Source of the DNA: an uncultured Massilimicrobiota sp.
Lineage (GTDB): Bacteria > Bacillota_I > Bacilli_A > Erysipelotrichales > Coprobacillaceae
Assembly (NCBI GenBank): GCA_944325245.1
Contig: CALUZM010000016.1
Span: forward strand, 1 to 39,030
DNA length: 39,030 nucleotides
Direction: 5' to 3'
Position numbers and translations under genes: made by a program. Positions 1 through 39,030 of this stretch are shown piece by piece. Within the stretch, counting starts at the first letter, position 1, and each line of letters begins with the position of its first letter. The notes below the pieces were generated by a model. That model was not told where the DNA came from. It saw nothing but the letters and a program-made list of their open reading frames with translations, and searched no databases.

Positions 1-365
1 TGATTTTGTGAAGGAAAATGTCCTTCTTTTAATGTAATTGCACAAAAATCATAAAAGCCTTCATCACCAAAACCAATTCTATTTTGATTTTGTTCTCCTG
101 CCACATACATCAGATGAACTTCACCATTGTCAAAGTCACCTATATCTTTTTTTAATCCTTCATAATCTTGAACATAATAAGCGTTGTACCATGATCCATA
201 ATACTTTTCATTATAAAATCTATGCATTTGATGATAGGACTGTGTGCCAATAATATAAGTATGAAAGGCTAATGTCATCACAAAGATGAATACACACATA
301 AAAAGATATTGACTTTTATGAACTTTGACTTGGCAATATGCCAATTGAAATATCGTCTTATTCAT
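1..365 (-). CDS. FtsX-like ABC transporter permease, N-terminal part (cut by window edge)
   Basis: The first 121 codons are open to the left edge, so the gene continues outside the window. The protein begins MNKTIFQLAYCQVKVHKSQY, then a membrane segment at about residues 20-42, then the start of an extracytoplasmic domain. It is a close copy of the permease starting at 2653: the first 50 or so residues and the stretch GDEGFYDFCAITLKEGHFPS are almost identical, while about 40 residues between them have diverged. The ATG follows AGGGAGGGATAT, a strong ribosome site. In this family the permease works with a MacB/BceA-type ATPase to handle antimicrobial peptides or lipids; substrate unknown. It is the second copy in a tandem duplication. 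Whether it is intact cannot be judged here. Confidence 0.75.
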   Translation of the reverse strand, partial: MNKTIFQLAYCQVKVHKSQYLFMCVFIFVMTLAFHTYIIGTQSYHQMHRFYNEKYYGSWYNAYYVQDYEGLKKDIGDFDNGEVHLMYVAGEQNQNRIGFGDEGFYDFCAITLKEGHFPSQN

Positions 366-392
366 ATCCCTTCCCTCCTTGTCAATATCTTA

Positions 393-543
393 TCATTCGT
401 AACTTAAATGCCAGTGACTTCTATAATTTTTCTCGGTGAAAATTTTAGGAAGATAAATTTTAAAAACTGCACCATTTTGATTGTATATATGAACACTGCC
501 ATGATGAGCTTCTATAATCCCTTTGACTATGGACATATCAATA
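393..543 (-). pseudogene. Histidine kinase C-terminal remnant (duplicated copy)
   Basis: The reading frame encodes MSIVKGIIEAHHGSVHIYNQ and then NGAVFKIYLPKIF, matching the last 40 residues of the intact kinase at 2709-3707. Only this tail survives: the histidine box, N box and most ATP-binding motifs are missing. A one-base loss in the A-run near the end shifts the frame, so the original stop is passed and the product gains the tail TEKNYRSHWHLSYE. The spacing from this tail to the next permease copy is the same as in the intact set. It is therefore the relic of a second kinase copy whose front was deleted. The junction to the ATPase scrap is at about 544. Confidence 0.75.
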
Positions 544-544
544 T

Positions 545-649
545 ATAAATAATGTACCGCCACTGGTTCCAACCACAGCCACAAAAAACCTTTTTCAATC
601 TCAATAGAAATATTCTTAATCATATCTCCCCTGTTTTCATCATATCCAT
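545..649 (-). pseudogene. ABC transporter ATPase N-terminal remnant
   Basis: A ribosome site (AAGGAAGA) precedes an ATG that reads MDMMKTGEI then stop. The overlapping next frame reads IKNISIEIEKG, and one more frameshift gives FVAVVGTSGGT. Together these match the start of MacB/BceA-type ATPases, whose usual form is YKTGEI, then ALKNVSLEIEKG, then EFVAIVGTSGSGKST. The Walker A loop is truncated (GTSGGT in place of GTSGSGKST), and the gene then runs straight into the kinase tail. The gene order would have been regulator, kinase, permease, ATPase, so this is probably the lost energy subunit of the cassette. The remnant is short, so the family call rests on about 30 residues. Confidence 0.6.
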
Positions 650-678
650 AAGTTCTTCCTTAAATTTTTTTCAAATGA

Positions 679-1758
679 TTATATTAATCCATCTCCATTA
701 TCAATATTCATTAAATCATTCCATAACACATATAATGGCACAATATAAATAAACATACATATACCTAAACATATGAAACTCATAATAAGAAATTCTCTTA
801 TAGGAATATAAAGAATATCAAGATAAGATTCTTCCAATAAAATCAAAGCGATATTGATAATATTGATAATGATAAAAGAATAGAGCCCTTTTTCTAATTC
901 TTTGATTAACATTTCTCTTTTTGTCATTCCTATAATTCTCATCATCATATAATCTCTTTGATGATTCAGTAGATAATTTTTATTCAAGTAATAACATAGA
1001 ACAAAAAACATAATCAAACCAATAACCATCATTTCATTATCTACAAGAAGTGGTATTTCTTCAATTGAGCTTATATAAAATGTGACCTCCTGCATTCCCA
1101 TATCATAGATGGATATATCTTGAATATCAGCATCTTCAATCATTTGTAAATATTGATCACGCTTTTCAAAATTATCATACCAGATACATAATACAGGATT
1201 GGATGATGAAAACATTTTATCAAAAGCTTCTTTCTTCATAAAAATTTCGCCATTAATAAACCAGTAATTAAAATTATTAAAATCATTATATTTATCTCTT
1301 TCGATAGTATATGACTGTACCATTCCTGTAATATAAAAATCATGATTTTCTATTTTTATAGTCTCTCCTATTGGTATACTTGTATATTCGTTCACTAAAA
1401 CTTCATTTTCATTTTGAGGATATGTCCCTTTTATTTTTGCTTTTTTCATAAATTCATCATTAAGTTTTGTGATTTGTGATGATGATGATGAACCTGCAGA
1501 AGATGATTCATAAGCAGCATCTTGATAAGAATACTCATATATTTCAGGAAAATCAAGTTTTTCAAGTTGCTTTAACTGATCCATATCCCCTTCTATCTCA
1601 AGATAATAAGTATTTTTACAATCGTAGATATCACTCTCCGGTTTCAATATTCCCTCGTTATATCCTTTGATTATTTGATTTATCAACAAAGGTACACTAC
1701 ATAAACAAATTAATGTCATAAATAAAGCATTCCTGTGATAACGATATATAATAAACAA
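679..1758 (-). CDS. FtsX-like permease, C-terminal half (probably split from the upstream ORF)
   Basis: The 359-residue frame has one membrane segment near residues 12-30, an extracytoplasmic domain to about residue 235, and three more membrane segments (about 242-262, 290-310, 325-350). This is the layout of the second half of a long FtsX/BceB-type permease. It overlaps the upstream frame by 62 bases in another phase. It opens directly after a TGA with a TTG and has no ribosome site there; the next ATG, 13 codons in, has none either. The stretch YHRNALFMTLICLCSVPLL aligns in style with the start of the upstream half. I read the pair as one permease broken by a frameshift, with loss of the fourth membrane segment of the first half. 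Translation from an internal start cannot be excluded. Confidence 0.6.
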   Translation of the reverse strand: MFIIYRYHRNALFMTLICLCSVPLLINQIIKGYNEGILKPESDIYDCKNTYYLEIEGDMDQLKQLEKLDFPEIYEYSYQDAAYESSSAGSSSSSQITKLNDEFMKKAKIKGTYPQNENEVLVNEYTSIPIGETIKIENHDFYITGMVQSYTIERDKYNDFNNFNYWFINGEIFMKKEAFDKMFSSSNPVLCIWYDNFEKRDQYLQMIEDADIQDISIYDMGMQEVTFYISSIEEIPLLVDNEMMVIGLIMFFVLCYYLNKNYLLNHQRDYMMMRIIGMTKREMLIKELEKGLYSFIIINIINIALILLEESYLDILYIPIREFLIMSFICLGICMFIYIVPLYVLWNDLMNIDNGDGLI

Positions 1759-2653
1759 TCAAATAGGAAAATAATGGTGCTAGGAGAGTTGCTAATAATA
1801 TGGAAAGAACACTACACAAGGCAATTTCATACATTTCCATAAGAAAAAGTTGTTTGGTTGTCATCCCAATCCCTTTCAGTAAGGCAAATTCTTTAACGCG
1901 CCTTTTTAAAAGCGTTGTTGTCAAAGCAATTAATGATACAGCGATTAAAAGGCCTGCCTGTAAAAAGACACCAAGATTAGCGGAAATTGTATGAAAATCA
2001 TTCCATATTTCATTATGATTATATCCATAAATATTGGCATTTTCTTCTATATAATAAGAATCATTGTCGACTAATTTTTGAGGTGAATAATATAATGAGT
2101 CACAATACATATTGACTTCCAAATAATTATCTTGCGGTGAAGTGTAAATATCACAGAAAATATTCTGAGAATTATGGACAATCCCTACAACTTTCATTTT
2201 TTGTGATGTCCCTAAAATATCCACTTCAACAAGATCATTAATTTGATAGGGCAATTGATCACTCACCACAATTTCATGATTTTGTGAAGGAAAATGTCCT
2301 TCTTTTAATGTAATTGCACAAAAATCATAAAAGCCTTCATCACCAAAACCAATATCAAAACCATCATCAGTTTGTCCTAACATATACATAAAATGATACT
2401 TTATGTTCTGTTTATCAGCGATTTCTTCTTTTAATAAATCAAACTCTTCTCCATTTTGAAAATTATACTTTATATACCATGATCCATAATACTTTTCATT
2501 ATAAGCTTTATGCATTTGATAATAGGACTGTGTGCCAATAATATAAGTATGAAAGGCTAACGTCATCACAAAGATGAATACACACATAAAAAGATATTGA
2601 CTTTTATGAACTTTGACTTGGCGATATGCCAATTGAAATATCGTCTTATTCAT
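1697..2653 (-). CDS. FtsX-like permease, N-terminal half (probably frameshifted)
   Basis: The 318-residue product starts MNKTIFQLAYRQVKVHKSQY after a strong GGGAAAGA/GGAGG region. It has a membrane segment at about 20-42, an extracytoplasmic domain to about 225, then the FtsX core with segments at about 228-250 and 272-300. The cytoplasmic loop LLKGIGMTTKQLF between them is typical of FtsX permeases, which carry a lipoprotein- or peptide-transport mechanism driven by a partner ATPase. The expected fourth segment is missing: the frame ends in an unrelated tail and the family pattern resumes in another phase at 679-1758. It lies 55 bases after the histidine kinase gene, as in Bce-type modules, but with no intact ATPase nearby. 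Activity is doubtful. Confidence 0.65.
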   Translation of the reverse strand: MNKTIFQLAYRQVKVHKSQYLFMCVFIFVMTLAFHTYIIGTQSYYQMHKAYNEKYYGSWYIKYNFQNGEEFDLLKEEIADKQNIKYHFMYMLGQTDDGFDIGFGDEGFYDFCAITLKEGHFPSQNHEIVVSDQLPYQINDLVEVDILGTSQKMKVVGIVHNSQNIFCDIYTSPQDNYLEVNMYCDSLYYSPQKLVDNDSYYIEENANIYGYNHNEIWNDFHTISANLGVFLQAGLLIAVSLIALTTTLLKRRVKEFALLKGIGMTTKQLFLMEMYEIALCSVLSILLATLLAPLFSYLIVYYISLSQECFIYDINLFM

Positions 2654-2708
2654 ATTCTTTCCCTCCTTGTCAATATCTTATCATTCGTAACTTAAATACC
2701 AGTGACTT

Positions 2709-3707
2709 TTATAATTTTTTCTTGGCGAAAATTTTAGGAAGATAAATTTCAAAAACTGCACCATTTTGATTGTATATATGAATACTGCCGTGATGAGCTT
2801 CTATAATCTCTTTAACCATGGACATACCAATACCAATCCCATTTTTTTGTTTATTTTGACCACGATAGAAACGTTCAAAGATATGTTTTAAATCCTCTTT
2901 TGAAAAGCCTTGTCCATAATCTCTTATAACAATACGAATCAGTGTTTCTGTTTCATCAATATGAATATCCACAGTCTGATGTTGACTATATTCTATACAA
3001 TTCTTTAAAATATTAATCAAGGCTTCTTTAAACCATTTATAATCACACATGATATTTGTAATAGTCGTTTGTAAATGAATATAGGCATCATGTTGAGTTA
3101 TTAAATAATCCAGATCATTTTCAATATCTTCAATCATCATCGTGATATCTTCTAATTGAAAATGAAATTGAATGCTATGAGAATCTAATAAAGCTAATGT
3201 CAATAAATCATTGACTAATGTTTCAATCTTTAAAGTCTGTTGATAAATATGTTGAACTTTCAATAATTCTTGTCCCTGTAAGCAATCCATTAACATTTCT
3301 TCATTTAAACGCATTGATGTCATAGGTGTTTTTAACTGATGTGAAATATTTTCAATATAATCTTTTAATTTGATCTGTTCCTGTGACATCGTATGCAATA
3401 AGGCATGATACCTTTTTTGAAGTGCTGCTAATTGGAAAGACAATATACTGATATTTCCTTCACCATCAATGGGTGACATTGGCTGATCTTCTATAATGTT
3501 TTCACATTGTTGAATCAGATATGACATCTGCTTTTGAGAATGCTGATAGATGATATAAAAAAGAATGCCTAAACCTATCAATAGAATCATAAAGCAGAGC
3601 CAAAGGATTTGAAAATCATTCATCAAAATAAAACTTAATAAACAAAAAATAATGATATAAAAAAGTATCATTATTTTCAAAGCATAGACATTTATTTTTG
3701 AATCCAT
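2709..3707 (-). CDS. Intramembrane-sensing histidine kinase
   Basis: The 332-residue protein has two membrane segments (about 10-30 and 34-54) joined by a loop of a few residues, the hallmark of BceS-like intramembrane sensors that detect the state of a partner transporter. The dimerisation/phosphoacceptor box reads ENISHQLKTPMTSM with His123. The ATP-binding domain has the N box LINILKNCIEYS, the G1 box IRDYGQGFS, the F box IFERFYRG and the G2 box NGIGIGMSMVKEI, so all catalytic elements are present. It overlaps the response regulator gene by 16 bases. Its likely job is to phosphorylate that regulator in response to a peptide antibiotic or envelope stress; the ligand is inferred from family only. 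Its partner transporter looks broken. Confidence 0.85.
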   Translation of the reverse strand: MDSKINVYALKIMILFYIIIFCLLSFILMNDFQILWLCFMILLIGLGILFYIIYQHSQKQMSYLIQQCENIIEDQPMSPIDGEGNISILSFQLAALQKRYHALLHTMSQEQIKLKDYIENISHQLKTPMTSMRLNEEMLMDCLQGQELLKVQHIYQQTLKIETLVNDLLTLALLDSHSIQFHFQLEDITMMIEDIENDLDYLITQHDAYIHLQTTITNIMCDYKWFKEALINILKNCIEYSQHQTVDIHIDETETLIRIVIRDYGQGFSKEDLKHIFERFYRGQNKQKNGIGIGMSMVKEIIEAHHGSIHIYNQNGAVFEIYLPKIFAKKKL

Positions 3708-4357
3708 CGATATCCCACCCCTCTGATTGTTTCAATATAAGAACCATGATACGTCCCTATTTTTTCTCTTAATCTTTTCATATGTACCGATAATGTATTA
3801 TCTTCTAATTCATGTCCAGTTAACTGTTCAATCATCATCAAAAGCTGTTGACGTGTCACAACAATGCCCTGATGTTGAATCAGATGAACCAGAATATAAT
3901 AAGGAATTAATCCTAAATCTATGTATTTCCCTTGTTTATAAACCTGATAAGACTGTGTATTGATTTTTAAATCAGCTGTATAGATTATATCTTCATTGAT
4001 AGGTATTCTTCTTATCAATGCTTCAATTCTCGCTAAAAGTTCCTTGATTCCAAAAGGTTTACAGACATAATCATCCCCACCAGCATTCAATCCTTCAACA
4101 ATGGTTTCTTCATCATTTCGGCATGTTAAAAAGAGGATAGGCATAGAATACTTTCCACGAATCTGTCGACATAAGGCAATACCATTGCCTCCAGGCAACT
4201 GAATATCTAATATAATTAAATGAATATCATCACAAACCTTATTCACTGCATCCTGATAATGATAAGCCTGTATCACATGATATCCTTTTGTTTCTAATAT
4301 TTCTTTTAATGATAATTGAATATTTTCATCATCTTCTACAATCATTATTGTTTTCAT
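3692..4357 (-). CDS. OmpR/PhoB-family response regulator
   Basis: The product is 221 residues from the chosen start MKTIMIVEDD, which follows GGTGGTTAAC; an in-frame ATG six codons upstream has no ribosome site. The receiver domain (about 1-115) has the acidic pair EDD near residues 8-10, phosphoacceptor Asp51 in LIILDIQLPGGNG, and the conserved Lys in DDYVCKPFGIKEL. The C-terminal part (about 125-220) is a winged-helix DNA-binding domain ending SYIETIRGVGYRW. It is first in the cassette and paired with the overlapping kinase gene. By analogy with BceR it should control the neighbouring transporter genes. A TAAAAT box just upstream of the start could be its -10, but no good -35 is visible. 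Confidence 0.88.
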   Translation of the reverse strand: MKTIMIVEDDENIQLSLKEILETKGYHVIQAYHYQDAVNKVCDDIHLIILDIQLPGGNGIALCRQIRGKYSMPILFLTCRNDEETIVEGLNAGGDDYVCKPFGIKELLARIEALIRRIPINEDIIYTADLKINTQSYQVYKQGKYIDLGLIPYYILVHLIQHQGIVVTRQQLLMMIEQLTGHELEDNTLSVHMKRLREKIGTYHGSYIETIRGVGYRWIQK

Positions 4358-4395
4358 GTTAACCACCATTTTCATTTTAGCATAGAAAAGTGAAA

Positions 4396-4428
4396 TAAAA
4401 ATGAAAAAGATGAGATTTCTCCCATCTT
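4396..4428 (-). terminator. Rho-independent terminator of metNIQ
   Basis: AAGATG and CATCTT pair across a short loop, with a mismatch and two further pairs inside. On the minus strand the stem is followed by a T-rich run. The stem overlaps the metQ stop codon. Confidence 0.65.
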
Positions 4429-5251
4429 AGTCTACCATGACAACTGCACCTTTATATTCTTTATCAACAAATTCTTTAATTTCATCAGATTTTAAGACTT
4501 CAATTAAAGCTTTAATCTTTTCATCATTTTCATGTCCTTCTTGAACAGCCACAATATTAATATAAGGATTATCTTCATTAACTTGTTCAATGATTAAAGC
4601 ATCTTCAGTTGGATTTAAACCACCTTGTAAAGCATAGTTTCCATTAATAGCAACCAAATCACCTTCACCATTATTAAATGTTGTCGCAAGTAATTCCGGT
4701 TTAACTTCTGTAAATGTTAAGTTTTTAGGATTAGATGTAATATCTTTTGTTGTAGCTTCAAGACGTTCTACATTATCATTGATTTCAATGATTCCTGCAT
4801 CTTCTAAGATTCCTAAAATTCTTCCATGATCAGCAACAGAGTTAGAAATAATAACTTCTGCATTGTCTGGAATATCTTGAATATCTTTGATTGTTTTTGA
4901 ATAGAATCCAAATGGTTCTAAATGAATCCCTGCTGCTTCAACAATTTTATAACCATGTTCAGCTACTTCTCCTTCAAAGAATGGTCGATGTTGGAAATAA
5001 TTGGCATCAACTTCACCTTCATCTAAAGCTTTGTTGAAGATGTAATAATCATCTAAAACTTTAATGTTTAAATCAATATCATATCTTTCTTTTAATATTG
5101 GTTTGGCTTCTTCTAAAATCTTAGAATGTGGGTCCAATGTAGCTGAAACAGTTAAAGTTTTATCATCACGAGAAGCACTGTCTCCACCTCCACATCCTGT
5201 TAAACTTACAGCTAAAAATAATGCACAAAGACTTAATAATAATTTTTTCAT
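4427..5251 (-). CDS. metQ: Methionine ABC transporter substrate-binding lipoprotein MetQ
   Basis: The 274-residue product starts with a lipoprotein signal (MKKLLLSLCALFLAVSLTGC), so the mature protein is anchored at Cys20. The rest matches the NlpA/MetQ family: TLTVSATLDPHSKILE near the N-terminus, DANYFQHRPF (about residues 80-90), and the C-terminal KSDEIKEFVDKEYKGAVV. MetQ binds D- or L-methionine outside the membrane and hands it to MetI. It is the last gene of metN-metI-metQ, 14 bases after metI, and the T-box leader of the operon supports methionine as ligand. Members of this family also bind other small molecules, so the ligand is inferred from context. Confidence 0.88.
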   Translation of the reverse strand: MKKLLLSLCALFLAVSLTGCGGGDSASRDDKTLTVSATLDPHSKILEEAKPILKERYDIDLNIKVLDDYYIFNKALDEGEVDANYFQHRPFFEGEVAEHGYKIVEAAGIHLEPFGFYSKTIKDIQDIPDNAEVIISNSVADHGRILGILEDAGIIEINDNVERLEATTKDITSNPKNLTFTEVKPELLATTFNNGEGDLVAINGNYALQGGLNPTEDALIIEQVNEDNPYINIVAVQEGHENDEKIKALIEVLKSDEIKEFVDKEYKGAVVMVD

Positions 5252-5265
5252 AAATGTTTTCCTCC

Positions 5266-5931
5266 CTATCTCTTATCAATTCTTTTCACTATTAAATCAC
5301 CAATAATCTGTATCACAAAGACAATCACCAAAACAAAGAATGTCGCGGTATACATGACTGGCATATTTTGCCTCGCATAACCATACATATAGGCTAAGTT
5401 TCCTAAACCACCAGCCCCAATACATCCAGCCATTGCCGTATATCCTACCAGAGAAATTCCCATGACTGTAATACTTGAAACAAGAGCTGGTTTCGCTTCT
5501 GGAATCAGAACTTTTGTAATAATTTGCCAATTACTGGCTCCCATGGCTTTACTGGCTTCAATGGTTCCTTTATCAATTTCACTTAAGGCAATCATACACA
5601 TACGCGCATAGAATGGGGCACTGGATAAAATCAAAGCAGGTAGTGCTCCTTTAACTCCTAACATCGTTCCCATGATGGCCATTGTGAATTGTAAAAGCAA
5701 GAAAATTAAAATAATAAATGGAATTGCTCTAAACAGATTGACAATGAAATCTAAGATACGATGAACAACCTTTTGAGGATAAAGTCCATCTTCTTTGGTA
5801 ATATAAAGAATAATTCCTAAAATAAATCCTAATATCACTGCAATCACTAATGAAATGATTGTCATCAATAATGTTTCTTGAATTGCAACAACCATAGCAT
5901 CCCAATCAATTTCACTTAAGAATTCATTCAT
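5266..5931 (-). CDS. metI: Methionine ABC transporter permease MetI
   Basis: The 221-residue membrane protein has about five hydrophobic segments. It carries the ATPase-contact loop KAMGASNWQIITKVLIPEAK (about residues 132-151), the EAA-type motif typical of MetI, followed by a hydrophobic SLVGYTAMAGCIGAGGLGNL. This is the usual length for MetI (about 215-220). It forms the channel for MetN and MetQ in the cytoplasmic membrane. Its start lies one base after the metN stop, so translation is probably coupled. Confidence 0.9.
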   Translation of the reverse strand: MNEFLSEIDWDAMVVAIQETLLMTIISLVIAVILGFILGIILYITKEDGLYPQKVVHRILDFIVNLFRAIPFIILIFLLLQFTMAIMGTMLGVKGALPALILSSAPFYARMCMIALSEIDKGTIEASKAMGASNWQIITKVLIPEAKPALVSSITVMGISLVGYTAMAGCIGAGGLGNLAYMYGYARQNMPVMYTATFFVLVIVFVIQIIGDLIVKRIDKR

Positions 5932-5932
5932 T

Positions 5933-6952
5933 TTATATCACCTCCACAATCACATGATATTCTTCAAATTGTTTGATAATCTGCTCATAATCTTGAGAAT
6001 TCCCCCCAAGTACATTAATAATCAAAACACCAAATGAACTATCTATGGTATTTGTTAAATTACCTGAGACAATACTAATATCTAATTGGGTCTGTTTCAT
6101 AACACGAGATACAATCGGCTGTCTAGAAATATCTTCATCAAAAGTCAAACGAAGAAGTATGCCATCTGGATATATTTGCTTTAAGTTTTCATTTTGTTTA
6201 TCATCGTCAACCTTACTTGATATATCTCTCACAAAACGTTTCGTAATTGGGTGACGCGGATGTTCAAAGATATCTTTCACACTACCCTCTTCGACAACTT
6301 TTCCTTCACTCATCACTGCAATACGATGGCAAATCTTTTGAACAACTTCCATCTGATGGGTAATCATCACAATCGTAATACCTAATTTTCGATTAATATC
6401 TTTTAGTAAATCTAAAATCTGTTCTGTTGTATCTGGATCCAAGGCACTTGTTGCTTCATCACATAAGAGAATACTTGGATCATTAGCTAATGCTCTAGCA
6501 ATTCCAACACGTTGTTTCTGTCCACCTGATAATTCACTAGGATAGGCATTTTCACGTCCCTGTAACCCAACCAGTTCTATAAGTTCTTTGGCTTTTTGAA
6601 CTCTTTTTGATTTATCAACACCTGCAATTTCTAAAGGTAACTCAATATTTTTTTGAACAGTTCTTGACCATAGTAAGTTAAAATGTTGAAAAATCATTCC
6701 CATCTTTGTACGTCTTTTTCGTAAGTCTTTTGCATCCAATAAAGAAATATCTTCACCATCTATCAAAACTTCTCCACTTGTCTGCTTTTCTAACTGGTTG
6801 ATAATACGTACCAGTGTTGACTTTCCAGCACCACTATATCCAATGACACCAAAGATTTCACCATCTCTGATTGAAAGATTCACATCTTGACAGGCATGAA
6901 TATCACCTTTAGGTGTCTTAAATACTTTTTGAATATGCTTTAATTCAATCAT
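5933..6952 (-). CDS. metN: Methionine ABC transporter ATP-binding protein MetN
   Basis: The 339-residue protein has an ABC ATPase domain (about 1-240) with Walker A GYSGAGKST, signature LSGGQKQR, Walker B ILLCDEATSALD and the switch His in MITHQMEV. A C-terminal NIL domain (about 260-339) follows; in MetN this domain binds methionine and inhibits transport when the cell is full. The start follows AAAGGAGGGGTTGG. It is the first gene of the operon and sits directly downstream of a T-box leader, so expression should rise when uncharged tRNA accumulates, with feedback by the NIL domain as a second control. Confidence 0.92.
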   Translation of the reverse strand: MIELKHIQKVFKTPKGDIHACQDVNLSIRDGEIFGVIGYSGAGKSTLVRIINQLEKQTSGEVLIDGEDISLLDAKDLRKRRTKMGMIFQHFNLLWSRTVQKNIELPLEIAGVDKSKRVQKAKELIELVGLQGRENAYPSELSGGQKQRVGIARALANDPSILLCDEATSALDPDTTEQILDLLKDINRKLGITIVMITHQMEVVQKICHRIAVMSEGKVVEEGSVKDIFEHPRHPITKRFVRDISSKVDDDKQNENLKQIYPDGILLRLTFDEDISRQPIVSRVMKQTQLDISIVSGNLTNTIDSSFGVLIINVLGGNSQDYEQIIKQFEEYHVIVEVI

Positions 6953-6970
6953 CCAACCCCTCCTTTACAA

Positions 6971-7222
6971 ATAAAAAAACTCGTCCATCTAAGGACGAGT
7001 TATAACCCGTGTTACCACCTTAATTCATTGTTGCATCACTACAACAACCTCTTCGAGTACCAACATACTCTAGTACGATAACGGGTACACCCGCCATTAG
7101 CTAAAAATTCACTAATGAAACTCCAAGACCATCTTCATTTATGCCTCAATATTCTTTTCCACCAACCAAGAACTCTCTATAAAATCATCATAAACTACTC
7201 TTCTCTTCACTGTTGTTAATAA
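6971..7222 (-). promoter_or_regulatory. T-box riboswitch leader of metNIQ (methionine type)
   Basis: Read on the minus strand, the leader has the stem I distal motifs AGAGAG and GGTTGGTGG, several middle hairpins (CATTAG/CTAATG, GAGTA/TACTC, TTGTTG/CAACAA), the T-box sequence AAGGTGGTAACACGGG, and a terminator stem ACTCGTCC/GGACGAGT followed by seven T. The likely specifier triplet is ATG at 7132-7130, on the 3' side of stem I after TGAAG. This fits tRNA-Met and the transporter downstream. Uncharged tRNA should stabilise the antiterminator and allow metN transcription. I did not fold the leader, so the exact specifier register is inferred. Confidence 0.88.
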
Positions 7223-7223
7223 T

Positions 7224-7252
7224 ATATTATCTTTTCTATAAAGATTTGTCAA
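7224..7252 (-). promoter_or_regulatory. Sigma-A promoter of the metNIQ T-box leader
   Basis: TTGACA at 7252-7247 and TATAAT-like TAATAT at 7229-7224 are separated by 17 bases. The -35 box begins only nine bases after the stop codon of the metal transporter gene. Confidence 0.85.
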
Positions 7253-7260
7253 ACACTTTT

Positions 7261-8427
7261 TTATAAAAAAGCATGATCAATTTGAATCACACAAAAATAT
7301 TGTGGATTGATTTGTTGAACAGCTTTCGTAATCTTTTGTTTCAATTCCTGATGAGATATCTCATCATCAGCTGGTAATAGCACATCAAAAATTAGATTTG
7401 TATGTGTAGGCCCTCTCACCAGACGAAAGTCATGAATACTATATTGCTGATTTATATTTTTCACAATATCAATGACTCTTTGTTTGAGTTCATTTGTGAA
7501 AGCGTCAGTTGTATCAATAGGATCCATATGAATTGTTGTTAAAATGTTGTACTTTTCCAATAATCCTCTTTCAATTATATCAATCTGATCATGGATTTCC
7601 ATCACATCCTCATGACAATCTACTTCTGCGTGGAAAGTCATGTACTGACGTCCTGGTCCATAATCATGTAACATAAAATCATGGATACCTAATACTTTAT
7701 CAAAAGATAAGACATACTGATAAATATCATCAACCAAAGCCTTATCAGGTGCTTTTCCTAACAATGGGTCAACTGTATCTTTAAAAATATCAATACCAGA
7801 TTTAAGCACAAACAAAGATACAACAATACCAATGATACCATCAAGTGGTAATGATGTGAATAAACTTAAACATAGTGACAATAATGTCGCAAATGTTGTA
7901 CAAACATCGTTTAAACTATCCTGTGAAGCTGCCTTCAGTGATGGCGAATCAATCAGTTTCCCAGCCTTATTGTTAAAAGATGCCATCCATAACTTCATTA
8001 ATATAGATACAATTAAAACAATAACAGCGCCCCAGCTAAAATTTAAAGCTTCTGGTTGCCAAATTTTCATAGCAGATTCTTTCAACGATGAAAAAGCCAC
8101 CAATAAAATTAAAAATGAAATAATCAATCCGGCAATATATTCATAACGTCCATGTCCATATGGATGATCACTATCGGGATGTTTTCCTGCCAATTTAAAA
8201 CCAAAAAAAGTAGCTAAATTGCTCCCCATATCAGAAAGATTGTTAAATCCATCAGCCATAATAGCAACTGAATGGGTCAGTAACCCAAAAAACAACTTAA
8301 AAATCACCATAATACAGTTACATATAATAGAAAGAACACTACACAGTGTTCCATATCTTTCTCTAACCTCTGGATTTTCTACCTGCTGATAGTTGGAAAT
8401 TGTTTTTTTGACAATCTGATCAAACAT
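7261..8427 (-). CDS. Cation diffusion facilitator (CDF) family metal efflux transporter
   Basis: The 388-residue protein has about six membrane segments in its first 210 residues and a cytoplasmic C-terminal domain. Metal-site motifs are visible: HSVAIMADGFNNLSDMGSN in segment 2, the HPYGHGRYEYIAGL motif after it, and ASQDSLNDV in segment 5. Two sites of the D-x-x-N/D type are thus intact. CDF proteins exchange Zn, Fe or Mn for protons across the cytoplasmic membrane; the D/N pattern does not settle which metal. The C-terminal part (about 220-300) is the ferredoxin-like dimerisation domain, and an extra 80-90 residues follow, giving more than the usual 300 residues. It lies nine bases after a small upstream gene, starts after AGGAGGATATT, and has no terminator before the metNIQ promoter. 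Confidence 0.88.
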   Translation of the reverse strand: MFDQIVKKTISNYQQVENPEVRERYGTLCSVLSIICNCIMVIFKLFFGLLTHSVAIMADGFNNLSDMGSNLATFFGFKLAGKHPDSDHPYGHGRYEYIAGLIISFLILLVAFSSLKESAMKIWQPEALNFSWGAVIVLIVSILMKLWMASFNNKAGKLIDSPSLKAASQDSLNDVCTTFATLLSLCLSLFTSLPLDGIIGIVVSLFVLKSGIDIFKDTVDPLLGKAPDKALVDDIYQYVLSFDKVLGIHDFMLHDYGPGRQYMTFHAEVDCHEDVMEIHDQIDIIERGLLEKYNILTTIHMDPIDTTDAFTNELKQRVIDIVKNINQQYSIHDFRLVRGPTHTNLIFDVLLPADDEISHQELKQKITKAVQQINPQYFCVIQIDHAFL

Positions 8428-8436
8428 AATATCCTC

Positions 8437-8787
8437 CTAAAAAATATTTGAAATCTTTTTCAAATAAATATTTCTACCATCTCGATGTGCCAATCCACAA
8501 TCTTCTAATTCTTGAATATAACCATCCACTTTCTGTTGATCAACCTTTTTATGGGCCAAATCTTTTAAAACTTCTATCATCTGTGGATGATCATCTTTAA
8601 TATAAGCATTTCCTTCATTATCATATGATGGGCTTTCCAGCATTACATTAAGACAAGCAACATATGCCCATTTCACTTCAAGACGAACCATTTTATACTG
8701 CATCGTATCAAATAAAGCACTAGGCATATAATATTTCCCTTCATGATTTTTTAAATCATTTATATCATTTTTATGATAACAAATCAT
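8437..8787 (-). CDS. Hypothetical protein with winged-helix-like C-terminus
   Basis: The 116-residue product begins after GGGAGGAATAAAT. I do not recognise a named family. The pattern is a short N-terminal strand region, KYYMPSALFDTMQYKMVRLE, then a helix KWAYVACLNVMLES, a turn YDNEGNAYIKDDHP, and a final QELEDCGLAHRDGRNIYLKK that looks like the recognition helix plus wing of a winged-helix domain. The style resembles the N-terminal domain of RepA_N-type replication initiators, which suggests a DNA-binding role, but this is weak. It lies nine bases upstream of the CDF transporter gene and is probably co-transcribed with it. A TATAAT box at 8819-8814 could be its -10. No metal-binding Cys/His cluster is obvious. 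Confidence 0.6.
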   Translation of the reverse strand: MICYHKNDINDLKNHEGKYYMPSALFDTMQYKMVRLEVKWAYVACLNVMLESPSYDNEGNAYIKDDHPQMIEVLKDLAHKKVDQQKVDGYIQELEDCGLAHRDGRNIYLKKISNIF

Positions 8788-8813
8788 ATTTATTCCTCCC
8801 TTTATGTTTCTTC

Positions 8814-8819
8814 ATTATA
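8814..8819 (-). promoter_or_regulatory. Probable -10 box for the small protein-CDF operon
   Basis: A perfect TATAAT lies 27 bases upstream of the start codon of the 116-residue gene. No convincing -35 is seen at the right distance. Confidence 0.45.
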
Positions 8820-8915
8820 ACATAGAATAGACATTTTTTGTGAAGAATATTCATTTCTTCTTAAGAACTTTACATTATTATCTTTCATGAATACTGAAAA
8901 GTTTTATCATATTCT

Positions 8916-8944
8916 TTGCTTTTTTGGTGTATACTTTCTATAAT
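8916..8944 (+). promoter_or_regulatory. Sigma-A promoter of cysK
   Basis: TTGCTT (8916-8921) and TATAAT (8939-8944) are separated by 17 bases. The leader to the cysK start is only about 20 bases, so no riboswitch fits here. Confidence 0.75.
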
Positions 8945-8972
8945 GAAAAAAATTGAAAAGGAGGCTTTTGAA

Positions 8973-9899
8973 ATGAAAGTTTATCATAGTATACAAGAAA
9001 TGACGGGTCAGACACCTATCTTACAGTTACATCGCGTTGAAGAACAGAATCAGTTATATGGACATCTCTTTGCAAAACTGGAATATTATAATCCCGCCGG
9101 AAGTGTCAAAGACCGAGTGGCAAAAACAATGATTTTAGATGCTATTGAAAATGGTCAATTAAAGACAGGAGATACAATCATTGAGCCGACAAGTGGTAAT
9201 ACAGGGATTGGATTATGTGCCATTGGAACTGCTTTAGGTTTCAAAGTAATCATTGTTATGCCAGATACAATGAGTGAAGAAAGAAGAAAACTCATGAAAG
9301 CTTTTGGTGCTAAACTGGTGTTAACACCTGGTAAAGAAGGAATGAGTGGAGCTATCGCAAAAGCAGAACAATTAGCCAAAGAAATACCTGGTAGCTTCAT
9401 TCCAAGTCAATTCACTAATCCAAGCAATCCAAAAGCTCACTACCAATCTACTGGTCCAGAAATCGACGAACAGATGAATGGTCAAATTGATATTTTTGTG
9501 GCAGGAATTGGTACAGGTGGGACAATCAGTGGTGTTGGTCGCTACTTAAAAGAAAAAAATCCACATGTCCGCATCGTTGCAGTAGAACCCCATGACTCAC
9601 CATTGCTTTCTCAAGGAAAAGCTGGTCCTCATCAAATTCAAGGTATTGGAGCTAACTTTGTGCCTGAAACTTTAAACACAGATATTTATGACCAGATCAT
9701 AACAGTTTCTACTGATGAAGCTTTTGAAGCGGCAAGAGAGTTAGCTCAAAAAGAAGGAATTCTCACTGGTATTTCTTCAGGGGCTGCTTTATATGCTGCC
9801 AAAACTTTAGCAAGACAACAAGAAAACAAAGATAAAAATATCGTTGTTTTATTACCTGATGGTGGTGATCGTTACTTATCTACTGCTTTATATGAATAA
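8973..9899 (+). CDS. cysK: Cysteine synthase (O-acetylserine sulfhydrylase)
   Basis: From the chosen start [19 protein letters not shown] the product is 308 residues, the normal CysK length. This ATG follows AAAAGGAGGCTTTTGAA; an upstream in-frame start at 8916 would lie inside the promoter. The PLP lysine is in [14 protein letters not shown] (about residue 44), the substrate loop is [11 protein letters not shown], the phosphate-binding loop is [17 protein letters not shown], and the C-terminal [15 protein letters not shown] is typical. It makes cysteine from O-acetylserine and sulfide in the cytoplasm. It is monocistronic: its own promoter precedes it and a strong terminator follows. It is the only large plus-strand gene in the window and is divergent from the CDF operon. 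Confidence 0.93.
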
Positions 9900-9905
9900 A
9901 AACTT

Positions 9906-9940
9906 AAAGTTATTTCATAAATCCATGAAATAACTTTTTT
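9906..9940 (+). terminator. Terminator of cysK
   Basis: AAAGTTATTTCAT and ATGAAATAACTTT form a 13-base-pair stem with a six-base loop, followed by T residues on the plus strand. Confidence 0.85.
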
Positions 9941-9945
9941 AGTAC

Positions 9946-9971
9946 CAAAAAAGCGAGTTACTCAACTCGCT
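9946..9971 (-). terminator. Terminator of the GNAT-thrS operon
   Basis: AGCGAGTT and AACTCGCT form an eight-base-pair stem followed on the minus strand by six to seven T. It overlaps the thrS stop codon and faces the cysK terminator. Confidence 0.8.
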
Positions 9972-11703
9972 ATCTTGTCTTATCTTCAATTTGTTTTAAA
10001 ACCATATTCACAAATTCATCCAATGAAACAGTTGTTTGTTTTTGTTCACCATAATGACGATAAGTAACTGTTTTTTCATCTCTTTCCTTATCTCCTAAAA
10101 CCAACTGATATGGAATTTTCTTCATCTGTGCTTCACGAATACGATAACCTACTTTTTCTTCACGGTCATCTAATTCTACACGAACACCTTTTTCTTCTAA
10201 AAGTTTGAAAACTTCTTTAGAATATTCTAAATGATATTCATTTTTAACAGGAATAACTTTGACTTGTGTTGGTGCCAACCATAATGGGAATGCTCCTCCA
10301 AAGTGTTCAATCAAAATACCAATAAATCTTTCAATAGATCCAAAGATAACACGATGTAACATAACTGGTCTGACTTTTTCACCATTATGATCAACATATG
10401 TTAAATCAAATCTTTCAGGTAAGTTCATGTCTAATTGGATTGTTCCACACTGCCAAACTCTTCCTAAAGAATCTCTAACATGGAAGTCAAGCTTTGGTCC
10501 ATAGAAAGCTCCATCACCTGGATTGACTTTAAAATCTTTCCCTGCTGCTTTACATGCAGCTGCTAAAGCAGCTTCACTCTTTTCCCAGATTTCCAAATCT
10601 CCAATATATTTTTCTTCTGGACGTGTAGATAATTCAATATCATATGGTAATCCTAAATTAGAATAAACACGGTCGATAAAGGCAATCAAACGCACAACTT
10701 CACTTTCAATCTGATCAGGTGTCATAAAGATATGCGCATCATCCTGTGTGAATGTACGAACTCTAAACAATCCATTTAAAGCTCCACTGGCTTCATGACG
10801 ATGGACTTGACCAAGTTCTCCCATACGAAGTGGCAAATCTTTATAAGAATGTAGACTGTTTTTATAAACAAGCATACTTCCTGGGCAGTTCATAGGTTTA
10901 ATCGCAAATTCACGATCATCCACTTCACTTGTATACATATTTTCTTTATAGTTATCCCAATGTCCTGAGATTTCCCATAATTCTCTTGACATCATAATTG
11001 GTGTTTTAATGAACTGATATCCCTCTTTCGCATGTTCTTCATACCAATATTGTTCTAGTGTATTTCTTAACAACATACCATGTGGTAAGAAAAATGGCAT
11101 CCCTGGGGCATATTCACTCATCATAAATAAATCTAATTCTTTACCTAATTTTTTATGATCTCTTTTCTTAGCTTCTTCAAGAAAATCTAAATGTTCCTGC
11201 AATTCTTCAGCTGTTGGAAAACAAACGCCATAAATTCTTTGAAGTACTTTATTGTTTTTATCACCTTTCCAATAAGCTCCTGAATGTTTTAACAATTTAA
11301 AGTTCTTACATAATTTAACAGTTTCTACGTGTGGACCTCTACATAAATCAACAAAATCCCCTTGACGATAACATGTAATATGTCCATCTTCTAATCCATC
11401 AATCAAATCTAATTTATATGGATCATCTTTGAACATTTCTAAAGCTTCTTCTTTAGAGATTTCTTCTCTGATAATTCTTTTTCCATCTTTGCAGATTTTT
11501 TTCATTTCTTTTTCAATTTTAGGTAAATCTTCATCAGTAATCACCTGATCACCTAAATCAATATCATAATAAAATCCTTCACTGACAACTGGTCCTACCC
11601 AGAATTTCGCCTGTGGATATAAATGCTTCACAGCTTGTGCCATCACATGAGCACATGAATGATTTAAAGTATTCAATGCTTCTTCATTTTTAAAATCTCT
11701 CAT
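9970..11703 (-). CDS. thrS: Threonyl-tRNA synthetase, lacking the N-terminal TGS domain
   Basis: From ATG at 11703, preceded by GGAGGAGAAAATA, the product is 577 residues; most bacterial ThrRS have about 640. It opens almost directly with the editing (N2) domain: LNHSCAHVMAQAVKHLYPQA near residue 15, and later GDFVDLCRGPHVE. The usual 60-residue TGS (N1) domain is absent. The class II core is complete: zinc-site Cys in MNCPGSM, motif 2 FRVRTFTQDDAHIF, the zinc His in the GDGAFYGPKLDFHV region and motif 3 with HRVIFGSIERFIGI, then the anticodon-binding domain (about 475-577). It charges tRNA-Thr. It overlaps the GNAT gene by 14 bases and is controlled by the T-box leader upstream of that gene. 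Confidence 0.93.
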   Translation of the reverse strand: MRDFKNEEALNTLNHSCAHVMAQAVKHLYPQAKFWVGPVVSEGFYYDIDLGDQVITDEDLPKIEKEMKKICKDGKRIIREEISKEEALEMFKDDPYKLDLIDGLEDGHITCYRQGDFVDLCRGPHVETVKLCKNFKLLKHSGAYWKGDKNNKVLQRIYGVCFPTAEELQEHLDFLEEAKKRDHKKLGKELDLFMMSEYAPGMPFFLPHGMLLRNTLEQYWYEEHAKEGYQFIKTPIMMSRELWEISGHWDNYKENMYTSEVDDREFAIKPMNCPGSMLVYKNSLHSYKDLPLRMGELGQVHRHEASGALNGLFRVRTFTQDDAHIFMTPDQIESEVVRLIAFIDRVYSNLGLPYDIELSTRPEEKYIGDLEIWEKSEAALAAACKAAGKDFKVNPGDGAFYGPKLDFHVRDSLGRVWQCGTIQLDMNLPERFDLTYVDHNGEKVRPVMLHRVIFGSIERFIGILIEHFGGAFPLWLAPTQVKVIPVKNEYHLEYSKEVFKLLEEKGVRVELDDREEKVGYRIREAQMKKIPYQLVLGDKERDEKTVTYRHYGEQKQTTVSLDEFVNMVLKQIEDKTR

Positions 11704-12217
11704 TATTTTCTCCTCCAATCCAAAATCTTAATGTATCTTCATATTGACTCTCAAAAATGCCACCACATTTTTCAATTGTTTTTCTTGATGCAATATTTTC
11801 ATAATGGCAGGTTATCAGTACTGGTTCTATTTCCCATTGCTGACAGAATTTTAAAGCTTGTTTCAACATGTCCGTTGCATATCCTTGTCTTCGATAATCA
11901 GGATGAATCGAATAACCAATATGACCACCTTGACGTCTTAAAGCTTCATTTAAACAATCTCGAATATTAATACATCCAATGACTACATCATCAACAACAT
12001 ATAAAAACTCAGTACTTGGTACAAAACCATCATCTAATTCAATGCCTAAATGATTCTTTTTTAATCTTGAAACCCATTGCTGGTAGGTGCCAAATCTTTC
12101 AAAAAAACCATCACCATTGATACCAAAAGGATTATTCTCATCTTTCATAGCCTGAATCATCTCTTTCATAGATTGTTCATGTTTTTCAGATGGAAATTCT
12201 AAATATCCCTTTTTCAT
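11690..12217 (-). CDS. GNAT family N-acetyltransferase
   Basis: The product is 175 residues from MKKGYLEFPSEKHEQSM, whose ATG follows AAAAGGGGGGAAGATC. A longer in-frame start would lie inside the T-box terminator. The acetyl-CoA motif A reads HIGYSIHPDYRRQGYATDML (about residues 112-131), with the Q/R-x-x-G-x-G/A loop as RRQGYA, and NIASRKTIEKCGGIFE is the usual motif B. The substrate is unknown. It is the first gene after a threonine-type T-box and overlaps thrS, so it is made when charged tRNA-Thr is scarce. This could link it to aminoacyl or peptide acetylation, but the sequence does not say which. Many GNAT genes are passengers in operons. Confidence 0.85.
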   Translation of the reverse strand: MKKGYLEFPSEKHEQSMKEMIQAMKDENNPFGINGDGFFERFGTYQQWVSRLKKNHLGIELDDGFVPSTEFLYVVDDVVIGCINIRDCLNEALRRQGGHIGYSIHPDYRRQGYATDMLKQALKFCQQWEIEPVLITCHYENIASRKTIEKCGGIFESQYEDTLRFWIGGENNERF

Positions 12218-12230
12218 GATCTTCCCCCCT

Positions 12231-12453
12231 TTTAATAAAAAAGAGATTTCATCCAAAGGACGAAATCTCGTGGTACCACCTTTATTCATTATCTTAACAG
12301 ATAACCTCTTAACCTTAACGCGGTTTGACGACCTTCTCTTTCGAGTGTAGCTTATTAGGGAGTACTTTTATAAGCTATCCAAGATTTTCACCAACCATCT
12401 TCTCTCTAAACATTCACTTATAAAAACATATCCTAAATCATTGCTTGTAAGGT
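12231..12453 (-). promoter_or_regulatory. T-box riboswitch leader of GNAT-thrS (threonine type)
   Basis: On the minus strand the stem I motifs AGAGAG and GGTTGGTGAAAA are present. A lower helix TTAGG/CCTAA and an upper helix TTTATAAG/CTTATAAA enclose an internal loop whose 3' side reads AGTACTC. ACT at 12363-12361 is thus the likely specifier (Thr). The T-box sequence AAAGGTGGTACCACGAG precedes a 12-base-pair terminator stem (GAGATTTCGTCC/GGATGAAATCTC, one G-T pair) and a T run. It controls the GNAT-thrS operon by sensing uncharged tRNA-Thr. Confidence 0.92.
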
Positions 12454-12731
12454 TATTTTACATCATTATTTTTGTTTGTCAAGACATCTGTTTCTTTTGT
12501 TCTCTTTATTTCATAATATTCAATAATTTCTCCAATACCATAAATAATTAAAGAGATTAAAAAGGAGATAAAACAAGACCAAAGCATCATCAGCATGGAC
12601 TCAACTCCCATCAATTGGCCAGTATTGAGATACGATGTATTTTTCGCAATTGAATAACCTTGATTCACAATATTTCCAATCAAGAAAATATAAGCACAAA
12701 TCTTTATCATCCCTGATACTTTGTAAGTCAT
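12453..12731 (-). CDS. Small membrane protein (second of a paralogous pair)
   Basis: From ATG at 12731 the product is 92 residues. It has two hydrophobic segments (about 9-27 and 46-72) and a charged tail rich in Lys, Glu and Asn. MTYKVSGMIKICAYIFLIG aligns with the start of the upstream gene (MFYHTGDKLKICAYLFAIL), which supports this start. A run of ten G lies just upstream and would act as its ribosome site. A longer start at 12755, three bases after the upstream stop, adds MTGGGLDE and reads through the G run. The function is unknown; no family is recognised. The 3' end carries the promoter of the threonine T-box operon. Confidence 0.65.
   Translation of the reverse strand: MTYKVSGMIKICAYIFLIGNIVNQGYSIAKNTSYLNTGQLMGVESMLMMLWSCFISFLISLIIYGIGEIIEYYEIKRTKETDVLTNKNNDVK
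12455..12482 (-). promoter_or_regulatory. Promoter of the threonine T-box operon
   Basis: TTGACA (12482-12477) and TAAAAT (12460-12455) are spaced by 16 bases. The whole promoter lies inside the last ten codons of the upstream small membrane gene. Confidence 0.7.
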
Positions 12732-12740
12732 TTCGTCTAA

Positions 12741-12750
12741 CCCCCCCCCC
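12741..12750 (-). repeat. Homopolymeric G10 tract at a start codon
   Basis: Ten consecutive C on the plus strand (G on the coding strand) end ten bases before the ATG at 12731. This is remarkable in AT-rich DNA. Its length sets both the Shine-Dalgarno strength and spacing for that ATG and the frame of the alternative ATG at 12755. Confidence 0.9.
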
Positions 12751-12758
12751 GTCATTTT

Positions 12759-12977
12759 TTACGATATTTCATTATCTTCATGTTTTTTAATCATACAGCC
12801 AAAAGCATAGATAAGCAATGCAATCAACAGGGATAAAAAGATATCTTGTGTTAATCTCCAAAATGTATTCATTGAGACAATATGGAAACATAATTGTTGC
12901 AATAATGATTTGATAATACTTAAAATCGCAAAGAGATACGCACAAATCTTTAATTTATCACCTGTATGATAAAACAT
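12759..12977 (-). CDS. Small membrane protein (first of a paralogous pair)
   Basis: The 72-residue product has two hydrophobic segments (about 9-28 and 44-63) and a charged tail KKHEDNEIS. An AAAGGAG site lies about 11 bases before the ATG. It shares the motif LKICAY near residue 9 with the next gene, so the two arose by duplication. The family is not recognised. The topology, two segments with a short polar tail on the same side, would suit a small membrane regulator or subunit, but nothing in the neighbourhood fixes a role. A clear promoter was not found in the 170 bases upstream, which hold the pyk terminator. Confidence 0.6.
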   Translation of the reverse strand: MFYHTGDKLKICAYLFAILSIIKSLLQQLCFHIVSMNTFWRLTQDIFLSLLIALLIYAFGCMIKKHEDNEIS

Positions 12978-13088
12978 AGTTATTCATGCTCCTTTCATCA
13001 TAAAAAAACAAATCAAATTCTTTTTCCATTATTAAAATATCATAGAGTTGTGTATAAAATATGAAAAAATCTCTAAAAAAGAAATTTT

Positions 13089-13118
13089 TTTAAAAAGTAT
13101 CACTTTGATGTGATACTT
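13089..13118 (-). terminator. Terminator of pfkA-pyk
   Basis: AAGTATCAC and GTGATACTT form a nine-base-pair stem with a six-base loop, followed by T-rich sequence on the minus strand, 30 bases after the pyk stop. Confidence 0.85.
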
Positions 13119-13147
13119 GATTGAATAAATAAAAATTGATTGAAAAT

Positions 13148-14578
13148 TTATTTTACAGTGATTAATTGTAAGTAATTTGTTGATCCGCCAACACCTGGAG
13201 TTCCTCCAGTAACAAGGATAGTTTCTCCAGCATTAACACCGTTTTCTTTTGCAATAACTTCTGCTAAGTTTAATAAACCTTCTCTTGTATCCATATGTTT
13301 ACAAGTAACAGGTTTAACACCCCAGTTAATAGCTAATTTCTTAGTTGTCTTTTCATATGGAGTTGCTGCAATAATTGGACATTCTGGTCTATATCTAGAC
13401 ATTTTCTTAGCAGTGAATCCAGATTCTGTGAAAGCAACAATAGCTGCAACATTGAATTTTGTTGCAATTTCAGCAACAGACATACAGATAGCTTCAGAAG
13501 TATCATCAGCTGCAGTTCTCACTGCTTTTCTATGTAAAGAATCATAATCTAATGTAGATTCTGTTTTTAAAGCAATTTTGTTCATAACCATAACAGCTTC
13601 TTCAGGATATTTACCTTGTGCAGATTCTCCTGATAACATAATCGCATCAGTTCCATCAAAAATCGCATTTGCAACGTCACTTACTTCGGCACGAGTTGGT
13701 CTTGGATTTTCTTGCATAGATTCAAGCATTTGAGTTGCTGTAATAACAACTTTACCAGCAGCTTTACATTTTCTAATTAATTCTTTTTGAATTAATGGAA
13801 CATCTTCAGCTGGAACTTCTACACCTAAGTCTCCACGAGCAACCATGATTCCATCAGCAACTTTGATGATATCATCCATTTTTTCAACACCTTCGCTATT
13901 TTCAATCTTAGCGATGATTTGAATATCTGGTTTACCATTTTCAACTAATACTTTTTTCACATCTAAAACGTCTTGTGGACGACGTACAAATGATGCTGCA
14001 ATGTAATCAACATCTTGTTGACATCCAAACTCTAAGTCTGCTCTGTCTTTTTCAGAAATGAAATCAAATCCTAATTCAATACCAGGAACGTTGATTCCAC
14101 GCTTGTTTTTCACTTTACCATCGTTAGCACATACACATACAATGTCTGTACCTTCAACATGGTCTACTAATAATTCTACTTGTCCGTCATTGACTAAGAT
14201 AAATCCACCAGGTTTAACATCCTTATATAAATCTTTATAAGTGATTGTAAAACGATCTGCAGTTCCAACAATATCTTCTGTACAGATAACTGAGACTTGA
14301 CCTTTTTTAAATTCAGTGAATCCACCTTCAAAATCACCAGTTCTGATTTCTGGCCCTTTTGTATCTAATAAAATAGCACAATGTGTACCAAGTTCAGCAT
14401 TCACATCACGCATTGTCTGCATTTTTCTACCATGTTCATCATAATTACCATGAGAGAAATTACAACGCATAACATTCATACCAGCTAAAACTAATTTTTT
14501 CAACATTTTTGGATCTTCAGAAGCAGGTCCAATCGTACAAATAATCTTTGTCTTCTTCATCTTATCTTTCATTCTCAA
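13148..14578 (-). CDS. pyk: Pyruvate kinase
   Basis: The product of about 476 residues catalyses phosphoenolpyruvate plus ADP to pyruvate plus ATP, the last step of glycolysis. The N-terminus reads MKKTKIICTIGPASEDP. The barrel carries the active-site signature IIAKIENSEGVEKMDDI (catalytic Lys, metal-binding Glu) and VARGDLGVEVPAEDVPLIQK, followed by TQMLESM and RPTRAEVSDVANAI. The C-terminal domain ends near residue 476; the extra PEP-utiliser-like domain found in Bacillus is absent. The start is either TTG at 14578, five bases after AGGAG, or ATG two codons later with wider spacing. It is 26 bases downstream of pfkA in a glycolytic operon. Confidence 0.95.
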   Translation of the reverse strand: MRMKDKMKKTKIICTIGPASEDPKMLKKLVLAGMNVMRCNFSHGNYDEHGRKMQTMRDVNAELGTHCAILLDTKGPEIRTGDFEGGFTEFKKGQVSVICTEDIVGTADRFTITYKDLYKDVKPGGFILVNDGQVELLVDHVEGTDIVCVCANDGKVKNKRGINVPGIELGFDFISEKDRADLEFGCQQDVDYIAASFVRRPQDVLDVKKVLVENGKPDIQIIAKIENSEGVEKMDDIIKVADGIMVARGDLGVEVPAEDVPLIQKELIRKCKAAGKVVITATQMLESMQENPRPTRAEVSDVANAIFDGTDAIMLSGESAQGKYPEEAVMVMNKIALKTESTLDYDSLHRKAVRTAADDTSEAICMSVAEIATKFNVAAIVAFTESGFTAKKMSRYRPECPIIAATPYEKTTKKLAINWGVKPVTCKHMDTREGLLNLAEVIAKENGVNAGETILVTGGTPGVGGSTNYLQLITVK

Positions 14579-14604
14579 TTAATCTCCTATAGCTCAATTT
14601 ATAT

Positions 14605-15564
14605 TTAACGAAGTTTTAAAACATCTTCGTAAATACCTTTATTGACTTCACGTTTATGTCCTAAAACTTCAGTAATTGGAAGTCCAACAATTTCACCTTT
14701 GACATCGCTGACGCAAAGTCCACCTTTTCCTTCTTCAAGTAATTCAACAGCTTTAATTCCCATACGAGTGGCAAGCACACGGTCTCTCGCAGAAGGACGT
14801 CCACCTCTTTGCATATGTCCTAAAACATTGGCACGTGTTTCAAATCCTGTTGCTTCTTCAACACGTTTTGCAAGCTCATGAACATCAGTAATATGTTCAG
14901 TAATAACAACCAAAGCATGTTTTTTATCAGAAGCTTTTGAACGTTTTAACGTTTCAATAACTTCATTTTCATCAAAACCACTTTCGCTTGTCACAATCAT
15001 TTCAGCACCACATGCAAGTCCTGCATGAACAGCTAAATCTCCACATCTTCTTCCCATAACTTCAAGAATTGTACATCTTTGATGAGAACTAGATGTATCT
15101 CTTAATTTATCTAACGCATCTACAATTGTATTTAATGCAGTATCAAATCCAATTGTAAAATCAGTATCAGGAATATCATTATCAATTGTTCCAGGAATTC
15201 CAATACAGTTAATTCCCATTTCTGTTAATTTTAAAGCACCATTATAGCTTCCGTCTCCCCCAATAACAACCAAAGCTTCCATTCCAACTTTTTTCATTTG
15301 TGCAATAGCTTCTTCTCTCACTTTTGGATCTTTAAATTCTGGGAAACGTGCAGATTTTAAGAATGTTCCCCCAATATTAATAATATTACGTGTACTATGA
15401 CTATCAAATTCTACAAAATCACCTTCATGAAGTCCTTTATATCCTAATCTTACCCCGTAAATTTTAATCCCCTTATTTAAACATGTTCTTGTGACAGCAC
15501 GAATAGCTGCGTTCATTCCTGGTGCATCTCCACCAGAAGTTAATACTCCAATACATTTCACCAT
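14605..15564 (-). CDS. pfkA: ATP-dependent 6-phosphofructokinase
   Basis: From ATG at 15564, after AGAGGAGAAATTGATT, the product is 319 residues, the standard bacterial PfkA length. It phosphorylates fructose 6-phosphate. The ATP loop is GVLTSGGDAPGMNAAIR, the second glycine motif is VVIGGDGSYNGALKL, and the catalytic site is GIPGTIDNDIPDTD with the base Asp in TIDND. The Gly at GGDGS and the TIDND motif indicate ATP rather than pyrophosphate as donor. The motif EVMGRRCGDLAVHAGLA follows. It is the first gene of pfkA-pyk, with its own promoter directly after dnaI. Allosteric control by ADP and PEP is usual in the family but not readable here. Confidence 0.95.
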   Translation of the reverse strand: MVKCIGVLTSGGDAPGMNAAIRAVTRTCLNKGIKIYGVRLGYKGLHEGDFVEFDSHSTRNIINIGGTFLKSARFPEFKDPKVREEAIAQMKKVGMEALVVIGGDGSYNGALKLTEMGINCIGIPGTIDNDIPDTDFTIGFDTALNTIVDALDKLRDTSSSHQRCTILEVMGRRCGDLAVHAGLACGAEMIVTSESGFDENEVIETLKRSKASDKKHALVVITEHITDVHELAKRVEEATGFETRANVLGHMQRGGRPSARDRVLATRMGIKAVELLEEGKGGLCVSDVKGEIVGLPITEVLGHKREVNKGIYEDVLKLR

Positions 15565-15638
15565 AATCAATTTCTCCTCTCGCTTTATTACCTATTATTC
15601 TAACATAAAATGACGGCGTGTTCTACACTTTCGAGTAC

Positions 15639-15667
15639 ATTCTATATCTTCATTTTGCCTCAGTCAA
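15639..15667 (-). promoter_or_regulatory. Promoter of pfkA-pyk
   Basis: TTGACT (15667-15662) and TAGAAT (15644-15639) are separated by 17 bases. The -35 box overlaps the end of dnaI, and no terminator separates the two operons, so some read-through is likely. Confidence 0.7.
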
Positions 15668-16553
15668 GCATTATTTCAATGCTTAACGCTTTCAATTTTG
15701 AAATAATTGTATTTGCTCGAATTTCGTCTCCCTTTTTTAAAGTATACACCTTTTTTAACTCATTATAACCATACATACTTGTAAAAAAAGTTGGCAGATG
15801 ATTCAACAAACGATACGATAAAATCGTTAATAAAATCTCATCACGTGACCATGATGTTATATTTTCTTCACCAATATCATCTAACAATAAATAATCAACC
15901 TTCAATAATTTCTCCATAGCATATTCACTATCACCAGTTGAAAAACTTGCTTTCAAATCAATCAAATATGTTGGAAAATGAATAAATCCAATACGTTTAT
16001 TTTTCTTTGCTAGAGCATTCATCAAACCAGCCAATAATGTTGTTTTGCCACTTCCCATGGGTCCATGTAAAAATAAACCTTGGGATGAAGGAGATTGTGA
16101 ATACTTTAAAATTTGACCAAGAGCATTTTGATGGTTTGGTGATAAAGAAGCAGCATTTTGGACAATCTCTAATGATAATAAATCTGTCAACAGTAATTCA
16201 TCACTGACATTGCGCATGACAAAACGATCCAACAATAAACGCTTTTCTTCAATAGCTTTTCCAAACGGACAGCTTTGCAATTCCAAAATAACCTGATGAT
16301 CATAATAAGTTAAAACTTTTTGCATACCAGGATTATCTTTTGGACATGAATCTAAAGAAGTACATGACTGACAGGTATGAAAATCATCATTATAATCTAA
16401 AAACTCTACCCAATAATCTTCCATAATAGAGGCATCCAGATGATACTGATTCAAAAAGTCCTGAATAGACTTTTCTTTTAAAAGGGCAGACTGACTCTCT
16501 GTTTTGATTTGTTGTATATTCTGATTCAACATCATATCTGCTATTTTTTTCAT
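15660..16553 (-). CDS. dnaI: Primosomal helicase loader DnaI
   Basis: The 297-residue AAA+ ATPase loads the replicative helicase onto DNA. The N-terminal part has a Cys cluster, CQSCTSLDSCPKDNPG plus a later CPFG, matching the zinc-binding helicase-interaction domain of DnaI. The ATPase part has Walker A GPMGSGKTTL (about residue 165) and Walker B VDYLLLDDIGEE, with the sensor region RLLNHLPTFFTSMY. The length is close to the Bacillus protein. Its start overlaps the dnaB stop by four bases (ATGA). It ends the replication operon. Confidence 0.9.
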   Translation of the reverse strand: MKKIADMMLNQNIQQIKTESQSALLKEKSIQDFLNQYHLDASIMEDYWVEFLDYNDDFHTCQSCTSLDSCPKDNPGMQKVLTYYDHQVILELQSCPFGKAIEEKRLLLDRFVMRNVSDELLLTDLLSLEIVQNAASLSPNHQNALGQILKYSQSPSSQGLFLHGPMGSGKTTLLAGLMNALAKKNKRIGFIHFPTYLIDLKASFSTGDSEYAMEKLLKVDYLLLDDIGEENITSWSRDEILLTILSYRLLNHLPTFFTSMYGYNELKKVYTLKKGDEIRANTIISKLKALSIEIMLD

Positions 16554-17800
16554 AATTGTCCCTCCTTCAATTGATTCAATAAGTCCATCAGTTCTTCAGA
16601 AGACACCTGATTGGACTGAGTATTCATTGGCGTTTCTTCCGTTGGCTGTTCACTTGGTGCTTGATTATTCATCAATTCATGATATGCTTCCATCGCTGTA
16701 TTGATTTTCTTACGTGCCCATGAAGCCCCAATAGCTTCACAATAACGCTTAGATAGACGATTATTATTTTTACCTAACACATATTCAATCAAAACATTCA
16801 CAACGGCTGGCTTTAAGCCTAATTGAACCATCAGCATCTCTACAATCATCAAATCATGATAAACAGGTTCTTTTCCACCCTGTTTTTCTTTCAACAATTC
16901 ATAAGGTGTTAAAGAATCTAGATATTTCATATGTAAAACAAGTGGTGAAGTAGACTGCTCTGCTGTCTGATATTGCATTGGCTGCTTATGATAGACTTCC
17001 TGTAATTGAGAGCTCTGCTGAACATCAAAATATTTTTGAATAGATGCTCTGAAACGTTTTTTATTGAGACCTTTTGATTCCATCGCATCTTTCATCAAAC
17101 TTGCCAGCGTTAAAGCATCAATGCGATAGACTTGTGCGAGTCCAATGACATATTCCAAATCTTCCTTGGAAAGCAAAGAACGATTGACCTGATAGTCTGA
17201 TAAGCTTTTATATAAAAGATCCATATCATAATCAACAGTCAATGATGATGACTGCTTTTCTAAAAAATCTTCCTGATATTTTAAAAGACGTGTTCCTTTT
17301 GGTTTATGGACAATCGTAAAAACATCCTGAAATCTTGCCGTGACTTCCTCATATCCGTCCAGATTCTCTTTCGAAATTTTAAAATACTGGATTGTTTTTT
17401 GAAAATCTTCTTCTGATAAAGATAACTGCAACAAAGAAGAAAGAATCGTATTTTTAAAGAAAGCCTTTAAAGATAAAGGTGAGTTAAGGCTATAAACATA
17501 TTGGGTCATCTCAGAATCATGTTTGACATATGATTTCAATAAACCAATAGCTTCGATACTACGAAATGCCTTTTCTAATTCCATAACATTCATTAAAAGA
17601 AATGAAGTCAATCTGGACAATGAAGAAGGTGCAATAAAATGGCGCATACGCTTTCCTTCCATATAAAGCATCATATACAGTTGTAAAGCCTGTGAGCCAA
17701 TCAAAGGCTGATAGAGATAATACAAAGTATCCATCTGAACTTCATCCAAAGGATAGTGCATCTCTACACGATATAAATCAGTGACATACAATTTCATCAT
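16550..17800 (-). CDS. dnaB: Replication initiation and membrane attachment protein DnaB (Firmicutes type)
   Basis: The 416-residue protein matches the Firmicutes DnaB/DnaD superfamily rather than the E. coli helicase. The N-terminal winged-helix region contains LYYLYQPLIGSQALQLYMML (about residues 28-47). The C-terminal region contains the DDBH2-type stretch LIVEMLMVQLGLKPAVVNVL followed by VLGKNNNRLSKRYCEAIGAS WARK, as in DnaD domains. It helps DnaI load the helicase at origins and restart sites. It overlaps coaE by 23 bases at its start (ATGATG after AAAGGTGCTCA) and dnaI at its end. Confidence 0.85.
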   Translation of the reverse strand: MMKLYVTDLYRVEMHYPLDEVQMDTLYYLYQPLIGSQALQLYMMLYMEGKRMRHFIAPSSLSRLTSFLLMNVMELEKAFRSIEAIGLLKSYVKHDSEMTQYVYSLNSPLSLKAFFKNTILSSLLQLSLSEEDFQKTIQYFKISKENLDGYEEVTARFQDVFTIVHKPKGTRLLKYQEDFLEKQSSSLTVDYDMDLLYKSLSDYQVNRSLLSKEDLEYVIGLAQVYRIDALTLASLMKDAMESKGLNKKRFRASIQKYFDVQQSSQLQEVYHKQPMQYQTAEQSTSPLVLHMKYLDSLTPYELLKEKQGGKEPVYHDLMIVEMLMVQLGLKPAVVNVLIEYVLGKNNNRLSKRYCEAIGASWARKKINTAMEAYHELMNNQAPSEQPTEETPMNTQSNQVSSEELMDLLNQLKEGQL

Positions 17801-18374
17801 TGAGCACCTTTAAAACCCTTTCTATATTCTGATATAAATCTTCAAAATTTTTACGATTATCAATAATATAATCACCCATATGTTTTTTCTCTTCAATGGA
17901 AATCTGTTGATTGATTAATAATCTGGCCTCTTGTTCATCAATATGATTACGTGCCATCAATCGCTTTAACTGTGTCTGTTCATCTACATAAACAACTATA
18001 ACAGCATCACACATTTCATCCATATGTGTTTCATAAAGCAAGGGAACATCTAAAAAGACAAGTGGGTCCTTACATTCTGCAATGCCTTTTTGTAAACATT
18101 TTTTAACATAAGGATGAATAATGCTTTCTAAAAGAGCCTTTTTTTGAGCATCATGAAACACAATCCGTCCTAATTTTGAACGACTGATTTGCTGGTGTTC
18201 ATCAAGACAATCAAAATGTGAAATAATCTGATCATAACAGTCACTTTGTTTTTCTAAAGCCTGATGGGAAATCTCATCAGCATCCAAAACACAATAACCG
18301 TGTGTCTTCAGATATTGTGTGACACTGCTTTTGCCTACGGCAATAGAACCCGTAATTCCAATAACACGACTCAT
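17778..18374 (-). CDS. coaE: Dephospho-CoA kinase
   Basis: From ATG at 18374, eight bases after AAGGAG, the product is 198 residues. The P-loop reads GITGSIAVGKSSVTQYL at the N-terminus, followed by VLDADEISHQ with the catalytic Asp, and the lid region has RLMARNHIDEQEARLLINQQ. It phosphorylates dephospho-CoA to coenzyme A, the last step of CoA synthesis. The position between mutM and dnaB inside a DNA-replication operon is conserved in Firmicutes. Confidence 0.93.
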   Translation of the reverse strand: MSRVIGITGSIAVGKSSVTQYLKTHGYCVLDADEISHQALEKQSDCYDQIISHFDCLDEHQQISRSKLGRIVFHDAQKKALLESIIHPYVKKCLQKGIAECKDPLVFLDVPLLYETHMDEMCDAVIVVYVDEQTQLKRLMARNHIDEQEARLLINQQISIEEKKHMGDYIIDNRKNFEDLYQNIERVLKVLNDEIVCH

Positions 18375-18386
18375 TTTCACCACTCC

Positions 18387-19199
18387 TTAATATCGTTTCT
18401 TTTGACAATGTGGACAAAAATATGTTCCACGATTTTGTACCATTACTTTTTTAATGGGCTGATGACAGATTGGACACTCTTTTTGCCCATGAACATTTAA
18501 TTCCACCTGAAATAAGCCGTGAATACCATTGGCATCAAAAGAATGAATCGTTGTGCCACCCTGTTCAATTGCACGATTCAAGACATCAATAGATACTCTG
18601 CGTAATTCATCGACTCTTTTTTGAGACAGACGAGAAGCACGCGTACGTGGATCAATACGCATATAAAAGCATATTTCATTGGCATAAATATTCCCAATTC
18701 CACACATGATGCTTTGATCCAGTAAAGCGGTCTTTAAAGGCAGAGAACAATGATGAAGACGCTGGTATAAAGCTTCTGTCGTGATTTCAAAAGGTTCAGG
18801 TCCAAGTTTGTTTAAAGGTGGAAGCTCTTTGTAATGAAGCGGATCAATGAGTTCCATGCGCCCAAACTTTCTCGTATCCAGATATCTTAAATCCTCATGA
18901 TGGTCCATATGAAACACAACATGTGTATGCTTACTGATAGGTTCATCACTTGAGACAATATGGAATTTTCCTTCCATTCGCAAATGAGAAATAAAAGCAT
19001 GATGCTGACAAAGAAAAATCAGATATTTACCCACTCTATCAATATCTATGATTGTCTCTCCTTGAAGAGCTTTTTGAAAAGTGACAGGATCTCCCTGAAT
19101 AATACGATCATAATAGATATCTATATCTAAAAGAGGACGATTGATAATAAAATTCTTTAATGTACGTCTGACTGTTTCAACTTCTGGTAATTCTGGCAT
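18387..19199 (-). CDS. mutM: Formamidopyrimidine-DNA glycosylase
   Basis: The 270-residue enzyme removes oxidised purines such as 8-oxoguanine and cuts the abasic site. The start MPELPEVETVRRTL carries the catalytic Pro2 and Glu3; the DNA-binding Lys is in DRVGKYLIF. The helix-two-turn-helix region contains CGIGNIYANEICFYMRIDPR, and the C-terminal zinc finger has CPICHQPIKKV and YFCPHCQ (four Cys). It lies ten bases after polA and 12 bases before coaE. Gene order polA-mutM-coaE matches Bacillus. Confidence 0.95.
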   Translation of the reverse strand: MPELPEVETVRRTLKNFIINRPLLDIDIYYDRIIQGDPVTFQKALQGETIIDIDRVGKYLIFLCQHHAFISHLRMEGKFHIVSSDEPISKHTHVVFHMDHHEDLRYLDTRKFGRMELIDPLHYKELPPLNKLGPEPFEITTEALYQRLHHCSLPLKTALLDQSIMCGIGNIYANEICFYMRIDPRTRASRLSQKRVDELRRVSIDVLNRAIEQGGTTIHSFDANGIHGLFQVELNVHGQKECPICHQPIKKVMVQNRGTYFCPHCQKKRY

Positions 19200-19209
19200 A
19201 AATGATCTC

Positions 19210-21819
19210 CTATTTTAAATCATACCAGTTAGAAGCGTAAGTTCCTTCTACTTTTAATGGAACAGCCATCTGGAAAGCATTTTCCATAGATGATTTGATA
19301 ATTGTCATCATTTCGTCCAGTTCATCTTCATAGACATCAAAAATCAATTCATCGTGAACCTGTAAAATCATTTGAGATTTTAATTTTTTCTCTTTCATCA
19401 GCTGATCTACACGAATCATCGCTAATTTCAAAATGTCAGCACCGCTCCCCTGAATTGGAGAATTCATCGCAAAACGTTTTGCCTGTTCACGCACCATATA
19501 ATTTTTATCATTGATTGTGGGAATATAACGTTTACGATTTAACACAGTAGAAACATAGCCTTGCTTCTGGCACTCTTCAACTACATGATTCATATACTGC
19601 TTAATTTCAGGATATTCTTCAAAATAACGACGAATAAACTCGCGGGCTTCTGATAATGACACACCAATCTGTTTAGACAATCTAAATTCTCCCATACCAT
19701 AAATGATGCCAAAATTGACAGCTTTGGCCTGACGACGCATTTGAGGTGTCACTTCTTCATCCTTCACTTTGAAAACAAGAGCAGCCGTATGTGTATGGAT
19801 GTCCTTATCCTGATGGAAAGCATCTATTAAAGATTTCACCTTCGCTAAATGTGCCAAAATACGCAGTTCAATCTGTGAATAGTCAAAAGAAACCAAATAA
19901 TCATGACTAGCCACAAAAGCTTTACGAATAAGCTTTCCTTCTTCCTGACGAACAGGAATATTTTGTAAATTGGGATCAATAGATGACAATCTTCCTGTCT
20001 GCGTCAAAGCCTGATTAAAGATTGTATGAATCTTTCCATCTGGGAAAATCTGTTCCTGTAAACCTTTAACATAAGTCGAAGATAACTTTGTCAACATACG
20101 ATATTGCTGGATCAGTGGCACAATAGGGTGTAAATCTTCAATTTTTTCTAAGATATCCTGTGATGTAGAATATCCACTCTTTGTTTTCTTTCCATTAGGT
20201 AAACCTAATTTATTAAAGAGAATATCTCCTAACTGTTTTGGTGAGGCAATATTAAAGGTTTCCCCTGCTAAAGTATAAATATCTTCTTCAATACTTTTAA
20301 TCTGTGAATCAAAAGTCACTTCTAATTTCTTTAAGACATCAACGTCTATTTTCGCACCAACATATTCCATATCTGCCAAGATATAAGTGACTGGTAACTC
20401 TAAATTCTGATAGAGATCATACTGATCTTCTTGTTTCAATTTTTCAATAGCCTGACTTCTTAAATCATAGATAGCTTTGGCCTTACTCACTGTATGTTTA
20501 GCTAATAAATCTAATTCTGGAATATGTTTTTTTGTATTCTTACCAAAGACTTCTTCCTCATATTGTAAAGATGTATAACCATAATAATCTGCAATATATT
20601 TCATTTCATCTTTCAGACTTGGATTGAGAATATAAGAAGCCAACTGTAAATCAAAGTCCATTCCTTTAATTTCAATGCCATTCCATTTAGCAGATAAGAT
20701 TTGTGCTTTGATATTATAACTGTATTTATGATAGTTTTCATCACGTAAATAATCTAAAAATGCCTGATCTTTTAAAGCATTTTCAAAAGTTATGAAATAA
20801 GCCTGATGATCATTATATAAAGCATAACCCAAAACAATGGATTTATGATAGTTTTGATCATAAATAGCACCTAAAACACTGCTATCATTTTCAATAGGTG
20901 GCATCTTTTCAACGATTTCATATTTTAACTGTGTTGTTTGAGGAACTCGTGATTCCACAGAAATCTTTTTTAATAATGAATTCATATCATAACGTGTATA
21001 GAAAGCTTTCAATTTTTCAAAATCATATCCCTCATAACGAGCCTGATTTAAATCCAGTGTTACAGGAACATCACGTAAGATGGTCGCAATCTTCTTAGAT
21101 TGAATACCAAGATCGATATTTTCACGAATCTTTTCTCCCATCTTTCCTTTGATTTCATCCATATGTTCTTTTAAATTTTCTACAGTTCCATATTGATGAA
21201 GTAATTTCAAAGCTGTTTTTTCACCAACACCTTTAATACCAGGAATATTATCAGCACTATCCCCCATTAATCCTAAAAAGTCACGAATCTGATCAGGTTG
21301 AAGTCCATATTTTTCCTGAATTGTTTCAGGTGTATAAACATCTAACTGCGTTACGCCTTTGACTGTACGATAAACAGTTGTCTGAGAAGAAACAAGCTGA
21401 AAAGCATCTTTATCACCTGTAAAGATAGAAACACTTAATCCATCTTCTTCTCCCAGTCTTGATAATGTTCCAATCAGATCATCACCTTCATATCCTTCTA
21501 ATTCATAATAAGGAATCTGATAAGCATTTAAAAATTCTCTGACCATTGCAAATTGGCATTTGAGTTCATCCGGTGTTTCCTTTCTGGTTGCTTTATATTC
21601 TTCTAATAAATCATTTCTAAATGTTTTCTTACCATAATCAAAAGCCACAACAATATAAGCACTGTTTCTTTCTAATATCTTTTGTAGCATATTCGCAAAT
21701 CCAAAGACAGCATTCGTTGGAATTCCATCTTTGTTGACCATTAAATTTCCCATTGAAGCTGTCGCATAATAAGCTTTAAACAACAATGAATTTCCATCAA
21801 TTAAAATTAACTCTTCCAT
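19210..21819 (-). CDS. polA: DNA polymerase I
   Basis: The 869-residue protein has an N-terminal 5' nuclease (about 1-290; VAFDYGKKTFRNDLLEEYKA and SIFTGDKDAFQL carry metal-binding Asp residues), a 3'-5' exonuclease-like domain (about 310-470) and the polymerase (about 480-869). Polymerase motif A is SFDYSQIELRILAHL, motif B RRQAKAVNFGIIYGMGE and motif C LQVHDELIFDVYED. The exonuclease domain lacks the first D-x-E pair (AIYDQNYHKS in its place), so proofreading is probably inactive, as in Bacillus stearothermophilus Pol I. It removes RNA primers and fills repair gaps. It starts two bases after the dnaE stop. Confidence 0.94.
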   Translation of the reverse strand: MEELILIDGNSLLFKAYYATASMGNLMVNKDGIPTNAVFGFANMLQKILERNSAYIVVAFDYGKKTFRNDLLEEYKATRKETPDELKCQFAMVREFLNAYQIPYYELEGYEGDDLIGTLSRLGEEDGLSVSIFTGDKDAFQLVSSQTTVYRTVKGVTQLDVYTPETIQEKYGLQPDQIRDFLGLMGDSADNIPGIKGVGEKTALKLLHQYGTVENLKEHMDEIKGKMGEKIRENIDLGIQSKKIATILRDVPVTLDLNQARYEGYDFEKLKAFYTRYDMNSLLKKISVESRVPQTTQLKYEIVEKMPPIENDSSVLGAIYDQNYHKSIVLGYALYNDHQAYFITFENALKDQAFLDYLRDENYHKYSYNIKAQILSAKWNGIEIKGMDFDLQLASYILNPSLKDEMKYIADYYGYTSLQYEEEVFGKNTKKHIPELDLLAKHTVSKAKAIYDLRSQAIEKLKQEDQYDLYQNLELPVTYILADMEYVGAKIDVDVLKKLEVTFDSQIKSIEEDIYTLAGETFNIASPKQLGDILFNKLGLPNGKKTKSGYSTSQDILEKIEDLHPIVPLIQQYRMLTKLSSTYVKGLQEQIFPDGKIHTIFNQALTQTGRLSSIDPNLQNIPVRQEEGKLIRKAFVASHDYLVSFDYSQIELRILAHLAKVKSLIDAFHQDKDIHTHTAALVFKVKDEEVTPQMRRQAKAVNFGIIYGMGEFRLSKQIGVSLSEAREFIRRYFEEYPEIKQYMNHVVEECQKQGYVSTVLNRKRYIPTINDKNYMVREQAKRFAMNSPIQGSGADILKLAMIRVDQLMKEKKLKSQMILQVHDELIFDVYEDELDEMMTIIKSSMENAFQMAVPLKVEGTYASNWYDLK

Positions 21820-21821
21820 AT

Positions 21822-24800
21822 CTATTCCACAATCTTTGCCTTATCCACAATCAAAGATAATTTATCTTTCATATCCACTTTTCCTTGAATAAGACAAATA
21901 TTTCCTTTCTTTAACATCATACCAATTTTTTGAAAACTTGAGGCAAAAACGACACCATCAAGACTTCCCGTTTCATCCATAGCTTCGATAAAACACATTT
22001 CCTGACCTTTGCGATCAATAATATTTTTCACTCTTTGTAATTGCACAACCACATTCACACTCTTATGAACATATCCATCCAATGATGCAACATCCACATA
22101 GTTGACATTGACTTTCTTTTTCACAAGTTCTAATGGATGCATAGACAAATAAACACCTAAAACAGCTTTCTCTCGCTTTAATTTTTCTTCTTGTTGATCT
22201 TTATAAATAGTTAAAACAGGTTTTTCATCGATACCTAAACTTTCTTTTAAATGTCCATAGTCTCTAATCGCATCTAAATTCTTTAAAATTGTCATACGAG
22301 ACATACCAAATTCATCCAAAGCACCTGCATCAACTAAAGATTCTAACATTTTTTTGGAAAGATGTGAATTTTCCATACGCATCATAAAATCATAAATATC
22401 TTCAAACTCCCCTTTCTGGCGTTCTTCCACAATCGCTTTATAGCCAGCATAGCCAACATTTTTAATAGCCAGTAGAGAATAACGGATATGACCATCTTCT
22501 ACCATGAAACGAGCATGAGAATAATTAACTGATGGTGGCAGAATTTCTAAATGATAGGCTTTGCATTCTTGAATACAATGTAATTTTGTATTTTCACTTG
22601 ATAATTCATTAGACAAAATAGAAGCAAAGAAATAAAGCGGATAATTGGCTTTTAAATAAGCCAACTGATAAGCAACATAAGCATAAGCTACACTATGTGA
22701 TTTATTAAACCCATAATCTGCAAATTTCTCAATCAATCCAAAAACTTCTTCTGCTTTATCTTGCGTATAACCATTATGAAGACAGCCCTCAATGAATTCC
22801 TTTTTCATTGACATCATCAATTCCGTTTCTTTCTTAGATGTGGCTTTCCTTAGTATATCAGCTTTCGCAAGTGAAAAACCTGCCATTTTTTGGGCAACCT
22901 GCATCATTTGTTCTTGATAAACCATAATGCCATATGTCGATTTTAAAATAGGTTCTAATTCTTTTAACGGATAAGTGATTTCCTGCTCATGTGCACGACG
23001 TTTGAGATAAGTTGAAATATTTTGCATTGGTCCCGGTCTAAACAGGGCAATAGCTGCCACAATATCATCAAAACAATAAGGTTTCATTTGTCTTAACAGA
23101 CGACGCATCCCATGAGACTCTAATTGAAATACGCCATAAGTATCAGCTCTAGAAATCAGCTGATATGTCTTGACATCATCTAAAGGAATCTGATTTAAAA
23201 CAATCGGTTTTCCCTGATGTGCTTCAATATCTTTACATATATAATCTAACATCGTTAAATTTTTCAAGGCTAAAAAATCCATTTTTAAAAAGCCTGCTTT
23301 TTCAATATAATCCTTAGAATACTGACTCATTAATGTAGAAGTTGGTCCAATAACCAGAGGCACAACTTCCTGTAAATTTCTTTTTGATAAAATCACACCC
23401 GCCGCATGTGTAGAAATATTACGTGGCAAATGTTCAATCACACTGGTTGCACCAACAATTTTCTTTAAGCGTGAATCCTGATTAATCAACTGCTGAAATT
23501 GAGCGGATGTCTGATACATTTGTGTGATAGTTTTTTTGTTTTTGGGTGAAGTTGGAATCATTTTGGCAATCAATTCTAGACGTGGTAAAGGAATTCCCAT
23601 CACTTTTCCCATTTCTTTGATGGCCACACGTGGCCCATATGTATTAAAAGTTACAATCTGTGCAGCATGGGATTGACCATATTTTTCAATCACATAACGA
23701 ATGACTTCATCACGTCGATTATCCTGAAAATCAATATCAATATCAGGCATGGATACACGCCCAGGATTTAAGAAACGCTCAAATAAAAGATCATAGCGCA
23801 AAGGATCAATGTTGGTAATACCTAAAACATAGGCTACCAAACTTCCGGCAGCACTTCCTCTTCCTGGTCCCACCTGAATCTTTTGAACCTTCGCAAAGCG
23901 CACATAATCCCAGACAATTAAAAAATAGTCATCAAATCCCATTTTATGAATCACATTCAATTCATATTGCAGACGCTTTTTATATGCAACTGGAATTTCC
24001 TGATTGTCAAAACGTTTTTTTAATCCCACAATGCATAAACTTCTTAAATAATCCACAGCCTTACCCTGATGAGGAACAGGATAAGTTGGCAAATACTTCT
24101 CATGTAAAGGAATACTGGCTTTACAGATGGATAAAACATTTTTTGTTTCCTCAATGATGTCCTGAGGAAATAAAGCCGCCATCTCCGCTTCCGTCTTTAA
24201 GTATTTTTCACTTGTGAGGGGATTATATTTTTCTTCCAAAGTATTCCCATGTATTGAAGCCTGCATTAAATCAATTGCCAAAGCATCCTGTTTTTTTAAA
24301 TATCTGACTTCATTAGAACAAATTACTTTGACTTTAACATATCGTGCCAAAGAGAGCATTCTTTCATTGAACTTCTCCTGAAATTTCAGATGATGATTTT
24401 GTAGCATTATATAATAATGATCATGAAATAAAGATTGAAACAAACGCATATAACGAATGGCTTCATCTTCCATTTCCTTGATGACATAACGCTCCACAAT
24501 CCCATCTTCCAATCCCGAAATCACAAATATATGTTCATGATGGCTAGCCAGTCGATCTAAAGCAATCGCATGATCCTTGCTTAAATTAATCTCACAACAA
24601 ATCTGCACAAGATCAAAATATCCATGATCATCAATTGCTAAAACAAGGAAAGGATAAATATCCCCATCAATCAAGACACTGGCTTCCATCCCAAAAATAG
24701 GCTTAATCCCATGTTGAAGGCATGCTTCACTAAATTCCATAGCTGCAAACATATTATTTTTATCTGTGAGAGCTAAGGCATCTAGATGTTTTGCTTTTGC

Positions 24801-24878
24801 ATCTTGGATTAAATCCTTTATTAATATTGTACTTTGTTGAAAACTATACGCACTATAAATCTGCAAATGCCCAAACAT
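21822..24878 (-). CDS. dnaE: DNA polymerase III alpha subunit DnaE (DnaE3/lagging-strand type)
   Basis: The 1018-residue protein is about 140 residues shorter than E. coli DnaE, as usual in Firmicutes, where PolC is the main replicase and DnaE extends primers. The N-terminal PHP domain opens FGHLQIYSAYSFQQST; the metal-binding His residues are lost, so no PHP exonuclease is expected. The polymerase core has GPGRGSAAGSLVAYVLGI and the catalytic VSMPDIDIDFQD, followed by FVQLESHGMRRLLRQ-like primer-grip sequence. A helix-hairpin-helix lies near 800-850, and an OB-fold near 900-1000 includes VNVVVQLQRVKNIIDRKGQE. Start after AAAGGAGGCGGTTGT. It is first in the replication operon. The exact DnaE subclass was not tested. 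Confidence 0.92.
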   Translation of the reverse strand: MFGHLQIYSAYSFQQSTILIKDLIQDAKAKHLDALALTDKNNMFAAMEFSEACLQHGIKPIFGMEASVLIDGDIYPFLVLAIDDHGYFDLVQICCEINLSKDHAIALDRLASHHEHIFVISGLEDGIVERYVIKEMEDEAIRYMRLFQSLFHDHYYIMLQNHHLKFQEKFNERMLSLARYVKVKVICSNEVRYLKKQDALAIDLMQASIHGNTLEEKYNPLTSEKYLKTEAEMAALFPQDIIEETKNVLSICKASIPLHEKYLPTYPVPHQGKAVDYLRSLCIVGLKKRFDNQEIPVAYKKRLQYELNVIHKMGFDDYFLIVWDYVRFAKVQKIQVGPGRGSAAGSLVAYVLGITNIDPLRYDLLFERFLNPGRVSMPDIDIDFQDNRRDEVIRYVIEKYGQSHAAQIVTFNTYGPRVAIKEMGKVMGIPLPRLELIAKMIPTSPKNKKTITQMYQTSAQFQQLINQDSRLKKIVGATSVIEHLPRNISTHAAGVILSKRNLQEVVPLVIGPTSTLMSQYSKDYIEKAGFLKMDFLALKNLTMLDYICKDIEAHQGKPIVLNQIPLDDVKTYQLISRADTYGVFQLESHGMRRLLRQMKPYCFDDIVAAIALFRPGPMQNISTYLKRRAHEQEITYPLKELEPILKSTYGIMVYQEQMMQVAQKMAGFSLAKADILRKATSKKETELMMSMKKEFIEGCLHNGYTQDKAEEVFGLIEKFADYGFNKSHSVAYAYVAYQLAYLKANYPLYFFASILSNELSSENTKLHCIQECKAYHLEILPPSVNYSHARFMVEDGHIRYSLLAIKNVGYAGYKAIVEERQKGEFEDIYDFMMRMENSHLSKKMLESLVDAGALDEFGMSRMTILKNLDAIRDYGHLKESLGIDEKPVLTIYKDQQEEKLKREKAVLGVYLSMHPLELVKKKVNVNYVDVASLDGYVHKSVNVVVQLQRVKNIIDRKGQEMCFIEAMDETGSLDGVVFASSFQKIGMMLKKGNICLIQGKVDMKDKLSLIVDKAKIVE

Positions 24879-24900
24879 ACAACCGCCTCCTTTATGCTAC

Positions 24901-24906
24901 ATTATA
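24901..24906 (-). promoter_or_regulatory. Probable -10 box of the dnaE operon
   Basis: TATAAT lies 22 bases before the dnaE start, with a second TATAAT at 24924-24919. No strong -35 is seen for either. Confidence 0.45.
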
Positions 24907-24919
24907 ACAAAAAAAATCA

Positions 24920-25234
24920 TTATAAGATACAATGAAACGAGAAAAGAATTAACATAATCGCAATATATAAACAAAAAATAACATATATTAAATCTAAAAA
25001 ATAAAAAGCATTCACACTTAAAATCCACAAACGATAAAAATATAATCCTATCAGATAAAAGTGATATTGAAGCTGAATCACTTTAAACCATCTTTGATTC
25101 AAAATAATAATCAGACTGACAAAAACAGCTAATAAATGAAAAGGAATAATCCACTGAAAACACACCAATTGTAATATCAAAAGAATACCACAAAGTAACT
25201 GCATTTTCTTTAACCTGCGTATCATCATAGACAT
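24920..25234 (-). CDS. Small hydrophobic membrane protein, unknown
   Basis: The product is about 104 residues, with a short basic N-terminus (MIRRLKKMQ) and three or four hydrophobic segments (about 12-30, 32-48, 58-76, 80-103). I do not recognise a family. Several start codons are possible (GTG 25237, ATG 25234 or ATG 25228); AGGTGA sits just upstream of the last. It stands alone between the terminator of the apbE operon and the dnaE promoter, and its stop overlaps a TATAAT box. Another phase of the same DNA encodes a shorter frame without a ribosome site; the hydrophobic frame is the more plausible. Confidence 0.5.
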   Translation of the reverse strand: MSMMIRRLKKMQLLCGILLILQLVCFQWIIPFHLLAVFVSLIIILNQRWFKVIQLQYHFYLIGLYFYRLWILSVNAFYFLDLIYVIFCLYIAIMLILFSFHCIL

Positions 25235-25287
25235 CACCTAATCTATCATATGATAAAAACAAACAAAAAAGACAAAATATTCCCATA

Positions 25288-25317
25288 TAAAAAGTAGAAC
25301 AGTTGTACTGTCCTACT
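25288..25317 (-). terminator. Terminator of apbE-TSCPD operon
   Basis: AGTAGGACAG and CTGTTCTACT pair over ten bases (one G-T) around a five-base loop, followed by five T on the minus strand. It overlaps the TSCPD stop codon. Confidence 0.85.
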
Positions 25318-25552
25318 GTGCTTCTTTTAAAGCTTTTGCTAATTGATCAGGGCAAGATGTTGATTTCGCTCCACAACGAATCCCTTCTAATCGCGAAATC
25401 GCTTCATCTTTATCCATACCTTCCACAAGTCGTGCAACACCTTGTGTATTTCCTGAGCACCCTCCTACAAACTTCACATGTGTAACCTTTCCATCCACAA
25501 CATCAAAATCAATACGTGATGAACATGTTCCTTTTGTTTTATAACTATACAT
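25313..25552 (-). CDS. TSCPD-domain protein (TIGR03905-like)
   Basis: The 79-residue product is a single TSCPD domain: MYSYKTKGTCSSRIDFDVVD, then VKFVGGCSGNTQGVARLVEG, and IRCGAKSTSCPDQLAKALKE at the C-terminus with the naming TSCPD motif. It has four cysteines, in GTCSS, GGCSG, IRCGA and TSCPD, which may bind a metal. The same domain occurs at the C-terminus of some ribonucleotide reductases, but the stand-alone protein has no proven function. It starts ten bases after apbE, after GTAGGAGAATAAGT, and shares its terminator, so it is in the same transcript. A role in flavin or redox handling is only suggested by this position. Confidence 0.88.
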   Translation of the reverse strand: MYSYKTKGTCSSRIDFDVVDGKVTHVKFVGGCSGNTQGVARLVEGMDKDEAISRLEGIRCGAKSTSCPDQLAKALKEAQ

Positions 25553-25562
25553 ACTTATTCTC

Positions 25563-26693
25563 CTACTCCAATCTTGATTTTTCTATCACATAAATATTAT
25601 CATTGTCTTTGAGACCATCTGACATTCTAATCTTACCATCTTCTAATAGCCAGATAGCTTCAACACCATCCAATGAATTGACCAACTTCAATCCTTCTTC
25701 ATATTCCATTAAAAAAACTGCCGAACTCAAGAAATCAGCCAAACCACTATCTTCTGTAATAATGCTGACGCTTCTAAAATGAACAGCTGGATACAACGTT
25801 TCCGGATCAATCAAATGATGGTATCTAACACCATTAACATCTTGATAAAAACGCTGATAATCCCCACTTGTCACAATGGATTCACCCTGCACAACCAATA
25901 CAGCTTCATTTTCACTATCTGGGTCATCTGCACTTGCTGCATAATTACCATCTTGTGGTGATTCAATACCGACACAGAATTTATCTGCACAATCATCCAG
26001 ATAAAATTCTCCCTCTTTTTGAATCTTTCTTTGCCCATGACTGGCCACATTACCACCACCACTTAACAAGAAATTATCAACACCCATTTCAATTAATCCA
26101 TCTTTAATCAGTTCAATCGCATAACCCTTAGCAGTTGCTCCTACATCAATAGATACCAGAGCATCATTGATATAGACTGTTTTCTTCTTTTCATCAATTT
26201 CAATACTATCAATACTTGTATGCTGATTGGCTTTTTCTAATTCCTCATCACTTGGCACTGTACCGACACCATCATGACTTTCTGCTTCTTCACGATAATC
26301 ATGCCAGATATTAATAACACTTCCAAAAGCAATATTCACTTTAGAAGAAATCTTTCGATTTCTTTCAATACTTAAATTTAATAAATCAATCAAAGGTTGA
26401 TCTACTTCAATGGCTTTCTTTCCTGCATTATCATTAACTGTCTTTAAATTATTCATACCATTATATGTATTATATTTATCAAACAACTGATCATAATAAT
26501 TCAACTGTTCTTCAATATAATCACATTGTTCATTAAATTCTTCTTTACTACTGACATAAGACATATAAGTCGTAATGGTATCAAAAGGCCCTGTAATATA
26601 ATGATTCATCAATTCATATTTCTTTGAACACCCTGTCATGACCATCATCATTGACAAAGATAATAAACTTAAGACTAATTTCTTCAATTTCAT
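25563..26693 (-). CDS. apbE: FAD:protein FMN transferase (ApbE), lipoprotein
   Basis: The 376-residue product has a lipobox signal peptide (LSLLSLSMMMVMTGC), so it works outside the membrane. ApbE enzymes take FMN from FAD and attach it to a Thr or Ser of exported flavoproteins. Visible family motifs are the YITGPFDTITTYMSY start of the fold, DVGATAKGYAIELI (the usual form is DLGAIAKGYA), FLLSGGGNVASHGQRK and the metal-binding region GESIVTSGDYQRFY followed by HHLIDPETLYP. The neighbouring upstream gene encodes a likely substrate, the PplA-like lipoprotein. The start is ATG 26693 after a weak AACGGTG. A TATAAT 12 bases upstream is too close to serve this start well, so read-through from pplA is more likely. 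Confidence 0.92.
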   Translation of the reverse strand: MKLKKLVLSLLSLSMMMVMTGCSKKYELMNHYITGPFDTITTYMSYVSSKEEFNEQCDYIEEQLNYYDQLFDKYNTYNGMNNLKTVNDNAGKKAIEVDQPLIDLLNLSIERNRKISSKVNIAFGSVINIWHDYREEAESHDGVGTVPSDEELEKANQHTSIDSIEIDEKKKTVYINDALVSIDVGATAKGYAIELIKDGLIEMGVDNFLLSGGGNVASHGQRKIQKEGEFYLDDCADKFCVGIESPQDGNYAASADDPDSENEAVLVVQGESIVTSGDYQRFYQDVNGVRYHHLIDPETLYPAVHFRSVSIITEDSGLADFLSSAVFLMEYEEGLKLVNSLDGVEAIWLLEDGKIRMSDGLKDNDNIYVIEKSRLE

Positions 26694-26734
26694 CACCGTT
26701 TTTCATTATAACAACAAACAACAAAAAAAACCAC

Positions 26735-26767
26735 AAAAAAAGTCATGATTTTTTTCATGACTTTTTC
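26735..26767. terminator. Hairpin terminator between pplA and apbE
   Basis: AGTCATGA and TCATGACT form an eight-base-pair stem, flanked by A and T runs on both sides. On the minus strand it ends pplA with seven T. Some read-through into apbE is plausible. Confidence 0.75.
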
Positions 26768-26773
26768 ATCATT

Positions 26774-27703
26774 TTACTGTAAATTTTCTCCAGCTTCTGC
26801 CATTGCAGCTTGAATATCATCAATAACGATTGTACATCCAGCAGCTAAATCAGAACCAGTTTTTGCAGCTTTTCCACCATGATAATCCATAGTTTCAACA
26901 TTAGCGATTTCTTCTAATGTTTTTCCAGTAGCCCATGCTTTATAAGCATCGATTTGTTCATTCCATTCTTTACCAATAGCTGAAGAACCTTTCATACCAT
27001 ATTTTTCTTTCTTTTCGTATTTAGATAAAAGATTATCTCCTGTTGCTTCTGTATCTTGTTGTGCACAATCTACCCAAGACCAAACGATTTTACCGTCTTT
27101 ATCTACTGCAACAGAAGCAGTTGTTGTGTTCACTTTACCATCAGAAATAGTTGTAACTTCTCCAGCACCCATTTTGTCTGCACTAACATCTGTCATGTTT
27201 TCTCCAGCTTTAGCAACTGCAGCTTGAATATCATCAATAACGATTGTACATCCAGCAGCTAAATCAGAACCAGTTTTTGCAGCTTTTCCACCATGATAAT
27301 CCATAGTTTCAACATTAGCGATTTCTTCTAATGTTTTTCCAGTAGCCCATGCTTTATAAGCATCGATTTGTTCATTCCATTCTTTACCAATAGCTGAAGA
27401 ACCTTTCATACCATATTTTTCTTTCTTTTCGTATTTAGATAAAAGATTATCTCCTGTTGCTTCTGTATCTTGTTGTGCACAGTCAACATCGATGTAATTT
27501 ACTTTACCATCTTTATCTAACCCGACAGTAGCCATAGTAGTATTTACTTTTCCATCAGAAATAGTAGTTACCATACCAAATCCTGCTTTTGCATATTTAG
27601 CTCCTTCTTCCCCGCTAGTAGTTGTTTCATTTTTCTTACCACATCCTACTAAAACAGTAGCTACTAAAGCAGATGCAGCTAAAACTTTTAATAATTTGTT
27701 CAT
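26774..27703 (-). CDS. pplA: PplA-like extracellular flavoprotein lipoprotein with two tandem domains
   Basis: From ATG at 27703, seven bases after GGAAGGAGA, the product is 309 residues. The signal ends LVATVLVGC with the lipid anchor at Cys21, then a short Thr/Ser/Glu linker. Two copies of a 138-residue domain follow (about 41-171 and 179-309). Each contains KYGMKGSSAIGKEWNEQIDA and ends with DLAAGCTIVIDDIQ. This resembles Listeria PplA, which ApbE-type enzymes flavinylate; Thr153 and Thr291 in D-L-A-A-G-C-T are the likely FMN sites, related to the D-x-x-S-G-A-T acceptor. It would pass electrons outside the cell to acceptors such as iron or quinone-fed chains. The apbE gene follows directly. 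The link to PplA comes from memory of the family; the acceptor residue is inferred. Confidence 0.82.
   Translation of the reverse strand: MNKLLKVLAASALVATVLVGCGKKNETTTSGEEGAKYAKAGFGMVTTISDGKVNTTMATVGLDKDGKVNYIDVDCAQQDTEATGDNLLSKYEKKEKYGMKGSSAIGKEWNEQIDAYKAWATGKTLEEIANVETMDYHGGKAAKTGSDLAAGCTIVIDDIQAAVAKAGENMTDVSADKMGAGEVTTISDGKVNTTTASVAVDKDGKIVWSWVDCAQQDTEATGDNLLSKYEKKEKYGMKGSSAIGKEWNEQIDAYKAWATGKTLEEIANVETMDYHGGKAAKTGSDLAAGCTIVIDDIQAAMAEAGENLQ
26804..27067. repeat. Direct repeat copy A (264 bp) inside pplA
   Basis: By eye this is base-for-base identical to 27218-27481, offset by 414 bases (138 codons). It covers most of each flavin-binding domain but not the domain starts. The lack of even synonymous changes points to recent duplication or gene conversion. 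Confidence 0.9.
27218..27481. repeat. Direct repeat copy B (264 bp) inside pplA
   Basis: Partner of the copy at 26804-27067. The flanks on both sides differ, so the match ends sharply. Confidence 0.9.
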
Positions 27704-27743
27704 AAAAAAATCTCCTTCCCATTTCTTTTTTTGAACTATATAT

Positions 27744-27772
27744 ATTATACCTTGAAAGCGGTTGTATATCAA
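27744..27772 (-). promoter_or_regulatory. Sigma-A promoter of pplA
   Basis: TTGATA (27772-27767) and TATAAT (27749-27744) are 17 bases apart. Predicted transcription start is about 27737. Confidence 0.85.
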
Positions 27773-27800
27773 GGAATTTTTGACATCTTTGCGTGTATAT

Positions 27801-27816
27801 TGTGATGAAAATCACA
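27801..27816. promoter_or_regulatory. CRP/FNR-family operator upstream of pplA
   Basis: TGTGATGAAAATCACA is a perfect 16-base palindrome of the TGTGA-N6-TCACA class. Its centre is about 71.5 bases before the predicted pplA start, a classic activating position. It could also be read as a weak Rex site. Confidence 0.65.
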
Positions 27817-27852
27817 TAATCAGAACAAATTATTTTGAATTTATCAATGATT

Positions 27853-27870
27853 TTGTGAAAATATTCATAA
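27853..27870. promoter_or_regulatory. Possible Rex-type site
   Basis: TTGTGAAAATATTCATAA matches the TTGTGAA-N4-TTCACAA pattern with one mismatch. It lies about 125 bases upstream of the predicted pplA start. In AT-rich DNA this could be chance. Confidence 0.3.
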
Positions 27871-27871
27871 G

Positions 27872-27904
27872 AAAAAAAGAATAAACTTTTTTAAAATTTA
27901 TTCT
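27872..27904 (-). terminator. Terminator of thyA-folA-plsC
   Basis: AGAATAAA and TTTATTCT pair around an 11-base loop, followed by seven T on the minus strand. It overlaps the end of the acyltransferase gene. Confidence 0.75.
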
Positions 27905-28610
27905 CGTTTTCTTCTATACATTTTTCTACTCTTGATTGAACCATATGGGCAACCTGAGTACTATTCATATCTTTATATTCATCATAGAATATAGGCTTTA
28001 AATAATGAATCTGAGCATCGACTTTTTCAATAGAATTGTTATCAAAAACTTTATAACAGTCAATCAATGCCACTGGAACAATAGGCTTTTGAGCATCCAT
28101 GACAGATTTAAAAGTACCTCCCTTGAATTCCAGCATTTTATTTTTCTGACGACATCTTGTTCCTTCAGGGAATATTACATAACTGATTCCACTTTTCATT
28201 TCTTTAGAAGCTTGTCTAATGACTTTGACAGAAGCTCTGATGTTTTCACGATCAATAGCCAAAGCATCTATCATATTTAAGACATCTCCTAATACAAAAA
28301 CATGCATCAGTTCTTTTTTAACGATAAATTTAAAAGGTTCATCATGTGTTCCAAATAAAATCAAAGCATCAAATAATCCCTGATGATTAGGAGCCATTAA
28401 ATATCCCTGTTCTTCAGGTAAGTTTTCTTTTCCATAACAATGAATTTGAACTCTTGACTTTTGATTGACTTTTCTAATTAATCTTTGTGTAAAACCAAAT
28501 CTTTCTTCAAAAGGAATCTCTTCTTTATGTTTTTTATAACGGTAAATTGTCATTAACCATCCAGGAATTCTATACAGCAATCTTATGACTAAAAATATAA
28601 TTCTTTTCAT
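27891..28610 (-). CDS. plsC: 1-acyl-sn-glycerol-3-phosphate acyltransferase (PlsC family)
   Basis: The 239-residue product has a hydrophobic N-terminus (MKRIIFLVIRLLYRIPGWLM) and the acyltransferase motif APNHQGLFDALILFG (catalytic N-H-x4-D) near residue 72. IFPEGTRCRQKNKML and PIVPVALIDCYKVF are the later substrate-binding blocks. It adds the second acyl chain in phosphatidic acid synthesis at the inner membrane face. Its ATG overlaps the folA stop (TAATG), so translation is coupled. Placement with thyA and folA is common in Firmicutes of this type. Confidence 0.88.
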   Translation of the reverse strand: MKRIIFLVIRLLYRIPGWLMTIYRYKKHKEEIPFEERFGFTQRLIRKVNQKSRVQIHCYGKENLPEEQGYLMAPNHQGLFDALILFGTHDEPFKFIVKKELMHVFVLGDVLNMIDALAIDRENIRASVKVIRQASKEMKSGISYVIFPEGTRCRQKNKMLEFKGGTFKSVMDAQKPIVPVALIDCYKVFDNNSIEKVDAQIHYLKPIFYDEYKDMNSTQVAHMVQSRVEKCIEENENKF

Positions 28611-29083
28611 TAGGCACCTCTTTGATAGATTTCTAGATTAAATGTTTCAAATGGTTTGACTTCTTTCAAGACAAAACCATATCCATCAAAATCAGGAAAA
28701 TAAGTTTCTCCCTCATGTGTTCCTTTAATTCTAGAAATCAATAACTGATCAACAAATGGTAGTGATTGCTTATAGATAGAGGCACCTCCTGAAATAAATA
28801 AATCTTTGCCACTTTCTTTATATTCCTGAATAACTTCTTCTAAAGATGTTCTAACTTCAACACGATCATCTTCAAAAGGTTCAAAGCTTACCACAATGGT
28901 ATGACGATTAGGTAACGGTCTACCAATAGCCTGATATGTTGTATAACCCATTAAAATTGTCTGATTTGTTGTGGTTTCTTTAAAATGTTTTAAGTCTTCT
29001 TTATTATCCCAAGGCATCCCATTACGAGAATCCTTTTTTCCAATTAAACGATTATCATCCATTGCCACAATAATACTAATCAT
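28610..29083 (-). CDS. folA: Dihydrofolate reductase
   Basis: The 157-residue enzyme reduces dihydrofolate with NADPH, regenerating the cofactor that ThyA consumes. [20 protein letters not shown] begins the fold; the active-site acid is in GMPWDNKEDLKHFKETT, the NADPH loop is ILMGYTTYQAIGRPLPNR, and LFISGGASIYKQSLP follows. It overlaps thyA upstream and plsC downstream by a TAATG each. Its size is normal for chromosomal DHFR, and I see no sign of a transferred resistance-type dfr. Confidence 0.93.
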   Translation of the reverse strand: MISIIVAMDDNRLIGKKDSRNGMPWDNKEDLKHFKETTTNQTILMGYTTYQAIGRPLPNRHTIVVSFEPFEDDRVEVRTSLEEVIQEYKESGKDLFISGGASIYKQSLPFVDQLLISRIKGTHEGETYFPDFDGYGFVLKEVKPFETFNLEIYQRGA

Positions 29084-29970
29084 TAGACACTCACCTTCCC
29101 ATATAATCTTCCATGACTCTGATAATTTTCAATATGTATATCATCAATTGTAAAATCAAAAATAGATTGAACATCAGGATTTAACTTTAACTGACATAAA
29201 GGAAGTGGTTCTCTTGAAATTTGTTCTTTGACAACTTCAAAGTGATCTTTATAAATATGTGCATCTCCAATTGTATGAATAAATTCTTTTGGTTCATAAC
29301 CACAGACTTGAGCTAACATCGCTGTCATTAAAGCATAAGAAGCAATATTAAAAGGAACACCTAAAAAAGTATCGGCACTTCTTTGATATAACTGGCATGA
29401 AAGATATTTCTTATCAGCAGAAACATAGAACTGCAAGAAAGCATGACAAGGTGGCAAAGCCATCTGATCAACTTCTACAGGATTCCAGGCACTGATAATA
29501 TGTCTTCTTGAAAAAGGATTATTCTTTAATGAATCTACAAGCTTGGCAAGTTGGTCAACACCCTGATTATTGAAGTTTCTCCACTGTCTACCATAAACTG
29601 GTCCTAATTCACCATATTTCACAACAAATGGATCATCAGCAGGAAGTTCTTTGATTTTTTCAACAAATTCTTCTAAGCTTTCTCCATGGAAATCTTCTGA
29701 TTTTTTAAAGATTTCATATGGCCATTCATTCCATATTTTGACATTACGATCAACTAAATATTTAATATTTGTATCACCTTTAATAAACCATAACAATTCT
29801 TCTGCTATAGGTCTTAAAAACATTTTTTTGGTTGTTAAAAGAGGGAAACCTTCACGTAAATCATAACGTGTCTGATAACCAAAAACACTGCGTGTTCCTG
29901 TTCCAGTACGATCATCACGATCTTCCCCATTCTCTAATATATAACGACACATATCTAAGTATTGTTTCAC
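29083..29970 (-). CDS. thyA: Thymidylate synthase
   Basis: The product is about 295 residues from GTG at 29970, eight bases after GGGAGG; an earlier in-frame GTG lies inside that ribosome site. It makes dTMP from dUMP with methylene-tetrahydrofolate. [19 protein letters not shown] and [20 protein letters not shown] carry the phosphate-binding Arg and folate-binding residues; the catalytic Cys is in [33 protein letters not shown] and YQRSADTFL follow. It heads the thyA-folA-plsC operon. Confidence 0.94.
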
Positions 29971-29988
29971 AAAATTCACCTCCCGTCT

Positions 29989-29994
29989 ATTATA
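29989..29994 (-). promoter_or_regulatory. Probable -10 box of thyA operon
   Basis: TATAAT lies about 20 bases before the GTG start of thyA. The -35 is weak (AATGAC at 18-base spacing). Confidence 0.45.
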
Positions 29995-30032
29995 GCGAAT
30001 AATAGATAAAAAGTCATTATTTTTATCATTAT

Positions 30033-30061
30033 AAAAAAAGCTCTTATCTTTTATAAGAACT
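30033..30061 (-). terminator. Terminator of the ROK kinase-TIM barrel operon
   Basis: AGTTCTTAT and ATAAGAGCT pair over nine bases (one G-T) and are followed by seven T on the minus strand. Confidence 0.82.
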
Positions 30062-30063
30062 TC

Positions 30064-30747
30064 TTATTCATCATCATGATGTGAACATTGAATACGATAT
30101 CTTTCCATCATTTCTTTAAAGATTTCCCCATTTGTTGGTGGTGTATAAGTCACAGCATTAGCTCCAGCTTTAATGACTTCTTGAATAGTTTCTTCATTAG
30201 GTCCACCCGTTGCTATAATTGGAAAATCTTTATCAATCTTACGTAAAGCTTTAATAATGTCAACAGTCTTTTTTCCTCCAGAAACATTGATAATGCGTGC
30301 ACCAGAATGCAACATTCTTTCCTTCAATGGTTCATCAAGTGAAACAACAGTCAAAACAATAGGAATATCTAAAATTTGAGATAATTCCTGAACAAACTTT
30401 GTTTTTGTTGGTGCATTTAATACCACAGCTGCTGCTCCATGTAATTCAGCATCCAAAGCTATCTTATTCACTCTTGGACCAGATGTTGTCCCTCCACCAA
30501 CACCTGCAAATACTGGCTTTTGCGCAACCTCAATAATAGCATTCGTAATTTGCATTGTAGGGGTAAATGGATAAACCGCTATAACTGCATCAGCATTACA
30601 ATTGGAGATAATTGCAACATCCGTTGAGAAGATCAAAGATTTAATTCTTCTTCCATTGATTGTGATTCCAGAGACATCATAAATACATGATGGGACTTTC
30701 ACAATATGTCTTAATTTTGAATCAACAATTGGTGTTGTTTTTTCCAT
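30064..30747 (-). CDS. TIM-barrel phosphate-binding protein of unknown function
   Basis: From ATG at 30747, after AGAGGTGAGATAAAA, the product is 227 residues. It has the repeating strand-helix pattern of a TIM barrel: IIFSTDV-like, ADAVIAVYPFTPTMQITNAI, PVFAGVGGGTTSGPRVNKIA, AAAVVLNAPTKTKF, IPIVLTVVSLDE, ARIINVSGGKK and PIIATGGPNEETIQEVIKAG. The last two are glycine loops typical of a phosphate-binding barrel such as NanE, ThiG or TrpA. No exact family can be named. The tail ends CSHHDDE. It follows the ROK kinase by 35 bases and is probably co-transcribed. A sugar-phosphate epimerase or lyase would suit this pairing, but that is inference from the neighbour. Confidence 0.6.
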   Translation of the reverse strand: MEKTTPIVDSKLRHIVKVPSCIYDVSGITINGRRIKSLIFSTDVAIISNCNADAVIAVYPFTPTMQITNAIIEVAQKPVFAGVGGGTTSGPRVNKIALDAELHGAAAVVLNAPTKTKFVQELSQILDIPIVLTVVSLDEPLKERMLHSGARIINVSGGKKTVDIIKALRKIDKDFPIIATGGPNEETIQEVIKAGANAVTYTPPTNGEIFKEMMERYRIQCSHHDDE

Positions 30748-30782
30748 TTTTATCTCACCTCTAAATTTATTATACATTTATT

Positions 30783-31670
30783 TTATGAATTTGCTGTGAA
30801 GAAATGATAGAGAGCCCCTAACAAATTTGCATCATTGTGATATCGACATGTTAATACAGTTGGTCTCACTTTGGCATGTGTAAATGTCTGAAAAATCACA
30901 TCTAAACGCTTATTTAATTCTTCTAATAAATCCTCTCTTGCACTAATGCCACCACCAATAACAATCTTTTGTGGATCATAGGCATACTGTAAATTATAAA
31001 TACCATTAGCTAATACATAATAATATTTATCAACATATTTTGCATATATTGGATCATCATGATAGTGATCAAAAATCTCTTGACCATCGAGTGTTGAAAT
31101 ATCAACACCTTTTTCTTTGGCAACGCTTCTCACCACAGCAACAGTTGAACCAACATCTGACCAGGTATGCATTTCATGCGTTTCAAAGTTAAATTCAGCA
31201 ATCATATAACCAAATTCTCCCCCATGAAGATGGACACCTTTATGAATACGACGATTTTTCACAATGGCACCACCGATACCTGTTCCACTTACAATAAAAC
31301 AGCAATCATCTACATCACTTGCTGCTCCTTTCCAAACTTCAGCTAACGCTGCACAATTGGCATCATTTTCCATTTCCACACGCACATGCAAACGGTTTTG
31401 AAGATCTTCTTTAATATGTGGTCCATGAATATAATCAATCGCACTCGAACCACCAATGACACCCTTTTCACTATCTACAGCTCCTGGCATACTCAAAGCA
31501 ACACCTTCAATATTTTCATAGCTATGGAATGCATCTTCAATTACCTGATACATATCTTCTATTGTTGGTGGTACTGATACTTTTTTTGTTTCATGGATTG
31601 TGCCAGAATCATCTAACAATCCTATTTTAATAGATGATCCTCCAACATCTACACATAAATATTTTTTCAC
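30783..31670 (-). CDS. ROK family sugar kinase
   Basis: The 295-residue protein begins at a GTG nine bases after AGGAGG. It has the ATP-binding motif CVDVGGSSIKIGLLDDSG, the catalytic region RVEMENDANCAALAEVWKG (Asp as base), GTGIGGAIVKNRRIHKG and GGEFGYMIAEFNF. The Cys/His zinc motif of many ROK kinases (CxCGxxGCxE) is absent, so it belongs to a ROK branch without the structural zinc. It probably phosphorylates glucose or an amino-sugar; the sequence does not decide. It is followed by the TIM-barrel gene. Confidence 0.85.
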   Translation of the reverse strand: MKKYLCVDVGGSSIKIGLLDDSGTIHETKKVSVPPTIEDMYQVIEDAFHSYENIEGVALSMPGAVDSEKGVIGGSSAIDYIHGPHIKEDLQNRLHVRVEMENDANCAALAEVWKGAASDVDDCCFIVSGTGIGGAIVKNRRIHKGVHLHGGEFGYMIAEFNFETHEMHTWSDVGSTVAVVRSVAKEKGVDISTLDGQEIFDHYHDDPIYAKYVDKYYYVLANGIYNLQYAYDPQKIVIGGGISAREDLLEELNKRLDVIFQTFTHAKVRPTVLTCRYHNDANLLGALYHFFTANS

Positions 31671-31710
31671 TCTCTTCTTCCTCCTGTATCTCGCAATCTT
31701 TCATGTTGTT

Positions 31711-31740
31711 ATTATATCATCAAACAAACTTCTCTGTGAA
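31711..31740 (-). promoter_or_regulatory. Promoter of the ROK kinase gene
   Basis: TTCACA (31740-31735) and TATAAT (31716-31711) are 18 bases apart. Confidence 0.6.
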
Positions 31741-32201
31741 TACCTTAAAACATCTTTTCTTTTGAAATAAAAGTCACACGAGATATCTCATGAAAACCAC
31801 AATTTCAGATTTTAAGACCAAGGAAAGGACTTTTAGTCATTATCTCTTTTCTTGAATAATTGATATTACTGATATGTCATTGACTCATAATCCTATGTAT
31901 CTTTATTGCAAAATATCTTCTACACTCATCTCTTTTTTGAATTTTTCTTTTATATTTGAAGGTATAAATCTGATTTGTTAACATCAAATTTCCAATAACT
32001 ATCTTCTTTAAAAAAGTCTATGACACACAGTCTATTAAATTTCATTAAATTTTTGAGATTATGTAAATAACTGAATGCATTATAATCATCAGTGTCATTA
32101 AATCTCGCAACAATAGCCATTATCGTTTCGTAATTTTATAATGAAATCAAGTTCAAAAAGAGCTAAAAATCAATAAAAATGTCTACATTTTACCTATAGT
32201 C
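31741..32201. other. Gene-poor stretch with a degraded reading frame
   Basis: This 460-base region has no intact gene. On the minus strand a 56-codon frame at 32120-31950 reads MAIVARFNDTDDYNAFSYLH and ends NKSDLYLQI; it lacks a ribosome site. Just upstream and in another phase is ELDFIIKLRNDNGYCCEI, so the two may be parts of one frameshifted protein. The family is not recognised. Confidence 0.4.
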
Positions 32202-32767
<566 letters not shown>

Positions 32768-32990
32768 TCATTATAAATAAAATACTATTATATCAAAAAA
32801 GACATTTTCTGAATAAAAAGATGAGAATATTTTCAATGCCATGAAGTCCAAATTTTAATGGTATTTGAGGAATATATGAGAAACAACTTTAATGTTTATG
32901 CAGATATTAAACGCACTAATCTGGAAGACTAAATATGGTTGAAAGTACTAAACATATGTGAGTAAAACAGGTAATATTTAATTAACATTT

Positions 32991-33179
32991 TTGGCAAAAA
33001 TTATATTGACAATATTATTCATTAAAAAATTTATTGGTATTGATGAAGCACTCATATATGAAAGGTATATAAAAATAAAAAACTATACAGCAATTGGTAA
33101 TAAAGTGCATTTCTCCTCTGTATATGTAAAAAGACTTCTTAGAAAATACTTTATTCCATATCTTTTTGTCGAATCATGA
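32991..33179 (+). CDS. Short reading frame with helix-turn-helix-like end (doubtful)
   Basis: The 62-codon frame opens with TTG and no ribosome site. Its later part, IYERYIKIKNYTAIGNKVHF then SSVYVKRLLRKYF, has the spacing of a helix-turn-helix such as sigma-70 region 4 or phage ArpU-type regulators. It may be the C-terminal remnant of a regulator. A fragment just before it (32878-32934) reads MRNNFNVYADIKRTNLED then stop. Both are on the plus strand, opposite to the neighbours, within a decayed island. Confidence 0.3.
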   Translation: MAKIILTILFIKKFIGIDEALIYERYIKIKNYTAIGNKVHFSSVYVKRLLRKYFIPYLFVES

Positions 33180-33215
33180 TAAAATAAAAAAGCCCTCAAG
33201 GGCGGAGGTGAAGTC

Positions 33216-33350
33216 ATGCCTCAATTTTACAGCTCCGATAGCTTTAACATGGGAGAACGTAGCCGAGTATTTTTATCTATTCTATTAACTCGTGTATTCA
33301 GAAGTTTTAGCATGAATTGTTATACTTTTGATAATCAAAGAGTTATATAA
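33216..33350 (+). CDS. 44-residue peptide with strong ribosome site (possible type I toxin-like gene)
   Basis: ATG follows GGCGGAGGTGAAGTC, an excellent ribosome site, directly after a GCCC/GGGC hairpin. The peptide starts MPQFYSSDSFNMGERSRVFL and has a short apolar part VFLSILLTRVF. A promoter-like site and terminator for a small RNA lie convergently just downstream on the minus strand. That layout resembles type I toxin-antitoxin loci, where a hairpin near the ribosome site and a convergent antisense RNA control a small membrane peptide. The peptide has no clean membrane helix, so the locus may be degraded or something else. I do not recognise the peptide family. Confidence 0.4.
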   Translation: MPQFYSSDSFNMGERSRVFLSILLTRVFRSFSMNCYTFDNQRVI

Positions 33351-33374
33351 GAAGTCATAATATTGAAAGTCCAC

Positions 33375-33434
33375 AAAAAAAGAACTATTGGCGTAGTTCT
33401 CTTTGAGTAAATATTATTTACCCTTATTAAATCC
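33375..33434 (-). ncRNA. Candidate small antisense RNA
   Basis: An extended -10 (TGG then TATACT, 33449-33441) and weak TTTTAC -35 predict a start near 33434. About 40 bases on, the stem AGAACTA/TAGTTCT (33400-33394 with 33387-33381) is followed by six to seven T. The transcript would be about 60 bases and convergent with the peptide gene, overlapping its 3' end. Confidence 0.45.
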
Positions 33435-33655
33435 ACTTATAGTATACCACAAAAAACATGAATGTAAAATTAAAAATGTTAACTACAAGGATGTGATGTC
33501 TCTTTTAAAAGGAATTCGAAATCGTGTTATGACTTAGATAGATGAAATATGAGCATGAATATAAGCGAAATAAAAAACTCAATAATAAGAGAAATAGGTA
33601 ATCTAAAATAACACAAGATTTTGGATTACCTCTATAACTTGCTTCTTTCATATCA
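33435..33655. other. Intergenic stretch, no gene seen
   Basis: No supported frame is present. It holds the promoter of the candidate small RNA and an inverted repeat, AGGTAATC (33596-33603) with GATTACCT (33624-33631), extended inward by AAAAT/ATTTT; the latter may be an old terminator but lacks a T run. Confidence 0.5.
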
Positions 33656-33841
33656 TCATAATATTTTTCCTTGTAAATAGCATTCCTTTATATAACTTCT
33701 AGATGACCAGTATATAGGTTTCTTTTCACCATATCTACATTGTTCCATAAAGTCTAACCATTCCTCAGCGACTTTAGAAAATTTCTTGATCTTTAGAAAA
33801 AGAATAAATTCATATTCAAAACAATTGACATCATATGCCAA
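33656..33841 (-). CDS. Short hypothetical frame, possibly a frameshifted gene
   Basis: The 61-codon frame starts at TTG without a ribosome site. It encodes CFEYEFILFLKIKKFSKVAE and EEWLDFMEQCRYGEKKPIYW. Upstream in another phase is ATG with MSKRCFLGI then stop, so a single frameshift could join them as MSKRCFL plus AYDVNCFEYEF. No family is recognised. It lies just before the aro operon terminator, in the decayed island. Confidence 0.3.
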   Translation of the reverse strand: MAYDVNCFEYEFILFLKIKKFSKVAEEWLDFMEQCRYGEKKPIYWSSRSYIKECYLQGKIL

Positions 33842-33885
33842 GAAAACATCTTTTACTCATTCTCTATCATACATATTTTTATATG

Positions 33886-33919
33886 ATGAAAAGAGCTATA
33901 ATCACAATGTTATAGCTCT
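33886..33919 (-). terminator. Terminator of the aro operon
   Basis: AGAGCTATAA and TTATAGCTCT form a perfect ten-base-pair stem with an eight-base loop, followed by four T on the minus strand. It overlaps the aroK stop codon. Confidence 0.88.
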
Positions 33920-34416
33920 TTGAATAAATTCATAATTTTTAAACAAATCTCTTCTAAAGTTCCATCATTTTTCACATGATAGTCACATGCTTTTAAATAA
34001 AGGGAATGTCTTTGTTCATAGAGATCATAAAGTTTTTGTGCACCATCTTTTAATAATGGTCGCGTTGATGTATCCACATCTTTCAATATTAAAGAAATAG
34101 GACGATCTATATAAAAAATATATCCTCGTTGACTAAGTGCTTCAATATTTTCGAAATTTTTAATAACGCCTCCACCTGTAGAAATGACATAGTTTTCTTT
34201 TTGTGCAATTTCCTTGCAACATTGCGTTTCTCTTTCTCTAAAATAATCTTCTGAGATGTCAAACATATCAGAAATACTCATTTGATATTTCTGTTCAATA
34301 TATAAATCCATATCAACCCAATGCATATGAAGTTTTTCTTTCAACAACCTTGCAATTGTCGTCTTTCCACAACCCATCATTCCAATCAAGACAATATTCT
34401 TTTTATCTTTTGGCAT
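33910..34416 (-). CDS. aroK: Shikimate kinase
   Basis: The 168-residue kinase phosphorylates shikimate at the 3-hydroxyl. The P-loop is IGMMGCGKTTIARLL (about residues 11-25), the shikimate-binding DMDLYIEQKYQMSISDMF follows with Asp and Arg of FRERETQC, then VISTGGGVIKNFENIE and the lid STRPLLKDGAQ. It overlaps pheA by 14 bases. It is the last gene before the operon terminator. The order aroB-aroA-aroC-pheA-aroK is in one direction. Confidence 0.92.
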   Translation of the reverse strand: MPKDKKNIVLIGMMGCGKTTIARLLKEKLHMHWVDMDLYIEQKYQMSISDMFDISEDYFRERETQCCKEIAQKENYVISTGGGVIKNFENIEALSQRGYIFYIDRPISLILKDVDTSTRPLLKDGAQKLYDLYEQRHSLYLKACDYHVKNDGTLEEICLKIMNLFKEL

Positions 34417-35521
34417 AATTTCCTAAAATCCTCATTGTTTTCGTATGTGCCTGAATATCTTGAAGAGCCTGAATCACTGAAACATCTTTCAGACTTCCTT
34501 CTAAATCTACATAAAAATAATATTCCCATGGTGTTTCTAATAAAGGTCTTGATTCAATACGTAACATATTGATTGAATAATCATTGATAACTTTCATAAC
34601 CTGATATAAAGCACCTACCTGATGGGGTAAAGTAAAGACAATGCTGATGCATGAGGCTTCATCTGAGACTTCCAAATCTTTTCCAAAGATAATAAAACGA
34701 GTCGTATTATCTTGAATATTTTGAATATTTTCCTGAATGATATCAAGATGATAGAGCTTGGCTGCCTGAGATGAGGCAATAGCTCCAATATGAGGATTTT
34801 GTAAAGAAGCAACATATTGAGCAGCCATCGCTGTATTTTCATATTCATGAGGTTGAATATGATGACTTTCTAAAAATAATGATGTCTGCAATAAGCCTTG
34901 GGGATGAGAATAAACTTCTTTTATATCTTCTAATTTTGCACCTTTTATACCTAATAAATGTTGAGATATTGAAATACTCTGTTCTCCAACGATATAAAAT
35001 CCATAATCTCTGATGGCATCATAATTATCATTGATTGCTCCTGTTGAAGAATTTTCTAATGGAACGATTCCATAATCAATTTCATCATTCTTTAAAGCTT
35101 CAAAAACATCTTTAAAATGATTATATTGCTGTCTAGGTGTATCAACTTGAAAATAAGTATCTAGTGCTTTTTGTGAAAAGGATCCAGGTACCCCTTGAAA
35201 ACCAACTGTAATATTTTCTGTTCGTGGTAACTGAAAAGACATTGTCTGTTGATGAGGCAAAAATGTTGATTGATAGGATTTTGAGATATTCATTAATGAT
35301 GTTAACATCAATTTGGCATAATCTTTGAGTTCTTCCTGTTGAACACGATTAATATTTTTTTCTAAAACTTCAGCTTCACGTACACTCTGAAATATTTCCA
35401 TCTGATGAGCTAGCTTATAGCGCACAACATCACGAGCGACGTTCATTCTTTGTTCAAACAATGCAATGATTTGTTGATCTATTGCATCTATTTCCTGACG
35501 ACATTGTTTTAAATCTTTCAT
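34403..35521 (-). CDS. pheA: Bifunctional chorismate mutase/prephenate dehydratase (P-protein)
   Basis: The 372-residue protein has an AroQ-type chorismate mutase (about 1-85; DLKQCRQEIDAIDQQIIALF, with later RDVVRYK), a prephenate dehydratase domain (about 108-285; VGFQGVPGSFSQKALDTYF, IVPLENSSTGAINDNYD, and the catalytic TTRFIIFGKDL) and a C-terminal ACT domain (about 295-370; TLPHQVGALYQVMKVIND and LRIESRPLLETPWEYYFYVD) that senses phenylalanine. It turns chorismate into phenylpyruvate and commits it to phenylalanine. Such a fusion is less usual in Firmicutes, where the parts are often separate. It starts one base after aroC. Confidence 0.92.
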   Translation of the reverse strand: MKDLKQCRQEIDAIDQQIIALFEQRMNVARDVVRYKLAHQMEIFQSVREAEVLEKNINRVQQEELKDYAKLMLTSLMNISKSYQSTFLPHQQTMSFQLPRTENITVGFQGVPGSFSQKALDTYFQVDTPRQQYNHFKDVFEALKNDEIDYGIVPLENSSTGAINDNYDAIRDYGFYIVGEQSISISQHLLGIKGAKLEDIKEVYSHPQGLLQTSLFLESHHIQPHEYENTAMAAQYVASLQNPHIGAIASSQAAKLYHLDIIQENIQNIQDNTTRFIIFGKDLEVSDEASCISIVFTLPHQVGALYQVMKVINDYSINMLRIESRPLLETPWEYYFYVDLEGSLKDVSVIQALQDIQAHTKTMRILGNYAKR

Positions 35522-35522
35522 A

Positions 35523-36593
35523 TTATCTGATCATATCCAAGATTGCCAGTGCGACCATAGATTCCACCACGACAACCGCTCTAGGAACAATACATGGATC
35601 ATGCCTTCCTTTCACTTGAATTTGTGTATCTGTCTGTGTTTCCACATTGACTGTTTGCTGAAGTTGAGATATTGATGGAGTTGGTTTAATGCCGACATTC
35701 ACAATAATCGGCATACCATTGCTGATGCCTCCTGTAATTCCACCATTATGATTGGTTTTCGTTTTGACCTGTCCATTTTGATAATAATAACTATCATTTG
35801 CCTCATGACCATACATTTTGGTGATATCTTCACCACTACCAAAGCTGACACTTTTCACTGCTGGTATACTAAATAACAAAGAAGATAAATGAGATTCAAT
35901 AGAATCAAAGAAAGGATTCCCAATCCCAGCTGGCACATTAATAATGGCACATTCAATCATTCCACCAACCGAATCCTGATGCATACGAGCCTCTTCAATT
36001 TCATTTTGCATTTGAGAAAAGATATGCTGATCTAAAACAGGATAAAGCTGTGATGATAATTGTTTTAATAAGTCATCATCTACATCCACTGGAAAAGAGG
36101 GTTCCTCAATATTATGAATACGTTTAATATGTGCACCAATGACAATGCCTTTTTCTTGGAGAATCTGTCTGGCTACACTGCCAGCAAAAACAAGGGGTGC
36201 CGTTAAACGTCCAGAGAAATGTCCACCACCACGTACATCATTATAGCCATGATATTTCACATAAGCAGGGTAATCACTATGCCCAGGTCGCATCTTGACT
36301 TTTAGCTCACTATAGTCTCGAGAGTGTTGATCACTGTTTTGAATCATTGCACAAAGAGGAGCCCCTGTTGTGACACCATCTAACAAACCACTGACAATTT
36401 GAACCTCATCCTTTTCCTGTCGAGGCGTTGACATTTTATTTTGTCCTGGTGCACGTCTTTTCATAAACCAACGAATAGCGTCCATATCCAAACGGACACC
36501 TGCTGGTAAATTTCCAATCACAATACCAATTGCTTGCCCATGACTTTCACCAAATAGTGATAATTCTATATTATGACCCCAGTTCGCACTCAT
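35523..36593 (-). CDS. aroC: Chorismate synthase
   Basis: The 356-residue enzyme removes phosphate from EPSP to form chorismate, with reduced FMN. MSANWGHNIELSLFGESHGQ is the N-terminal signature; MKRRAPGQNKMSTPRQEKDE, RPGHSDYPAYVKYHGYNDVRGG and SGRLTAPLVFAGSVARQIL carry substrate-binding residues; and the C-terminal block has GRHDPCIVPRAVVVVESMVA. It overlaps aroA by 23 bases. The length matches the family (350-390). Confidence 0.95.
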   Translation of the reverse strand: MSANWGHNIELSLFGESHGQAIGIVIGNLPAGVRLDMDAIRWFMKRRAPGQNKMSTPRQEKDEVQIVSGLLDGVTTGAPLCAMIQNSDQHSRDYSELKVKMRPGHSDYPAYVKYHGYNDVRGGGHFSGRLTAPLVFAGSVARQILQEKGIVIGAHIKRIHNIEEPSFPVDVDDDLLKQLSSQLYPVLDQHIFSQMQNEIEEARMHQDSVGGMIECAIINVPAGIGNPFFDSIESHLSSLLFSIPAVKSVSFGSGEDITKMYGHEANDSYYYQNGQVKTKTNHNGGITGGISNGMPIIVNVGIKPTPSISQLQQTVNVETQTDTQIQVKGRHDPCIVPRAVVVVESMVALAILDMIR

Positions 36594-37848
36594 GATATTC
36601 CCCTCCTAACTGCTTAAAATCATCCCAAAATCCAGGATAAGATTTGCTGACACATTGTTCATCATCAATGATGACATCTTCCTGACAAACTGTAGAGGCT
36701 ATCGCTTCCATCATGGCCATACGATGGTCATGGTATGAAGACACTTTTCCTCCTTTTAAGTAAGGCACACCTTGAATTTCCATAGCGTCTTCAAATTCTT
36801 TAGCTTGTCCACCTAACTGGTTGATGACTTCAACCGTTGCCTGAAGACGATCACATTCCTTGATACGTAATCTTCCAATATTTTGAATATAAGATGTTCC
36901 CTGACTCAGAGCGCACGCTAAAGCCATCACAGGAATAATATCAGGACATTGTGATCCATCAATAGTGATACCATGTAAATCTGATGGTATCATTCTATCT
37001 CCCTGGCTATCTCTTTGAAATTGACAGCCCATTTGTTTAAGTAAATCAATGACAGCTTTGTCACCCTGATAAGAATCAATATTGAGATCCTGCAAATAAA
37101 CAGGATTATTGAATGCATTGGCTACCAGATAAAAAGCAGCTTGTGAAAAATCAGCTTCTACGCGATAATCACAAGGCTTGTATTGTTGTCCTCCAGCAAT
37201 CACAAACTCACGATAATCATGATTTTCCACATGAATTCCATACAATTCTAACATCTGTAAAGTTAAATCAACATATCCAATCGACTGCATCGGTGATGTG
37301 ATGATAATACGCGAATCTTCATCCATTAAAGGCAAGGCAAATAATAATCCGCTAAGAAACTGCGAAGAGACATCACCGGGAATTTCAAATGTATCGCCAT
37401 GCATACGTCCACGTATATAAAGATCCAATACATTTTCTCGATACAAATAAGAAATACCCTGCTGATCAAAAATATCATAATAAACCTGTAATGGTCTTTG
37501 ACCTAATCGGCCCTCACCAATAAAATGAAGACTGTTTTCACAAACCAGAGAAATAGGAATCATAAATCTTAATGTAGAACCTGATTCAAAACAATTGATT
37601 TCACATTGATTCTTTAAGAATGTTGTTGTTCCATCAATTTCCAAATAATCCTCATGTTCAAAGATCATGGTTCCTAAACTTTTCATTGCCGCAATCGTTG
37701 CTTGAATATCCTTTGAATATTCAATATTACTGATAGTGCTTTTTCCTCTAGCTAAAGATGCACAGATGATGGCACGATGTGCCAAACTTTTAGAAGGAGG
37801 TACATGCACACTCCCTGATAGTTTTTTTGGTGTTACACAAATAGTCAT
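36571..37848 (-). CDS. aroA: 3-phosphoshikimate 1-carboxyvinyltransferase (EPSP synthase)
   Basis: From ATG at 37848, six bases after AAGGAGG, the product is 425 residues. It joins shikimate 3-phosphate with PEP. N-terminal VHVPPSKSLAHRAIICASLA carries the PEP-binding Lys and Arg, and ESGSTLRFMIPISL is the glyphosate-loop region in the class II form (SGSTLRF rather than GNAGT). PGDVSSQFLSGLLFALPL, IKECDRLQATVEVI and YHDHRMAMMEAIA follow. The ATG lies one base after the aroB stop. It overlaps aroC by 23 bases. Confidence 0.94.
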   Translation of the reverse strand: MTICVTPKKLSGSVHVPPSKSLAHRAIICASLARGKSTISNIEYSKDIQATIAAMKSLGTMIFEHEDYLEIDGTTTFLKNQCEINCFESGSTLRFMIPISLVCENSLHFIGEGRLGQRPLQVYYDIFDQQGISYLYRENVLDLYIRGRMHGDTFEIPGDVSSQFLSGLLFALPLMDEDSRIIITSPMQSIGYVDLTLQMLELYGIHVENHDYREFVIAGGQQYKPCDYRVEADFSQAAFYLVANAFNNPVYLQDLNIDSYQGDKAVIDLLKQMGCQFQRDSQGDRMIPSDLHGITIDGSQCPDIIPVMALACALSQGTSYIQNIGRLRIKECDRLQATVEVINQLGGQAKEFEDAMEIQGVPYLKGGKVSSYHDHRMAMMEAIASTVCQEDVIIDDEQCVSKSYPGFWDDFKQLGGEYHECELGS

Positions 37849-37849
37849 G

Positions 37850-38908
37850 TTAAACCTCCTTACTTTCATCGATAAATGATAAATCACTAGGATAGATAAA
37901 ATAGTCTCCGATTTCTTTTAATAAAACAAAAGATAATTTTTGATGAATATTTTTCTTATCTAAAGCCATAGCCTGTTTAAGTTCCTGAGTTGGAATATGG
38001 GCAACTGTAGGCAAATGATAACGTTGCAATACTTGTGCAATCTGCTGGGCTGTTCCTTTTTCCGTTAGACCTTTTTTCTCAGCAATAAAACTCAATTGAA
38101 CCATGCCGATACTGACTGCTTCACCATGTGAATATTTTTCATAATGATAATACTGTTCAATTGCATGACCCAAAGTATGACCAAAATTCAAAGATAAACG
38201 ATCTCCAAAATCTAATAAATCTTTTTCCACAACAATACGCTTTAAATCAACACAACGATAAATGATTTCATCAATATTCTGATATAACTCTTCAAAAGAC
38301 TGATAAGAAGCCAACTGTTGAAACAGCTGTTTATCAAATATACAACCATATTTAATAACTTCTCCCATTCCATCATGAATATATCTTGCTTCTAAAGTTT
38401 GAAGAGTCATTGGATCAATAAGAACACAACTTGGATGTTTAAAAGCACCTACCAGATTTTTTCCTTCTGGTAAATCAACAGCCACTTTTCCTCCAACACT
38501 GGAATCAACTTGCGCCAACAATGAAGTAGGAATCTGAATCAACTGTACACCTCTTAAAAAACTGCTCGCTACAAAACCCGCTAAATCTCCAATGACTCCA
38601 CCACCTAAGGCAATAATCCCATCTGTTCTTGTCAGATGAAATGAAAGCAACTGATGATAGATTTCAGGTAAAATATCAAATCTTTTTGATTGTTCACCAT
38701 GAGGAATCACAATATGTCCAACTTGATATTTTGTTTTTAATTGTTCTTCAATCTTTTCCCCATAGAGTGGAAAAACATGATCATCTGAAATAATCATCAG
38801 CTTTTCTCCCTGACAAACAGGAGATAAATAATCCAGAATATGATCTAACAAACCTTGCTTTATATAAATATCATAACTATCTTTACCTAAATTGACTTTC
38901 AATTTCAT
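37850..38908 (-). CDS. aroB: 3-dehydroquinate synthase
   Basis: The 352-residue enzyme converts DAHP to dehydroquinate with NAD and a divalent metal. IIALGGGVIGDLAGFVASSF is the NAD-binding glycine stretch, IPTSLLAQVDSSVGGKVAVD and LPEGKNLVGAFKHPSCVLID carry substrate-binding residues, and SLNFGHTLGHAIEQYYHYEK with SHGEAVSIGMV provides the metal His residues. The start follows TTAGGAGATGAAAG. It is directly downstream of the DAHP synthase gene and is followed by aroA. Confidence 0.95.
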   Translation of the reverse strand: MKLKVNLGKDSYDIYIKQGLLDHILDYLSPVCQGEKLMIISDDHVFPLYGEKIEEQLKTKYQVGHIVIPHGEQSKRFDILPEIYHQLLSFHLTRTDGIIALGGGVIGDLAGFVASSFLRGVQLIQIPTSLLAQVDSSVGGKVAVDLPEGKNLVGAFKHPSCVLIDPMTLQTLEARYIHDGMGEVIKYGCIFDKQLFQQLASYQSFEELYQNIDEIIYRCVDLKRIVVEKDLLDFGDRLSLNFGHTLGHAIEQYYHYEKYSHGEAVSIGMVQLSFIAEKKGLTEKGTAQQIAQVLQRYHLPTVAHIPTQELKQAMALDKKNIHQKLSFVLLKEIGDYFIYPSDLSFIDESKEV

Positions 38909-38925
38909 CTTTCATCTCCTAAATT

Positions 38926-39030
38926 CTATATTTCTTTTCCTACAATTTTAGCAATTTCTCCAACCTGTTTCAATAATGCTGTATATTTTTCAGGTTTTAA
39001 TGACTGTGGCCCATCACATAGGGCATGTTC
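38926..39030 (-). CDS. aroF: 3-deoxy-7-phosphoheptulonate synthase, C-terminal end (cut by window edge)
   Basis: The last 34 codons and stop are present. EHALCDGPQSLKPEKYTALL matches the C-terminus of the AroAII/KDPG-fold DAHP synthases, whose ending is typically H-x-x-x-ALSDGPQSL followed by a helix. It would make DAHP from PEP and erythrose 4-phosphate, the first step of the pathway continued by aroB 17 bases downstream. The rest, and the operon promoter, lie beyond the right edge. The call rests on about 15 diagnostic residues. Confidence 0.78.
   Translation of the reverse strand, partial: EHALCDGPQSLKPEKYTALLKQVGEIAKIVGKEI

Follow-up and report, generated by a model that had tools for sequence, protein, structure and literature searches.

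A two-domain FMN-bind2-type lipoprotein encoded beside apbE in Massilimicrobiota, with a predicted family-wide variant of the flavin acceptor motif

Listeria PplA and enterococcal Cad are two-domain FMN lipoproteins encoded together with an ApbE in an extracellular electron transfer context, and they carry SGAT at both flavin sites (PMC7074142). The same fold is known from the solved chains of CPE2226 (PDB 3O6U) and A3DHT5 (PDB 2KZX), which have one domain each with the canonical TGAT and SGAT, and Thr119 of 3O6U, a sequence that contains DIDVITGAT, is the conserved flavin position (PMC10339131). RnfG and NqrC are ApbE substrates with one FMN_bind domain each, where the acceptor loop precedes the last helix. 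A further group, FMN-bind2, was described by Huang et al. 2024 (PMC11334425); in the available text of that paper it includes a two-domain Erysipelotrichaceae protein, its members were found by BLAST and had been missed by Pfam, and double flavinylation is a prediction. That portion of the paper contains no altered motif, no census of ApbE pairing and no division between Rnf and Ndh2.

The locus described here is located in a contig of 39,030 nucleotides (the window) from an uncultured Massilimicrobiota sp., and encodes a lipoprotein that is most probably a member of the FMN-bind2 subtype, since its two domains, its host group and its invisibility to Pfam all agree with the description of that subtype (PMC11334425). 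A confident two-domain model is a further likeness; FMN-bind2 proteins have two or four domains, and four are found in the relative at locus L120. Like PplA and Cad, to which it is likened by description, it is encoded with an ApbE, but its sites differ from SGAT and the window genome has Rnf. The position of the acceptor loop before the last helix is shared with RnfG and NqrC, but the NqrC chain reaches a Z score of only 3.8 and the RnfG of the window genome has the canonical motif.

The lipoprotein gene (26774..27703, minus strand, stop codon included) was defined from the open reading frame, a family profile, an AlphaFold model and structural matches, and its product, MNKLLKVL...GENLQ, has 309 residues and 96% identity to the nearest named relative found, in Massilimicrobiota sp. 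An134. A lipobox, LVGC (27641..27652, minus strand), is present with the predicted lipidated Cys21, which is invariant in alignments A1 and A3. Domain 1 comprises residues 37–169 (27197..27595, minus strand), as judged from the secondary structure of the model and the internal repeat, and domain 2 residues 175–306 (26786..27181, minus strand), from the model secondary structure. The first-pass annotation had read one copy of DLAAGCT in each domain, with Thr153 and Thr291 as acceptors, and both the motifs and the numbering were confirmed: motif 1 covers residues 147–153 (27245..27265, minus strand), and motif 2 residues 285–291 (26831..26851, minus strand). The two domains are repeated with a period of 414 nt, of which 290 nt are 98% identical (copies at 26784–27073 and 27198–27487) and another 69 nt are 78% identical. 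As whole protein domains they show 89% identity, most other members of the family having 46–75% between their domains, and the near identity suggests a recent duplication or gene conversion.

Single-sequence searches gave little information on the family. Scans with Pfam and NCBIfam produced no meaningful match, the Pfam model FMN_bind (PF04205) did not match the lipoprotein at E ≤1 and matched 6 of 35 relatives weakly (best E 5.6e-4), and phmmer with the single sequence found no match in PDB; a TraR match (22 of 250 bits) was discarded as chance. The identification therefore needed profile and structure evidence. A profile built from the 35 relatives found 2KZX with an E value of 6.6e-8, the altered site falling on DAISGAT, and hhalign against canonical FMN_bind proteins, a set in which four of the five sequences come from the window genome, aligned the same site (82%, E 1.1e-5). 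An AlphaFold model made with 63 sequences shows two domains with a pLDDT of 91.7 and a high pTM of 0.86. FMN-bind2 proteins are described as having extended β-sheet faces that pack into a pseudo-symmetrical unit, and at the level of secondary structure the strands at residues 37–49, 52–62 and 68–78 of the model, together with its pTM, would be compatible with such an arrangement. With Foldseek alone nothing was found at E 0.001 or better, and the highest-ranked entries, with E values of 0.017 and above, belonged to IscU. In a second structural comparison 3O6U and 2KZX ranked first with a Z score of 8.8 each, above IscU with 7.0 or less, and an IscU-like function was accordingly set aside.

The lipoprotein does not contain the canonical D-x-x-[ST]-G-A-[ST], and Cys or Val replaces the Ala throughout the family. 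In a census of 351 domains from 184 loci, the residue preceding the acceptor was Cys in 178 (51%), Val in 143 (41%), Thr in 15 and Ala in 6; Ser (170 domains) was more frequent than Gly (124) at the Gly position. The first position is Asp or Glu in 97% of the domains, and the acceptor column, scored in 349, holds Thr or Ser in 347 (99.4%) and ranks 4th in conservation among 135 columns, so that DLAAGCT should not be due to chance. By this census the altered motif is, judged on sequence, a trait of the whole family and not of the window organism, and would represent a variant, shared across the family, of an ApbE substrate type that is already known. The earlier proposal that it marks a distinct class of ApbE substrate is thus supported, in the form of a family-wide [DE]xx[SAT][SG][CV][TS] site. 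Some members (G049 and G064) pair a domain that has the canonical SGAT with one that has [GS]VT, which suggests that the versions of the motif are interchangeable; according to a review, a mutant with Val for the motif Ala keeps about 50% of its flavinylation and exchange of Thr for Ala abolishes it (PMC12052999). A literature search with the motif strings returned unrelated papers only. Since Cys immediately precedes the acceptor in both domains, the flavin could be imagined on this Cys and not on the Thr, but Val takes its place in about 41% of the relatives, Thr/Ser is almost never lost, and the chemistry of ApbE is described for Ser/Thr only (PMC12052999), making such an attachment extremely improbable.

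In some relatives of the order (loci L037, L038 and L039) two adjacent genes each encode a single-domain lipoprotein, with DVLAGCT and DVRSGCT, as if a two-domain protein had been split.

Downstream of the lipoprotein gene by 77 nt, and on the same strand, lies apbE, encoding an FAD:protein FMN transferase that is itself a lipoprotein (25563..26696, minus strand; PF02424, 197 bits). It is the only ApbE in the genome, reads IDVGATAKGYAIE, and when aligned with solved ApbE structures keeps VTSGDYQRF...RYHHLIDP. In 61 of the 80 named loci apbE lies inside a 4-kb flank, always on the same strand, with a median offset of 71 bp and with any motif type. When 315 genomes of the order were counted, with a strong family match set at E 1e-15 or better, ApbE was present in 115 of the 123 genomes with the family compared to 121 of the 192 others, related genomes not being independent in these numbers. 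Most of the 8 family genomes where ApbE was undetected are incomplete, the exceptions being G026 (100% complete) and G088 (96%).

The genus g42 is the most direct case, as its 13 genomes have no FMN_bind over the cut-off and no RnfD/NqrB, and its family members carry motifs of the SVT/SVS type. ApbE is found in 7 of the 8 g42 genomes with the family, and the assembly of the remaining one is 88% complete. The 5 genomes without the family all lack ApbE; in 4 of these 5 the protein search was also empty. A search of eight g42 genomes for DUF2271 gave no match, and the lipoprotein family is the only ApbE substrate candidate found in g42 in a search that covered FMN_bind, RnfD/NqrB and DUF2271. From this co-occurrence the altered site is very probably a real ApbE substrate. 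It might instead be that the FMN_bind fold has been kept and the covalent flavin lost, the motif having decayed and ApbE serving other proteins such as RnfG; the normally conserved Gly and Ala of the motif are replaced throughout, the ApbE of the window genome does have other, canonical substrates, and in two relatives (G213 and G214) one domain is without any acceptor. However, Thr/Ser at 99.4% while the neighbouring residues vary is not expected of decay, the adjacency to apbE persists across Bacillota, and in g42 the family is the sole substrate candidate found and tracks ApbE, so a loss of this kind is distinctly unlikely. The first-pass description of a PplA-like lipoprotein with two domains and an ApbE partner is supported, and the double flavinylation that it proposed is probable.

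The two relatives with a missing acceptor, at loci L172 (G213) and L184 (G214), read DLKDHVD and DLVDYVG at this position, and another domain of the same locus reads DLKSGCT.

It had also been proposed that the ApbE is co-adapted to the altered motif, from its DVGATAKGYA, and this was not supported. The Thr of DVGATAKG is about equally frequent in pairs with Cys motifs (11/34) and with Val motifs (7/29), thus without association to motif type, and it follows the clades on the ApbE tree, which is a quick version and not a careful search. Canonical FMN_bind sites occur in the window genome in a lipoprotein and in RnfG with DTISGAT and in RnfD with DTSTGAT, and its sole ApbE must modify both altered and canonical motifs, which counts against co-adaptation. 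The ApbEs adjacent to the family do share N-x-A instead of the D-x-T seen in most others (residue 120 is N in 64/65, residue 122 is A in 54/65), but this also follows clades, as the unpaired ApbEs of G021 and G029 from the same clade have it too, and D-x-T is retained in genomes whose SVT substrates are unlinked. Co-adaptation of the enzyme is on these grounds unlikely.

The solved ApbE chain 4ifu likewise has NPA in the stretch aligned to residues 120–122. The window genome encodes an RnfD of 621 aa (contig C49, L043:259-2121, plus strand) with two FMN_bind domains fused at its C-terminus, reading DTSTGATMTS and DTSTGATLTT; the NqrB-like site of this RnfD is DVATKATPIT, and the RnfG gene comes next.

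The neighbours of the pair in the window were named by eye as polA, dnaE, apbE, a plsC-like gene, DHFR and thymidylate synthase, and ndh2, eetAB and the menaquinone genes that accompany PplA in Listeria are not among them. The lipoprotein-apbE pair is here unlinked to rnf, and the donor has to be judged from relatives; as rnfC is present in the window genome, the Rnf complex is most likely the electron donor, ahead of the Ndh2 route of Listeria. Fifteen named loci are situated in rnf operons, and all of them have GCT in both domains. Another nine adjoin an Ndh2-like pyridine-nucleotide oxidoreductase, all nine with SVS, SVT or TIT, and these loci also carry genes for DHNA polyprenyltransferase and polyprenyl synthase, as found in extracellular electron transfer loci. 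Cys for Ala could on this basis be a specific adaptation, with GCT domains tuned to Rnf and SVS/SVT domains to the Ndh2/menaquinone route, and the types within one protein nearly always agree (45 with two Cys and 44 with two Val domains among 99 proteins). The independent lineages are few, however, with roughly two in which GCT goes with Rnf and one or two on the Ndh2 side. On the tree of the 99 proteins the Cys state has changed at least five times, and a count at the genome level gives 30 genomes of the order that have Rnf but no Cys. With few lineages and these 30 genomes the Rnf/Ndh2 split is only a lead; we find a tuning to the donor rather doubtful, and hold the same doubt of its working through, for instance, an altered flavin environment. 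Similarly tentative, and in our judgement rather improbable, is the broader proposition that ApbE has a large class of substrates, invisible to Pfam, with a relaxed [DE]-x-x-[SAT]-[SG]-[CV]-[TS] motif, in which the Cys or Val before the acceptor reports, and perhaps sets, whether a protein is wired to Rnf or to Ndh2/menaquinone.

Taken as a carrier, the FMN-bind2-type lipoprotein is likely to be a membrane-anchored extracytosolic protein with FMN predicted on Thr153 and Thr291 through the neighbouring ApbE. It would first be exported and lipidated, and ApbE would then move FMN from FAD onto both Thr residues in phosphoester bonds, at acceptor sites reading Ala-Gly-Cys-Thr in place of the usual Ser/Thr-Gly-Ala-Thr; the enzyme should tolerate the altered motif and be strict only for the hydroxyl of the acceptor and for the acidic residue that opens the motif. 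The two domains might pack as one unit with two flavins, which would accept electrons from a membrane donor, here most likely the Rnf complex, with an Ndh2-like dehydrogenase as a further donor in relatives, and hand them to an external acceptor. The surface protein is thus predicted, very probably, to hold two cofactors derived from vitamin B2 to carry electrons out of the cell.

A large survey of protein flavinylation from 2021 relied on PF04205 and [ST]GA[ST]-like motifs (PMC8238504). Despite its frequency in Bacillota and its pairing with apbE, the lipoprotein family escapes both, and flavin-based electron export has for this reason probably been undercounted. The family also accounts for the ApbE of g42, a genus otherwise without FMN_bind or RnfD/NqrB. 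Its natural variants GCT, SVT, SVS, GTT and GAT make the real specificity of ApbE testable, and through the Rnf/Ndh2 split a connection of the motif to the electron donor can be tested as well.

Upstream of the lipoprotein gene there is a putative σ70-like promoter, TTGATA-17-TATAAT (27744..27772, minus strand), which agrees with the consensus at 11 of 12 positions and is a consensus match only. A terminator-like hairpin with a 13-bp stem and a T tract is located between the lipoprotein gene and apbE (26736..26767, minus strand). Similar intergenic hairpins were found in 48 of 62 lipoprotein-apbE pairs, against 0.6 expected from shuffles, and the hairpin is kept in 13 of 13 near relatives (the pairs in L001–L017) with differing stem sequences; it is probably an attenuator that would hold the level of the enzyme below that of its substrate. 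Elsewhere in the window, at 32267–32767 on the minus strand, is a serine-recombinase-like ORF of 166 aa, apparently a short resolvase or a fragment.
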